Assembly: GCF_022690685.1 (NCBI RefSeq) | Contig: NZ_JALCYY010000023.1 | Span: 1 to 60,216 of the forward strand | DNA: 60,216 bases | Origin: Anaeromyxobacter terrae | Lineage (GTDB): Bacteria > Myxococcota > Myxococcia > Myxococcales > Anaeromyxobacteraceae | Direction of reading: 5' to 3' | In this document: positions 1 to 60,216 of the stretch, piece after piece | Layout of the letters: each line of letters starts with the position of its first letter | How positions within the stretch are numbered: position 1 is the first letter of the stretch | Made by a program: the position numbers and the translations under genes | Notes under the pieces: model-generated | What the model was told of the DNA's origin: nothing | The model's input: only the letters and a program-made list of their open reading frames with translations | Databases searched by the model: none

Positions 1-902
1 GGGCCGGGCTCCTGCGCGTCTCGCGGCGGCTCGCGGCGCTCGACGCCCTCGCGCCGGACGTGCCCCTCCGCGACCTCCTCGCCCGCCTCCCCGAGCGGAC
101 GCCGGCGCGCGGCGCGCGGCGGCTGCGCGCCGGGCTCGTCACCGGCTGCGTGCAGCGGGTCTTCTTCCCCGGCGTGAACGCGGCCACGGTCCGCGTGCTG
201 GCCGCCGAGGGGGTGGACGTCGTCGCGCCGCGCCACCAGGGCTGCTGCGGCGCGCTCTCGCTGCACGCCGGGCGCGAGGACGAGGCGCGGCGGCTGGCGC
301 GCCGGCTCATCGAGCGGTTCGAGCGCGAGGCGATCGACGTCGTCGTCGTGAACGCCGCCGGCTGCGGCTCGCACCTGAAGGACGTCGGGGCGCTGTTCGA
401 GAACGACCCGTTCGGCCCGCGCGCCCGCGCGTTCGCCGCGCGCGTGAAGGACGTGACCGAGCTCCTCGCGGCGCTGCCGCCGCGGGCCCGCCGCGCCGCG
501 CTCCGCGCGCGCGTCGCCTACCACTCGCCCTGCCACCTCGGGCACGCCCAGCGCGTGAACGAGCCGCCGCGGGCGCTGCTCCGGACCATCCCCGAGCTCG
601 AGCTCGTCGAGGTCCCCGACGGCGAGCAGTGCTGCGGCTCGGCGGGCGTCTACAACCTCGTGGAGCCGGAGGCCGCCGACGAGATCGGCCGGCGCAAGGC
701 GGAGGCGGTGCTCTCCACCCGCGCGACGCTCCTCGCGAGCGCGAACCCCGGCTGCTCGCTCCACATCCGCCGCATGCTGGCGGAGCGCGGCGCCGCTCTC
801 CCGGCGGCTCATCCCATCGAGCTCCTCGACCGGGCCATCCGGGCCGCCGAGGACGCCGACGCCGGACGGGCGGGCGCCCCGCCGCTCCCTCGCGGCTTGT
901 AG
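1..902 (+). CDS. glcF: Glycolate oxidase iron-sulfur subunit-like protein, 5' end missing
   Basis: This is the C-terminal ~299 residues of an Fe-S oxidoreductase subunit. The reading frame is open from the first bases of the window, so the real start lies upstream; the first internal GTG is at 60. Two CCG-type cysteine-rich modules are visible: GCCG at bases 241-252 and QCCG at about 627-638. Accompanying cysteines lie in NAAGCG, YHSPCHLGH and NPGCS. This is the pattern of GlcF, LldE and HdrB-type subunits, which pass electrons from a flavin subunit through Fe-S clusters. The N-terminal ferredoxin-type CxxCxxC clusters expected for GlcF would be outside the window. GlcF is the best fit; a related lactate or heterodisulfide reductase-type subunit cannot be excluded without the upstream genes. 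Confidence 0.82.
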   Translation, partial: AGLLRVSRRLAALDALAPDVPLRDLLARLPERTPARGARRLRAGLVTGCVQRVFFPGVNAATVRVLAAEGVDVVAPRHQGCCGALSLHAGREDEARRLARRLIERFEREAIDVVVVNAAGCGSHLKDVGALFENDPFGPRARAFAARVKDVTELLAALPPRARRAALRARVAYHSPCHLGHAQRVNEPPRALLRTIPELELVEVPDGEQCCGSAGVYNLVEPEAADEIGRRKAEAVLSTRATLLASANPGCSLHIRRMLAERGAALPAAHPIELLDRAIRAAEDADAGRAGAPPLPRGL

Positions 903-932
903 CGGCGCCCGGCACGCCTCAGCGTTCGAGGC

Positions 933-1865
933 GTGGCGGAGCTCTCGAGCAAGGTCCAGAACGCGCTCGACGAGGCGCGGATCCTGGTCCTCGGGATCCA
1001 GGTGCTCGTGGGGTTCGACTTCCGGGCGTTCTTCGAGCCCGGCTTCGAGGCGCTGCCGGGCTGGGCGAGGGCCCTGAAGCTCGCGACGCTCGTCACGCTG
1101 CTCGCGGCGCTCGCGCTCGTGGTCCTGCCTTCGCCGTGGCACCGGCTCGTGGAGGGCGGCGAGGACACCGAGGGGATCCATCGGGTGACCCTCCGGGCGG
1201 TCTCGATGGCGCTCCTGCCGTTCGCGCTCGGGCTCGCCGGCGACGTCGCGATCGGGATCCAGCCGGTCGCGGGCGCTCGCGGCGCCGCGCTCGCGGGCGT
1301 TGCCGTCGCGCTCGCCGCGATGGGCGCGTGGTACGTCGCGACCGGCATCGCGCGCGGGAGACGTCCGGCGCGGGGGGAGGGCAGGGACGTGAGCGACACG
1401 AGCGTCGAGAAGAAGATCCGGCACGTGCTCACGGAGGCGCGCATGGTGCTCCCCGGCGCGCAGGCGCTGCTCGGGTTCCAGCTCGCGGTGATGATGACGC
1501 AGGCGTTCCGGGAGCTGCCGCGCGGGGCGCAGTGGGCGCACGTCGGCGCGGTGGGGCTCGGCGTCCTCACCGTCGTCCTGCTCGTCGCGCCCGCCGCCTG
1601 GCACCGCATCGTCGAGCGGGGGGAGGAGACGGAGGCGTTCCATCGGGTGGCGACGCGCTTCGTCCTCGCGGCGATCCTCCCACTCGCGGCGGGGCTCGCG
1701 ACCGATCTCGGCGTCGTGACCTACCGGCTCCTCCCCGGAGCTCCGCGCCTCGCCGTCGCCGTCGCGGGCGCAGCGTTCGCGCTCCTGGCCGCCACCTGGT
1801 TCGGGCTGCCGCTCGCGGCGCGCGCGCTGCGCCGCGGCCGGCCGCGTGAGGTCGCGGAGGCGTAG
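933..1865 (+). CDS. Integral membrane protein, duplicated DUF6328-like
   Basis: The 310-residue protein starts at GTG 933. It consists of two similar halves of about 150 residues. Each half begins with a charged helix (DEARILVLGIQ, then TEARMVLPGAQ) followed by G-F and an aromatic stretch, then a hydrophobic segment ending in P-x-x-W-H-R-(L/I)-V-E, an E-x-T-E-x-(I/F)-H-R-V segment, and two further hydrophobic segments. The spacing of E-R/A-x4-G-x-Q and P-x3-HR is what I know from the DUF6328 membrane family, normally a single unit. About four predicted membrane spans per half suggest an internal gene duplication. Function is unknown. It lies 30 bp after the Fe-S gene and may be co-transcribed with it. 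Confidence 0.75.
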   Translation: MAELSSKVQNALDEARILVLGIQVLVGFDFRAFFEPGFEALPGWARALKLATLVTLLAALALVVLPSPWHRLVEGGEDTEGIHRVTLRAVSMALLPFALGLAGDVAIGIQPVAGARGAALAGVAVALAAMGAWYVATGIARGRRPARGEGRDVSDTSVEKKIRHVLTEARMVLPGAQALLGFQLAVMMTQAFRELPRGAQWAHVGAVGLGVLTVVLLVAPAAWHRIVERGEETEAFHRVATRFVLAAILPLAAGLATDLGVVTYRLLPGAPRLAVAVAGAAFALLAATWFGLPLAARALRRGRPREVAEA

Positions 1866-1894
1866 GGCGCGGTCTCGGATCGGTCCCGGCCCTC

Positions 1895-3451
<1,557 letters not shown>

Positions 3452-3650
3452 CGGTGCCCTCCGCAGGCGGTCGTCGCGCCGCGGCGATGGAACGCACGGT
3501 AGCCGGTCCTTCCGGCGACGAGAAGCCGCAGGAAGACGGGACGCGGGGTGGGGCGCAGCTCTCGGGCGCGGCCCCGTGTTCGGACTGCAAGGTGCACAGG
3601 ACCCCGCCCGGGACCGGTTTCCGGGAAGGGTGCGCGCGGCCGTCGCCTTT

Positions 3651-3669
3651 TAGGATAGCTCGTCGGAGG
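3651..3669 (+). promoter_or_regulatory. Candidate -10 element and Shine-Dalgarno before the flavin-fold gene
   Basis: TAGGAT at 3651-3656 sits in a locally T-rich spot (cctttTAGGAT), followed by GGAGG at 3665-3669, directly before a run of three GTG codons at 3669, 3672 and 3675. The Shine-Dalgarno spacing favours initiation at the third GTG. The hexamer resembles other TAG-initial hexamers near starts in this window; I see no good -35. Confidence 0.35.
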
Positions 3670-3674
3670 TGGTG

Positions 3675-4154
3675 GTGATCCCCGCGGAGCTCGTCAGCTT
3701 TCTCGAGTCCGGTCTCTCGATGCTCGTCGCCACGCGCGACGCACGGCTCTCGCCGGACGCGACGCGCGCCGTGGGAGCGCGCGTGGAGAAGGGGGGTGCC
3801 GAGCTCACCGTGTTCCTGCCCTCGGCGACCTGCGCGGAGGCGCTCGCGAACCTGAGCGACAACGGGCGGATCGCGGTCTGCTTCTCGCGCGCCGCCGACC
3901 ATCGCTCGGTCCAGGTGAAGGGGCACGCGCTCGAGGTGCGCGAGGCGGCGGCGCACGAGCGCGGACGCGTGGAGGGGTACCTCGGCGCGCTCGCCGAGGC
4001 GTGGGGATTCGTCGGGCTCCCCGCGAGCGCCACGCTCCGGCTCGCGCACTGGCCGTGCCACGCCGTGCGCTTCCGCGTCGAGAGCCTGTTCGTGCAGACG
4101 CCCGGGCCCGACGCAGGGGCCCCGCTGGGCGAGGTCGCTGGGCGCGCGCCATGA
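3675..4154 (+). CDS. Pyridoxamine 5'-phosphate oxidase-fold (flavin-binding) protein
   Basis: A protein of about 159 residues with the split-barrel fold of pyridoxamine-phosphate-oxidase-like flavoproteins. An N-terminal helix (PAELVSFLES) leads into LSMLVATRD, then a beta-strand with RVEKGGAELTVFLP, a helix that ends in LSDNGRIAVCFSR, and a barrel strand VQVKGHALEVRE. The conserved pattern of small domain plus K-G in the VQVKG strand is typical of FMN or heme-binding general stress-type relatives. It has no PdxH substrate residues I can recognise, so PLP synthesis is unlikely. Its stop overlaps the start of the next gene (ATGA at 4151-4154). That implies translational coupling and suggests the two proteins work together, perhaps as a redox or gas-sensing pair. 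Confidence 0.75.
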   Translation: MIPAELVSFLESGLSMLVATRDARLSPDATRAVGARVEKGGAELTVFLPSATCAEALANLSDNGRIAVCFSRAADHRSVQVKGHALEVREAAAHERGRVEGYLGALAEAWGFVGLPASATLRLAHWPCHAVRFRVESLFVQTPGPDAGAPLGEVAGRAP

Positions 4155-5518
4155 TCCGGCTCGAGGAGCTCGGCCCGTGCCTCCAGGGCATCGTGCCGGC
4201 GCAGATCGCGACCTGCGGCCGGGACGGCGAGCCGAACGTCACGTACCTGTCGCAGGTCCACTACGTCGATCCTGGGCGGGTGGCGCTCTCCTGCCAGTTC
4301 TTCAACAAGACCCGGCGCAACGTCGAGGAGAACCCGCTCGCCTCCGTGCTGCTCTACCACCCCCTCACCTTCGAGGCGTACCGGCTGCGCCTGCGCTTCG
4401 AGCACGCGGAGACCGAGGGGCCGCTGTTCGACGCGATGGCCCTGCGGATCCAGGCGATCGCCTCGCACACGGGGATGACGGGCGTGTTCGCGCTGCGCTC
4501 GGCCGACGTCTACGAGGTGCTCTCGGTGGAGCGGGTGGAGGGGTTCCTCCTGCCGCGCGATCCGGCCCTCGAGGAGGCCGCGCCGTCGCTGCCAGCGGGG
4601 CCGCTCACGGAGCTGCGCGGGCTGCAGGTCGTCTCCGACCGCATCGCCCGCGCGCCGGACCTCGCGGCGCTGCTCGCCGGCGCGCTCGAGGCGCTCGACA
4701 CGATGTTCGGGTTCTCGCACGCGATGGTGCTCGTCCCCGCAGGTGGGGAGGAGCTCGTCGCGATCGCGAGCCATGGCTACGGCGAGGCCGGCCTCGGCGC
4801 GCGGGCGCGGCTCGGGGCGGGGATCATCGGCTGCGTGGCGCAGCGGCGCCGGATGCTCCGCGTCGCGGGCGTCGGGGCGGAGCTGCGCTACGGGCGCGCG
4901 ATCCGCGAGCGCGTGGCGGCCTCCGGCGGCGGCGCGCTCCCCCCGGAGCTCCCGCTCCCCGGCCTCGCCGACGCGCAGGCGCAGCTGGCGCTCCCGCTGC
5001 TCGCGGGGGACCGGCTCGTGGGCGTGCTCGCCTTCGAGAGCCGCGACCCGCTCTGCTTCGACGACTGGGACGAGGCCTTCCTCGGGATCGTGGGGAACCA
5101 GATCGCGGCGGGGATGGATCGCGTGCAGGCGGTCGCCGCAGACGCCGACGGCGGCGCGCCCCCGCCCCGGGCGCCCCCGGCCGAGGGGCGCAGGCGCGTC
5201 TTCTGCTACTACTGCAACGACGACTGCGTCTTCGTCGACGGAGAGTACCTGGTCCGCAACGTGCCCGGCCGGATCCTCTGGAAGCTGCTCGGGCAGCACC
5301 GGCGAGAGGGGCGCACCGAGTTCACGAACCGCGAGCTCCGGCTCGACCCCGGCCTCGGCCTGCCGCCCGTGAAGGACAACCTGGAGAGCCGGCTCATCCT
5401 GCTGCGCCGGCGCCTCCAGGAGAGGTGTCCCGACGTGCGGCTCGTGCCGGTGCGGCGTGGCCGGTTCACGCTCCAGCTCGACTGCGCCGTGTCGCTCGTC
5501 GAGAAGGAGTGCGGGTGA
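4151..5518 (+). CDS. PPOX-fold + GAF sensor protein with C-terminal winged-helix-like domain
   Basis: A 455-residue three-part protein. I chose ATG 4151 because it overlaps the previous stop and begins the conserved domain. Residues 1-140 form a second pyridoxamine-oxidase-like split barrel ([19 protein letters not shown], then [15 protein letters not shown]). Residues ~165-320 are a GAF domain ([35 protein letters not shown]). Residues ~345-455 start with a cysteine cluster FCYYCNDDC, followed by GRILWKLL, a helix-turn-helix-like stretch [10 protein letters not shown] and a paired-helix segment [14 protein letters not shown] ending in a beta-hairpin. The tail looks like a winged-helix DNA-binding or interaction domain. 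I infer a one-component sensor in which flavin and GAF control the tail; the ligand and DNA target are unknown. Confidence 0.78.
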
Positions 5519-5555
5519 CCGACCGGCGCGCGGAGCGGCCGAGCGCATCGCGCGA

Positions 5556-6134
5556 TCACCTCGCGGGCTTGGCGTCCGCGAGGGCGGGCGGGCGCGGCTC
5601 CGGCACCCGGTTCTTGATGGCCGGGATCGAGCGCAGGTAGGCGAACACCGCGCGCAGGTCCGCGTCGGTCATGGCGCCGACGTTCTGCACCGGCATCGGC
5701 GGGAGGATCGGCCGCCCGCGGCCCATGTGGCGACCCGAGCGCATCGCGTCGACGAAGTCCTTCTCCGTCCACTTGCCCATGCCGGTCTCCGCGTCCGGGG
5801 TCAGGTTGGCGGCGAAGCTCACCCCCCACGGCCCGGCCCAGGCCGTCATCGTGCCGGCTCCCGTGACCATCCACGGGCCCTCCGCCGACGCCGGGGCGGG
5901 CGGCATCGTCAGCTGTTCCGGATGCCCGGAGAGCAGTCGCGTCATGTCCGGCTCGGGGGGACCGTTCTTCCCGGGCTTCCAGGGCGTATGGCAGTCGTTG
6001 CAGCCGGCCACGGTGACGAGGTACTTGCCGCGCGCGACGTCGCCTCCCGCGTCCGCGCTCACGCGGGCGAGCGTGAGCGCGGCGATCAAGACTGCGGCGC
6101 CGCCGAGGGTGACGGGGATGATGCGCTTCTTCAT
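5556..6134 (-). CDS. Secreted monoheme cytochrome c
   Basis: A 192-residue protein with an N-terminal signal peptide ([12 protein letters not shown], hydrophobic to about residue 25). It has one heme-binding CNDCH (residues 45-49) and a C-terminal Met-bearing strand ([26 protein letters not shown]) typical of class I cytochromes c. The spacing between heme motif and final helix is long and includes a [19 protein letters not shown] segment, as in cytochrome subunits of alcohol or sorbitol dehydrogenase type complexes. AGGAGG lies 8 nt before the ATG. Its start overlaps the stop of the upstream cytochrome gene (bases 6131-6134), so the two are translationally coupled and probably carry electrons in the same periplasmic chain. 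The electron donor is not identifiable here. Confidence 0.88.
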
Positions 6135-7291
6135 CGGGCTTCCTCCTGAGGTGGGGGGTTGCGAGAGGGGACCGCGTCGGGTGGGAGCTCACGGATGAAC
6201 GTGGAGACGAGCGCGACGGCCGCCTCGTCGACGGCGTGGGTCCCGAGCGGCGGCATCTGGACGAGCGGATCGCGCGAGGCCATGCGCGCGAGGAGGACGC
6301 TCTGCGCGGGCTGGCCGGGGAGGATCCGGACGGGGGCCTCCCCGGCGCCCGCGTGACGGAAGCGGCTCGGCACGCCGACCGTCGTCGCGAGGGGCACGTC
6401 CGGCGCACCGCCCGGACCGACGCGCTGAACGAGCGAGAGCCCCAGGGTCGCGAGCGGCCCGCGCGCGTCGTGGCAGGTGCCGCAGTTCGCGTGCAGATAG
6501 CCGAGCGCGGCGCGGGCGCGCGGCGTCGGCGCGGCGATCCGCGGCGGCCGGTGGAGGAGCGCCTCGGGCAGGCTGCGGACGAGCCCGCGCGCGACGAGCG
6601 CGGGCAGGTCGACGTCGTTCGCCCCCGGCCGCTCCGCGTGCGCAGCGAGCGGATCGCGGTCCGGAGAGAGCTGCAGCGCCGAGAACCCGAGCACCGGCGA
6701 GGGACCGCCCTCGTGGCAGGCGCGGCAGTCGTAGACGGACGGGATGTCGTGGGGGATCCCCGGGCGGCTCTCGGCCGCGGCGCGGATTCCACGTTCGGGG
6801 GCGAGCACCGCGCCGGAGCCGTCGGCCGTCCAGGCGTAGGCCGCGAAGATCCACGAGCCGTCGGCCGCCCGCTCCATGTAGCGGGTCTCGACGCGCCGGC
6901 CGAAGCTGAACTCCTTCCAGATCCGGGTGCCGATCGGGAAGACCCAGGCGTCGGGGTCCGAGGCGTCGATCGCGGATCCGGGCGGCAGGCGGATCCAGCG
7001 TCGCTTCGACGCGCCGTCCGACCAGAGCGGGTACTGGGGCGTGTAGGGGAGCACGTCGGGGGCGACCCGACTTGCCGCGGCGTCGGCGTAGAGGCCGGTG
7101 TCGGCGAGGCGGGCGGGCGCCCTCGCGGCGGACCTCTCCACCGCCGCCGCCGGCTCGGGCGCCGCGCCGGCGGCGCTCTCGGCGCCGCCGCGGAGGAGGA
7201 GCGCGGCGGCGAGAACCGCGCCCGCGGGGGCCAGCGCGGAGAAGCGCCGCCTCGCGCCGCGTCGAAGCCCCTCCCGACCCGTCCCCCGCAT
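6131..7291 (-). CDS. Secreted diheme cytochrome c-type protein (SO_2930-like)
   Basis: A 386-residue protein from the ATG at 7291, which has GGAGG 4 nt upstream; an in-frame start at 7333 is less likely. A basic N-terminus and a hydrophobic segment ([14 protein letters not shown]) form a signal peptide. The middle has the pattern [17 protein letters not shown] and [13 protein letters not shown], which I associate with the SO_2930/HNE_0200-type proteins. Two heme motifs follow, CRACH (~189-193) and CGTCH (~270-274), with [11 protein letters not shown] near the end as a likely distal Met ligand. It overlaps the monoheme gene by 4 bp. Role inferred: periplasmic electron-transfer or oxidoreductase component; its substrate is unknown. 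Confidence 0.83.
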
Positions 7292-7416
7292 CGCGCCTCC
7301 GCGCCGGCGGTCCGCCGCGCCGTGCGTGCGCAATGTGCCTGCGGAGCGGGTGAGCCCGCTTCCTAAATGATCCCTCCGCGCTTCCTAAGAAGTGCCTAAC
7401 CGCGGCGCGTCAGGGT

Positions 7417-7432
7417 TAGAACGTAGCCCGTG
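7417..7432 (+). promoter_or_regulatory. TAGAAC -10-like element 7 nt before GTG start; likely leaderless
   Basis: TAGAAC occupies 7417-7422 and the helicase GTG begins at 7430, with exactly 7 nt between. A promoter -10 at this distance would start transcription at the start codon. There is no Shine-Dalgarno sequence in the gap. The same hexamer and the same spacing occur before the PfkB gene at 9229. No convincing -35 is visible. Confidence 0.4.
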
Positions 7433-9190
7433 AACACCTTCAGCTCCATCGGGGCCCACCCCGCGCTCCTCCCCGCCCTCGACCGCCGCGGCTACGCCGA
7501 GCCGACGCCGGTCCAGGTCGCCGTCCTCGACGCCGCGCACCGCGGCCGCGACCTGCTCGTCTCGTCGCGCACCGGCTCGGGCAAGACGATCGCCTTCGGC
7601 CTCGCCGTCGCCGAGACGCTCCTCGACGGCGCGCAGACGTTCGGCGAGGCGGGGGCGCCGGGAGCGCTCGTCGTCACGCCGACGCGCGAGCTCGCGATCC
7701 AGGTGCAGCGCGAGCTCGCCTGGCTCTACGCGGACGCCGGCGGACGCGTGGCGTCGTGCGTCGGCGGCATGGACGCGCGGCGCGAGGCGCGGGTGCTCGC
7801 CGACGGGGTGCACCTCGTCGTCGGCACGCCGGGACGGCTCGTCGATCACCTCGAGCGCGGCGCGCTCGATCTCTCGGCCGTGCGCGCCCTCGTCCTCGAC
7901 GAGGCGGACGAGATGCTCGACATGGGCTTTCGCGAGGAGCTCGAGAAGCTCCTGGGCGCGGCCCCCCCGGACCGGCGCACCGTGCTCTTCTCGGCCACGC
8001 TGCCGCGCCCCATCGTCGAGCTCGCGAAGCGCTACACACGCGAACCCGCGCGGGTGGCCGCGACGCCCGCGGGCGAGGCGCACGCCGACATCACCTACCG
8101 CGCGCACCTCGTCGCGGCGCGCGAGCGCGAGCACGCGATCGTGAACGTCCTGCGCGAGGCCGATCCGCCGAGCGCGCTCGTCTTCCGCGCCACGCGCGAG
8201 GCCGTGCAGCACACCGCCGCGGGCCTGGGAGAGCGGGGGTTCGAGGTGGTGGCCATCTCCGGCGAGCTCACGCAGGCGGAGCGGACCCGTGCCCTGAAGT
8301 CGCTCCGCGACGGCCGCGCGCGCGTCCTCGTCGCGACCGACGTCGCCGCCCGCGGGCTCGACCTGCCGGGCATCGCCCTCGTGCTGCACGCGGACCTGCC
8401 GCGCGACGCCGAGGCGCTCCAGCACCGCAGCGGCCGGACCGGGCGCGCAGGGCGGAAGGGCGTGGCGGTGCTGCTCGCCGCGCCGCCGGAGCGCTACCGG
8501 CTCGAGCGGATGCTGCGCGAGGCGGGGGTCGCCGCGCAGTGGACGGCGGTGCCGACCGCGGAGGCGATCCGCGCGGGCGACGCCGAGCGGCTCGGGGCGG
8601 ACGTCGTCGCGCTCGCCGCGGACGCGCCGGAGGAGGATCTCGCCGCGGCGCACCGGCTCGTCGAGACGCGCTCCGCGCTCGAGCTCGCGGTCGCGCTCGT
8701 GCGGCGGGACCGGGCGCGCCAGCCCGCGCCGGAGGAGCTGCCCGAGACGGCTCGCGCCGCTCGCGAGGCGCCCGCCGGCGCCGGCGAGAGGCGCGCTCCG
8801 CGGGCCGGGCCTCCCAAGGACGCGGTCTGGTTCCGGCTCTCCCTCGGCCGCTCGCGCCAGGCGGACCCGCGCTGGATCCTCCCGCTCCTCTGCCGGCGCG
8901 GCGGCGTGACCCGCGACGACATCGGCAAGATCGTCATCCAGGCCGGGGAGACGCGCTTCGAGGTCGCCGCCGCGGTCGCCGAGCGGTTCCTCCGCGCCGC
9001 GCAGCGCCCCGATGCGCGCATGCCCGACGCCCGGATCGAGCCGCTCGGCCCGCACGCGCGCGCCGGGGAGCCGAGGCACGCGGCGCGGCCGCACGGTGCC
9101 GAGGGGCCGCGCCGCTACGAACGCGCGCGAGGGGAGGGCGCGCCGCCGCGGCGGATCGCGCCGGCCACGAAGCGGCGGGGGCCGCGGTAG
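7430..9190 (+). CDS. DEAD-box ATP-dependent RNA helicase (DbpA/CsdA-like)
   Basis: A 586-residue DEAD-box helicase beginning at GTG 7430. All core motifs are present: Q-motif (GYAEPTPVQ), Walker A SSRTGSGKT (45-53), PTRELA, TPGR, DEAD (157-160), SAT (188-190), then the second RecA domain with VLVATDVAARGLD and HRSGRTGRAG. After a charged linker, residues ~460-530 (VWFRLSLGRSRQADPRWILPLLCRRGG, interrupted, to DIGKIVIQ) resemble the DbpA-type RNA-binding domain that targets 23S rRNA. A basic Arg-rich tail follows. Expected role: ATP-driven RNA unwinding in ribosome assembly or cold adaptation. It appears monocistronic and may be translated from a leaderless transcript. Confidence 0.93.
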   Translation: MNTFSSIGAHPALLPALDRRGYAEPTPVQVAVLDAAHRGRDLLVSSRTGSGKTIAFGLAVAETLLDGAQTFGEAGAPGALVVTPTRELAIQVQRELAWLYADAGGRVASCVGGMDARREARVLADGVHLVVGTPGRLVDHLERGALDLSAVRALVLDEADEMLDMGFREELEKLLGAAPPDRRTVLFSATLPRPIVELAKRYTREPARVAATPAGEAHADITYRAHLVAAREREHAIVNVLREADPPSALVFRATREAVQHTAAGLGERGFEVVAISGELTQAERTRALKSLRDGRARVLVATDVAARGLDLPGIALVLHADLPRDAEALQHRSGRTGRAGRKGVAVLLAAPPERYRLERMLREAGVAAQWTAVPTAEAIRAGDAERLGADVVALAADAPEEDLAAAHRLVETRSALELAVALVRRDRARQPAPEELPETARAAREAPAGAGERRAPRAGPPKDAVWFRLSLGRSRQADPRWILPLLCRRGGVTRDDIGKIVIQAGETRFEVAAAVAERFLRAAQRPDARMPDARIEPLGPHARAGEPRHAARPHGAEGPRRYERARGEGAPPRRIAPATKRRGPR

Positions 9191-9228
9191 CCGCGCGGGT
9201 ACGCGTGCGCGAGCCTCCGCCTCCGCGC

Positions 9229-9244
9229 TAGAACCGCGCGCGTG
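9229..9244 (+). promoter_or_regulatory. TAGAAC -10-like element 7 nt before GTG start; likely leaderless
   Basis: TAGAAC lies at 9229-9234 and the PfkB-family GTG at 9242, again separated by exactly 7 nt, with no Shine-Dalgarno sequence. The matched hexamer and spacing with the helicase promoter at 7417 is the main support. No clear -35 box is visible. Confidence 0.4.
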
Positions 9245-10081
9245 AGCCTCCGCATCGCCGTCATCGGCCACGTCGAGCACGTCACGATCGGCCGCGTCCC
9301 CGCCGTGCCCGCGCCGGGCGCGATCGTCCACCTCGAGGGCCCGCGCTCGTTCCCGGGGGGCGGGGGTGGGGTCGCGTTCTGGCAGCTCGTCCGCAGCCCC
9401 GCGGAGCTGCACCTGTTCACGGCGATCGGCGACGACGCCGCGGGCGACGCCGTCGCGGCCGAGCTCGCGACGAGCGGCGCTCACCTCCACGCGGCCCGCC
9501 GGGCCGAGCCCCACACGCGCGCGATCGCGATGGTCGACCCGGCCGGCGAGCGCACGATCGTCGTCGTGGGCGAGCCGCTGCATCCCCGGGCCGAGGACCC
9601 CCTGCCGTGGGGCGCCCTGGCGGGATTCGACGCCGCTTACTTCACCGCGCAGGATCCCGCCGTGCTCCGGGCCGCGCGCGCGGCCCGGGTGCTCGTGGTG
9701 GCCGCCCGGCGCCAGCCGTCGCTCGCGGCGTCGGGCGTGCGGGCGGACGTGGTGGTCGGCAGCGCGCGCGATCCGCGCGAGGCGAGCCGGCGCGCCGACT
9801 ACGCGGTGCCGCCCGCCGCGCTCGTGCTCACCGACGGTGCGCGGGGTGGCCGCATCGAGACGGAGGAGGGGCTCGCGGTCTTCGAGGCGCCGCCCTCGCC
9901 ACCGGCAGGTGGGGGCGCCTACGGCGCGGGGGACAGCTTCGCAGCGGCGCTCACGTTCTTCCTCGCCGCGGGCGTGCCGCTCGCGGAGGCCTGCGCTCGC
10001 GCCGGGCACCACGGCGCGGCGGTGCTGGGCGGGCTCGATCCACGCGCGGGGCAGCTCCGGCTCGAGCTGCCGCCGCGCTGA
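9242..10081 (+). CDS. PfkB-family carbohydrate kinase
   Basis: A 279-residue ribokinase-fold kinase from GTG 9242. The N-terminal glycine-rich substrate region is unusual: FPGGGGGVAFWQL replaces the usual GGN-A-N. The PfkB second signature AYGAGDSFAAALTF (227-240) carries the catalytic Asp231 and anion hole GAGD. VLTDGARGG (~196-204) fits the ATP-binding strand, and FTAIGDDAAGD matches the G-x-D stretch near the N-terminus. It phosphorylates a sugar or nucleoside, but the exact substrate is not readable from sequence. It is short for ribokinase (about 300 residues) and has a compact lid. It is followed by a strong bidirectional terminator, so it likely forms a single-gene unit. Confidence 0.87.
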   Translation: MSLRIAVIGHVEHVTIGRVPAVPAPGAIVHLEGPRSFPGGGGGVAFWQLVRSPAELHLFTAIGDDAAGDAVAAELATSGAHLHAARRAEPHTRAIAMVDPAGERTIVVVGEPLHPRAEDPLPWGALAGFDAAYFTAQDPAVLRAARAARVLVVAARRQPSLAASGVRADVVVGSARDPREASRRADYAVPPAALVLTDGARGGRIETEEGLAVFEAPPSPPAGGGAYGAGDSFAAALTFFLAAGVPLAEACARAGHHGAAVLGGLDPRAGQLRLELPPR

Positions 10082-10140
10082 GCGGAGGCGGCCGTTCGCG
10101 GCGAGGTCGAGGTCGGGGGTCCGCGTCGCCCTCTGAACTC

Positions 10141-10177
10141 GGCCGCTCGTCCCGACAGGCTCTCGGGACGAGCGGCC
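10141..10177. terminator. Strong bidirectional hairpin terminator
   Basis: A perfect 15-bp stem (10141-10155 with 10163-10177) closes a 7-nt loop (caggctc) between two convergent genes, the PfkB kinase and the DUF4382 lipoprotein. There is no long U-tract on either strand, as is common in GC-rich genomes. Its position between converging 3' ends supports a two-way terminator. Confidence 0.8.
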
Positions 10178-10189
10178 CCCTCTCCAGCG

Positions 10190-10792
10190 TCAGTACCGGA
10201 CCTGCAGCTGCGGCAGCAGGATCGCGTCCTGCGCGTCGACCTTCAGGATCGACCGGGAGAGGTCGAGGTGCACGACCGCGTGGCCGCGCAGCGCGAGCCA
10301 CTCCGCCGGCGCGTCGAACTCGATCGGGAGGCCGCAGACGTCGAGCGCCCCCGCCTCGGCGCCCTCCTCCCACGCCCCCACGTCGTCGAGGACGATGCGG
10401 ACGTGCGCCACGGTGCCCGGCGGCGGCAGCGCGAACGTGCCGAGGTCCCAGGCCTGATCGGCGCGGGTCAGGTCCATCGTGGTGACGCGGCTCAGGTCGA
10501 TGGCGAGCGGCGCGCCGTCCACCTCGATGGAGACCTCGGCGAGGTCGAGGACGACCGCGTCGAAGCCGGGGTTGGCGACGCCGAGGAGTCGCAGGCTCGC
10601 GAGCTGCGGCTCGGTGGACGCCGTCGGATCGGTGGTGCTGTTCGAGACGTCGGGCGGGGGCGTCGTCGGGCTCTCGATCGCCGGCTGCCCGGGCGCTCCG
10701 GGAGGGGCGGCATTGCTCTTCGGGCCGGTGCCGCCGCAGGCGATCGCGGCGAGGGAGAGGAGGAGGAGGCCACTCTCGAGGGTTCGGGTCAT
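10190..10792 (-). CDS. DUF4382-type lipoprotein
   Basis: A 200-residue exported lipoprotein. I start it at the ATG at 10792 because MTRTLESGLLLLSLAAIACGG is a clear lipoprotein signal (lipobox AIAC); the reading frame is open further upstream but that part overlaps the preceding gene. A Pro/Thr/Ser-rich linker follows. The folded domain then has the pattern VVLDLAEVSIEVDG, MDLTRADQ, FALPPPGTVAHVRIVLDD and HLDLSRSIL, which fits the DUF4382 carbohydrate-binding-like fold. It probably sits in the outer membrane or periplasm. It follows the secreted-protein gene by 14 bp and should be in the same operon. Confidence 0.75.
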   Translation of the reverse strand: MTRTLESGLLLLSLAAIACGGTGPKSNAAPPGAPGQPAIESPTTPPPDVSNSTTDPTASTEPQLASLRLLGVANPGFDAVVLDLAEVSIEVDGAPLAIDLSRVTTMDLTRADQAWDLGTFALPPPGTVAHVRIVLDDVGAWEEGAEAGALDVCGLPIEFDAPAEWLALRGHAVVHLDLSRSILKVDAQDAILLPQLQVRY

Positions 10793-10806
10793 GGTCGGTT
10801 CCTCCT

Positions 10807-11727
10807 TCACGGGCTGCAGCTCTCGCCGGTCGGCGAGGTGGGATCGACGGCGATCTGTCGGGCATCGACGGGTTGCGCCGGGCCCACCACGAACCCGTCG
10901 GGGAACGGCAGCGCGTCGCCCTGCTCGTTGAAGGCCGTCAGGTCGTCGACGAGCCCCTTGATGTCGCCGCACGCCGTTCCGCCGAGGGCCGAGACGGCCT
11001 CGGCCACGAGCGGCGTCGTCGTCCCGAACGCGCGCGTGTTGCAGATCGCGGTCGCGGTCTGGTGGGCGAGCAGGACGCGGAAGCGCCCGAGCGCGTCGCG
11101 CGGATCGCCTGACGGGTAGCGCGCCGGGCTCGACCAGAGCAGGCCGAGCAGATCCTCGAGGGAGTCGAGGGTCACGAACCCGAGGTCGATGGGGCCGCCG
11201 GCGATGCAGGCCGTCGCCGCGTCGACGTGCGTCTTCCAGAACCCGAGCGTCCGGGTGGCGCCGCTCGGCGGGGGCGGGGGCGGGATCGCGGGGGGCTTGC
11301 ACACCACCCGCGCGGTGCACTGCGCCTCGCCCTGGTCCCACCCGGCCGCGAAGCGGTTGTCGAGCCGCGCGCAGCCGCCCGCGGTCGAGCACGACATGCC
11401 GGCCTCTCCGGCGAGCGCGACGCACTCCTCGTACGAGGCGATCGTGAGCCCGTACTCGAAGGTGCGCGATCCGCCGACCGGGAGCGCGAGGTCGAGCTCC
11501 AGGCGCGGCGGGTCCATGAACCGATCGCTCACCCACTCGACGATGGAGACGTCGGTGGGGTGCACGTTCCGGACGGTCGCCTGGAACGTGAGGGTTGCGG
11601 GATAGGAGTCGACCTCGGCGACGGCCGCTCCGTTGACGGTCTTCTCGCACACGAGCTCGTGTGCGCGGGCCAGCGGGGCCGCGAGCATGATCGCGGCGAC
11701 GCCGGCCCACCTGCAGGCTTGTCTCAC
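10807..11727 (-). CDS. Secreted protein with TLGFWKTH motif, function unknown
   Basis: A 306-residue protein with a signal peptide (WAGVAAIMLAAPLARA, cleavage near residue 22). Residues ~23-150 form a beta-rich domain with several cysteines (CEKTVNG, YEECVALAGEAGMSCS, CARL, CTARVVC), suggesting disulfides. A proline hinge (PPAIPPPPPPSG) leads to a second domain starting TLGFWKTH, a motif I know from many extracellular surface proteins of bacteria, and containing further cysteines (TACIAGG, AICNTR, TACGDI). I do not recognise an enzymatic motif. It is the first gene of a two-gene unit with the DUF4382 lipoprotein, so an envelope or cell-surface role is likely. Confidence 0.7.
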   Translation of the reverse strand: MRQACRWAGVAAIMLAAPLARAHELVCEKTVNGAAVAEVDSYPATLTFQATVRNVHPTDVSIVEWVSDRFMDPPRLELDLALPVGGSRTFEYGLTIASYEECVALAGEAGMSCSTAGGCARLDNRFAAGWDQGEAQCTARVVCKPPAIPPPPPPSGATRTLGFWKTHVDAATACIAGGPIDLGFVTLDSLEDLLGLLWSSPARYPSGDPRDALGRFRVLLAHQTATAICNTRAFGTTTPLVAEAVSALGGTACGDIKGLVDDLTAFNEQGDALPFPDGFVVGPAQPVDARQIAVDPTSPTGESCSP

Positions 11728-11969
11728 GTGGGATTCTCCCTCGCTCCCGGAGAGCGGGAGCTGGCGGGGGCCCGTTCATGCGTCGTGCCGGTGGGCGCAG
11801 GTAGGCTCGAACGCACATTCACGCACCGGACGGCCGGACGAGAGGAAGTCCGGTGCCCACCGCGTGGCAACGGACGGGAACCGCTGGGCACGCTCGTTCC
11901 CTCGAGCCGCGAGCGGTCGCAGAACGGAGTGCGCGAGCGCGAGCGGCCGAGCGCCCGCTGGCCGCCCGA

Positions 11970-17279
<5,310 letters not shown>

Positions 17280-17282
17280 CGA

Positions 17283-17288
17283 GTTCTA
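17283..17288 (-). promoter_or_regulatory. TAGAAC -10-like element for the carboxylase gene
   Basis: On the minus strand TAGAAC (17288 down to 17283) lies 3 nt before the GTG at 17279. At this distance transcription would begin inside or after that codon, which favours a downstream GTG (17213 or 17207) as the true start. It is one of four noncoding copies of this hexamer, all upstream of genes. Confidence 0.35.
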
Positions 17289-17338
17289 GCCGGGAACGGC
17301 GGCGGGGTACACGCGAACGCGGGGGTGCGGCGCCGACG

Positions 17339-17962
17339 CTACCTTCCCGTGCGAGCCTGCGCCTTCGCCCGCGGCGGCACGGTCCAGAAGTAAACGGTCT
17401 TCCCGTCGACCTGGCGGACCTGGGCCGGCTTCCACTCGCCCATGTCGAACGCGTGCGACACGATCCGCGTGCCGGGCCGGAGAGCGAGGAGCTTCGGCTT
17501 GAGCTTCAGGTTGAGGTCGGGGAGGAGGTAGAGCGTCACCACCGTCGCGTCGGACAGGTCCATCTCGAAGAGATCGCCCTCGCGGATCTGCACCCGGTCG
17601 CCGACGCCCGCCGCCCGCACGTTCGCCCGCGCCTCGGCGACGCGCTCCGGATCGATGTCCACGCCGACGGCCTTCCGCGCGCCCCGCTTCGCGGCGGCCA
17701 CGACGATGCGGCCGTCGCCGCAGCCGAGGTCGTACACCACGTCGCCCTTGCCCACGTGGGCGAGGTCGAGCATCGCCGCGACCACTCGCTCCGGGGTCGG
17801 GACGTAGATGACGTCGGGCTCCCGCGCGGGCTTGTGCGCGGCGGCTGCCCCGGCGGCCGGAGGAGCGGGGGAGGCCTGCTGCGCGAGCGCGGCTGGCGCG
17901 GCGAGCGCGGCGAGGAGCGCGGCGAGCCGCGCGGGGAACGGGAGCGTGAGCGGGGACATCAT
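17339..17962 (-). CDS. Exported class I SAM-dependent methyltransferase
   Basis: A 207-residue protein starting at ATG 17962 with GGAGG a few bases upstream. Residues 1-27 form a convincing signal peptide (FPARLAALLAALAAPAALA, cleavage before QQ). After an Ala/Pro linker comes a SAM-binding domain: YDLGCGDGRIVVAAA (77-91), VGVDIDPERV, and EGDLFEMDLSDATVVTLYLLPDLN. The core resembles FAM173/ATPSCKMT-type protein-lysine methyltransferases, which is resemblance only. Substrate unknown. A SAM enzyme with a signal peptide is odd because SAM is cytoplasmic, so the peptide may act as a membrane anchor. Its ATG is 11 bp from the end of the APC permease gene, so the two form an operon. Confidence 0.8.
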   Translation of the reverse strand: MMSPLTLPFPARLAALLAALAAPAALAQQASPAPPAAGAAAAHKPAREPDVIYVPTPERVVAAMLDLAHVGKGDVVYDLGCGDGRIVVAAAKRGARKAVGVDIDPERVAEARANVRAAGVGDRVQIREGDLFEMDLSDATVVTLYLLPDLNLKLKPKLLALRPGTRIVSHAFDMGEWKPAQVRQVDGKTVYFWTVPPRAKAQARTGR

Positions 17963-17972
17963 CTCGCCTCCT

Positions 17973-19331
17973 TCACGCTGCGGCAGGTGGGCGCGCCGGC
18001 GCCCTGCGCAGCGAGAGCCACATGGGCGCGAGCCCCGTCGCGAGCACGGCCACGCCGGCGATGGCGCCGGGGCCCGCGTAGACGAGGCTCGACCACAAGA
18101 GGAACGCGCACGCCGCGCAGAAGACGAGCGGCGTCGCGGGGTAGAGCGGGACCTTGAACGGGCGCGGCGCCCCGGGATCGCGGCGGCGCAGCACGAAGAG
18201 CGAGAGGCCGGTGAGCAGGAAGAAGAGCCAGAACACCGGCGCCGTGTAGGCGACCATCGACTCGAACCCACGGCGGGACAGCACCCCCAGCCCGACGAGC
18301 GCGAGGGCGATGGCGCCCTGCAGGAGGACGGCGTTCACCGGGGACGCGGCGCGCGCGCTCCACCTCCCGAGCGTCGCGAAGCGGGGGTAGTCGCGCCCGA
18401 ACGCCCAGACCATCCGCGAGCCCATGAGCAGCGTCGCGTTCGCGGAGGTCACCACCGCGGCGATGACGATCGCGCCGATCGCGGTCGCTCCGGCGGGCCC
18501 GAAGGCACGTCCGAGGAGGTCCGCGGCGACCGCGCTCGAGGCGCGCACGCCGTCGAGGCCGAGGCCGCGCAGGTAGGCGACGTTCGCGAGGACGTAGAGG
18601 AGCGTCACGAGCAGGAGGGAGGCGACGAGCGCGGTCGCGATGGCGCGCCGCCCGCCGCGCAGCTCGGCCGAGACGTAGGCCGCCTCGTTCCAGCCGCCGT
18701 AGGCGAGGAGGACGAAGACCATCGCGAGGCCGAACGCGGGCCGCGCCGGGACGGGGGCCGCCGGCGGAGGCACCGCCGGCAGCGCGAGCCCGGTGAGGAT
18801 CACCGCGACGAGCCCGAGCACGAGCGCGACCGTGAGGACGTTCTGCACGCCGCGGGCGACGCGGAGCCCTGCGACGTTCACGAGCGTGAGGGCCACCACC
18901 ATCGCCGCGGCGAGCGGCCCGCTCGCGCCGGGCGCGCCGAGCAGATCGCCGGCGTAGTCGCCGAACACGAAGCCGAGGAGCGCGACCGAGCCGGTGGGGA
19001 TCACCGTGAGCCGCGCCCACGCGAACAGGAACGCCGTCGGCCGCCCCAGTGCGCGGGAGAGGAAGTGGTAGTCGCCGCCCGGGTCCGGATAGGCGGCGGC
19101 GAGCTCCGCGTAGCACATCGCCCCGGCCAGCGAGACCGCGCCGCCCGCGAGCCATGCCGCGAGGATCGCCGGGACGTCCGGCGCGCTCGCCGCGACCGAC
19201 GACGGCGCGCGGAAGATCCCGGCGCCGATGACGATCCCGAGGACGAGCGCGACGGCGTCGTGGAGGGCGAGCGCCGGGCGCGGCGCACCGCCCCGGTCCT
19301 CGCGCCCAGCGGACGAGTCCCCCGCTCCCAT
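17973..19331 (-). CDS. APC-family amino acid permease
   Basis: A 452-residue membrane transporter with about 12 hydrophobic spans. The N-terminus carries the APC signature after a short polar tail: LVLGIVIGAGIFRAPSSVA (TM1 with the G-x-G-I-F unwound helix) and TM2 with AGAMCYAELAAAYPDPGGDYHFL, the conserved E-L-x3-P-x-x-G-G-x-Y block. TM6-like FVLLAYGGWNEAAYVSAEL and FGRDYPRFATLGR also fit. Expected to import an amino acid or polyamine by cation symport; substrate is not readable. It is co-directional with and just upstream of the exported methyltransferase. Confidence 0.9.
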   Translation of the reverse strand: MGAGDSSAGREDRGGAPRPALALHDAVALVLGIVIGAGIFRAPSSVAASAPDVPAILAAWLAGGAVSLAGAMCYAELAAAYPDPGGDYHFLSRALGRPTAFLFAWARLTVIPTGSVALLGFVFGDYAGDLLGAPGASGPLAAAMVVALTLVNVAGLRVARGVQNVLTVALVLGLVAVILTGLALPAVPPPAAPVPARPAFGLAMVFVLLAYGGWNEAAYVSAELRGGRRAIATALVASLLLVTLLYVLANVAYLRGLGLDGVRASSAVAADLLGRAFGPAGATAIGAIVIAAVVTSANATLLMGSRMVWAFGRDYPRFATLGRWSARAASPVNAVLLQGAIALALVGLGVLSRRGFESMVAYTAPVFWLFFLLTGLSLFVLRRRDPGAPRPFKVPLYPATPLVFCAACAFLLWSSLVYAGPGAIAGVAVLATGLAPMWLSLRRAPARPPAAA

Positions 19332-19430
19332 GCCCGGCCACGTTCGGCCGCGGCGGCGTGCGCGTCAACGCTCCGCATTCGCCGCGCGCGAGCGGGCGTC
19401 GGCCCGCCGGGCGGGCGGGCGCGGCTCGGC

Positions 19431-21416
19431 TCAGTAACGGACCGAGTACAGGAAGGTCGCGCCCGGGAAGCGCAGCCAGCGCTCGGTGACGGCGCGCAGG
19501 ACGGAGGCGGAGGGCCCCTCTCCGCGCACGTACTCGGCCTCGAGCGCTCGCGCGGCGGCGGCGTCGCCGCGCGCCTTCACTCCGAGCGCCACCTGCTCGA
19601 GCTTCGTGACCGCCGCCGGGAAGGCGGCGAAGTCCACCTCGAGGCACCCGTGGTCGCGCCCGTTCGCGGCATTCGCCTCGGGGCGCCACACGAGCCCGCC
19701 CTCCTTCAGGAGGAAGCCGACCTGGATGGCGGCCAGGGCGCTGTAGGGCTTCACCTTGCCCTCCGCGTCGTACATCCCGCGGCTGATGTGGCCGAAGGTC
19801 CAGACCACGTCGCGGACGTGCGCACGCTCGGCGAGGTCGCGGGCGAGGATCCCGCGCGCGGCGAGCCAGTCGGTGAGGAACAGCGCGCTCGTCTGCGCCT
19901 TCAGCTCCTCGAGCGTGCTCGCCATCGGGCCGCCGAAGATCTGGTCGTCGGTGCGGCCGCCGACGGCGTACTCGTGCGCGGGCCCGAGGTTGTGCGCGGC
20001 CTCGTGCAGCACCGTGCCCATCACCGTCGCGTCGGCGTCGTCGGAGTAGCGCGCCAGGGTCGCCGGGCAGAGGATCGACTCCGCCCGGCGCCGCTGCACG
20101 TCCTTGCTCTCGGGGTCGGTGTAGAAGCTCGTCATCGCCACGGTCCGGCCGCGCCCCTCGTTCGCGACCGGCCCCCAGTTCGGGAGCGACTGGCCGACGG
20201 TGGCGCCGCGCGCCGAGCGGGCGTCGCCCGCGTTCACGACGATCTGGATGAAGTCCGGCAGGTGGAAAGACACCGCGCGCGCGACGTACGGAGGCCCGGC
20301 GAGCCCGGCGAGCGCCTTCTCCATGTCGCTCTTCACCGGATCGAGCCGGCGCTGCCACTCCAGCGAGGCGCGATCGATGCGGGCGAAGCTCAGCTGGAAC
20401 CCGGCCTTGAGGCTGCACGGCTCGAAGTACACCTCGTCCGGCGCGACGCGCAGGTAGAAGCGCGAGTTCTCGGCGCTCATGCGCGACCAGGCCTCGTCGG
20501 CGGAGGTCCAGTCGTCGGTGCGGAACGCGCGCGCCGCGGCGGCGAGGTACCCCCTCAGCGCCGCCTCGCCGGGGCTCTGGATCGCGGCGCCCGCCGCCTC
20601 GAGCTCGCGGGCGATGGCCTCCATGTCGTCCCGGAAGGCGACGTGGTACGGCACCGGGACGAGGGCGCCGGACGCGTCGCGCCCGACGACGGAGAAGGGC
20701 CTCGTGAGCTCCTCGCCGCGCGGCGCCTTCTCGAGCGCGTCGCAGAACCCGGTGCCGTTCGCCTGCAGCTCCGCCGGGTAGAGGCCCGACAGGCGGGGCG
20801 GCGTGGGGGAGATGGCGGTGCAGGCCGGGTCCTTCTCCGTGGTCGGCCCGCTGCACCAGGGACCCTGGTTGAGGAAGAAGACGAGGCGCGAGAGGCCGTC
20901 GTCCGCCGGGATCCGCGCCGCGAGGTCGAGCGTCCCGAGCTGCCGCGCGTGGAGCCGCTCAACGAGCCGCGCCGCCTCGAGCACATGCCGGACGAGGTCG
21001 CGCTCCTCCGCGGCGGCGGACGCGAAGTCGCTCTCGAGGACGGTGAAGTAGCTCTGCGCGAGCTCCTTCTCGAGCGCGGCGTGGCGCGCGTCCTCCTGGG
21101 CGGCAGGGGACGCCGCGCGAGCGCGCACCCGCGCCCAGGCCTCGAGGAACTCGGGCGTGAAGCGGCCGTCCTTCACCCAGTGCTCGCGGGGGCGCGCATC
21201 GAGGCCCCACACGAGCGCGAGCTCGTCGGGGTCGAGCGCGCCGTTCCGGTTCGAGTCCTGGCTCCAGAAGAACGGATAGGCGAGCTCGAGCGACGCGCGG
21301 TTGAGCTTCTCGCGGGGAGGACCTTCGGGAGCGGGGCCGACGGTGGGCTTCCCGCCACCGCGGGAGGCGCAGCCTGTGACGAGGAGGGCGAGGAGGGCGA
21401 GGCGCAGGTGCTTCAT
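19431..21416 (-). CDS. M49-like (dipeptidyl-peptidase III type) metallopeptidase lipoprotein
   Basis: A 661-residue lipoprotein; the ATG at 21416 gives MKHLRLALLALLVTGCAS with lipobox VTGC. A calcium-binding EF-hand loop, DSNRNGALDPDEL, lies near residues 54-66. The catalytic region has HEAAHNLGPAHEY (~471-483) as a zinc site, followed about 30 residues later by TLEELKAQTSAL, with E-E in the position expected for the second M49 motif. Known dipeptidyl-peptidase III enzymes use HExxGH plus EExRAE; this variant has a five-residue HExxH and LEELKAQ. It should be a periplasmic or outer-membrane exopeptidase removing dipeptides. TAGAAC lies 32 nt upstream. It is the only window gene combining an EF-hand with a protease motif. 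Confidence 0.75.
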   Translation of the reverse strand: MKHLRLALLALLVTGCASRGGGKPTVGPAPEGPPREKLNRASLELAYPFFWSQDSNRNGALDPDELALVWGLDARPREHWVKDGRFTPEFLEAWARVRARAASPAAQEDARHAALEKELAQSYFTVLESDFASAAAEERDLVRHVLEAARLVERLHARQLGTLDLAARIPADDGLSRLVFFLNQGPWCSGPTTEKDPACTAISPTPPRLSGLYPAELQANGTGFCDALEKAPRGEELTRPFSVVGRDASGALVPVPYHVAFRDDMEAIARELEAAGAAIQSPGEAALRGYLAAAARAFRTDDWTSADEAWSRMSAENSRFYLRVAPDEVYFEPCSLKAGFQLSFARIDRASLEWQRRLDPVKSDMEKALAGLAGPPYVARAVSFHLPDFIQIVVNAGDARSARGATVGQSLPNWGPVANEGRGRTVAMTSFYTDPESKDVQRRRAESILCPATLARYSDDADATVMGTVLHEAAHNLGPAHEYAVGGRTDDQIFGGPMASTLEELKAQTSALFLTDWLAARGILARDLAERAHVRDVVWTFGHISRGMYDAEGKVKPYSALAAIQVGFLLKEGGLVWRPEANAANGRDHGCLEVDFAAFPAAVTKLEQVALGVKARGDAAAARALEAEYVRGEGPSASVLRAVTERWLRFPGATFLYSVRY

Positions 21417-21448
21417 CGGAGGCTCCGTCGACTCGAGGTGACCAGGCG

Positions 21449-21454
21449 TTCTAG
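21449..21454 (-). promoter_or_regulatory. TAGAAC -10-like element upstream of the M49 gene
   Basis: The minus strand reads TAGAAC from 21454 to 21449, 32 nt before the ATG at 21416. A start about 7 nt downstream would leave a leader of roughly 25 nt with a GGAG Shine-Dalgarno 8 nt before the ATG. It is one of four correctly oriented noncoding TAGAAC copies. Confidence 0.35.
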
Positions 21455-21510
21455 CGGCGCGCCGCGCGGCGGGCAAGCGGGCCGCGGGGGCGGGTGGGCG
21501 CGGTCGTGCG

Positions 21511-21516
21511 TAGGCT
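21511..21516 (+). promoter_or_regulatory. Candidate -10 (TAGGCT) of the DUF2059 gene
   Basis: TAGGCT at 21511-21516 precedes the gene at 21558; a leader of about 35 nt would contain GGAGGGAGGAG. The same hexamer occurs at 34236 before the MASE1 kinase, and on the minus strand at 44692-44697, 9 nt before a gene start. Copies without genes nearby also exist, so support is weak. Confidence 0.25.
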
Positions 21517-21557
21517 AGATGCGCCGCGGCGAGGACGCCGCGAGGAGGGAGGAGCCG

Positions 21558-22220
21558 ATGCGCCGCTTCGCCGCCGCCCTGGCCGTAGCCGCCGCGACGC
21601 TCGCCCCCGCCGCCGACGGTCAGGGCAAGGACGCCCGTGTCCGGGAGGACGCGAAGGCGACGAAGGGCGCGAGCGCGCCCGCGGAGGAGCTCGCGAGGAC
21701 GCTCGTCTCCGAGCGGGCGTGGAACCAGATGATCGACGCGTTCACCCAGAGCCTCACGCGCCAGATCGAGGCCGGGCTCGCCCAGCAGGGCGGCACGCCG
21801 CCGCAGGGGCTCGCGGCGAAGGTTCGCACCGAGCTCGCCGATGCGCTCCGCTGGGCGCAGGGCGTGGAGCTCCAGGCGAAGGCGCTCTCGCAGCGCTTCA
21901 CCCCGGAGGAGCTCCGCAGCATCGTCGGCTTCTACCGGAGCGGGCCTGGCCAGAAGCTCTTGCGCGAGCTGCCGGAGCTCGCGCGCACCGTCGACCAGCA
22001 GATCCAGGCGCTGCTGCAGGAGCGCGTCCCCCGCATCGTCGAGAAGGTGGCGCCGTCGCTCGCGGCGGCGCAGCAGCACCCGGGGGGCACGCAGGCCACG
22101 CCTGCGCCCGGCGCGGCTCCGGGCGCGGGTGGGGCACCGGCACCTGGGGCTGGCGCGCCGCCCTCGGGCGGGAACGCCAAGGGGAGCGTGCCCCCGGGGA
22201 CGCCTCCGGCGCGGCCGTGA
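21558..22220 (+). CDS. Secreted DUF2059-type protein
   Basis: A 220-residue exported protein. I choose ATG 21558, which has GGAGGGAGGAG just upstream and begins a signal peptide (MRRFAAALAVAAATLAPAADG); the in-frame ATG at 21519 lacks both. The folded part is helical and matches the DUF2059 pattern: WNQMIDAFTQSL, QRFTPEELRSIVGFYRSGPGQKLL and LPELARTVDQQIQ. The last ~45 residues are Gly/Pro/Ala-rich and probably disordered. A paralogue of the same layout is at 31372-32082. Function is unknown; DUF2059 proteins are periplasmic. Confidence 0.8.
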   Translation: MRRFAAALAVAAATLAPAADGQGKDARVREDAKATKGASAPAEELARTLVSERAWNQMIDAFTQSLTRQIEAGLAQQGGTPPQGLAAKVRTELADALRWAQGVELQAKALSQRFTPEELRSIVGFYRSGPGQKLLRELPELARTVDQQIQALLQERVPRIVEKVAPSLAAAQQHPGGTQATPAPGAAPGAGGAPAPGAGAPPSGGNAKGSVPPGTPPARP

Positions 22221-22224
22221 GCGC

Positions 22225-22250
22225 GGCGCCGGCCACCGGGCCGGAGCGCC
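22225..22250. terminator. Hairpin between convergent genes
   Basis: GGCGCCGGCC (22225-22234) can pair with GGCCGGAGCGCC (22239-22250) across an ACCG loop, with a 2-nt bulge on the right arm. It lies between the converging 3' ends of the DUF2059 gene and serA, which supports a two-way terminator. No U-tract. Confidence 0.45.
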
Positions 22251-22251
22251 C

Positions 22252-23451
22252 TCAGAGCTCGAACGATCCCACGAACAGCACGTCCGGGATGCGCGAGCGG
22301 AGCTGCTCGAGGAGCGCCGCGGGCGGGCGCTCGTCGAGGTCGATGCTGCAGGACGCGGCCTGGTGCTCCTCGAAGATGGTGTTCTGCACCTCCTCGACGT
22401 TGATGCCTGCCTCGCGGATCGCGCCGAGCACGTTGGCGAGGACGCCGACCTTGTCGAGGTGACGCACGACGAGCCGCGCGCGGGCGGGCGTCTTCCGCGC
22501 GACGTTCACGCAGTTCGGCACCTCGCCGCTCTTCACGAACGCCTCGACGATCCGCACCGCCTCGCGCGCGATCGCGTCCTGCGCCTGCGCGGTGGACGCG
22601 CCGATGTGGTGCGTTCCGTAGACGTTCGGGAGCTTCGCGAGCTCGCTGTCGAAGTCGGCCTTGCCCTTCTCCGGCTCGCCCGCGAACACGTCGGTGCCGA
22701 CCCGGATCCGCCCCGCGCGCGCGAGCTCGAGGAGCGACGCCTGGTCCACGATCTCCGCGCGCGCCGTGTTCACGAGCGCCGCGCCGGGCTTCATCGCCTC
22801 CAGCACCTCGCGCGACACGACCCCCCGCGTCTCCTTCGAGAGCGCGAGGTGCAGGGACAGGTAGTCCGCCTCGCGCGCGAGCGCGGCGAGGTCGGGTGCG
22901 CGCTCCACGCCGAGCTCCTTCGCCTTGCGATCGTCGAGCGAGCGCGACCACGCGACCACCCGCATCCCGAGCGCCTGCGCGCGCGTCACGACCTCGCGGC
23001 CGATGGAGCCGAGGCCGGCCACCCCGAGCGTGCGCCCGAAGAGCCCCTGCGCCTCCGAGAAGGTCTTCTTGTCCCACTTGCCGGCGCGCAGGAGCGCCAC
23101 GTTGTCCGGGATGCGGCGATCGAGCGCGACGACGAGCCCGATGGCGAGCTCCGCGACGGCGATCGAGTTCTGGCCCGGACAGTTCGCGACGTACACGCCG
23201 CGCCTGGAGGCGGCGGCCACGTCGATCGTGTTCACGCCGGCGCCGGCGCGCACCACGAGCGAGAGGCCGGAGGCGGAGTCGAACACGTCGCCCTGCACCT
23301 GCTTCGAGCGGACGACGAGGACGGAGGCGTCGCGCGCGGCGGCGGCGAGGTCCTTCACGGCGACGTCCGGGCGGTGATCGACCTCGAGCCCGAGCGCCTG
23401 GAAGTCGGAGAGGCGTTCGGTCGGGAAGGCGTCTGCGACGAGGATCTTCAC
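22252..23451 (-). CDS. serA: D-3-phosphoglycerate dehydrogenase
   Basis: A 399-residue NAD-dependent 2-hydroxyacid dehydrogenase; the GTG at 23451 has GGAGG upstream and begins MKILVADAF. The Rossmann loop GLGSIG is at 146-151. The catalytic triad is visible: Arg231 in NTAR, Glu259 in AGEP, and His281/His282 in THHIGAST. Residues ~325-399 form a single ACT domain (VVRHLDKVGVLANVLGAIREAG), as in short-form SerA. It makes 3-phosphohydroxypyruvate, the first step of serine synthesis. SerA itself may be feedback-regulated by serine through the ACT domain. It is divergent from the PilZ/acyltransferase gene. Confidence 0.93.
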   Translation of the reverse strand: MKILVADAFPTERLSDFQALGLEVDHRPDVAVKDLAAAARDASVLVVRSKQVQGDVFDSASGLSLVVRAGAGVNTIDVAAASRRGVYVANCPGQNSIAVAELAIGLVVALDRRIPDNVALLRAGKWDKKTFSEAQGLFGRTLGVAGLGSIGREVVTRAQALGMRVVAWSRSLDDRKAKELGVERAPDLAALAREADYLSLHLALSKETRGVVSREVLEAMKPGAALVNTARAEIVDQASLLELARAGRIRVGTDVFAGEPEKGKADFDSELAKLPNVYGTHHIGASTAQAQDAIAREAVRIVEAFVKSGEVPNCVNVARKTPARARLVVRHLDKVGVLANVLGAIREAGINVEEVQNTIFEEHQAASCSIDLDERPPAALLEQLRSRIPDVLFVGSFEL

Positions 23452-23782
23452 GGTGGCCTCCGGTGTGGGGGCGTGGATGGGGCGGCAAAGAGCCGCGCGG
23501 AGGAGAACATGCGCGGCCGTCGGCGTCGTGGGACGAGTTGGGCCTAGTGGGGGAGGCCTTTCGACGCCCTCAAAAGACGCGACGCCGCTCACGCAACCCG
23601 CGGAAAGGCCGATGATTTCGAGCGAAATCGGCGCCCATCGGGACCGCGAAGACTTGATCTGCGTCACGGTGCGCCTGTACCCGATACGGTACGTGAATGT
23701 GTACCCAGGGGGGATTTGGCTCCTGCCTTGGTATGTCCCGCGGTCGCGGGAGGGCGGGCCCCGCAGCAGGAGGCGAGCACCG
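23452..23782. other. Intergenic region between divergent serA and the PilZ/FeeM operon
   Basis: About 330 bp without a credible gene, noticeably less GC-rich than the rest. It contains two small dyads: GATTTCG/CGAAATC (23608-23632, extended by a GCC/GGC pair) and GTACC/GGTAC around 23677-23692. A sigma54-like TTGGC-N7-TTGG lies at 23716-23731 but has GG where the invariant -12 GC is needed. The region should hold both promoters; I cannot place them with confidence. AGGAGG ends 10 nt before the plus-strand ATG. Confidence 0.4.
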
Positions 23783-25363
23783 ATGCGAATTCCCACCTGG
23801 TCCGCGGACGCGAGCGCCCGCCCGGCCGAAGACGCCACCCCGCTTCCGCGCAGGTTCGACGCGGCGGACCCCGAGGCGTCGCTTGCGCGCGTCCACGCGC
23901 TCGGCCCGCGCGATCCGGTCCACGGCGCGGTGTTGCCCGGCGACGTGCGCCCGGGAGATCCGGTCTTCGCGCAGGTTCGCGTCGCGGGCGCCCCGGGGCC
24001 CGGCGCATCCGGGCAGGTCTGGCGCATGTCGCCCCTCGGCGTCGAGCTCGTGCGCTCCCCCGCGCTCGCCGCGGTCTCGCCCGGCGACGCCCTCGATCTC
24101 ACGCTGCGCGTGGGGGGGAGCGTCAGCTCCTTCACCGGGCTGCGCGTCGCGGCGGTCCGGATCGATCGCGGGCGCGAGATCGTCGCGCTGCGCTGGTCGG
24201 AGGCTGGCCCCGCGGACGAGGAGGGCGCGCCCGGCGAGAAGCGGTCGTCCTCGCGATTCGCGTGCGAGCGCGACTGGCTCCCGACGGGCGTGACGCCGAA
24301 CGCGGTCCGCTACGACGACCAGATCCACTTCCGCATCGCCGACATCTCGCGGACCGGGATGCAGCTCGTCACGAGCCTGCGGAACAAGTTCCTCATCCCG
24401 GGCGTCGAGTTCACCGGGACCTGCACCTTCCCGACCATGGGCCAGGCGGAGATCGCCTTCCGCGTCGTGCGCGTGCGGATCGCGCAGCACGGCGCGAAGC
24501 GCTGCCTCGCGCTCGGCGTGACGTGGTCGGTCCCGGATCCCCGCACTCGCGAGCTCGTCGGGCAGTACCTCCTCCAGTTCGGGCCCGGGACGAGCGTGCA
24601 GGAGCTCCGCGAGACCGGCTTCCACGTCCGCTCGTCCAGCCGCGCGCTCGACTTCGGTGCCGTCCGGACCGAGGAGGAGTACCGCGAGGTGCTGGCGCTC
24701 CGGCGCATCGCGTACCTGCGCGCGGGCAAGGTGGGGTCAGGGGCGCGCGACGAGGACATGGCCGACGCGCTCGACGCGCGCTCGCGCATCCTCGTCGCGA
24801 AGTACCGCGGCCGCATCGTCGCCTGCGTCCGGCTGCTCTTCCCGCCCACCCCGGACTCGCCGCTCAAGCACGAGGACTACCTGACGCTGCCCTCCGGCGC
24901 GCCCCCGCGCGACGAGATCGTGGAGCTCTCGAAGTTCTGCACCCACCCCGACTTCCGCGGCAGCGACCTCTTCTACACGCTCGTGAAGCACTGCGCGCTC
25001 ACCACGATGCAGTCGGGGCGGCGCTACGCCGTCATGAGCTGCACCGACGAGCTCGTCAAGCCGTACGGGCGCGTGGGGTTCCGCAAGCTCGGCGCCTCCT
25101 ACGTCCACCCCACGATGAAGCTCGAGCACCACCTCATGATGGCGGAGGTCGCGCGGGTGGTGTCGGGCAAGCACGTGAACCCGGTGATCTGGAACCTCAT
25201 GGGCGGCTGGGAGCTCTGGTCGTTCGCGCGCCTCTGCGGGGTCGCGCCCGGGAGCAGGCTGCTCGACGCGCGCGTCGCGGTCTGGCGGCTGTTCGGCCCG
25301 GCGGCGCGCGCCGCGCTGGCACTCCACCTCAAGCGCAAGGGAGCGCGGGGGTGGCGCCGATGA
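23783..25363 (+). CDS. PilZ-domain FeeM-like N-acyltransferase
   Basis: A 526-residue protein; the ATG at 23783 follows AGGAGG, while the frame's earlier open stretch has no Shine-Dalgarno. Residues ~45-140 resemble a first, degenerate PilZ/YcgR-like barrel (WRMSPLGVELV, without RxxxR). Residues ~153-265 carry a complete c-di-GMP signature, RSSSR (154-158) and DISRTG (187-192). Residues ~290-470 are a GNAT-fold N-acyl amino acid synthase domain of the FeeM/autoinducer-synthase type: LALRRIAYLRAGKV, RIVACVRLLFPP, FCTHPDFRGSDLFYTLVKHC. FeeM relatives join fatty acyl-ACP to an amino acid. I infer a c-di-GMP-controlled N-acyl amino acid synthase. It overlaps the next gene by ATGA. Confidence 0.8.
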   Translation: MRIPTWSADASARPAEDATPLPRRFDAADPEASLARVHALGPRDPVHGAVLPGDVRPGDPVFAQVRVAGAPGPGASGQVWRMSPLGVELVRSPALAAVSPGDALDLTLRVGGSVSSFTGLRVAAVRIDRGREIVALRWSEAGPADEEGAPGEKRSSSRFACERDWLPTGVTPNAVRYDDQIHFRIADISRTGMQLVTSLRNKFLIPGVEFTGTCTFPTMGQAEIAFRVVRVRIAQHGAKRCLALGVTWSVPDPRTRELVGQYLLQFGPGTSVQELRETGFHVRSSSRALDFGAVRTEEEYREVLALRRIAYLRAGKVGSGARDEDMADALDARSRILVAKYRGRIVACVRLLFPPTPDSPLKHEDYLTLPSGAPPRDEIVELSKFCTHPDFRGSDLFYTLVKHCALTTMQSGRRYAVMSCTDELVKPYGRVGFRKLGASYVHPTMKLEHHLMMAEVARVVSGKHVNPVIWNLMGGWELWSFARLCGVAPGSRLLDARVAVWRLFGPAARAALALHLKRKGARGWRR

Positions 25364-25926
25364 GCGGCGATCTGCGCCTCGTCGCGCTCGCCGCGCTCGG
25401 CGCGCTCGCCGCGGTGTTCCTCGGCGGCGTGCGCCGCGTGTTCCGCCGGCCGGAGGGACCGCACCGCTACCGCGCCTCCCTCGTGTCCGGCCTCGTCCTC
25501 GCGGTCGAGTCCGCCGTGATCGCGCTGACCCCGGTCCCTCCAGCGCGGCTCGCCGCCGCGCTCGTCCTCTTCGCCCTGTCGCTCGGGCTCTTCCTGTGGG
25601 CGGCGCGGGTCAACCGGGAGCGGCCGCTGCTCCTCGCCTTCGCGGCGCACGTCCCGGAGCACCTCCAGACGCGCGGCCCCTACCTCCTCGTGCGGCACCC
25701 GTTCTACGCGAGCTACCTGCTCGCGTTCGCGGGCGGCCTCGTCGCGGCCGGGACCGCCTGGCTCCTGCCGCTCTTCGGCGTGGGCTTCTACACGTACTGG
25801 CAGGCCGCCGCGCGCGAGGAGCGGGGCTTCGCCGCGAGCCCGCTCGCCGGAGCGCACCGCGAGTACGCCGAGCGGGTCGGCATGTTCGTGCCGCGACTCT
25901 CCGCCCTCCTCGGCCGCCGGGGCTGA
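25360..25926 (+). CDS. Isoprenylcysteine carboxyl methyltransferase-like membrane protein
   Basis: A 188-residue integral membrane protein with about five spans; ATG 25360 overlaps the stop of the acyltransferase gene. The C-terminal half has the ICMT/PEMT signature: HLQTRGPYLLVRHPFYASYLLAF, then a span, then EERGF and EYAERVGMFVP. The RGPY-RHPxY and E-x-x-x-F elements bind SAM and the membrane substrate. Known relatives methylate carboxylates or amines of membrane lipids or prenylated peptides. Given the translational coupling to a FeeM-like synthase, methylation of an N-acyl amino acid carboxylate is an attractive inference, untested. A smaller chance is a phospholipid or quinone methyltransferase. 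Confidence 0.75.
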   Translation: MSGDLRLVALAALGALAAVFLGGVRRVFRRPEGPHRYRASLVSGLVLAVESAVIALTPVPPARLAAALVLFALSLGLFLWAARVNRERPLLLAFAAHVPEHLQTRGPYLLVRHPFYASYLLAFAGGLVAAGTAWLLPLFGVGFYTYWQAAAREERGFAASPLAGAHREYAERVGMFVPRLSALLGRRG

Positions 25927-25930
25927 CCGC

Positions 25931-25965
25931 GGCGGCGGACCGCGCCGTCAGCTGGCTCCGCCGCC
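25931..25965. terminator. Possible hairpin between convergent genes
   Basis: GGCGGCGGA (25931-25939) pairs with TCCGCCGCC (25957-25965) across a 17-nt loop, between the ends of the converging methyltransferase and hybrid kinase genes; the right arm lies in the kinase C-terminal codons. The long loop makes this tentative. Confidence 0.35.
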
Positions 25966-28581
25966 CAGGAGGTCCGGGTTCGCGAGCTCGTGCAGGCCGG
26001 AGGGGAAGTCGGGGAACTGGGGGGCGGCGTCCTCGTACAGGCGCAGGAAGGCCTGCACGCACTCGGGATCGAGCTGCGAGCCGCTGCAGCGCAGGATCTC
26101 CTCGACGGCCAGGCGGTGCTCGATCCCGGCGCGGTACGGGCGGTCGCTCGTCATCGCGTCGTAGGTGTCGCACACGGCGAGCACGCGCGAGAGGGGCGGG
26201 ATCTCCATCCCGGCGAGGCCGTCCGGGTAGCCCGCGCCGTCGAAGCGCTCGTGGTGGTGGAGGATCGCGCGCGCCACGCCGTCGAGCTCCTTCACGGCGG
26301 AGACGATGCGCCACCCCATCTGCGAGTGGCGCTTGAAGATCGCGTACTCCTCGGGCGTGACCTTTCCCGGCTTCACGAGCACCGCCTCGGGGGTGCCGAT
26401 CTTCCCGAGGTCGTGGAGGATCCCCGCGATGCGGATCGTCTCGCACTCCGCCTCGGAGAGCCCGAGCTCGCGCGCGACGCGCTCGGCGAGCAGCGACACG
26501 CGGCGCGAGTGGCCGTGGGTGTACGGGTCCTTCGCCTCCACCGCGAGCGCGAACGCCTCCATCGTCTCGAGGAACACCTGGCGCTTCGAGAGGACGAGGT
26601 CGAAGTTGAGCTTCGCGAGGTACTCGTTCTTCTCTGCGAGCTCGACGGCGAGCTTGCGCTTCTCGAGCAGCGAGCGAATGCGCGCGCGCAGCTCGGCGAC
26701 GCTGAAGGGCTTCGCGAGGTAGTCGTCCGCCCCCTCGCGCAGGTTCTCGATCTTGCTCTCCAGGTCGGCCTTGGCGGTCACTAGGATGACCGGCACGTGG
26801 CGGAGGCGCGCGTCGCGGCGCAGCTCGCGCAGGAGGTCCGTGCCGGAGCCGCCCGGCATCATCACGTCGCTCAGCACCAGCGCCGGCGGCTCGACGGCCG
26901 CCATGCGGAGCGCCTCCGCCGCGCGCTCGGCGACGCGAACCCGGAACTCGTCGGCGAGCTGCCGCGCGACGAAGTCGAGCAGCTCGCGGTTGTCGTCCAC
27001 CACGAGGATGAGCGGCCTCGTGCCGCTCGACGCCCGGGTGGCGGGGGAGGGGGTGAGCCGGATGGGGCGCGGGGGCGGCCGGGCGCCCTCGAGGTGCAGC
27101 GCGACGGCGGCGGGCTGCGCGGGGCGCCTGCGGTCCACCGGCACGGGCTGGTGCTCCTGGCGCCGGTCGATCCGCTCGGGGGGATAGGCGGCGCGGTCCG
27201 TCGGCAGCTCGAGCGTGAAGCACGAACCCTCTCCGACGCGGCTGCGCACCGCGACGGAGCCCATGTGGAACTCGGCGAGCTGGCGCACCAGCGCGAGGCC
27301 GATGCCGGTCCCGCCGCGGCCGCGCGCCGCCGGGCCCTCCACCTGGTGGAACCGGTCGAACACCCGCTCGATCTGGTCGTCGGGGATCCCGATGCCGGTG
27401 TCCTCGACGGAGCAGAAGAAGCGATCGCCCCGGACGCCGCAGCGCACCGTCACCGCGCCGGGGCGAGCGTCCGTCCCGTCGGTGAACCGGATCGCGTTCG
27501 AGAGGAGGTTCAGGACGACCTTCTCGAGCTTGTCGCGGTCCACCGGGAGCGGCGGCACCGGCCCGTCCACGGCGAGCGCGAGCGAGACGTGCCGCTGCGC
27601 CGCGAGCGGCCGTCCGCTCTCGACGAGCGAGCCGAGGAGCTCGACCACGTCCACGTCCTCGAGCCGCAGGAACTCGTGCTTCGCGTCGAGGCGGGAGAGG
27701 TCGAGGAGCGTGTTGATCTGCCGCAGCAGCCGCTGCGCGTTGCGCAGCATGAGCTCGAGATCGGCCCGCACCTCCGCGGAGACGCCGCCCGCCTCGGACA
27801 TCATCGCCTCGAGCGGCGCGATGATGAGGGTGAGCGGCGTGCGCAGGTCGTGCGAGACGTTCGTGAAGAAGTTGGTCTTCACGCGGTCGAGCTCGACCTG
27901 GGTGGCGAGGAGCTGCTGCTGAGCCTGCCGCTCGCGCCGCGACGTGAGGAAGGCGCGCACGTCGGTCGCCATGCGCGCCCGGAACAGCAGCACCAGGCCG
28001 ATCGCCATCGTGAGGACGCTGAAGAGCCGCGCCGGGTGGATATCGGTGTGGCGCCACGCGAACGCCCACTCGCAGGTGAAGACCGCCAACAGGGTGGCCA
28101 CCGCCGTCGGCGCCGACTGGCGGAGGAGCAGCACGCCCACCACGCCGAAGACGAACGCGTACAGGTACGAGACGCTGGGGAGCCACACCACCGTCAAGGC
28201 CTGCAGGCAGCTGACGACGAGCGTGAGCAGGAAGAGCGGCGCGCGCGCCCACAGGCCGCGCTGGAGCCTCGGCAGGAACGTCGCGGCGAGGAGCAGCGCG
28301 TAGAACACCGAGCTGCCGAAGCGGTACGTGGCCCAGCGCGACGCGGGCGTGAGCTCGAGCGGGAGGTCGACGAGGAAGTGGTGCAGGACCTGGCCGACGA
28401 TGGAGCTCACGAGCGCGACGCGCGCGTAGAGGACGATGAGCCGGTCCTCGTGCCCGCGCCACTGCGCGCGCCACGGGGTGCCGTCGAGCAGGACCTCCGG
28501 GAACAGCGCTGCGAGGACCCGCCTGCGATCCAGCAGGGGACGGCGCGCGTGCCGCTCGGAGGCTGTCGACTGCTCGCTCAC
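25948..28581 (-). CDS. Membrane histidine kinase / receiver / HD-GYP phosphodiesterase hybrid
   Basis: An 877-residue hybrid from GTG 28581. Residues ~45-210 contain about six membrane spans with short loops. HisKA has SHDLRTP (phospho-His244), and the ATPase domain has NLLSNAIRFTDG, DTGIGIP and GTGIGLALVRQ (to ~460). After a Pro-rich linker, a receiver domain (~525-640) carries phospho-Asp572 (VLSDVMMPG), acidic pair VVDDN and Lys624. Residues ~680-830 are an HD-GYP domain with HDLGKIG (His723-Asp724) and HHERFDGAGYPDGL. HD-GYP proteins hydrolyse c-di-GMP to GMP. The expected circuit is membrane signal, autophosphorylation, internal phosphotransfer and control of phosphodiesterase activity. 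It is downstream of the KaiC/PPDK fusion in the same direction. Confidence 0.92.
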   Translation of the reverse strand: MSEQSTASERHARRPLLDRRRVLAALFPEVLLDGTPWRAQWRGHEDRLIVLYARVALVSSIVGQVLHHFLVDLPLELTPASRWATYRFGSSVFYALLLAATFLPRLQRGLWARAPLFLLTLVVSCLQALTVVWLPSVSYLYAFVFGVVGVLLLRQSAPTAVATLLAVFTCEWAFAWRHTDIHPARLFSVLTMAIGLVLLFRARMATDVRAFLTSRRERQAQQQLLATQVELDRVKTNFFTNVSHDLRTPLTLIIAPLEAMMSEAGGVSAEVRADLELMLRNAQRLLRQINTLLDLSRLDAKHEFLRLEDVDVVELLGSLVESGRPLAAQRHVSLALAVDGPVPPLPVDRDKLEKVVLNLLSNAIRFTDGTDARPGAVTVRCGVRGDRFFCSVEDTGIGIPDDQIERVFDRFHQVEGPAARGRGGTGIGLALVRQLAEFHMGSVAVRSRVGEGSCFTLELPTDRAAYPPERIDRRQEHQPVPVDRRRPAQPAAVALHLEGARPPPRPIRLTPSPATRASSGTRPLILVVDDNRELLDFVARQLADEFRVRVAERAAEALRMAAVEPPALVLSDVMMPGGSGTDLLRELRRDARLRHVPVILVTAKADLESKIENLREGADDYLAKPFSVAELRARIRSLLEKRKLAVELAEKNEYLAKLNFDLVLSKRQVFLETMEAFALAVEAKDPYTHGHSRRVSLLAERVARELGLSEAECETIRIAGILHDLGKIGTPEAVLVKPGKVTPEEYAIFKRHSQMGWRIVSAVKELDGVARAILHHHERFDGAGYPDGLAGMEIPPLSRVLAVCDTYDAMTSDRPYRAGIEHRLAVEEILRCSGSQLDPECVQAFLRLYEDAAPQFPDFPSGLHELANPDLLGGGAS

Positions 28582-28704
28582 GCGACCTCGCGCCAGCGTC
28601 GCCGCGCGGCGCGCGCGGGCGGGCGATGGTTGCGCGGAGTGTAGTGGATCTCGACCCGCTCGTAGAAGCCGGCGCACGCAGCGTGCGCGTCCCACGACGC
28701 GGCG

Positions 28705-31275
28705 TCATTCCTGGGCGCGGAGGTAGCACATCACCTCCTGTCGGACGCAGTCCGCGTGCAGCCAGAGCGCGCGCGGGTCGCCCGGCAGCGGGAAATCGAC
28801 GACCCGCACGACGTGCGCGAGGCGCGCGTCGTCGGGCGAGAGCTCCGCGAGCCGGTTGGGCGCCGCCCGCAGCCGCGCCTCGTCGAGCGCGTGGCCGGGG
28901 TGGGTGGGATAGAGTGCGACGTACAGCATCCCCGACTCCACGAGATCGTTGAAGAAGTGCGAGCCGAGGGAGACGTCGGGGATCACGTCCCCGAGCCGCA
29001 TGATCTCGCCGAGCGCGGCGACCCGGCGGATCTCCGCGAACGAGACCGGTACGCCCAGCGAGGGCGTCGTCGTCCCCCAGCGGCCGGGGCCGAGGAGGAG
29101 GACGCGCCGCGCCGCGTCGCCTGCGCGCGTCACGCGGCCGACGACCCGCGCGACCTCGTAGCGGTCCTGCGTCGGGAGCGTCGTGTACGCGTCGGGATCG
29201 ACGAAGACGATCCGATCCACCCGCGCGCTCGTGCTCTGGCCGACCACCGGTCCGCGGCTCGCCGCGACGATGGCGTCGTCCGCGAGCCTCTCGGGCGGGG
29301 GCGGGACGATCCCGCCCTCCTTCACCTGGAGCGGCCGGCACTGGACCAGGTTCAGCCGGAAGTCGCCGCTGGCGAGGAAGTTCGCGGTGAACTCGACGTC
29401 GACGGGGTAGCGGTACGCCTCGCGGAGGGCCGCGAGGAGCGTGCGCAGCTCGTCGACGAGCGGGGTCGCCCAGAGGAGCTTCTCGAACGTGAGGACGAAG
29501 CCGCCGCCGGGCCCGCGGCGGCGGGTGGCGAACAGGTCGATCGGCAGGAGCGGGCTCTCCGCGACGACCTCGTCGATGGGCGCGGACGTGAAGCGGTTCG
29601 CCTCGAGGTCGAGGAGGTCGACCCGGCGCTGCGCGTACTCGGTCGCCTCGTCGAGGCTCGTCTCCGGGCGGAGCTGCGGCGCGTTCAGCGCCACGATGCG
29701 CGTATAGTCGTCGTCGGAGCGGTCCACGGCGCGCGTCCCCATGCCGAAGACGAGCCGCATCACCCCGGCCTCCGGGTCGATCGCGTGGTTCCAGACGTAC
29801 GGGTTGTACGAGAGCGCCACCCCGGCCGCCTGCGGATAGAAGAAGCGGCCGTGGACCGCGCCGGACACCCGCTGCACGAGGATCGCCATCTGCTCGTCGC
29901 GATCGAGGAGCCCCCGATCGTCGCGGTAGTGGAGCGCCGCGTCGCTCATCGCGCTCGCGTAGACGGACCGGACGGCGGCGAGGAGCGCCTCGAGCCGCTC
30001 CTCCGGCGCGCCCTGGTTCGGGCAGAACACGCTCTCGTACTTGCCGGTGAAGGCGTTCCCGAAGCCGTCCTCGAGGAGGCTGCTCGATCGGACGATGATG
30101 GGCGACTGCCCGTAGTAGTCGAGCATCGAGACGCACTGCTGCACGACGGCGGCGGGGAACGTCCCCGCGAGCAGCCGTGCGCGCGCCTCGGCCGCGCCCG
30201 CGAGCAGCGAGGCGCGGCTCCGCTGGTCGCGCCGCGCCCGCCACGCGCCGTTCCGGACGAGGTACGTGTAGAACACGTCCGAGCCGATGAACCAGGAGTC
30301 GTGCGGCTCGAAGCGGTGCCGCCACGCCGGGTCGGTGCTCTCCAGCACCGCCCGCGCGAGCAGCATGCCCGAGGCCTTGCCGCCGACGAGCCCCGTCCCG
30401 ATCATGCGGCGGCGGATCGCGAGCAGCGCGTTGAGGTCGAGGTACCGGTCGGCCAGCTCGGCCAGGCGGGCGTCGTGCGTGAGCATCATCCGCACGAGGG
30501 CGCGGAACGCAGCCTGCTCGTCCTGCCAGGGCCGCGCCCCGCTCCGCACCGCCTCCTGGAGCTCGCGCGCCTCGAGGAAGCGCCGGTCCCAGACGTCGAG
30601 GCGAGCGGCCGGGTCGAGCCGCCCCTCCGACGCGCCGGCGAGCGCCTCCGCGAGCACCGCGCTCTCGGTGAGCGGGCGGAACGCGCCGTCCTCCCAGACG
30701 TGCGGCAGGTACATCGTGGGCGAGTGGCGCCCGTCCACCTTGAGCGGGTGGACGTAGCGCGTCCGCGCCTGGCGGAAGACGTCGACGAGGAGCTGCGTCG
30801 TGGCCCGGATCGCCTGCACCGCCTCGAGCGAGTGGCCGTCGCGCAGGACCGCGAAGTAGGCGACGGTGTCGAGCTCGTAGAGGTACGGGCAGGTGACCGT
30901 GAAGAAGTTCCCGAGCATGAGGTCGCTGCACCAGCCGGCCGCGAGCTCGGAGAGGCAGTCGAAGACGTGGTACGCGCCGCGTCCTGCGCGCTCGATCGCC
31001 TCGTGGATGCCGGCGGTGAAGCTCTCGAAGCCGATGGACGGATCGAGCGCGTGGATCTCCACCCCGTCGGCCGCGCCGGCGAGGGCGGGGTGGCGCGCGA
31101 AGCGGTGGTAGACGACCCGCCGGCCCGCGGCGCGCGCCGCACGGACGAACGGGGCCGCGAGCGGCGGGTAGTCGTCGAGCGTCTCGACCTGCCAGACGAC
31201 GTTGTCGCCCGGGCGCAGCCCGCCGACCACGGCGTCGAGGCCGGGCAGGCCGGTGCTGGGCGCGGGGGCGGTCAT
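28705..31275 (-). CDS. Degenerate KaiC-like domain fused to a PEP/pyruvate-binding (PPDK-type) domain
   Basis: An 856-residue protein. Residues ~8-230 follow the RecA/KaiC pattern (GLPGLDAVVGG..LRPGDNVVW) but the Walker A GxxGxGKT is replaced by QVETLDDYPP, so ATP is probably not bound there. Residues ~290-680 are a PEP synthase/PPDK N-terminal ATP-grasp: GGKASGMLLA, SPIIVRSSSLLEDGFG, FTGKYESVF, and RPLQV at the end of the ATP-grasp part. No swivelling phospho-His domain or PEP-binding barrel follows, so it is not a full dikinase. A ~150-residue tail contains LLGPGRWGTTTPSLG. Function unknown; the adjacent signalling hybrid suggests regulation by phosphotransfer. Confidence 0.8.
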   Translation of the reverse strand: MTAPAPSTGLPGLDAVVGGLRPGDNVVWQVETLDDYPPLAAPFVRAARAAGRRVVYHRFARHPALAGAADGVEIHALDPSIGFESFTAGIHEAIERAGRGAYHVFDCLSELAAGWCSDLMLGNFFTVTCPYLYELDTVAYFAVLRDGHSLEAVQAIRATTQLLVDVFRQARTRYVHPLKVDGRHSPTMYLPHVWEDGAFRPLTESAVLAEALAGASEGRLDPAARLDVWDRRFLEARELQEAVRSGARPWQDEQAAFRALVRMMLTHDARLAELADRYLDLNALLAIRRRMIGTGLVGGKASGMLLARAVLESTDPAWRHRFEPHDSWFIGSDVFYTYLVRNGAWRARRDQRSRASLLAGAAEARARLLAGTFPAAVVQQCVSMLDYYGQSPIIVRSSSLLEDGFGNAFTGKYESVFCPNQGAPEERLEALLAAVRSVYASAMSDAALHYRDDRGLLDRDEQMAILVQRVSGAVHGRFFYPQAAGVALSYNPYVWNHAIDPEAGVMRLVFGMGTRAVDRSDDDYTRIVALNAPQLRPETSLDEATEYAQRRVDLLDLEANRFTSAPIDEVVAESPLLPIDLFATRRRGPGGGFVLTFEKLLWATPLVDELRTLLAALREAYRYPVDVEFTANFLASGDFRLNLVQCRPLQVKEGGIVPPPPERLADDAIVAASRGPVVGQSTSARVDRIVFVDPDAYTTLPTQDRYEVARVVGRVTRAGDAARRVLLLGPGRWGTTTPSLGVPVSFAEIRRVAALGEIMRLGDVIPDVSLGSHFFNDLVESGMLYVALYPTHPGHALDEARLRAAPNRLAELSPDDARLAHVVRVVDFPLPGDPRALWLHADCVRQEVMCYLRAQE

Positions 31276-31371
31276 GACACGCTCCTCATCGCGCTGTTGC
31301 CGGCGGGCTCTCGCGTCCTCGCGCGAGGAGCCCGCCGTGACGGATCGCGCCGCGGCGGTGCCGCGGCGGGC

Positions 31372-32082
31372 TCACTTCGCCGGCTTGGCCGCGGGCGCCG
31401 CAGGCGTCGCGCCCTGCGGGGCGGTAGGCGTCCCTCCCATCGCGCCGTGGCCCGGGGGCATGGCGCCGTGCGGGCTCGGCGCCGCCTTCCCGCCTGCGGG
31501 CATCTTCACCTTGCCGGCGAGCTTCTCCATGATCGCGGGCATCTTGCTCTCGACCCGCTGCTGCGTCTGCAGGGCGATCTTCTGCGAGACGGCGGGCATC
31601 ACCTCGAGCGACTTCTGGCCGGTCGGCGTCTTGTAGAAGGCGAGGAGATCCTTCAGCTCCGGCTCGGTGTAGCTGGCGGAGAGCTCCTTCGCGTGCACGT
31701 CGAGCAGCGCCTCGTAGGGGAGCGCGGCCTCGAGCTCGTTCCGGACCTGCTTGTCGAAGTCGCGCGGGTACTCGAGCTTGGCGCCCGGGTGCGCCTGCAT
31801 CTGGCTCTGGACGTTCTTGGCGAGCGCACCGAGCCCCGCGTCCCACGTCTTCTTCGGCATGAGGACACGGGCGAGCTCGGCGGCGCTCGGCTTCAGCTCG
31901 ACGGCGGCCGGCTTGGCAGCGGCCGGCTTCGCGGCGTCCGGGGGCTTCGCGGCCGGGGCCGGGGGCTTCGCGGCCGGGGCCGGGGCCGGGGGCTTCGCGG
32001 CCGGGGCCGGGGCCGCGGCGAACGCCGGGGCGGCGAGGGTGGAGAGCACGGCTGCGACGGCGAGACGGCGAGACAGGGACAT
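31372..32082 (-). CDS. Secreted DUF2059-type protein with Pro/Ala repeat linker
   Basis: A 236-residue paralogue of the DUF2059 protein at 21558. The ATG at 32082 begins a signal peptide (MSLSRRLAVAAVLSTLAAPAFA). It is followed by a Lys/Pro/Ala repeat linker (APAAKPPAP units) that could span the periplasm or bind peptidoglycan. The core has ELARVLMPKKTWDAGL, YTEPELKDLLAFYKTPTGQKSL and MPAVSQKIALQTQQRV. The tail is again Gly/Pro/Met/His-rich and includes HGAMPPGHGAM, which could bind metal. Function unknown. Confidence 0.8.
   Translation of the reverse strand: MSLSRRLAVAAVLSTLAAPAFAAAPAPAAKPPAPAPAAKPPAPAAKPPDAAKPAAAKPAAVELKPSAAELARVLMPKKTWDAGLGALAKNVQSQMQAHPGAKLEYPRDFDKQVRNELEAALPYEALLDVHAKELSASYTEPELKDLLAFYKTPTGQKSLEVMPAVSQKIALQTQQRVESKMPAIMEKLAGKVKMPAGGKAAPSPHGAMPPGHGAMGGTPTAPQGATPAAPAAKPAK
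31939..32018 (+). repeat. Short GC-rich tandem repeat in the DUF2059 linker
   Basis: Three imperfect copies of a unit of about 21-27 nt built from GGGGCTTCGCGGCCGGGG occur in tandem. They encode the APAAKPPAP linker of the DUF2059 protein on the minus strand. Unit lengths are multiples of 3, so copy number can change without a frameshift. Confidence 0.7.
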
Positions 32083-32221
32083 TCTGGGCTCCGGGTTGGG
32101 GGCGGAAACGGTAGTAGCACGGGGTTGGTGCAACTGCGACCCGGATGGTTCGTCGCACGCCCGGCCGCACATTCGCGGGAAAACACCGACTGCGGTGCCT
32201 TTGCTGCGGGCGGCCGCTGGG

Positions 32222-32227
32222 TAGGAT
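32222..32227 (+). promoter_or_regulatory. Candidate -10 (TAGGAT) before the small barrel protein
   Basis: TAGGAT at 32222-32227 lies 47 nt before the ATG at 32275, with TTGCTG at 32201-32206 as a possible -35 (15-nt spacer, short). AGGAG is present 9 nt before the ATG. Confidence 0.3.
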
Positions 32228-32274
32228 GGCGAGCGATCGGCCGCACTGCGGCCACGAACCGCAGGAGCCTCGCC

Positions 32275-32715
32275 ATGCCCGCCCGCCGCGCCCTCGTCGC
32301 CTCGCTCGCCGCCGCCGCCGCCCTCGCCTGGGCGCGCCCAGCGGAGGCGTCCGTCGCCCTCGGGCTCGGGGCGGACTACCTGCTCGACCCGCAGATCGGT
32401 GAGTTCCAGCTCACGCTCGGCGTCGCGACGCCGCTCGCCCGGCACATCTCCGTCGGCGCGCGCTTCGGGGCGATGCTCCTCTCCGAGCCGTCGCGCGTCG
32501 GCGTCCCGGTCGACGTGAAGCTGCGCGTGCGCGTGGACCGGCTGTACGTCGAGGGGCTCGCCGGGCCGTGGATCGTGTTCGACGACGACGACGCCCTGAA
32601 GCTCCACGCCGCGGTGGGCTTCGGGCTCGTCGGGCGCTCGGTGTCGTTCGGGCTCGAGGTCGGCTACCTCGACCCCACGGCGATGATCGGCGTGCGGCTC
32701 GCGTTCCCGCTCTGA
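32275..32715 (+). CDS. Small secreted beta-barrel-like protein
   Basis: A 146-residue exported protein beginning at ATG 32275 behind AGGAG. A signal peptide (MPARRALVASLAAAAALAWA, cleavage near PAEA/SV) is followed by alternating hydrophobic strands: SVALGLGADYLL, FQLTLGVATPL, HISVGARFGAML, KLRVRVDRLYVEGLAG, LKLHAAVGFGLVG, VSFGLEVGYLD, and a final MIGVRLAFPL with a C-terminal hydrophobic residue. This is the look of a small eight-strand outer-membrane barrel. No enzyme motif. Function unknown; it converges on the LysR gene. Confidence 0.7.
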   Translation: MPARRALVASLAAAAALAWARPAEASVALGLGADYLLDPQIGEFQLTLGVATPLARHISVGARFGAMLLSEPSRVGVPVDVKLRVRVDRLYVEGLAGPWIVFDDDDALKLHAAVGFGLVGRSVSFGLEVGYLDPTAMIGVRLAFPL

Positions 32716-32724
32716 CGGGTGCGG

Positions 32725-33666
32725 TCAGCCGCCGCACAGCGCGGGGCGCGCGGCGAGGACGAGGGCGTCGACCCACTCGATGACGGCGCGCACGCGCGGC
32801 GTGCGGCGGAGATCGCCGTGCACGAGCAGCCACAGCTCGTGGTGCGGCGGCTCCGGCGCGTCGAGCCGGACGAGGGCGTCGTCTCCCTCGGCCACGAAGC
32901 AGGGCAGGACCGCGACGCCGATCCCGATCCGCGCCGCCCCGTGGAGCGAGGCGGTGCTGTTGCACCTGAAGACGACGTGGCGATCGGGCGCGACGCGCGC
33001 GAGCCAGCGCTCCTGCGGGGCGCTCGCGAGCGAGTCGTCGAGGCCGAGGAACGGATCGCCCGCGAGATCGACGGCGCCGCGCCGGGCGGGCGGTGAGCCG
33101 CGCGCGGCGTACAGGCCGTACGCGACGTCGGACAGCTTGCGCGTGACGAGCCCCGCCTCGCGCGGCCGGCCCATCCGCAGCGCGAGGTCCGCCTCGCGGC
33201 GGCCCAGGTCGAAGGTGCGCTGATCGGCGGCGATCTCGAGGAGGAGCGCGGGGTGCCGCTCGCGCAGGGAGGGGAGCGCCGGGACGAGCAGGTGCGCGGA
33301 GAGGTGCGTCGCGGTCGTGAGGCGCACGGTCCCGGCGATGGTGCGGTCGCGCGCGTCCACGTGCCGGGCGAGCGCGAGCACGTCCTCCTCGATCCGGGAG
33401 GCGAGGGCGGCGAGCTCGTCCCCCGCGGCCGTGCGCGTCCAGCCCTGCGGACCTCGCTCGAAGAGCGGGAGCTTTAGCTCCTCCTCGAGCGCCGCGACCC
33501 GGCGCGCCACCGTGTTCCGGTCCACCGCGAGGCGCTGGGCGGCGCGCGAGAGGCTGCCGCAGCGGGAGAGCTCGAGGAAGAACCGCAGATTGCCCCAGTC
33601 GAGCCGGCCCGCGCGTTCGTGCGCGGGGGCAGTGCTCGGCTGCGCGTTCAGCGGTGCCCTCGCCAT
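32725..33666 (-). CDS. LysR-family transcriptional regulator
   Basis: A 313-residue regulator from ATG 33666. The DNA-binding domain is clear: LDWGNLRFFLELSRCGSLSRAAQRLAV then DRNTVARRVAALEEEL. This is the winged helix plus linker helix of LysR proteins, in the subfamily starting L-D-W. The remaining ~220 residues form the periplasmic-binding-like effector domain (GTVRLTTATHLSAHLLVPALPSL; HGAARIGIGVAVLPCFVAEGD). The effector is unknown. It is divergent from the small membrane protein gene at 33726 (60-bp gap), its most likely target; LysR proteins usually autoregulate from such a gap. Confidence 0.9.
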   Translation of the reverse strand: MARAPLNAQPSTAPAHERAGRLDWGNLRFFLELSRCGSLSRAAQRLAVDRNTVARRVAALEEELKLPLFERGPQGWTRTAAGDELAALASRIEEDVLALARHVDARDRTIAGTVRLTTATHLSAHLLVPALPSLRERHPALLLEIAADQRTFDLGRREADLALRMGRPREAGLVTRKLSDVAYGLYAARGSPPARRGAVDLAGDPFLGLDDSLASAPQERWLARVAPDRHVVFRCNSTASLHGAARIGIGVAVLPCFVAEGDDALVRLDAPEPPHHELWLLVHGDLRRTPRVRAVIEWVDALVLAARPALCGG

Positions 33667-33725
33667 CGCTAGACCTCTCTCGTTCGTCCCGCGCAGCGCG
33701 CGCGGTCCCCGAAAAGGAGTGCACG

Positions 33726-34007
33726 ATGACGTCGCCTGCCGGAACCCGCTTTTCACCGCCCTCGTGGGGCCCCGTCCCGTGGACCCCGGGGCGGCACACC
33801 CGGACCCCGGAGCCACCTCGTCACCGCGCGCGGCGCGCTTTCGACCGTACCACGCGCGGCGCGACGCTCGCGGCGCGGCGTGCGGCCGCCGCCGTGACCC
33901 CCGACGCCGTCGCGGGGGTGGTGCTGCTCGTCGGCTGGGTGGCGCTCTGGGTCCTCTTCCTGCTCGGGATCGTGGAGCCGGCAGCGGCGCTGCGGCTCGT
34001 GCGCTGA
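33726..34007 (+). CDS. Small single-span membrane protein, function unknown
   Basis: A 93-residue reading frame with AAGGAG 8 nt before its ATG. The N-terminal half is rich in Arg, Pro and Thr and polar; residues ~63-84 (AVAGVVLLVGWVALWVLFLLGI) form one transmembrane helix with a short outer tail. It lies between the divergent LysR gene and a strong hairpin at 34031, which together outline a complete transcription unit. I do not recognise a family; the good Shine-Dalgarno sequence and terminator argue that it is real. Confidence 0.55.
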   Translation: MTSPAGTRFSPPSWGPVPWTPGRHTRTPEPPRHRARRAFDRTTRGATLAARRAAAAVTPDAVAGVVLLVGWVALWVLFLLGIVEPAAALRLVR

Positions 34008-34030
34008 CGGGCGAACCGTCGAAGAGGCGA

Positions 34031-34063
34031 GCGGGCGGTCCGGACCCGAGCCGGACCGCCCGC
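34031..34063 (+). terminator. Hairpin terminator after the small membrane protein
   Basis: A perfect 13-bp stem (GCGGGCGGTCCGG at 34031-34043 with its complement at 34051-34063) and a 7-nt loop, 24 bp after the stop of the 93-residue membrane protein. The following bases (cttccctcc) are pyrimidine-rich but without a U-run. Confidence 0.75.
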
Positions 34064-34235
34064 GCTTCCCTCCGCGAGGCTCCCGGCGCTGGATGCTTCT
34101 GGACGACGGCACGCGCCCACGCACGCGCTCGCGAACCGGCGCCCGTCCGCCCGGCAGGCGGCGCGACGGGCTCCGGAATCGACCGTACCGTGAGTACGGG
34201 AGGAGTGACGGCTCGCGGCGCTGCGCTCCCGCCGT

Positions 34236-34241
34236 TAGGCT
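34236..34241 (+). promoter_or_regulatory. Candidate -10 (TAGGCT) of the MASE1 kinase gene
   Basis: TAGGCT at 34236-34241, 44 nt before the ATG at 34286, in the order expected for a -10 with a short leader. No convincing -35. Same hexamer as 21511. Confidence 0.25.
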
Positions 34242-34285
34242 CGGACTCCGCGGCACGAGCCGCCTCGTCTCGAGCCGAAGCGAGC

Positions 34286-36046
34286 ATGCCCCGAACCTCC
34301 CTGCCGTCCGTTCGTGCCGTCGTCGATCCGCTCGCCCTGTTCGCCGGCTACTTCCTCGCCGCGCGGCTCGGCTCCGCCTTCAACGTCGGGCCCGAGTCGA
34401 TCGCGGCCTTCTGGGCACCCAACTCGATCGCGCTCGCGGCGCTGCTCCGCTCTCCCAGGCGGCGCTGGGCGGCGCTCGTCGCCGCGCTCTCCGCGGCGGA
34501 GCTCGCCTCGGATCTCGTCATGGGGTTCCCTGCCCTGACGGCGGCCGGGTTCGCGACGGCGAACGCACTCGAGGTGCTCGTCGCCGCGCGGCTGCTGCGC
34601 AGCGCCGACGGCTGCGCGCCCACGGTCACGGTCGGTGTCGCGGCGCGCTTCGCGCTCTTCGCGGTGCTCCTCGCGCCGGCGGTCGCGGCGCTCCTCGGGG
34701 CGGCGGCCGCCGTGGTCGCCGGGACTCCGTACGGCGCGGCCTGGGGCCGGTGGTTCGTCGGCGACGCGCTCGCCCATCTCACGCTCACCCCCACGATCCT
34801 GCTCTGGCTCGCGAGGCGCCCGTGGCGAGCCCCCCTCCGTCCGCGCCGCGTCGCCGAGGCGATCGCCCTCGGCGCCGGGCTCGCTATCGCAGTCGGCGTC
34901 GCGTTCGGGCACCATGCCGGCGAGAGCGCGTGGCCCGGCGCGCTCTACCTGCCGCTCCCGCTGCTCCTCTGGGCCGCGATCCGCTTCGGAACGATCGGGG
35001 CGAGCACGGCGGTGTCCTCCGTCGCGCTGCTCGCGCTCTTCGCGACGCGCCACGGGCTCGGGCCGTTCACGGGGGCTTCCCCGGCGCACAACGTCCTCGC
35101 GCTCCAGCTCTTCCTCGTGGCGACGGCCCTGCCGCTCCTCGCGCTCTCCGTCTTCGACGAGGACCGGCGGCGCGGCGAGGCGCGGCTGCGCGAGGCGCGG
35201 GACGCGCTCGAGGAGACGGTCGCGGAGCGCACGGCGGAGCTCGACCGCCAGGTGGCGGCGCTCCGGGAGGGCGAGGCGAAGCTCCGCGAGGCGCACGAGG
35301 TGGCCGAGCAGGCGCGCCGCGCCGCCGACGCCGCGAACCAGGCCAAGTCGGATTTCCTCGCCCGGATGAGCCACGACGTCCGCACGCCGCTCAACGCCAT
35401 CCTCGGCCGGGCGTGGCTGCTCGAGCGCGACGCGGGCGCCGGGCCGCGGGCGCTCGGCCACGCCGCCGTCATCCGGCGGAGCGGCGCGCACGTCCTGGAC
35501 CTCGTGCAGGATCTGCTGGAGCTGTCGCGCATCGAGGCGGGGCGCCTGGAGCTGCGGCTCGCGACGACGCACCTCCACGAGCTCGCCAGCACGACCGGGG
35601 AGCTCGTCCGGCTGGAGGCGGACGAGAAGGGGCTCGACCTCAGGGTGGACGTCGGCGCAGGGCTGCCGACCTACGTCCTCGCGGACGAGGTGCGGCTCCG
35701 CCAGGTGCTGCTCAACCTGCTCGGGAACGCGGTCAAGTTCACGTCGCGGGGCGAGGTCGTGCTCGAGGTCCGCGCGGCGCGCTCCGCCGTCTCCTTCGCG
35801 GTGATCGACACCGGCGCCGGGATCGCCGCCGAGGAGCTCGAGGGCGTGTTCCAGCCGTTCCGCCAGGGGGTCTCCGCGCGCACCGCCCGGGCCGGCGTCG
35901 GCCTCGGGCTCGCGATCAGCCGCCAGCTCGTGGTGCTCATGGGCGGCGAGCTGCGCGTCCAGAGCGAGCTGGGCGTCGGGAGCCGGTTCTGGTTCGAGCT
36001 CGCCCTCGAGGTCGCGGAGGCGCCCGTCCTCCGCACGTCCGCCTGA
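34286..36046 (+). CDS. MASE1-domain sensor histidine kinase
   Basis: A 586-residue membrane kinase starting at ATG 34286. Residues ~10-285 contain about eight spans with MASE1 hallmarks: FWAPNSIALAALLRSPRRRW, the ATANALEVLVAARLLR segment, and LLLWAAIRFGTIGAS. A coiled coil follows (about 290-350, ARLREARDALEETVAERTAEL-type). HisKA has MSHDVRTPLNAIL with phospho-His at about 363. The ATPase domain has NLLGNAVKFT, DTGAGI and GVGLGLAISRQL. There is no receiver domain, so a separate response regulator is expected; none is adjacent. The MASE1 ligand is unknown. Confidence 0.9.
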   Translation: MPRTSLPSVRAVVDPLALFAGYFLAARLGSAFNVGPESIAAFWAPNSIALAALLRSPRRRWAALVAALSAAELASDLVMGFPALTAAGFATANALEVLVAARLLRSADGCAPTVTVGVAARFALFAVLLAPAVAALLGAAAAVVAGTPYGAAWGRWFVGDALAHLTLTPTILLWLARRPWRAPLRPRRVAEAIALGAGLAIAVGVAFGHHAGESAWPGALYLPLPLLLWAAIRFGTIGASTAVSSVALLALFATRHGLGPFTGASPAHNVLALQLFLVATALPLLALSVFDEDRRRGEARLREARDALEETVAERTAELDRQVAALREGEAKLREAHEVAEQARRAADAANQAKSDFLARMSHDVRTPLNAILGRAWLLERDAGAGPRALGHAAVIRRSGAHVLDLVQDLLELSRIEAGRLELRLATTHLHELASTTGELVRLEADEKGLDLRVDVGAGLPTYVLADEVRLRQVLLNLLGNAVKFTSRGEVVLEVRAARSAVSFAVIDTGAGIAAEELEGVFQPFRQGVSARTARAGVGLGLAISRQLVVLMGGELRVQSELGVGSRFWFELALEVAEAPVLRTSA

Positions 36047-36213
36047 GGGCGCCGTAGTCCCTGCTGCGGTGCAAGCTGGCCGCCCGCGGCAGGCTGCCAT
36101 CCCGTCGCACCCGCCGGGTCCTCCCCACCGGAGCCGCCATCGCGTGGCCAGCGCGGGCGACCGCGGACGCATGATGGCGCCGGCGTCGTCGGGCACGCCG
36201 CCGGGGAGGGGAG

Positions 36214-37602
36214 ATGAGGCGCCTGTTCGCGGATCTCACGCGCAGTCCGCTCGGGCTCGCGGGCGCGATCGCCGCCACCGTCGCGGGAGTCCTCGTCGTG
36301 ACCCTGCTCGCGCTCGGGCTGGTCGGGTTCCACGGCGGCCCCTACCTCGGGATCCTGGCGTTCGTCATCCTGCCGGGGGTCTTCGTCGTCGGGCTCCTCC
36401 TCATCCCCCTCGGCGACTGGCTCGAGCGGCGCCGCCGCGCCGGAGGCGGCGAGGAGCCGGCGCTGCCGGTGGTCGATCTCAACCGCCCGGCCACCCGCCG
36501 GCGCGTCCTCTTCATCGCCGCGCTGACGATGGTGAACGTGGTCATCGTCGCGCTCGCGACGTTCGGGGCGGTCGAGGTGATGGACTCGCCGGCGTTCTGC
36601 GGGTCGTGCCACAGCGTGATGGACCCGGAGTTCACAGCGTACCAGCGCTCGAACCACGCGCGCGTCGCGTGCGTGGAGTGCCACATCGGGCCGGGCGCGC
36701 CCTGGTTCGTGAAGTCGAAGCTGTCCGGCGCGTGGCAGCTCGTGTCCGTGACCTTCGATCTCTACGAGCGCCCGATCCCGGTGCCGGTCCACGACCTGCG
36801 CCCGGCGCGGGACACCTGCGAGCGCTGCCACTGGCCGACCCGGTTCTTCGGCGACCGGCTGCGCGTGCGCACCTCGCACGCGGACGACGCGGCGAGCACG
36901 CCGCGGCGGACGGTGCTCGTCGTGCACGTGGGCGGCGGGGAGGAGGGCGGCGGCGGCGTCCACTGGCACGTGCGGCCCGGCGTCCAGGTGCGCTACCAGG
37001 CCGATCCTTCCCGGAGCAAGATCGGGGCGGTGGAGCTCGCGCTCGCCGATGGCACGCGCCGCACCTTCCGCGCGCCCGAGCCGGTGGAGGGCGCCGGCGG
37101 GGAGTGGCGGACGATGGACTGCGTCGACTGTCACAACCGGCCGACGCACGTGTTCGGCACGCCGGAGCGCGAGGTGGACGCCGCGATCGTCGCGGGACGG
37201 ATCGATCGCACGCTGCCGTTCGTCCGGCGCGAGGGGGTGCGGCTCGTGCGCCAGGAGCACCCGTCCCACGAGGCCGCGCGCGCCGCGATCCGGGACGGGT
37301 TGCGCGCCTTCTACGCCCGGGAGCACCCGGACGTCGCCCGCTCCCGGAGCGACGCGATCGACGCGGCCGCGGGCGCGCTCGGCGACGTGTACGCCACGAA
37401 CGTCTGGCCGAGCATGCGCATCGGATGGGGGACGTACCCGTCGTTCGTCGGGCACGAGGAGGCCCCGGGCTGCTTCCGCTGCCACGACGAGGCGCACGCG
37501 GCCGAAGACGGCCGGACGATCTCCCAGGACTGCGATCTCTGCCACCGGGTGCTCGCGGAGGACGAGGTCGATCCGCCCGTATTGAAGGAGCTCGGGCGGT
37601 GA
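36214..37602 (+). CDS. Hexaheme NapC/NirT-like membrane cytochrome c
   Basis: A 462-residue protein from ATG 36214 with GGGGAGGGGAG upstream. It begins with two hydrophobic spans (~15-70) and a third at ~105-125, then six heme motifs: CGSCH (~129), CVECH (~152), CERCH (~202), CVDCH (~302), CFRCH (~419) and CDLCH (~440). CGSCHSVMDPE, with a Met near the heme, is typical of NapC/NrfH-type quinol dehydrogenases. The long segment between hemes 4 and 5 is rich in charged residues. Expected role: passing electrons from menaquinol to periplasmic reductases. Its stop overlaps the patatin start (GTGA). Confidence 0.9.
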   Translation: MRRLFADLTRSPLGLAGAIAATVAGVLVVTLLALGLVGFHGGPYLGILAFVILPGVFVVGLLLIPLGDWLERRRRAGGGEEPALPVVDLNRPATRRRVLFIAALTMVNVVIVALATFGAVEVMDSPAFCGSCHSVMDPEFTAYQRSNHARVACVECHIGPGAPWFVKSKLSGAWQLVSVTFDLYERPIPVPVHDLRPARDTCERCHWPTRFFGDRLRVRTSHADDAASTPRRTVLVVHVGGGEEGGGGVHWHVRPGVQVRYQADPSRSKIGAVELALADGTRRTFRAPEPVEGAGGEWRTMDCVDCHNRPTHVFGTPEREVDAAIVAGRIDRTLPFVRREGVRLVRQEHPSHEAARAAIRDGLRAFYAREHPDVARSRSDAIDAAAGALGDVYATNVWPSMRIGWGTYPSFVGHEEAPGCFRCHDEAHAAEDGRTISQDCDLCHRVLAEDEVDPPVLKELGR

Positions 37603-38570
37603 GCGCCCGGTCGAGCGTGGCGCGCCGCCGTCCCCTCTCCGCTCCGCGGCTCGCGCCCCGCGCGCTCGCCGCGATCCTGGCGCTCGCCGCCTGCCGCACC
37701 GTGGCGCCGCCGCTGCCCGACGTGCCGCCGGCGCCGTTCGACGACCAGCCTCCCCAGGTGGCGCTCGTCCTCGGTGGCGGGGGCGCCCGCGGCTTCGCCC
37801 ACGTGGGCGTGATCCGGGTGCTCGAGGACGCCCGGGTGCCCATCGAGCTCATCGTCGGGACCAGCGTCGGGAGCCTCGTGGGCGCCATCTACGCAGCTCA
37901 GCCCAACAGCTACGCCCTCGAGCGGATGGCGCGCAGCCTCGACCGCGACGACTTCTTCGACTTCTCCCTCGCGCCGGCGCTGTTCGGCCAGGGGCTCGCG
38001 ACGGGGGACCGGCTCGAGCGGTTCGTGCGCGACCACGTCCACGCGCGGACGTTCGAGGCCCTGCGCGTCCCGGTCGCGGCGGTCGCGACCGATCTCGACA
38101 CCGGCGATCGGGTGGTGCTCCACGAGGGGGACGTGGCGCGGGCGGTGCGTGCGTCGTGCGCGATCCCGGGCGTGCTCGAGCCCGTCCGGCTCGGCGGGCG
38201 CGTGCTGGTGGACGGCGGCGTCGTCCGGAACCTGCCCGTGGACGTCGCGCGGCAGCTGGGCGCGGACGTGGTCATCGCGGTGGACCTCGCCGCGCTCGAG
38301 CCGAAGGCGACCCCGAGGAACTTCGTCGAGGTGATCTTCCGGGTCGTGAACCTCGTGTCGCGCGCCGAGGCCAAGGAGCTCCGGGGGATCGCCGACGTGA
38401 CGATCGAGCCCGCCGTGGAAGACGTGGGCTTCATCGACTTCGACCGCAAGGACGCGGCGATCAGGGCGGGCATGGAGGCGGCCCGCGCGGCGCTGCCCCG
38501 GATCCGCGAGGTGCTCGCCGCGTGGCCCCGCCCCGCCTCGGTGGCGGGCGCGGGCACCCCGGGCGGCTGA
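37599..38570 (+). CDS. Patatin-like phospholipase lipoprotein
   Basis: A 323-residue protein starting at GTG 37599, which overlaps the cytochrome stop. An Arg-rich N-terminus and hydrophobic stretch end in the lipobox ALAAC (Cys32). The catalytic dyad is complete: the oxyanion loop GGGGARG (59-65), nucleophile Ser89 in GTSVG, and Asp205 in DGG. The sequence resembles RssA/NTE-type serine esterases of bacteria. As a lipoprotein it would act on lipids at the periplasmic face or outer membrane. The 4-bp overlap with a membrane cytochrome suggests joint expression rather than joint function. Confidence 0.88.
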   Translation: MSARSSVARRRPLSAPRLAPRALAAILALAACRTVAPPLPDVPPAPFDDQPPQVALVLGGGGARGFAHVGVIRVLEDARVPIELIVGTSVGSLVGAIYAAQPNSYALERMARSLDRDDFFDFSLAPALFGQGLATGDRLERFVRDHVHARTFEALRVPVAAVATDLDTGDRVVLHEGDVARAVRASCAIPGVLEPVRLGGRVLVDGGVVRNLPVDVARQLGADVVIAVDLAALEPKATPRNFVEVIFRVVNLVSRAEAKELRGIADVTIEPAVEDVGFIDFDRKDAAIRAGMEAARAALPRIREVLAAWPRPASVAGAGTPGG

Positions 38571-38603
38571 CGCGGGCTCAGGCTCGTGCTACGGGCTTCG
38601 TCG

Positions 38604-38885
38604 ATGGCCCGCGCCCCCGCCTGGCACGTCTACGTCCTCCGCTGCGGCGACGGCTCGCTCTACACGGGCGCGACGAACGACGTCGAGCGCCGGGTCGCGC
38701 GGCACGCGGCGGGAGAGGGCGCCCGCTACACGCGCGCGCGCCTGCCGGTGGTGCTCGTGTACTCGGAGCGGGCCGGGGATCGCTCGGCGGCGCTCCGGCG
38801 CGAGGCGGCCCTGAAGCGGCTCACGCGCACCGAGAAGCTGGCGCTCGTGGCGGCGGGGCCGCGGCGCCGCCGGCGCGCGCGATAG
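38604..38885 (+). CDS. GIY-YIG domain protein (UPF0213-like)
   Basis: A 93-residue single GIY-YIG domain protein (ATG 38604; an in-frame GTG at 38586 would add 6 residues). The motif pair is VYVLRC and LYTGATN, followed by the conserved Arg-containing helix DVERRVARHAAG and a basic tail rich in Arg and Lys. UPF0213/YhbQ-type proteins are stand-alone nucleases of uncertain role, suspected in DNA repair. No partner gene is adjacent. The coding region stays in one frame and shows the expected length. Confidence 0.85.
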   Translation: MARAPAWHVYVLRCGDGSLYTGATNDVERRVARHAAGEGARYTRARLPVVLVYSERAGDRSAALRREAALKRLTRTEKLALVAAGPRRRRRAR

Positions 38886-38917
38886 GCTGCGGCGATCGCG
38901 GTCGTTCGACGATGTCC

Positions 38918-38933
38918 TGGCCGTCGACGGCCA
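38918..38933. terminator. Palindrome between convergent genes
   Basis: A perfect 16-bp palindrome (TGGCCGTCGACGGCCA) lies between the converging ends of the GIY-YIG and methyltransferase genes, flanked by CGACGA (38908) and TCGTCG (38938), which could extend it with mismatches. Either a weak terminator or a protein-binding site. Confidence 0.35.
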
Positions 38934-38970
38934 CGGCTCGTCGTCTCTCCCTGGCGAGGCGGCGACGAGG

Positions 38971-39645
38971 TCACGCGGCGGGCAGGGCGAGCGCCCGCGC
39001 CCGCTCCGCGCGCTGCCGCGAGAGCTCGACCCCGATCGCGTCGAGGCCGTGCGCGTTCGCCACCGCGAGCATCGACCCGAGGCCGCAGAACGGATCCACC
39101 ACCGCCCGGCAGCGGGTGTGCGCTAGCAGGAAGCGCGCGGCCGCCGCGCACGCCTCGAGCGGCATCGCCCGTGGCCAGGTCATCGCGCCCGGCACGGGCA
39201 GGACGTCCGGAGACGACTGGCCCGGCAGGAGCCGGAGCCCGCGGCTCACGCAGAGGAGGTGCGCGTAGGCGGGGCGGCCGAACGTGGTCGTCCCCGGCGC
39301 GACGCGGCACACGATCTTGTGCCAGAGGAGCCCGCTCCCGGCCCGCTCGGCGGCGAGCTGCACGAGGAACGCCTTGTCCACCCAGCGGCCGTCCCGCTTC
39401 ACGTCGGTCTGGTAGAAGATCGCGACCGCCTCGTCTGCGACCGCGCGGCAGGCGCGCTCCGCGGCCTCGACGAACCAGCTCCGCCAGCCCTCGGGGCCGA
39501 GCGCGGGCAGCTCCGAGGCGTCCGGCAGGGAGGTGACGATGGCGTGGTCCGCCGGAAGCGAGGCCGACTCGAGCCAGGCGACCCCGTCGCCGGCGTGGAC
39601 GGTGCGGCGCGGCGCGAGGGGCGAGCGCGTGGGAACGTCGGCCAT
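38971..39645 (-). CDS. Putative SAM-dependent methyltransferase, family not identified
   Basis: A 224-residue protein with a SAM-binding signature near its C-terminus, DPFCGLGSMLAVANAHG (187-203), followed by DAIGVELS, which is the acidic end of the second strand. DPFCGxG with an upstream VTSLPD (in place of an NPPY/DPPY motif) looks like the DNA/RNA N6-adenine or exocyclic methyltransferases, in circularly permuted order. The middle has FYQTDVKRDGRWVDK and LLWHKIVCRVAPG, and TFGRPAYAHLLCVSR, which are well-formed but which I cannot tie to a known enzyme. Substrate could be tRNA or DNA. It is divergent from the VOC gene. Confidence 0.65.
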   Translation of the reverse strand: MADVPTRSPLAPRRTVHAGDGVAWLESASLPADHAIVTSLPDASELPALGPEGWRSWFVEAAERACRAVADEAVAIFYQTDVKRDGRWVDKAFLVQLAAERAGSGLLWHKIVCRVAPGTTTFGRPAYAHLLCVSRGLRLLPGQSSPDVLPVPGAMTWPRAMPLEACAAAARFLLAHTRCRAVVDPFCGLGSMLAVANAHGLDAIGVELSRQRAERARALALPAA

Positions 39646-39748
39646 GTGCGCGGACCATAACCCGGCGCGGCCCGCCGCTGGGGGGCGGGGAGCGGGCGGC
39701 TCCCGGGATCCGCGCTCCCGGCGCGGAGCGGGGCGGTGCGCGAGCGGG

Positions 39749-39776
39749 GTGACTTTCGCGGCGGGGCGGAGATACT
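39749..39776 (+). promoter_or_regulatory. Sigma70-like promoter before the VOC gene, likely leaderless
   Basis: GTGACT (39749-39754, 4 of 6 to TTGACA) and GATACT (39771-39776) are separated by 16 nt. The VOC gene has ATG at 39783, 6 nt after the -10, and no Shine-Dalgarno sequence, so transcription would start at or next to the start codon. A GTG at 39780 is an alternative. Confidence 0.5.
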
Positions 39777-39782
39777 GCGGTG

Positions 39783-40175
39783 ATGCCCGCCCGCTGGACC
39801 CACGTCGTCGTCAAGGTCGCGGACCTCGAGCGCTCGATCGCCTTCTACCGCCTGTTCTGCGGGCTGGACGTGGTCCGGGACGGCCGGCCCGGCGGGCACA
39901 CCGTCTGGCTCGCGCCCGCCGCGCGCTCCGACGGGCCGCCCGAGTTCGTGCTCGTGCTCTACCTCACGCGCGTCGACTTCCGGCTCGACCACCTCGGCTT
40001 CCAGTGCGACGCGCGGGCCGAGGTGGACAGGATCGCGGCCGAGGGCGCGCGGCTCGGCATCCTCGCCGAGCCGCCGTTCGACGGCGGCGGGGACATCGGG
40101 TACGTCACGATGGTCCGCGATCCCGATGGTCACCTCGTCGAGTTCACGTTCGGGCAGCCCATCCGCGGGCTGTGA
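39783..40175 (+). CDS. VOC-superfamily (glyoxalase/bleomycin-resistance-like) protein
   Basis: A 130-residue vicinal-oxygen-chelate fold protein. The two babab modules are visible: WTHVVVKVADLERSIAFYRLFCGLDVV at the N-terminus and LDHLGFQCDARAEVDRI then YVTMVRDPDGHLVEFTFGQP at the end. Candidate metal ligands are His7, His64 (LDHLGF) and the C-terminal Glu (LVEF), matching the glyoxalase arrangement. No resistance gene or known substrate context is adjacent, so the reaction is unknown. The gene may be expressed from a leaderless transcript. Alone in its transcription unit. Confidence 0.85.
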   Translation: MPARWTHVVVKVADLERSIAFYRLFCGLDVVRDGRPGGHTVWLAPAARSDGPPEFVLVLYLTRVDFRLDHLGFQCDARAEVDRIAAEGARLGILAEPPFDGGGDIGYVTMVRDPDGHLVEFTFGQPIRGL

Positions 40176-40268
40176 CCGCGGCACTGCGCCGCCCGTCCGT
40201 TGCCAGGCGGGCCGCCGCCCGGCATGATGCGCCCGCCTGCGCCGGCGGTCCCGCGCGGCCCTCCCGCG

Positions 40269-41333
40269 ATGGCCAACTCCCGCTCCGAGACCCTCCGCTT
40301 CTTCTCAGGCTCGCTCGTCTTCACCGCCGTCTCGCTGGTCGCGGGCGCGGGGCTCGGCGCCTACTACCACGGGACGCTCGCCGGCGTGCTCGGCACCGTC
40401 TTCATCGTGGCGGTCCTCGGCGTGCTCGAGACGTCGCTCTCGTTCGACAACGCCGTGGTGAACGCGACGGTGCTCCGGGACATGACCCCGGTCTGGCGCC
40501 ACCGGTTCCTGACCTGGGGCATCGCCATCGCGGTGTTCGGGATGCGGCTCGTGTTCCCGCTCCTCGTGGTGAGCATCGTCGCGCGCGTCGGGCCGTACGA
40601 GGCCCTGCGCCTCGCGGCGCTCGACCCCGCGCAGTACGCCCGCATCCTGACGAGCGCGCACACCGTGCTCGGCGCGTTCGGCGGCGCGTTCCTCGGCATG
40701 GTCTGCCTCAAGTACTTCTTCGACGAGGAGAAGGAGATCCACTGGCTGCGCGGCCTCGAGATCCGGCTCGCCCAGCTCGGCAAGGTCGACGCCGCCGCGC
40801 TCGGCCTCATGCTGCTCATGATCTACGGGTTCTCGCGGCTCGTGCCGGCGGGCGAGCACGAGGCGTTCCTCGTCGCCGGGATCTTCGGGATCGTCACCTT
40901 CATCGCGGTGGACGGGATCGGCTCGGCGATGGAGGTGGGCGAGGAGGCGATGCGGGACGTGCACCGGGCGAGCGCCGCGAGCTTCCTCTACCTCGAGGTG
41001 CTCGACGCGAGCTTCAGCTTCGACGGCGTCATCGGCGCGTTCGCGCTGACGAACAACCTCTTCGTCATCGCGATCGGCCTCGGCATCGGCGCCATGTTCG
41101 TCCGGAGCCTGACGGTCATGCTCGTGGAGCACGGCACGCTCGCGTCGTACCGCTACCTCGAGCACGGCGCGTTCTACGCCATCGGCGCCCTCGCGCTGCT
41201 CATGTTCGTCGGGACCGCCACGCACGTGCCGGAGGCGTTCACCGGCCTCGTGGGGGCGGCGTTCATCGGGGTCTCGCTCTGGTCGTCGATCCGCTTCAAC
41301 CGGCGCTACCAGGCGACGCGCGCGGTCCGCTGA
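40269..41333 (+). CDS. TerC-related DUF475 integral membrane protein
   Basis: A 354-residue membrane protein with about ten spans. I use ATG 40269; the open frame upstream is proline-rich and lacks conserved sequence, and neither start has a good Shine-Dalgarno sequence. TerC-like acidic membrane motifs occur in both halves: ETSLSFDNAVVNATV and, later, DASFSFDGVIGAFALTNN, the Asp-Asn pairs typical of metal or tellurite-related transporters. This is the DUF475 family. Predicted role is metal ion export or resistance, unproven. A cytosolic segment DEEKEIHWLRGLEIRLAQ links the halves. Confidence 0.85.
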   Translation: MANSRSETLRFFSGSLVFTAVSLVAGAGLGAYYHGTLAGVLGTVFIVAVLGVLETSLSFDNAVVNATVLRDMTPVWRHRFLTWGIAIAVFGMRLVFPLLVVSIVARVGPYEALRLAALDPAQYARILTSAHTVLGAFGGAFLGMVCLKYFFDEEKEIHWLRGLEIRLAQLGKVDAAALGLMLLMIYGFSRLVPAGEHEAFLVAGIFGIVTFIAVDGIGSAMEVGEEAMRDVHRASAASFLYLEVLDASFSFDGVIGAFALTNNLFVIAIGLGIGAMFVRSLTVMLVEHGTLASYRYLEHGAFYAIGALALLMFVGTATHVPEAFTGLVGAAFIGVSLWSSIRFNRRYQATRAVR

Positions 41334-41360
41334 CGTCCCGCGCTGGCGGCGTCCGGCCGC

Positions 41361-41507
41361 TCACTCGGTGGGCTTCTCGCGCTCGTCCTTGCGGCGCTGG
41401 AGCAACCCCCAGCCCCACCTCTCGCTCCACAGCCCGGGGCCGGTCAGGAGCACGCCGAGGAGCGTGAGCACGAGCGCGCCGATCACCGCGATGGGGTCGA
41501 TCTCCAT
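41361..41507 (-). CDS. Small single-span membrane protein
   Basis: A 48-residue frame with GGAGG 6 nt before its ATG at 41507. One transmembrane helix (DPIAVIGALVLTLLGVLLTG) is followed by a Trp-rich segment and a basic C-terminus (RRKDEREK). The gene lies between convergent and divergent neighbours with normal codon usage for the genome. I do not recognise a family; a real gene is supported by its Shine-Dalgarno sequence and membrane-insertion pattern. Confidence 0.6.
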   Translation of the reverse strand: MEIDPIAVIGALVLTLLGVLLTGPGLWSERWGWGLLQRRKDEREKPTE

Positions 41508-41646
41508 CCTGCCTCCGGGAGTCCGTTCGGCGGAGTGATAAGGAATCGGGGCGCCGCCCGCACGGTCCTGGCGGCGGAGCTGCGACACGACGGAGGTTGC
41601 GCGCGGCGGGCGCCGGGAGCACCACTCCACGTCGGAGGTGCGGGAG

Positions 41647-42629
<983 letters not shown>

Positions 42630-42633
<4 letters not shown>

Positions 42634-43196
42634 CGCCCGGCGCGTGGGCGCGCCGATGGGGGCTCGTGGCCGCGGCGGCGGTGGCGACCGCCGCGGCGGG
42701 AGAGAGGGGAGGCGCCATGGCGATGTCGATCCGCTCCACCGCGTTCGAGGACGGAGGCGAGATCCCGCAGGTCCACACGTGCGAGGGGAAGGACACCTCG
42801 CCCGCGCTCGCGTGGACGGGCGTGCCGTCCGGCGCGAGGAGCCTCGCGCTCATCGTGGACGATCCGGACGCGCCTGATCCGAAGGCGCCGAAGATGACGT
42901 ACGTGCACTGGGTGCTCTACGGCCTCCCCGCCGACGCGAAGAGCCTGCCGGAGGCCGCCCAGGCGAAGGCGCTTCCGGCGGGCGCCCGCGAGGGGACGAA
43001 CGACTGGAAGCGGACCGGCTACGGCGGCCCGTGTCCCCCCATCGGCCGGCACCGCTACTTCTTCAAGCTGTACGCGCTCGACACGGCGCTCCCGGACCTC
43101 GGTCACCCGACGAAGGCGAAGCTCGAGGCGGCGATGAAGGGGCACGTCCTCGAGGAGGCGCGGCTCATGGGGACGTACCAGAAGAAGAAGCATTGA
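42630..43196 (+). CDS. PEBP-family protein (YbhB/YbcL, Raf kinase inhibitor-like)
   Basis: A 188-residue protein. GTG 42630 overlaps the reductase stop and gives a signal peptide ([14 protein letters not shown]); ATG 42717, with a nearby GGGGAGG, would make a 159-residue cytosolic form. The PEBP pattern is intact: [35 protein letters not shown] with the conserved D-x-[13 protein letters not shown] and the binding-pocket [26 protein letters not shown] proteins bind anionic ligands such as phospholipids; bacterial function is uncertain. The two possible starts could make periplasmic and cytoplasmic forms. Confidence 0.9.
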
Positions 43197-43897
43197 GCGC
43201 CGCCGTGCCGCCGGCCTGGCCGCGCACGCGGGCGGAGCTCGAGGCGGCACAGGCGACGCTCGCGCTCGCGATCCCCGCGCCGTGGCGCTGGGAGGGCGGG
43301 CCGCTCCGCGTCGCGGGCTGCGCCCTCGTCGCGGGGCGAGGGAGGCCGGGAGGCGAGGGCGAGGACGGGTTCGCCGCCGCTGCGCTCGTGGAGGTGGGCT
43401 CCGGCGCGCCGCGCGTGCTCGCGTACGGGGACGCGAGCGGCCCGCTCGGCGCCGGGTTCGAGAGCGGGATGCTGGCGCTGCGCGAGGGGCCGCTCCTCGC
43501 CGCGGCCGTGGTGGGGCTGCCCGCGCGTCCCGAGATCCTGATGGTCCACGCGGCCGGGCGTGACCACCCCCGCGGCGCGGGCCTCGCCCTCATGCTCGGC
43601 GCAGCGCTCGACGTACCCTCCATCGGCGTCACGGCCCGCCCGCTCGTCGCCTCGGGATCGCCTCCGCAGGAGCGCGCCGGCGCGCGCGCTCCGCTCACCC
43701 GCGGCGGCGAGGAGGTCGCGTACTGGCTGCGGACCCGCGCGGGCGTCCGACCCATCGTGGCGCACGCCGCGTGGCGAACGACGGCGGTGGTCGCGGTCGA
43801 GGTCGTGCTCGCCGCGACGCGCGGTACGCGCTTCCCCGAGCCGCTCCGCCGCGCCGTCGAGCGGGCGCGCGCGCTGCGGGACGGGCGCGTCGGGTGA
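43193..43897 (+). CDS. Endonuclease V-like protein lacking catalytic residues
   Basis: A 234-residue protein with the endonuclease V fold pattern. TTG 43193 overlaps the PEBP stop; GTG 43205 is the alternative. Family landmarks are present: GMLALREGP (retained Glu98), the helix HPRGAGLALMLGAALDVPSIGVTARPL, and FPEPLRRAVERA. However, three conserved catalytic positions are changed: VAGVD is VAGCA (44), DGxGxxHPR is HAAGRDHPR (Asp replaced by His119), and the GH residue of the TGH/PGH motif is W194. Known Endo V needs these acidic residues for metal-dependent nicking at deoxyinosine, so activity is unlikely. It may bind nucleic acid or regulate. Part of the AKR-PEBP operon. Confidence 0.8.
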   Translation: MSAAVPPAWPRTRAELEAAQATLALAIPAPWRWEGGPLRVAGCALVAGRGRPGGEGEDGFAAAALVEVGSGAPRVLAYGDASGPLGAGFESGMLALREGPLLAAAVVGLPARPEILMVHAAGRDHPRGAGLALMLGAALDVPSIGVTARPLVASGSPPQERAGARAPLTRGGEEVAYWLRTRAGVRPIVAHAAWRTTAVVAVEVVLAATRGTRFPEPLRRAVERARALRDGRVG

Positions 43898-43953
43898 AAG
43901 AAGGAGGATCGGCGGTCGCAGCCGGCGCGGCCCGAGGCTGGCGCCGGGCTCGC

Positions 43954-44682
43954 TCACCGCACGATCGCGCGCACGATCCCGTCCATCTGCTTCGGCACGA
44001 GGCCCGCGTCGTTCAGCACGCGGCCCCAGGTGGCCTTGCCGCTGCGCACCTTCTGGAGGAGCGGCACGGCCGGGGAGCCGAGCTTCCTCGAGAGCACGGT
44101 GGCGAGGATCGTCTCCTCGGTGGACGCGCCCGCCTGGCGCACCGCGCGCACGGCGTCCGCGCTCGCGCCGGTCCGGCGGACGAGGACGTCGTCCACGGCG
44201 ATCCCGGCGAGCTCCTGATCCGGCGCGCCGCGCGCGAGCGCGGCCGCGAACGGGCCGTCGAGCCCCTTTGCGCCCGCGAGCGCCGGCTTCCAGGCGCCCT
44301 TTGCGCCCTTCGCGGCGAGCAGCGCGCCCGCATCGCCGCCGGAGCGCGCCGCCGCGAAGTGGGCGACCCACAGGTCCTCGGGCGCGGTCCCGGTCATCAC
44401 CGCCTGGACGAGGCTCGCCTTGCCGGGCCCGAACGCCGCGGAGAGGAGCGAGCTGCGCGTGGTCGCGAGGATGTAGGGATCGGCCGCGGCGGGGCGCTCG
44501 AGCTCGAAGGTGCGATCGCGGAAGCAGTGGCAGCCCGCCGTCGACTTCGCTCCGGCGCCCGGAGCCGCCTCTCCTCCCGGCGCCGCCTCCGCGCCGGGCT
44601 TCATGAGGTACGACTGGGCGAACGCGGGCGCGGCGACGGCGAGCGCGCCGGCTGCGAGGAGCGAGCACCTGATCGGGATCAT
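43954..44682 (-). CDS. Secreted protein with CHC motif, function unknown
   Basis: A 242-residue protein with a signal peptide (MIPIRCSLLAAGALAVAAPAFA). After a Gly/Pro/Ala/Glu-rich linker comes STAGCHCFRDRTFE, a C-H-C motif that could bind metal or heme, then a helical body with DPYILATTRSSLLSAAFG and a C-terminal helix bundle (LSRKLGSPAVPLLQKVRSGKATWGRVLND). No known family recognised. TAGGCT lies 9 nt before the ATG on the minus strand (44692-44697), so the transcript may be nearly leaderless. It is not near any gene that explains its role. Confidence 0.65.
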   Translation of the reverse strand: MIPIRCSLLAAGALAVAAPAFAQSYLMKPGAEAAPGGEAAPGAGAKSTAGCHCFRDRTFELERPAAADPYILATTRSSLLSAAFGPGKASLVQAVMTGTAPEDLWVAHFAAARSGGDAGALLAAKGAKGAWKPALAGAKGLDGPFAAALARGAPDQELAGIAVDDVLVRRTGASADAVRAVRQAGASTEETILATVLSRKLGSPAVPLLQKVRSGKATWGRVLNDAGLVPKQMDGIVRAIVR

Positions 44683-44897
44683 GCGCGCGGCAGCCTACCC
44701 GGGGAGCGGGGGCCAGGACAACGCGGCGGCGGGCGGCGCCGGCGAGCAGGCGAGCAGGCGCACGCGCAGCGGGCGGGGAGGGCTTCCGGTCACACGCGCG
44801 CGGGCGAGCCACACCTCGGCGCGGCCCCGGGCGCTCGCGCGGCGCTACCGTCGGCCCCGGATCCCGGGCCCGAGGGGCGTGGGATCGGAGGCGCGCG

Positions 44898-45314
44898 ATG
44901 CGATGGGTCTCCGTGGTCCTGCTGTGCACCGCGGCGGGCTGCGCGCAGCGGATGGGCCACTTCTCGATCGTCTCCACGCACCCGGCGACCGCCTTCGTCG
45001 CCGCGGCGCGCACGCACGACGCGCCGAGGACGGTCCGCGGGGAGTCGTGCCGCAAGTACCTGCTCTTCGTCCCGCTCTCCCCGATGCCGGATCTCGAGGA
45101 CGCCTACCTGCGGGCGATCGCAGCCGCGCCCGGCGCCGACGCGCTCGCCGAGGTCTCGGTGCGGACGCGCGGCCTGTTCACGCTCGTCTACAACGAGCGC
45201 TGCCTGGTGGTGGAAGGCACGCCCGTGCGCTGGGTGCGCCCGGTGGGCGGGGACGCGGACGGCGCGGTGGGCGTGCCGGGCATGCCCGACCCGGCGGGCG
45301 CGCCGCACCGGTGA
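44898..45314 (+). CDS. Lipoprotein, function unknown
   Basis: A 138-residue lipoprotein from ATG 44898, with GGAGG about 8 nt upstream. The signal MRWVSVVLLCTAAGC has the lipobox TAAGC. The rest is short strands and a helix (RKYLLFVPLSPMPDLEDAYLRAIAAA) with a late Cys (NERCLVV); no domain I recognise, though LSPMPDLEDAYLRAI recalls TRL-like small lipoproteins. It stands next to another lipoprotein gene (45408) in the same direction and may share its transcript; both probably face the periplasm or outer membrane. Confidence 0.7.
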   Translation: MRWVSVVLLCTAAGCAQRMGHFSIVSTHPATAFVAAARTHDAPRTVRGESCRKYLLFVPLSPMPDLEDAYLRAIAAAPGADALAEVSVRTRGLFTLVYNERCLVVEGTPVRWVRPVGGDADGAVGVPGMPDPAGAPHR

Positions 45315-45407
45315 GGCCGTGTGCGCGCCCCCGTTTCCCCGAACCCCGGAGGCGCGCCGGCCGCGCCGCCCGGAGGCGTACGATCCCGCTCGTGGGAGGG
45401 AGGCACC

Positions 45408-46010
45408 ATGACGCCTCGGCCACGCTCCACCCTCGCCGTCCCGCTGCTCTCCGCCCTCGCGCTCCTCGCCTGCGCGACCACGCCGCCCGGGCCGCCGCCC
45501 GAGCCGTACACCGCGATCGCCGTCGAGCACGGGACGATCACGGCGGTGGAGCGGGTCGCCCGCCCGTCGAACGCGCCCGCCGGCGCGATGGTCGGCGGCC
45601 TCATCGGCCTCGTCGCGAGCGGGCACCACCCCGCCGAGAAGCTCGCCGGGATGATCGCCGGCGCGTTCATCGGCGGCGCCGTCACCGCCGCCTCCGAGAG
45701 CGCGCTGCCGTCGTGGATTCACACGGTGACCCTGCTCGACGGCCGGGCGGTGCAGGTCGTGACGGAGCAGGCCGATCTCAGGCCCGGCGACTGCGTCCAG
45801 GTCGAGACCGGCCGGTTCACGAACCTCCGCCGGGTCTCGGGGGCGCTCTGCGAGCCGGCCCCGCCGGAGCCGGACGACGCGGCGCTCGCGCAGCGCGCGC
45901 AGGAGGACGCGGGGCGCTGCTCGGCCGCGAAGGAGGAGCTGCTGCGGGCGCGGACGCGCGAGGAGGTGGACGTCGCGGTGCGGAAGGTGCGGGTGCTCTG
46001 CGGGACGTGA
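45408..46010 (+). CDS. Glycine-zipper outer membrane lipoprotein (SlyB-like)
   Basis: A 200-residue protein; ATG 45408 follows GGGAGGGAGG and begins a lipoprotein signal with LLSALALLACATT. A central glycine-zipper segment (APAGAMVGGLIGLVASG and AGMIAGAFIGGAVTAAS) is of the SlyB/Pal-surface type that inserts in the outer membrane. This is followed by a short OB-like strand region (HTVTLLDGRAVQVVTEQADLRPGDCVQVETGRFTN) and a helical tail with two cysteines (RCSAAKEEL, VLCGT). Role: envelope integrity or stress response, inferred from the family. Confidence 0.8.
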   Translation: MTPRPRSTLAVPLLSALALLACATTPPGPPPEPYTAIAVEHGTITAVERVARPSNAPAGAMVGGLIGLVASGHHPAEKLAGMIAGAFIGGAVTAASESALPSWIHTVTLLDGRAVQVVTEQADLRPGDCVQVETGRFTNLRRVSGALCEPAPPEPDDAALAQRAQEDAGRCSAAKEELLRARTREEVDVAVRKVRVLCGT

Positions 46011-46061
46011 ACGGAGGCGCTCGGCCCTGGCCCGGGCGGGCGCTTCGCGGTACGGGTGGGC

Positions 46062-46502
46062 ATGGCCCGCGTCGAGATCGCGCTCCCGGAGACGTTCCTC
46101 TTCCGCACCGAGATCCCCGTCCGCATCGGGGACGTGAACTACGGCGGTCACCTCGGCAACGACGCCGTGCTCTCGATCGTCCACGAGGCGCGCGTCCGGT
46201 TCCTCGCGGCGCACGGCTTCGGGGAGCTCGACGTGGCCGGCGCCGGGATCATCATGGTCGACGCGGCGCTCGTCTACCGCGCCGAGGGCCGGTACGGGAT
46301 GACGCTCGCGGTCGAGATCGCCGCGGACGACGTGCGGACGCGCGGCTGCGATCTCCTCTACCGCCTCTCGGACGCCGCCACCGGCCAGGAGATCGCGCGC
46401 GTGAAGACCGGGATCGTCTTCTTCGACTACAAGGCGCGCCGGGTGGTGACCATGCCCGCGGCGTTCCGCGAGGTGGTCGGCGCGCCCGCTCACCGTGCGT
46501 GA
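46062..46502 (+). CDS. Acyl-CoA thioesterase (4HBT hot-dog fold)
   Basis: A 146-residue hot-dog-fold thioesterase (ATG 46062; in-frame GTG 46056 adds two residues). The motif IRIGDVNYGGHLGNDAVLSIVHEARVRFL contains the conserved Asp-x-N-x-x-G-H-x-N-N/D-core of the 4-hydroxybenzoyl-CoA thioesterase family, and GIIMVDAALVYRAEG and GCDLLYRLSDAATG follow as beta strands. It hydrolyses an acyl-CoA or acyl-ACP, substrate not readable. A hairpin terminator lies immediately after its stop, shared with the convergent repeat lipoprotein. Confidence 0.87.
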   Translation: MARVEIALPETFLFRTEIPVRIGDVNYGGHLGNDAVLSIVHEARVRFLAAHGFGELDVAGAGIIMVDAALVYRAEGRYGMTLAVEIAADDVRTRGCDLLYRLSDAATGQEIARVKTGIVFFDYKARRVVTMPAAFREVVGAPAHRA

Positions 46503-46529
46503 GGGGCGCGCCCGCCACCGCGCGCGGCC

Positions 46530-46568
46530 GGAGCGTCCGGAGCAGCAGCGCGCCGCTCCGGACGCTCC
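46530..46568. terminator. Strong hairpin between convergent genes
   Basis: A perfect 14-bp stem (GGAGCGTCCGGAGC at 46530-46543 with its complement at 46555-46568) and an 11-nt loop between the thioesterase gene (plus) and the cysteine-rich lipoprotein (minus). Likely terminates both. Confidence 0.75.
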
Positions 46569-46574
46569 TCGCCG

Positions 46575-49547
46575 TCAGCGCACCCACCAGGTCCAGTGCT
46601 GCGTCGTCGGGGCGGTGGTCGTCCCCGAGAAAGCCTTCTCGTCCTCGACGTGGAACGGGTCGTGCGAGTAGCAGCCGCTCGGGTCGTACCAGAACCCGAC
46701 GCCGCCGTTCGCGACGACGCACGCGTCGGCGGGGCCGGCCGGGCCGCCCGGCGCCACGAACGGCATCCCGCGGTCGCGCAGGAAGCAGCGCGTGGTGGAC
46801 TGCGGACCGCACAGCTCCTCGGCGACCAAGAGCGAGTTCTGGCCGGCGATGGCGTAGGCGGAGGAGAGCTTCACCTTGCGGAGCCGCGCGACCTGCGTGA
46901 CGCCGTCCGCCGAGAAGCGCAGGTAGGCGTTCCGGAGCAGGGTGAGGCGGCGCAGCTGCTCGAGCGGGAACACGTACTGGCTCGAGAGCACCCTCGGCGC
47001 GACCACCGGGCTCCCCACGCCGGACGTGAGCCAGTCCGAGTAGGACTGCGAGTAGGCGAGGCCCGCCGGGTACTCCGCGCCGCGCGTGGCGCGGAGGACG
47101 AGCGTCCAGCCGCCGCCGAGCGTGCGCATGTCGCAGTAAGCGGTGAGGGCGGAGGTCCCGTTCGGCGCGACGGAGTACGTGCCGGTGGGGAACTTGAGCC
47201 CGGTGCGCTTCAGCGCGACGCAGCTCGACGCCCCGCACTTGCCGTCGACGCAGGCGCCCGCGTTGCAGTCGGCGGGGCTCGTGCAGGTCCGACCGAGCGG
47301 GCACTGCGGGCAGGTCCCGCCGCAGTCGACGTCGCTCTCGCTCCCGTTCTCGACCGCGTCGGTGCAGGTCGCCGCGCGGCACACGCCGCTCACGCAGACG
47401 CCCGAGGCGCAGTCCGACGCGGCCCTGCAGGCCTGGTTCGCGCCGCAGTCCGCGCAGGCGCCGCCGCAGTCCACGTCGCTCTCGTCACCGTTCTTCGTGC
47501 CGTCGCTGCACGTCGCGGGCACGCAGACGCCGCCCGTGCAGACGCGCGAGGCGCAGTCGCTCCCGGTCCCGCAGCCGCCGCCATCGCCGCACGGCGCGCA
47601 GTCCGGCCCGCCGCAGTCGAGGCCGGTCTCGCCCGGATCCGGCTGGCCGTTCGTGCAGGTCGCGGCGACGCAGACGCCGCTCGCGCACACGCCGGAGGTG
47701 CAGTCGGCGCCGGTCGCGCAGCCTTCGCGGTTCGGGCAGGCGGCGCAGGTGCCGCCGCCGCAGTCCTTGCCGGTCTCCGTCCCGTTCTTCACGCCGTCCG
47801 TGCAGGTGGGAGCCTGGCAGACGTTCCCGCTGCACACGCCCGACGCGCAGTCCGGGCCGGTGTTGCAGGGACCGCCGTCCACGCACCCGACACAGGAGCC
47901 GCCGCAGTCGACGCCGGTCTCGAACCCGTTCTTCACCTGGTCGGCGCAGGTCGGCGCCTGGCAGGTTCCGTCCGTGCAGATCCCGGAGGTGCAGTCCGTG
48001 CCGGTGGTGCACTGGTAGCCCGTCGTGCAGGCGTTGCAGGTCGGGCCGCCGCAGTCCACGTCGGTCTCGGCGCCATTCTTCACGCCGTCGGCGCAGGTCG
48101 GCGCCTGGCAGACGTTGCCGTTGCAGACGCCGGAGGCGCAGTCCTCGGGGGTGATGCAGGCGCCGCCGTCGCCGCACGGGGCACACGACCCGCCGCAGTC
48201 GAGGTCGGTCTCGTCACCGTCGAGGCGCCCGTTCGCACAGAACTGCGGATAGCAGACCCCGGCGATGCACTTGCCGGACGCGCAGTCCGCGGGACCCGAG
48301 CAGGAGAACCCGTCGACGCAGCCGGGGCACACGCTGCCCCCGCAGTCCACGTCGCTCTCGTCGCCGTTCTTCAGGAGGTCCGTGCAGGACGGCGGCTGGC
48401 ACACGCCGCCCGTGCAGACCTGCGAGGCGCAGTCGGCGGCGACGCCGCAGCCCTGGTTCGCGCCGCACGGCGGGCAGCTCCCGCCGCAGTCCGTGCCGGT
48501 CTCGTCCCCGTTCTTCTGCGCGTCGGCGCAGCTCGCATCCGCGCAGGTCCCGCCGGCGCAGGTCCCCGAGGCGCAGTCGGTCCCGCTGCTGCACCCGCCG
48601 CCGTTCGCGCACGGCGCGCAGGTCGGCCCGCCGCAGTCCGTGCCGGTCTCGTCCCCGTTCTTCACCTGATCGCCGCAGCTCGGCGCTGCGCACGCGCCGG
48701 AGGCGCACACGCCGGAGGCGCAGTCGCCCGCGCCGTTGCAGCCTGCGCCGTCCTGGCAGGGCGCGCACGCGCCGCCGCAGTCCACGTCGGACTCGCCGCC
48801 GTTCGTCACGCCGTCCGAGCACGTCGGGGCGGCGCACGCGCCGGCGCTGCACACGCCCGAGCCGCAGTCCGTGCCGGCGCCGCAGCCCTGGCCGGTGCCG
48901 CAGGCCGGGCAGCTCCCGCCGCAGTCCACGTCGCTCTCGTCGCCGTTCGCGACGCCGTCGGCGCAGCCCGGTGCGGTGCAGGTGCCCGAGGCGCACGCGC
49001 CGGACGCGCAGTCGCTCCCCGTCAGGCAACCGCCGCCGTTGGCGCACGGCCCACAGGAGCCGCCGCAGTCGACGTCCGTCTCGTCGCCGTTCTGGACGCT
49101 GTCCGAGCAGGTCGGCGCGGCGCAGGCGCCGGAGTCGCACACGCCGGAGGCGCAGTCGCCGCCGCCGCTGCAGTCGCCGCCGGCGGGGCACGGCGCGCAG
49201 CTCCCGCCGCAGTCGACGTCCGTCTCGGCGCCGTTCCGGACGCCGTCGGCGCAGCTCGCGGCGGCGCACGCGCCGGACGAGCACACGCTGGAGTCGCAGT
49301 CCGCCGGGACGGTACAGGCGCCGCCGCTCGTGCACGGCGCGCAGCTCCCGCCGCAGTCCACGTCCGACTCGCCGCCGTCGCGCACGCCGTCCGTGCAGGA
49401 CGGAGGGCCGCAAACCTCCCGCACGCAGACGTTCGGCGCGGCGCAGGTCTCGCTGCAGGACTTCGGAGGGTCCTTCCTCGGGCTCGAGCTGGAGCAGGCC
49501 GCGAGGAGCGCGGCGAGCATCAGACCGGCGAGCGATCTCGACTGCAT
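46575..49547 (-). CDS. Cysteine-rich 15-repeat lipoprotein with C-terminal fibrinogen-like domain
   Basis: A 990-residue surface lipoprotein starting at ATG 49547 (MQSRSLAGLMLAALLAACSS, lipobox LLAAC). Residues ~50-770 hold 15 tandem units of about 48 residues, each built as C-x-D-(G/Q)-V-x-N-G-x-E-(S/T)-x-x-D-C-G-G-x-C-x-x-C followed by a G-x-C-x-x-x-x-D-C-x-S-x-V-C segment. This is the myxobacterial cysteine-rich repeat type, stabilised by disulfides. Residues ~775-990 have a fibrinogen-related pattern (PTGTYSVAPNG, AYCDMRTLGGGWTLVLRAT, and GGVGFWYDPSGC). Fibrinogen-like domains bind sugars, so an adhesin or predation/cell-contact role is plausible. Confidence 0.83.
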   Translation of the reverse strand: MQSRSLAGLMLAALLAACSSSSPRKDPPKSCSETCAAPNVCVREVCGPPSCTDGVRDGGESDVDCGGSCAPCTSGGACTVPADCDSSVCSSGACAAASCADGVRNGAETDVDCGGSCAPCPAGGDCSGGGDCASGVCDSGACAAPTCSDSVQNGDETDVDCGGSCGPCANGGGCLTGSDCASGACASGTCTAPGCADGVANGDESDVDCGGSCPACGTGQGCGAGTDCGSGVCSAGACAAPTCSDGVTNGGESDVDCGGACAPCQDGAGCNGAGDCASGVCASGACAAPSCGDQVKNGDETGTDCGGPTCAPCANGGGCSSGTDCASGTCAGGTCADASCADAQKNGDETGTDCGGSCPPCGANQGCGVAADCASQVCTGGVCQPPSCTDLLKNGDESDVDCGGSVCPGCVDGFSCSGPADCASGKCIAGVCYPQFCANGRLDGDETDLDCGGSCAPCGDGGACITPEDCASGVCNGNVCQAPTCADGVKNGAETDVDCGGPTCNACTTGYQCTTGTDCTSGICTDGTCQAPTCADQVKNGFETGVDCGGSCVGCVDGGPCNTGPDCASGVCSGNVCQAPTCTDGVKNGTETGKDCGGGTCAACPNREGCATGADCTSGVCASGVCVAATCTNGQPDPGETGLDCGGPDCAPCGDGGGCGTGSDCASRVCTGGVCVPATCSDGTKNGDESDVDCGGACADCGANQACRAASDCASGVCVSGVCRAATCTDAVENGSESDVDCGGTCPQCPLGRTCTSPADCNAGACVDGKCGASSCVALKRTGLKFPTGTYSVAPNGTSALTAYCDMRTLGGGWTLVLRATRGAEYPAGLAYSQSYSDWLTSGVGSPVVAPRVLSSQYVFPLEQLRRLTLLRNAYLRFSADGVTQVARLRKVKLSSAYAIAGQNSLLVAEELCGPQSTTRCFLRDRGMPFVAPGGPAGPADACVVANGGVGFWYDPSGCYSHDPFHVEDEKAFSGTTTAPTTQHWTWWVR
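47240..49430 (-). repeat. Tandem coding repeats of the cysteine-rich lipoprotein
   Basis: Fifteen imperfect units of about 144 bp (48 codons) encode the disulfide repeats. Shared core text such as CCGCCGCAGTC recurs about every 140-150 bp. The units differ at the DNA level, so they are old, but recombination between them could change the copy number in frame. Confidence 0.8.
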
Positions 49548-49840
49548 GCTTCCCCCAATGGAGCCGGCGCACGGCCGGCGAAGGCTGGATGGCTCGGAAG
49601 GTAGGCAGGGGTGCGGGCGTGCGCCTGTCGCCAGCATGGAGGACCCGCGACGGGTGCGACCCCCGGTACGTGTCCGGCGGGCGAGTGACGGGAGCGACTG
49701 GCGCGCCGCGCGGCCTAGGGCGATCGCCCGAACCCGGGCTGGCCGGCGGGGCGAGAGCGGTGCGCCGGAGAAGCGCGCCCTCTGCGTGAGCTTGCCGTGG
49801 CGTGCGCGGCGCGCTGCGATGGCGGACCGGGAGGAAGACG

Positions 49841-50227
49841 ATGCCTCGAGCGAAGGAGCTGAAGATCCGCGTGCCCAGCCGGCCGGGCATGCTGGGAGAG
49901 ATCGCCGCCGCGCTGGGCGAGAAGCAGGTGAACCTGCGCGCCGTGAACGCCTGGGTCGAGGGGAACGAGGGCGTCGTGCGGATGGTGGTGGACAAGGCGG
50001 CCGCGGCGAAGCGCGTGCTCGCGAAGCGCGGCTGGGCGACCGAGGAGCAGGAGGTCCTCGAGCTCGAGCTGCCCGACAAGCCCGGCGCGCTCGGCCGCGC
50101 GGCGACCGCGATCGGCAAGGCCGGAGTGGACATCACCCACGTGTTCGTCGGGACGGCGCCCGCGCGGAAGACGACCGTCTTCCTGGGTGTCAGCGATCTC
50201 AAGACGGCGCTGAAGGCCGTCCGGTAG
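49841..50227 (+). CDS. Tandem ACT-domain protein
   Basis: A 128-residue protein from ATG 49841 with GGGAGG just upstream. It consists almost only of two ACT-type modules: KELKIRVPSRPGMLGEIAAALGEKQVNLRAVNAW and, later, LELELPDKPGALGRAATAIGKAGVDITHVFVG. The GxPG/DKPG turn and following helix are the amino-acid binding loop of ACT domains. Free-standing double ACT proteins usually bind amino acids to control an enzyme; the partner is not in the window except possibly SerA, which has its own ACT. A 21-bp hairpin repeat follows at 50276. Confidence 0.82.
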   Translation: MPRAKELKIRVPSRPGMLGEIAAALGEKQVNLRAVNAWVEGNEGVVRMVVDKAAAAKRVLAKRGWATEEQEVLELELPDKPGALGRAATAIGKAGVDITHVFVGTAPARKTTVFLGVSDLKTALKAVR

Positions 50228-50275
50228 CTAACGACCGATCAATATTCGGGAACAGTCGACGAGCGAAGCGAGCCC

Positions 50276-50296
50276 GCCGGGGCGGGGGCGCAGCCC
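50276..50296 (-). repeat. Intergenic 21-bp hairpin repeat, copy A
   Basis: Read on the minus strand this matches 60092-60112 at all 21 positions. It contains a GGGC-TGC-GCCC mini-hairpin followed by CCCGCCCCGGC. A third, partial copy of the mini-hairpin (GGGGC-TGC-GCCC) is at 52354-52365 on the minus strand. Confidence 0.6.
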
Positions 50297-50829
50297 AGGA
50301 TTCGTCACATCTCAGGGACGCGCCCGGAGGGCCGTACGCCGATGGGCCGGCGTATGGATGCGCACATCGGGCTCGGGCATCGACGAGGAGGAATCGCGCT
50401 GTCCGGGCACGGTTCCGAGCGGCCCAGCCGGAGTGGCGGGTGCAAGCGAGCGTCTCTCTACCGAGAGCGTCTTGCCGTGGGCGCTCGCGCCCACGCGCGG
50501 AGGCGAGCCCGGAAGCGGCGCACGAGCTTTCGCATATTCACTGAACGTAACAGCTGTCGCCAGAGGTAGCGCCGGTCGTCGTACGGGCTTCCTGACGATG
50601 TGAACAATCTGTCCCAGTTGCGGTGCGTGAAGAATCGCCCTTGACTGCTCCCCGCCGGAGCTCCGATCCGGGGTTCGAGGCGGCGCGCCAGGGCCGCTCA
50701 CGCGCACGCAGCTGGGCTGGGCGCGCGCGTTCGACCGCGGCAGGGGGTTGCCGAGGGCACACCGAGAAAAGCCGCGCTCGCGCGAGCCTGGAGCGCCTCC
50801 GGAGCTCCCGAAAACGCGTGTTACGAAGG

Positions 50830-50850
50830 GTGCATCTGGAGGTGCACTCC
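50830..50850 (+). promoter_or_regulatory. Two competing hairpins over the Shine-Dalgarno of the HNH gene
   Basis: GTGCA (50830-50834) can pair with TGCAC (50843-50847), leaving the TCTGGAGG Shine-Dalgarno in the loop and accessible. Alternatively TGGAG (50837-50841) can pair with CTCCA (50847-50851, including the A of ATG) and hide it. The two structures exclude each other, as in a simple translational switch. Short stems make this speculative. Confidence 0.3.
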
Positions 50851-52035
50851 ATGTCTTCGCTCGCCCCCGCTTCCCTCGACTCGAACGTCCTCGCCGTTCG
50901 CCTGCGCGAGCTCGCCGGAGAGGAACGAAACGTCCAGGTGGACTTCCTCCTTCACCTCGACGAGTTCGACCGCCGGCGCGCCTACGTCGAGGCGGGGCAC
51001 GCCTCGCTCTGGGCTTTTTGCCTGAAGGTCCTCCACCTCCGGGAGGGGGCCGCCGGCCGCCGCATCCAGGCCATGCGCGTGCTGCGCCGGTTCCCGAGCC
51101 TCGAGGCGCCGCTGCGCGATGGGCGCGTCTGCCTCTCCACCGTGGGGCTCCTCGGTCCGGTGCTCACCGAGGAGAACGTGGACGACCTCCTCGCCCGCGC
51201 CGCGTACCGGACCCGCGCCGAGGTCGAGCACCTCGTCGCCTCCATCCATGCGCGCACCGCGCCACGCGCAGGGATCCGCAAGCTCCCGGAGCGCGAGCCC
51301 GCCAAGGCGAGCGCGGCGCTGCCGCTCACGGCGCAGGACACTGGCGGGGAGCGCGCCGAGTCGTCGGGGGGAGCACCCGCGTCCGCGGCGCCGATGCCCG
51401 ACGCGCGCTCGACGTCGCCGGCCACCCGCGAGGTCGCGACCGAGAGGACGAAGCGCCGGTCGGAGACCGTGGCGGTCACCGAGAGCCACTGGTCGCTCCG
51501 CGTCACCCTCGACCGCGCCTGCAAGGAGGACCTCGAGACGCTCCGGTGTCTTCTCTCGCACAAGATCCCGGACGGTGACCTGGCGGCGGTGCTCCACGAG
51601 GCGATCCGCTGCGCCATCGACAAGCACGGCAAGCGCAAGGGCGCGGTCGTACCGGAGCGAAAGACGAAGCGCCCTGAGCCGATGGCGGCGGCGTCCCCGG
51701 CGGCGACTTCCACGATCCCGGCGATAGTGCGCCGCGCGGTGTGGAGGCGCGACGGCGGGCGCTGCGCCTGGGTCGGTCCGGACGGGTGCCGCTGCAGCAG
51801 CCGCTGGAAGCTCGAGCTCGACCACATCCAACCCGCCGCGCTCGGGGGACCCTCGACGATCGACAATCTCCGGCTCGCCTGCCGAGCTCACAATTTGCTT
51901 CACGCCGAGAGGATCTTCGGACGCGAGCACATGGCGCGCTTCCGCCGCCACGCGGGCGCCGGACCGACGCCGCTGGAGCGCGCTGGGGGAGCGCCCCTGC
52001 GTCCCGCCATGCAGCTGGGGATGTGGGCGCCGTGA
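50851..52035 (+). CDS. HNH endonuclease-domain protein
   Basis: A 394-residue protein from ATG 50851, with GGAGG 9 nt upstream. The first ~120 residues are helical (VLAVRLRELAGEERNVQVDFLLHLDEFDRR; LKVLHLREGAAGRRIQAMRVLRRFP) and look like the N-terminal part of the multi-copy HNH proteins of high-GC bacteria. A low-complexity charged linker follows (~150-220). The C-terminal ~100 residues contain the HNH nuclease: WRRDGGRCAWVGPDGCRC as a possible zinc knuckle, then LELDHIQPAALGG, STIDNLRLACRAHN. All H-N-H residues are intact. It sits alone in a gene-poor region with slightly different base composition, so it may be an acquired or mobile homing-type gene. Confidence 0.85.
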   Translation: MSSLAPASLDSNVLAVRLRELAGEERNVQVDFLLHLDEFDRRRAYVEAGHASLWAFCLKVLHLREGAAGRRIQAMRVLRRFPSLEAPLRDGRVCLSTVGLLGPVLTEENVDDLLARAAYRTRAEVEHLVASIHARTAPRAGIRKLPEREPAKASAALPLTAQDTGGERAESSGGAPASAAPMPDARSTSPATREVATERTKRRSETVAVTESHWSLRVTLDRACKEDLETLRCLLSHKIPDGDLAAVLHEAIRCAIDKHGKRKGAVVPERKTKRPEPMAAASPAATSTIPAIVRRAVWRRDGGRCAWVGPDGCRCSSRWKLELDHIQPAALGGPSTIDNLRLACRAHNLLHAERIFGREHMARFRRHAGAGPTPLERAGGAPLRPAMQLGMWAP

Positions 52036-52433
52036 GCCTGCGCGCGCCAACGAAGGACGAGTGACGCTGCGCACGGACGGCGCTCGCGCGGACACGCCGG
52101 AGAGACGGCTCTCCAGCTGCGGTCGGGCCGAACGTCGCGCCGCCGCGCCTCCGCAGGCATCCGGCATCCGACCCCTCGGCCCGGGTCCCCGCGGTCAACG
52201 CTCGCCGCGCGCTTGCCGCCCGTACGACTCCGAAGGGCGCGTTCCCGGGCCGCACGGGCTCACCCCGTCGATGCCCCACCGGCCTGCGCGCTGGGCCGCT
52301 CGTCGAACGGCAACCGCGAGCACCGTCGCATCCCCAGGATGTGATGATGGTGAGGGCGCAGCCCCGTCAGAACACGGCCAAACGACAGCGCGATGCGCGA
52401 CACCGAAGGTGATCGCGAATCGCGCACTGTCGT
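52036..52433. other. 398-bp noncoding region between convergent HNH and sigma54-activator genes
   Basis: No convincing gene. Contains a GGGGC-TGC-GCCC mini-hairpin (52354-52365, minus strand) downstream of the sigma54-activator stop, likely part of its terminator; the same core is found at 50276 and 60092. The rest shows nothing I can name. Confidence 0.5.
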
Positions 52434-54371
<1,938 letters not shown>

Positions 54372-54422
54372 CGGGCTCCTCCTTCTTGGTTCGCGACGGC
54401 ACCGGCCCGGGCTGCGGCCCAG

Positions 54423-54453
54423 TGTTCCGTTCGCGGAGCATACCTGTTCCGGA
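54423..54453. promoter_or_regulatory. Candidate activator-binding repeats
   Basis: TGTTCCG occurs at 54423-54429 and 54445-54451, 22 bp apart, about two helical turns. The first copy also forms a near-palindrome with CGGAGCA, and the second forms the palindrome TTCCGGAA. Sites arranged like this about 100-150 bp upstream of a sigma54 promoter often bind the activator. Confidence 0.35.
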
Positions 54454-54560
54454 AGCGGTGCACCGAGTGGCCGCCCCGTCCGGGGGCTGCTGGTCGGCGC
54501 CGTGGCTCGAACGCCTGCGAACCCGGCGGGTTGTGCTCGGGTGCGCCCGCTCGCCGCGCT

Positions 54561-54576
54561 CGGTGCGCTCGATGCA
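54561..54576 (+). promoter_or_regulatory. Weak sigma54-like promoter for fadNAE
   Basis: CGGTGCG-N5-ATGCA keeps GG (54562-54563) and GC (54574-54575) at the exact 10-nt spacing needed for -24/-12, but other positions deviate. GG-N10-GC is common by chance in GC-rich DNA. Its position, about 110-140 bp downstream of the TGTTCCG repeats and about 95 nt before the fadN start, is what makes it notable. Confidence 0.25.
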
Positions 54577-54682
54577 ATGGAGACCGCTCGCCGTCCGAGC
54601 CGCTCCCGCCCCGGGCGCGGCCGAGTGAACCGATGGTGTAGCGCGATGCGTGGACGCGCACGCGAAGACCGGAGGCCGAGCG

Positions 54683-57073
54683 GTGGACGAACGGATCGAG
54701 AGGGTGGCGGTGCTCGGGTCGGGGGTGATGGGCGCGACCATCGCAGCCCAGCTCGCGAACGCCGGGCTTCGCGTGCTCCTGCTGGACATCGTGCCGAAGG
54801 AGGCGACCGCCGAGGAGCGCGCGGCGGGGCTCGGCCTCGCCGATCGCGCCGTGCGCGACCGGCTCGCCACCGCCGCGCGGGCGGGGCTCGAGAGGCTCAA
54901 GCCGGCGCCGCTCTACCTCCCCGCGTACGCGGCGCGCATCGAGGTGGGCAACCTCGAGGACGACCTCCCGCGCCTCCGCGAGTGCGACTGGGTGGTCGAG
55001 GTCGTCCTCGAGAACCTGGAGGTGAAGCGGGCGCTGCTCGCGCGCCTCGCGCCGCACCTCCGGCCCGACGTGGTGCTCTCGACGAACACGAGCGGCCTCT
55101 CGGTGAACGCGCTCGCCGAGGCGCTCCCCGAGCCGCTCCGGCCGCGGCTCCTCGTCACCCACTTCTTCAACCCGCCGCGCTACATGCGGCTCGTCGAGAT
55201 CGTCTCCTCGCGCTTCACCGATCCCGCGGTGGCGGCGCGGATGGCGGAGCTCATCCGCGTGCGGCTCGGGAAGGGGATCGTCACCGCCAAGGACACGCCG
55301 AACTTCGTCGCGAACCGGATCGGCGTGTTCTCCCTCTGCAACGCCGTCCACCACATGGTCGAGCTCGGCCTCACCGTGGAGGAGGTCGACGCGGTCGCCG
55401 GCCCCGCCACGGCGCGCCCCAAGAGCGCGGCGTTCCGCACCGCCGATCTCGTCGGCCTCGACACCCTCGCGCACGTCGCGCGGAACTCGTACGAGCTCCT
55501 GCCCGGAGACGAGCAGCGGGCGGCGTTCCTCCTGCCCGGGTTCGTCGGGGGGATGATCCAGCGGGGCCTCCTCGGCAACAAGACGCAGGGCGGCTTCTTC
55601 AGGAAGACGAAGGGGGAGGAGGGGAGCCAGGTCCTCTTCTTCGATCACCGCTCGGGTGAGTACCTCCCCGCGCGGAGGCCGCGGTTCGCCTCCGTCGAGG
55701 CGGCGAAGGGGATCGACGATCCGGGGAAGCGGCTCCGCGCCGTGCTCGCCGGGAGCGATCCGGCCGCGACGTTCGCGTGGCGGAACCTGCGGGACACGCT
55801 CCTCTACGCGTTCAACCGGATCCCGGAGATCGCCGACGACGTCGTGAACGTCGACGCCGCGATGCGCTGGGGCTTCGGCTGGGAGCTCGGGCCGTTCGAG
55901 ATGATGGACGCCATCGGCGTCGCCGAGCTGGTGCGCCGCGCCGAGGCGGACGGCGTGAAGGTCCCCGCCGCGCTCTACGGCGTGCCGTCGTTCTACTCCG
56001 AGGAGGGCGGGAAGCGCCGCTTCGTGGATCTCGCCCACGGCGGCGGCTGGCTGGACGTGCCGCGGCCGCCGGATCACCTCGACCTCACCGTCCTCGAGAA
56101 GGCGGGCGCGGTCGTGGAGCGGAACGCGGGCGCCTCGGTCCTGGACCTCGGCGACGGCGTCTTCTGCCTCGAGTTCCACACCAAGATGAACGCCATCGGC
56201 AACGACGTGCTCGCCATGGTCCACAAGGCGCTGCGTCGTGCGGAGACCGAGGGCCGGGGGCTCGTCATCGCGAACCAGGGCCCGGCGTTCTCGGCCGGCG
56301 CGAACCTGATGCTCGTCGCGATGGCCATCGCGGAGGGCGCGTACGACGAGATCGCGCTCACCGTGCGGGCGTTCCAGAAGGCCATGATGGCGGTGAAGTA
56401 CGCGCGGGTGCCGGTGGTGGCCGCGCCGCACGGGCTCGCCCTCGGCGGCGGCTGCGAGGTCTGCCTGCACGCCACCGCGATGAACCCGCTCGCCGAGACG
56501 TACATGGGGCTCGTGGAGCTCGGCGTGGGGCTCCTGCCCGCCGGCGGCGGCACGAAGGAGCTCGCGCTCCGGGCCGTCCGGCTCGCCGAGCAGTACGAGA
56601 CCGACGTCTCGCCGTTCCTGTTCAAGCACTTCACGACGATCGCGACCGCGAAGGTGAGCGCCTCCGCCGACGAGCTCCGCGGGATGGGGCTCCTCCGGCC
56701 GGGCGACGGCGTCACGCTCTCGCCGGACCGGCTCGTGCACGACGCGAAGGCGCGCGTCCTCGCGCTCGCCGCGAACCACCGCCCGGGGGAGCCGGCGACG
56801 GACCTCAGGGCGCCGGGCCGGAGCGTCGCGGCGAGCCTCGCCTCCCAGCTCTGGAACATGCGGATGGGCGGCTTCATCACCGAGTACGAGGAGAAGCTCG
56901 GGAGGACCGTCGCCGGGGTCATCACGGGCGGCGACGTCCCCGCCGGCACCGCCATCACCGAGCAGTGGCTGCTCGACCTCGAGCGGGAGGCGTTCCTGCG
57001 CCTCTGCGGGGAGAAGAAGACGCTCGAGCGGATCCAGCACATGCTCAAGAAGGGCAAGCCGCTCCGCAACTAG
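54683..57073 (+). CDS. fadN: 3-hydroxyacyl-CoA dehydrogenase / enoyl-CoA hydratase (FadN-type)
   Basis: A 796-residue bifunctional enzyme from GTG 54683, which has GGAGG 7 nt upstream; GTG 54650 is an alternative. The N-terminal half is 3-hydroxyacyl-CoA dehydrogenase: NAD-binding VLGSGVMGATIAAQLANAG (8-26), THFFNPP with the catalytic His, and NFVANRIGVF. The C-terminal ~480-700 is an enoyl-CoA hydratase/isomerase domain with NQGPAFSAGANLML, LALGGGCEV and VELGVGLLPAGGGT, retaining both catalytic Glu positions. This dehydrogenase-first order matches Bacillus FadN, not E. coli FadB. It carries out the hydration and NAD-oxidation steps of beta-oxidation. First gene of the operon. Confidence 0.93.
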   Translation: MDERIERVAVLGSGVMGATIAAQLANAGLRVLLLDIVPKEATAEERAAGLGLADRAVRDRLATAARAGLERLKPAPLYLPAYAARIEVGNLEDDLPRLRECDWVVEVVLENLEVKRALLARLAPHLRPDVVLSTNTSGLSVNALAEALPEPLRPRLLVTHFFNPPRYMRLVEIVSSRFTDPAVAARMAELIRVRLGKGIVTAKDTPNFVANRIGVFSLCNAVHHMVELGLTVEEVDAVAGPATARPKSAAFRTADLVGLDTLAHVARNSYELLPGDEQRAAFLLPGFVGGMIQRGLLGNKTQGGFFRKTKGEEGSQVLFFDHRSGEYLPARRPRFASVEAAKGIDDPGKRLRAVLAGSDPAATFAWRNLRDTLLYAFNRIPEIADDVVNVDAAMRWGFGWELGPFEMMDAIGVAELVRRAEADGVKVPAALYGVPSFYSEEGGKRRFVDLAHGGGWLDVPRPPDHLDLTVLEKAGAVVERNAGASVLDLGDGVFCLEFHTKMNAIGNDVLAMVHKALRRAETEGRGLVIANQGPAFSAGANLMLVAMAIAEGAYDEIALTVRAFQKAMMAVKYARVPVVAAPHGLALGGGCEVCLHATAMNPLAETYMGLVELGVGLLPAGGGTKELALRAVRLAEQYETDVSPFLFKHFTTIATAKVSASADELRGMGLLRPGDGVTLSPDRLVHDAKARVLALAANHRPGEPATDLRAPGRSVAASLASQLWNMRMGGFITEYEEKLGRTVAGVITGGDVPAGTAITEQWLLDLEREAFLRLCGEKKTLERIQHMLKKGKPLRN

Positions 57074-57091
57074 CACACACGGGTGATCACC

Positions 57092-58264
57092 ATGAGTGGA
57101 GCCTACGTCCTCGCCGCGGTCCGCACGCCCGGCTGCAAGGCCAAGAAGGGAAAGCTCAGGGACGTCCGCCCGGACGACCTCGCCGCGACGGCGATCCGCG
57201 CGCTCCTCGAGCGTGCGCGGGTCGAGCCGCGCGCCATCGAGGACGTCATCATGGGCTGCGCCTTCCCCGAGGGCGAGCAGGGCATGAACCTCGGCCGCGT
57301 CGCGGCGCTGCGCGCGGGCCTGCCGGTGGAGGTGCCCGGCCAGACCGTGAATCGCTTCTGCGCGTCCGGCCTCCAGGCGATCGCGACCGCCGCCGAGCGG
57401 ATCCTCGCCGGCCAGGCCGACGCCATCGTCGCGGGCGGCGCCGAGAGCATGAGCCTCGTCCCGATGGGCGGCGCGAAGTTCAGCGCGAACCCTGGGCTCG
57501 TCGGCGCCTGGCCCGAGTCCTACGCGGCGATGGGGGTCACCGCCGAGCTCGTCGCCTCGCGCTACCGCGTCACGCGCGAGGACCAGGACGCCTTCGCGGC
57601 GGAGAGCCACGCCCGCGCGGCGTCCGCGCAGGCGAAGGGCCTGTTCGCGGGCGAGCTCGCGCCGGTGGACGTCGAGCGCGTGGCGCTCCTCGGCGGGAAG
57701 CTCGAGCGGCGGCAGGAGCGGGTGGACGCGGACGACGGCGTCCGGGCCGATACGACGCGCGAGGGGCTCGCGCGGCTCAGGCCCGCGTTCAAGGTCGACG
57801 GCACCGTCACGGCCGGGAACTCCTCGCAGATGACCGATGGCGCGGCCGCGGTGCTCGTGGTGTCGGAGGCGTTCCTCGCGCGGACGAAGCTCGCGCCGCT
57901 CGGCCGGTTCGTCTCGTACGCGGTGAAGGGCGTGCCGCCGGAGGTCATGGGCGTCGGCCCGATCGAGGCGATCCCGGCCGCGCTCGCGCGGGCGGGCGTG
58001 CGCAAGGAGGACGTCGGGCAGGTGGAGCTCAACGAGGCGTTCGCGGCGCAGGCGCTCACCTGCGTGCGCGCCCTCGGCCTCGACCCGGCGCGCGTGAACC
58101 CGACCGGCGGGGCCATCGCGCTCGGCCACCCGCTCGGCTGCACCGGCGCGAAGCTCACCGCGACGCTGCTGCACGGGCTCGCGCGGAGCGGCGAGCGCTA
58201 CGGGATCGTGTCGATGTGCATCGGGGGCGGGATGGGCGCGGCGGCGGTCTTCGAGCGCGCCTAG
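57092..58264 (+). CDS. fadA: Acetyl-CoA C-acyltransferase (thiolase)
   Basis: A 390-residue thiolase; ATG 57092, with an in-frame GTG at 57083. The catalytic Cys90 (NRFCASGLQAIA), His in GHPLGCTGAK (~346) and second Cys in CIGGGMG (~376) are all present. NEAFAAQALTC and GVGPIEAIPAAL are typical thiolase family segments. It cleaves 3-ketoacyl-CoA to acetyl-CoA plus a shortened acyl-CoA, the last step of beta-oxidation. It follows fadN by 18 bp and precedes fadE by 37 bp, giving the fadN-fadA-fadE order known from Bacillus. Confidence 0.95.
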   Translation: MSGAYVLAAVRTPGCKAKKGKLRDVRPDDLAATAIRALLERARVEPRAIEDVIMGCAFPEGEQGMNLGRVAALRAGLPVEVPGQTVNRFCASGLQAIATAAERILAGQADAIVAGGAESMSLVPMGGAKFSANPGLVGAWPESYAAMGVTAELVASRYRVTREDQDAFAAESHARAASAQAKGLFAGELAPVDVERVALLGGKLERRQERVDADDGVRADTTREGLARLRPAFKVDGTVTAGNSSQMTDGAAAVLVVSEAFLARTKLAPLGRFVSYAVKGVPPEVMGVGPIEAIPAALARAGVRKEDVGQVELNEAFAAQALTCVRALGLDPARVNPTGGAIALGHPLGCTGAKLTATLLHGLARSGERYGIVSMCIGGGMGAAAVFERA

Positions 58265-58301
58265 CGCGCGACGGCTCTCTTAGGGACAGCGGAGGACGAT
58301 C

Positions 58302-60077
58302 ATGGCGAGACTCTTCAAGGGCGCGGAGTACCTCATCACCGAGGCGACGAAGGACGACGTCTTCACGCCCGAGGACTTCAGCGAGGAGCAGCGGCAGATC
58401 GCGCACACCGCGGACCAGTTCGTCCAGGAGGAGGTGACGCCCGTGCTCGACCGGCTCGAGCACCAGGAGCCGGGGCTCGCGGCCGCGCTCATGCGCAAGG
58501 CGGGCGAGGCGGGCCTGCTCATGATCGACGCGCCGGAGGCCTACGGCGGGCTCGCGCTCGACAAGGCGACGAGCATGCTCGCCGCGGAGCGGATGGGCGC
58601 GGCCGGCGCGTTCTCCGTGTCCTACGCGGCGCACAGCGGCATCGGCACGCTGCCCCTCGTGTACTACGGGACCGAGGCGCAGAAGGATCGGTACCTCGGC
58701 AAGCTCGTCACGGGCGAGTGGAGCGCCGCGTACTGCCTCACCGAGCCGGAGGCGGGGAGCGACGCGCTCGGCGGCAAGACCACCGCGACGCTCACGCCCG
58801 ACGGCAAGCACTACCTCCTCGACGGCACGAAGCAGTTCATCACGAACGGCAGCTTCGCCGACCTGTTCACGGTCTTCGCGCGCGTCGACAAGAAGCACTT
58901 CACCGCCTTCCTCGTGGAGCGGACGACGCCGGGCCTCACGGTCGGCCCGGAGGAGAAGAAGCTCGGCATCAAGGGCTCCTCGACGACGCCGGTCGTCTTC
59001 GAGGGCGCGAAGGTGCCGGTCGAGAACGTGCTCGGCGAGATCGGCAAGGGGCACAAGATCGCGTTCAACGTGCTCAACGTCGGCCGCTTCAAGCTCGGCG
59101 CGGCGGTGACCGGCGCGGCGAAGCTGGCGTTCAAGACCGGCGTCGCGTACGCGAACGCGCGCAAGCAGTTCGGCGTGCCCATCGCCCGCTTCGGCGCGAT
59201 CCAGGAGAAGGTCGCCGACCTCACCGCCGGCCTCTTCGCCGCGGAGTCGCTCGTCTACCGGCTCGCGGGGCTCATCGACGACCGACTCGCCACGATCCCG
59301 AAGGACGCCGCCGGCTACTACGAGGCCTACCAGCAGGGCATCGAGGAGTACGCGATCGAGTGCGCGATCGCGAAGGTGTTCTGCAGCGAGGTGCTCGCCG
59401 ACGTGGTCGACGAGGTGGTCCAGATCCACGGCGGCTACGGCTTCATCCAGGAGTACCCCGCCGAGAAGTACTACCGGGACGAGCGCATCAACCGGATCTT
59501 CGAGGGCACGAACGAGATCAACCGGCTCCTCGTGCCGGGCACGATCCTGCGCCGCGCCATGAAGGGCGAGCTGCCCCTGCAGCGCGAGGCGATGAAGGCG
59601 ATGGAGGCGCTCATGACGCCCTCCCTCGACGAGCTCGACCCCTCCCAGCCCTTCGCGGCGGAGCGGGCGGTGCTCGGCGGTCTCAAGAAGACCTTCCTCG
59701 TCGTGGCCGGCGCCGCGGTCCAGCGGTACATGGACGCGCTCAAGGACGAGCAGGAGGTGCTGCTCGCGCTCGCGGACGTGGCGATCCAGGTCTTCGCGAT
59801 CGAGAGCGCGCTCCTCAGGGCGGAGAAGATCTCGCCGCGCCTCCCGGAGTCGCGGCGCGCGGACGTGGCGGCCGCGGTGAAGGTGCACACCTTCTCCGCC
59901 GTCGAGAAGCTCGCCGCCGCCGCCCGCCGGGCCGCGTTCTACGTCGCGGAGGGGGACACGCTCACCGTGCTGCTAGGCGGCATCCGCCGGTTCACCAAGT
60001 ACGACGCCTCGGGCCTGCTCGCCGCGAAGCGGCGCCTCGCCGCCGCCGCGCTCGAGGGCGAGCGCTATCCGCTGTGA
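58302..60077 (+). CDS. fadE: Acyl-CoA dehydrogenase (FadE-type, with C-terminal extension)
   Basis: A 591-residue acyl-CoA dehydrogenase from ATG 58302 with GGAGGA just upstream. Standard family motifs: AYCLTEPEAGSDA (FAD loop), QFITNGSFADLFTVF, QIHGGYGFIQEYPAEKYYRD, and IFEGTNEINRLLVPGTI with the catalytic Glu (~402). About 170 extra residues follow the usual ~400-residue core, as in the Bacillus FadE/YngJ type. It oxidises acyl-CoA to trans-2-enoyl-CoA with FAD, feeding electrons to ETF. Third gene of the operon; a cluster of hairpins follows its stop. Confidence 0.95.
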   Translation: MARLFKGAEYLITEATKDDVFTPEDFSEEQRQIAHTADQFVQEEVTPVLDRLEHQEPGLAAALMRKAGEAGLLMIDAPEAYGGLALDKATSMLAAERMGAAGAFSVSYAAHSGIGTLPLVYYGTEAQKDRYLGKLVTGEWSAAYCLTEPEAGSDALGGKTTATLTPDGKHYLLDGTKQFITNGSFADLFTVFARVDKKHFTAFLVERTTPGLTVGPEEKKLGIKGSSTTPVVFEGAKVPVENVLGEIGKGHKIAFNVLNVGRFKLGAAVTGAAKLAFKTGVAYANARKQFGVPIARFGAIQEKVADLTAGLFAAESLVYRLAGLIDDRLATIPKDAAGYYEAYQQGIEEYAIECAIAKVFCSEVLADVVDEVVQIHGGYGFIQEYPAEKYYRDERINRIFEGTNEINRLLVPGTILRRAMKGELPLQREAMKAMEALMTPSLDELDPSQPFAAERAVLGGLKKTFLVVAGAAVQRYMDALKDEQEVLLALADVAIQVFAIESALLRAEKISPRLPESRRADVAAAVKVHTFSAVEKLAAAARRAAFYVAEGDTLTVLLGGIRRFTKYDASGLLAAKRRLAAAALEGERYPL

Positions 60078-60089
60078 GGCATGGTCTCA

Positions 60090-60165
60090 GGGGGCTGCGC
60101 CCCCGCCCCGGCTCGCCGGGGCCCGTGCGCCACCGCGGGCGGCGTCGCCGCGATCGCGGTGGCGC
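60090..60165 (+). terminator. Hairpin cluster after fadE
   Basis: Three hairpins follow the fadE stop: GGGGGC-TGC-GCCCCC (60090-60104), CCCCGGC-TC-GCCGGGG (60106-60121), and an 11-bp stem GCGCCACCGCG (60127-60137) paired with 60155-60165 across a 17-nt loop. The first is part of a 21-bp repeat shared with 50276. Together they should end the fad transcript. Confidence 0.65.
60092..60112 (+). repeat. Intergenic 21-bp hairpin repeat, copy B
   Basis: Identical over 21 bp to the reverse complement of 50276-50296 and located directly 3' of a gene, as is the partial copy at 52354. It looks like a dispersed intergenic element of this genome. Confidence 0.6.
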
Positions 60166-60171
60166 CCCGGC

Positions 60172-60188
60172 GGGGGGGGGGGGGGGGG
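60172..60188 (+). repeat. Run of 17 G
   Basis: A homopolymer of 17 G, directly after the fadE hairpin cluster and followed by further G-rich sequence to the window end. Length could be a sequencing error; real G-runs of this size are prone to slippage. Confidence 0.8.
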
Positions 60189-60216
60189 CGCGGGGGCGCG
60201 GGGAGGAAGAGGCGGG

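Follow-up and report, generated by a model that had tools for sequence, protein, structure and literature searches.

A PilZ and FeeM-type fusion gene overlapping a membrane methyltransferase gene in Anaeromyxobacter: a possible c-di-GMP-responsive pathway for a lipid amino acid

Within the 60,216-nucleotide stretch of Anaeromyxobacter terrae DNA under study (hereafter the window), two overlapping genes were identified, of which the first (gene 1) encodes a fusion of a PilZ-like barrel, a PilZ domain and a FeeM-type N-acyl amino acid synthase (NAS) domain, and the second (gene 2) an integral-membrane methyltransferase (Table 1). Tentatively, and with a confidence just short of even, the pair is read as a c-di-GMP-responsive NAS together with a dedicated membrane methyltransferase acting on its product. 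If this reading is correct, c-di-GMP, an internal messenger, would be linked to an exported or membrane-borne lipid amide. c-di-GMP is the main bacterial switch between the moving and the settled mode of life, and its known outputs are mostly polysaccharides, motors and gene regulators.

Table 1. Positions of the pair, its domains and the adjoining features in the window
Feature	Position	Strand	Basis
Upstream divergent intergenic region (to SerA-like gene), with AGGAGG and inverted repeat TCCCGC-N4-GCGGGA ahead of gene 1	23464..23782	+	Sequence comparison, three species
Gene 1, tandem PilZ-like, PilZ and FeeM-type NAS fusion, 526 aa	23783..25363	+	ORF, Pfam, orthologs G005 (A. soli SG29) and G007
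Motif-less N-terminal barrel of gene 1, residues ~42-144, six strands, PilZ-like fold, without RxxxR or DxSxxG	23906..24214	+	AlphaFold model and structural matches
PilZ domain PF07238 of gene 1, with RSSSR (residue 154) and DISRTG (residue 187)	24239..24574	+	Pfam; motifs in all three orthologs
FeeM-type GNAT domain PF21926 of gene 1, residues 303-454, catalytic-type Glu381 in IVELSKF	24689..25144	+	Pfam, hhalign, fold match
C-terminal extension of gene 1, residues 455-526, no known family	25145..25360	+	Strongly conserved in three orthologs; low pLDDT
ATGA stop-start overlap of genes 1 and 2	25360..25363	+	Same in three Anaeromyxobacter species
Gene 2, integral-membrane methyltransferase, PEMT/ICMT superfamily, 188 aa	25360..25926	+	Pfam, motifs RHPFYASYLL and EERGF...YAERVGMFVP
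Hybrid histidine kinase of layout HisKA-HATPase-REC, its C-terminal domain an HD-GYP c-di-GMP phosphodiesterase	25948..28695	-	Pfam, HDLGK 761, GYP 822

Gene organization and coding evidence

Gene 1 starts at an ATG preceded by AGGAGG, and the start ATG of gene 2 lies inside the stop codon of gene 1. The coordinates and frames given for both genes in the original prediction proved exact to the base, and the ATGA coupling that it described is kept in the three species. In both frames GC3 is 0.96, as in the surrounding real genes, which represents the strong coding signature of a GC-rich genome. Pairwise comparison of the three orthologs gave an overall dN/dS of 0.25-0.29, alike for genes 1 and 2; by segment of gene 1, the value was lowest in the linker-plus-FeeM portion (0.15-0.19), followed by the PilZ domain (0.25-0.34) and the N-terminal part (0.36-0.44). 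The overall values and the position of the lowest one altogether indicate that genes 1 and 2 are not chance open reading frames, and both are under purifying selection in the three species.

The inverted repeat TCCCGC-N4-GCGGGA located just ahead of gene 1 has invariant arms and a variable loop in the three species and is a possible operator, as is a second inverted repeat of the same intergenic region, GATTTCG..CGAAATC, that is present in two of the three species. A search for riboswitches (c-di-GMP GEMM or other) gave no Rfam match between positions 21400 and 26200 up to an E-value of 0.5.

Sensor and catalytic parts of the fusion protein

The PilZ domain scored 29.2 bits against the Pfam cut-off of 22.5 over residues 153-264, and also exceeded the cut-off in both orthologs. 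Its two motifs are arranged in the expected order, and are represented by RGASR and DISRDG in the more distant G007 ortholog. Since RSSSR and DISRTG fall within the Pfam match, they are more than a chance motif; the full PilZ signature that had been noted ahead of a FeeM-type GNAT domain is thereby upheld, both domains being above their Pfam cut-offs.

Ahead of the PilZ domain lies a barrel of PilZ-like fold. The AlphaFold model of the whole protein, built from the three orthologs, had a mean pLDDT of 42 and was poor outside this first barrel, and of that model the first barrel alone was used; it was modelled fairly confidently at residues 60-137 (pLDDT 71-81 over 61-140). The top structural matches of the barrel (VIA-align) were mostly PilZ domains at Z of 7-8 (BcsA, 4xrn, YcgR, MotI, PA0012, Alg44 and MrkH), and the top Foldseek matches of the whole gene 1 model were the two-barrel c-di-GMP receptors MrkH, PlzA, YcgR and MotI. 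RSSSR is located at the junction between the N-terminal barrel and the canonical PilZ barrel, where YcgR-type receptors carry it. As judged from the models, the sensor of gene 1 appears to resemble the YcgR/MrkH-like tandem-barrel module. The N-terminal PilZ-like barrel, the RxxxR at the junction and the canonical PilZ barrel would all be shared with YcgR, MrkH, MotI, PlzA and VCA0042, but these receptors act on motors or promoters, whereas the barrels of gene 1 are fused to an enzyme.

Gene 1 is predicted with good confidence to bind c-di-GMP. Within the PilZ domain, the ligand would occupy the sites formed by RxxxR and DxSxxG, and its binding would alter the packing of the tandem barrels on the GNAT domain, turning the enzyme on or off; both activation and inhibition are possible for PilZ effectors.

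The FeeM match of the catalytic part was 35.3 bits against a cut-off of 27 (43.1 and 35.1 bits in the orthologs). Strong FeeM relatives in Myxococcota score 103-141 bits, as compared with 35 for gene 1, and its NAS domain is a distant member of the family. A second Pfam family, Acetyltransf_5 (PF13444), was matched nearly as well, at 33.5 bits against a cut-off of 22.4. PF13444 is the family of OlsB, and gene 1 might instead be an OlsB-like enzyme forming a lyso-aminolipid of which gene 2 would N-methylate the head group, c-di-GMP then tuning membrane composition with no signal being made. The first-step chemistry of OlsB and NAS is closely alike (PMC11631085), methylated ornithine lipids exist, and PEMT enzymes can methylate amines; however, the FeeM score is slightly above that of PF13444, and a scan of the neighbouring genes revealed no OlsA/PlsC-type O-acyltransferase, whereas an olsB gene commonly has olsA next to it. 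A methylated membrane aminolipid is, on this balance, an improbable outcome.

The identity of the catalytic part was further examined by structure. A model of residues 270-526, built from 22 sequences from which the Rhizobium plasmid protein (see below) was left out, reached a pLDDT of about 90 in the core. It superimposed on FeeM (2g0b_C) with Z of 17.9 and rmsd of 3.1 over 172 aligned residues, on the AHL synthases TofI, LasI, RpaI and BjaI with Z of about 17, and on the small CoA-dependent acetyltransferase SACOL1063 with Z of 20.0 over 141 residues, slightly above FeeM. Since SACOL1063 exceeds FeeM and other GNATs score alike, the fold alone does not fix the substrate or the product. FeeM itself (PDB 2G0B) is like gene 1 in the GNAT fold and the position of the catalytic Glu, but is a stand-alone chain of 198 residues without a sensor, with about 10% identity to the gene 1 domain in the structural alignment.

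The catalytic residue was located by hhalign of gene 1 against the myxobacterial FeeM family (E-value 1.4e-5), in which E381 falls on the Glu invariant among the strong relatives; this invariant Glu aligns with the Glu of the LAEV segment of FeeM in 2g0b. E381 thus occupies the position of the catalytic Glu (Glu95 of FeeM and Glu103 of Nas354), which is present in all three orthologs. A single-sequence phmmer search with gene 1 returned only chance matches among the PDB sequences. CoA-binding GNATs usually carry a glycine-rich loop of the form RGxGxG/A, and the loop after E381 in gene 1 contains RGSDLF in its place, a replacement that may fit an acyl-ACP user. In Nas354, Glu103 is essential (PMC4897644).

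These features bear on the possibility that gene 1 is a GNAT of another kind than NAS. The generic GNAT fold and the best structural Z, obtained with a CoA-dependent acetyltransferase, agree with such an assignment, and HfsK of Caulobacter, a c-di-GMP-binding GNAT in holdfast formation that is relocated and inactivated by c-di-GMP (PMC5362036), offers an example. HfsK is like gene 1 in having an N-acyltransferase fold under c-di-GMP control (for gene 1 predicted), but is a FemX-like tandem GNAT without PilZ. The FeeM match above the cut-off, the Glu381 kept at the NAS catalytic position and, from sequence and general knowledge of GNATs, the replacement of the usual CoA loop speak against this assignment, and make a non-NAS GNAT quite improbable. 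An N-acyl amino acid is held to be the product of gene 1 with somewhat better than even confidence: in the active enzyme, Glu381 would act as the general base in the N-acylation of an amino acid with a long chain, for which acyl-ACP is the probable donor.

The methyltransferase and its candidate substrate

Gene 2 carries about four hydrophobic segments and the motifs RHPFY and EERGF, both kept in the three orthologs. Its Pfam score was 30.6 bits for PEMT (PF04191; cut-off 25), and the ICMT models stayed below threshold (PF04140, 16.6 bits against 24; NCBIfam NF040696, 21.1 against 160). The strongest named NCBIfam match was LmtA, the lipid A phosphate methyltransferase, far below its cut-off. 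The description of gene 2 as ICMT-like in the original prediction therefore holds at the level of the superfamily, but not for ICMT itself, PEMT being the best family. Enzymes of the PEMT/ICMT superfamily methylate N, O and S atoms, and the carboxyl methyl ester that had been proposed as the final product turns out to be a guess.

In the proposed pathway, the N-acyl amino acid would enter the inner membrane and have its head group methylated there, with SAM, by the methyltransferase that is co-translated with the synthase. That gene 2 methylates the NAS product of gene 1 is conceivable, our confidence staying a little under one half. A carboxyl O-methyl ester would be the most natural guess for the methylated product, and yet a methyl ester, as opposed to N- or other methylation, is considered rather unlikely. 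NAME is chemically the product type that was proposed for this locus, its likeness to the locus being in product chemistry alone; the genes for its synthesis are reported as unknown. Methyltransferases are also located beside NAS genes in Stieleria, where they were discussed as candidates for C- or O-methylation of tyrosine (PMC12479983).

The two genes may instead serve separate substrates, gene 1 being a c-di-GMP-gated NAS and gene 2 methylating a phospholipid, lipid A phosphate or another membrane component, their co-transcription then reflecting a common role in envelope remodelling on a change of c-di-GMP. The family assignments of gene 2, with PEMT as the best Pfam family and LmtA as the strongest named, though sub-threshold, match, fit this arrangement, as does the genomic distribution: no PEMT gene was found beside the FeeM genes of 17 further FeeM-bearing Myxococcota genomes, and the NAS/PEMT pairing is thus without independent recurrence. 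Against it, the retention of the four-base overlap by three species suggests that the genes are tightly coupled and share a substrate path, and the equal dN/dS of genes 1 and 2 is compatible with joint constraint. Separate substrates are considered an unlikely but sizeable alternative to a methyltransferase that acts on the NAS product.

Neighbourhood, known systems and distribution

The hybrid histidine kinase gene is convergent with genes 1 and 2 and is located 21 bases downstream of them. Its HD-GYP domain is intact, with an HD_5 match of 137.8 bits and both signature motifs. The full-length kinase is found only in the three genomes that carry genes 1 and 2 (orthologs of 91% and 79% identity), and the other six Anaeromyxobacter genomes hold only partial kinase paralogs of 35-42% identity. 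The module is located between the genes for PPDK and SerA, which adjoin each other without it in two genomes (G002 and G004). The restriction of the full-length kinase to the pair-bearing genomes and the adjacency of PPDK and SerA without the module make it probable that a single block comprising all three genes was gained or lost. Since the three carrier species are close relatives, the co-occurrence may reflect one gain or loss, and stands for linkage rather than repeated selection.

Eleven GGDEF and 14 PilZ domains were counted in the genome, indicating that c-di-GMP is available in the host. The PilZ signature on a FeeM-type GNAT, together with an HD-GYP neighbour in the same three genomes only, strongly suggests that gene 1 is under c-di-GMP control. 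The kinase/HD-GYP protein might lower local c-di-GMP on receipt of a signal and so reset the switch. A self-regulating cassette of all three genes, in which a kinase-controlled HD-GYP would set local c-di-GMP, c-di-GMP would directly gate N-acyl amino acid synthesis, and gene 2 would yield the methyl ester, has a low probability.

Elsewhere in the window, a single chain of 1769 aa is encoded at 11970-17279 on the reverse strand, with biotin carboxylase, biotinyl and carboxyltransferase parts and an ACC_central match, a layout that is unusual for bacteria.

The reading of gene 1 as a c-di-GMP-gated NAS follows precedents, namely the PilZ fusion of Nas354, the cAMP-activated NasP and five NAS fusions with a cyclic-nucleotide-binding (cNMP) domain in Myxococcota. 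Two fusions of the NAS-PilZ type, Nas343 and Nas354, were described by Thies et al. (2016, PMC4897644); nas354 in E. coli led to a surface-active N-acyltyrosine, and control by c-di-GMP was proposed by the authors. Like gene 1, both have a FeeM-type NAS fused to PilZ and a conserved catalytic Glu, but Nas343 and Nas354 begin with the NAS and end with a single PilZ, whereas in gene 1 PilZ is located ahead of NAS and an extra PilZ-like barrel comes first. Neither a partner methyltransferase nor an HD-GYP neighbour is described for them in the portion of the paper at hand (PMC4897644). The view of the original prediction that no pathway of this arrangement had been described therefore has to be given up for the PilZ/NAS fusion as such, but stands for the open subset of PubMed Central with respect to four features: the reversal of the domains, the additional barrel, the partner methyltransferase and the adjoining HD-GYP gene, which are new as far as found in that literature.

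The cAMP-activated NasP and the Myxococcota NAS-cNMP fusions are like gene 1 in that a second messenger is the known or predicted regulator of an NAS. They differ in the messenger and the sensor domain, and the sensor of the fusions is C-terminal. The fusions, with NAS followed by the cNMP domain, were found in five other Myxococcota genomes (L042, L044, L045, L047 and L048), indicating that NAS has repeatedly been combined with sensors of second messengers. In four of these five fusions the position of the catalytic Glu is taken by V, F or D; such proteins may rely on a different residue or have a regulatory role.

The FeeM-type domain was detected in 65 of the 195 Myxococcota genomes. Among the best-scoring FeeM loci, the PilZ motif pair in FeeM proteins was limited to the three Anaeromyxobacter genomes, and in the sampled part of the phylum the PilZ version of the NAS-sensor fusion is confined to this lineage. 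One FeeM-bearing frame considered as a PilZ fusion (G182, L043:352-1983 on the reverse strand, 543 aa) was rejected, as it encodes an NAS-type GNAT with a class-V aminotransferase.

Conservation of the gene pair across myxobacteria, put forward earlier as a check, was not observed: among the best-scoring FeeM loci of the 195 Myxococcota genomes, the pair occurs in three genomes, all within Anaeromyxobacter (three of nine), and a search of genome contigs gave A. soli only. In each of the three carriers the two genes adjoin and share the ATGA overlap. Of the named relatives, A. soli SG29 is the nearest, with 91% protein identity, and the other carrier species shows 80%.

The search of plasmids yielded one distant NAS, in Rhizobium sp. 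T136 (L061:4371-5738 on the forward strand, 455 aa), of which the N-terminal stretch of about 230 residues has no Pfam match; the cluster that contains this gene also encodes a halogenase of the CmlS type and an adenylate-forming enzyme. Within Myxococcota, one genome of 6.4 Mb (G193) carries eight strong FeeM-type genes, scattered over its contigs.
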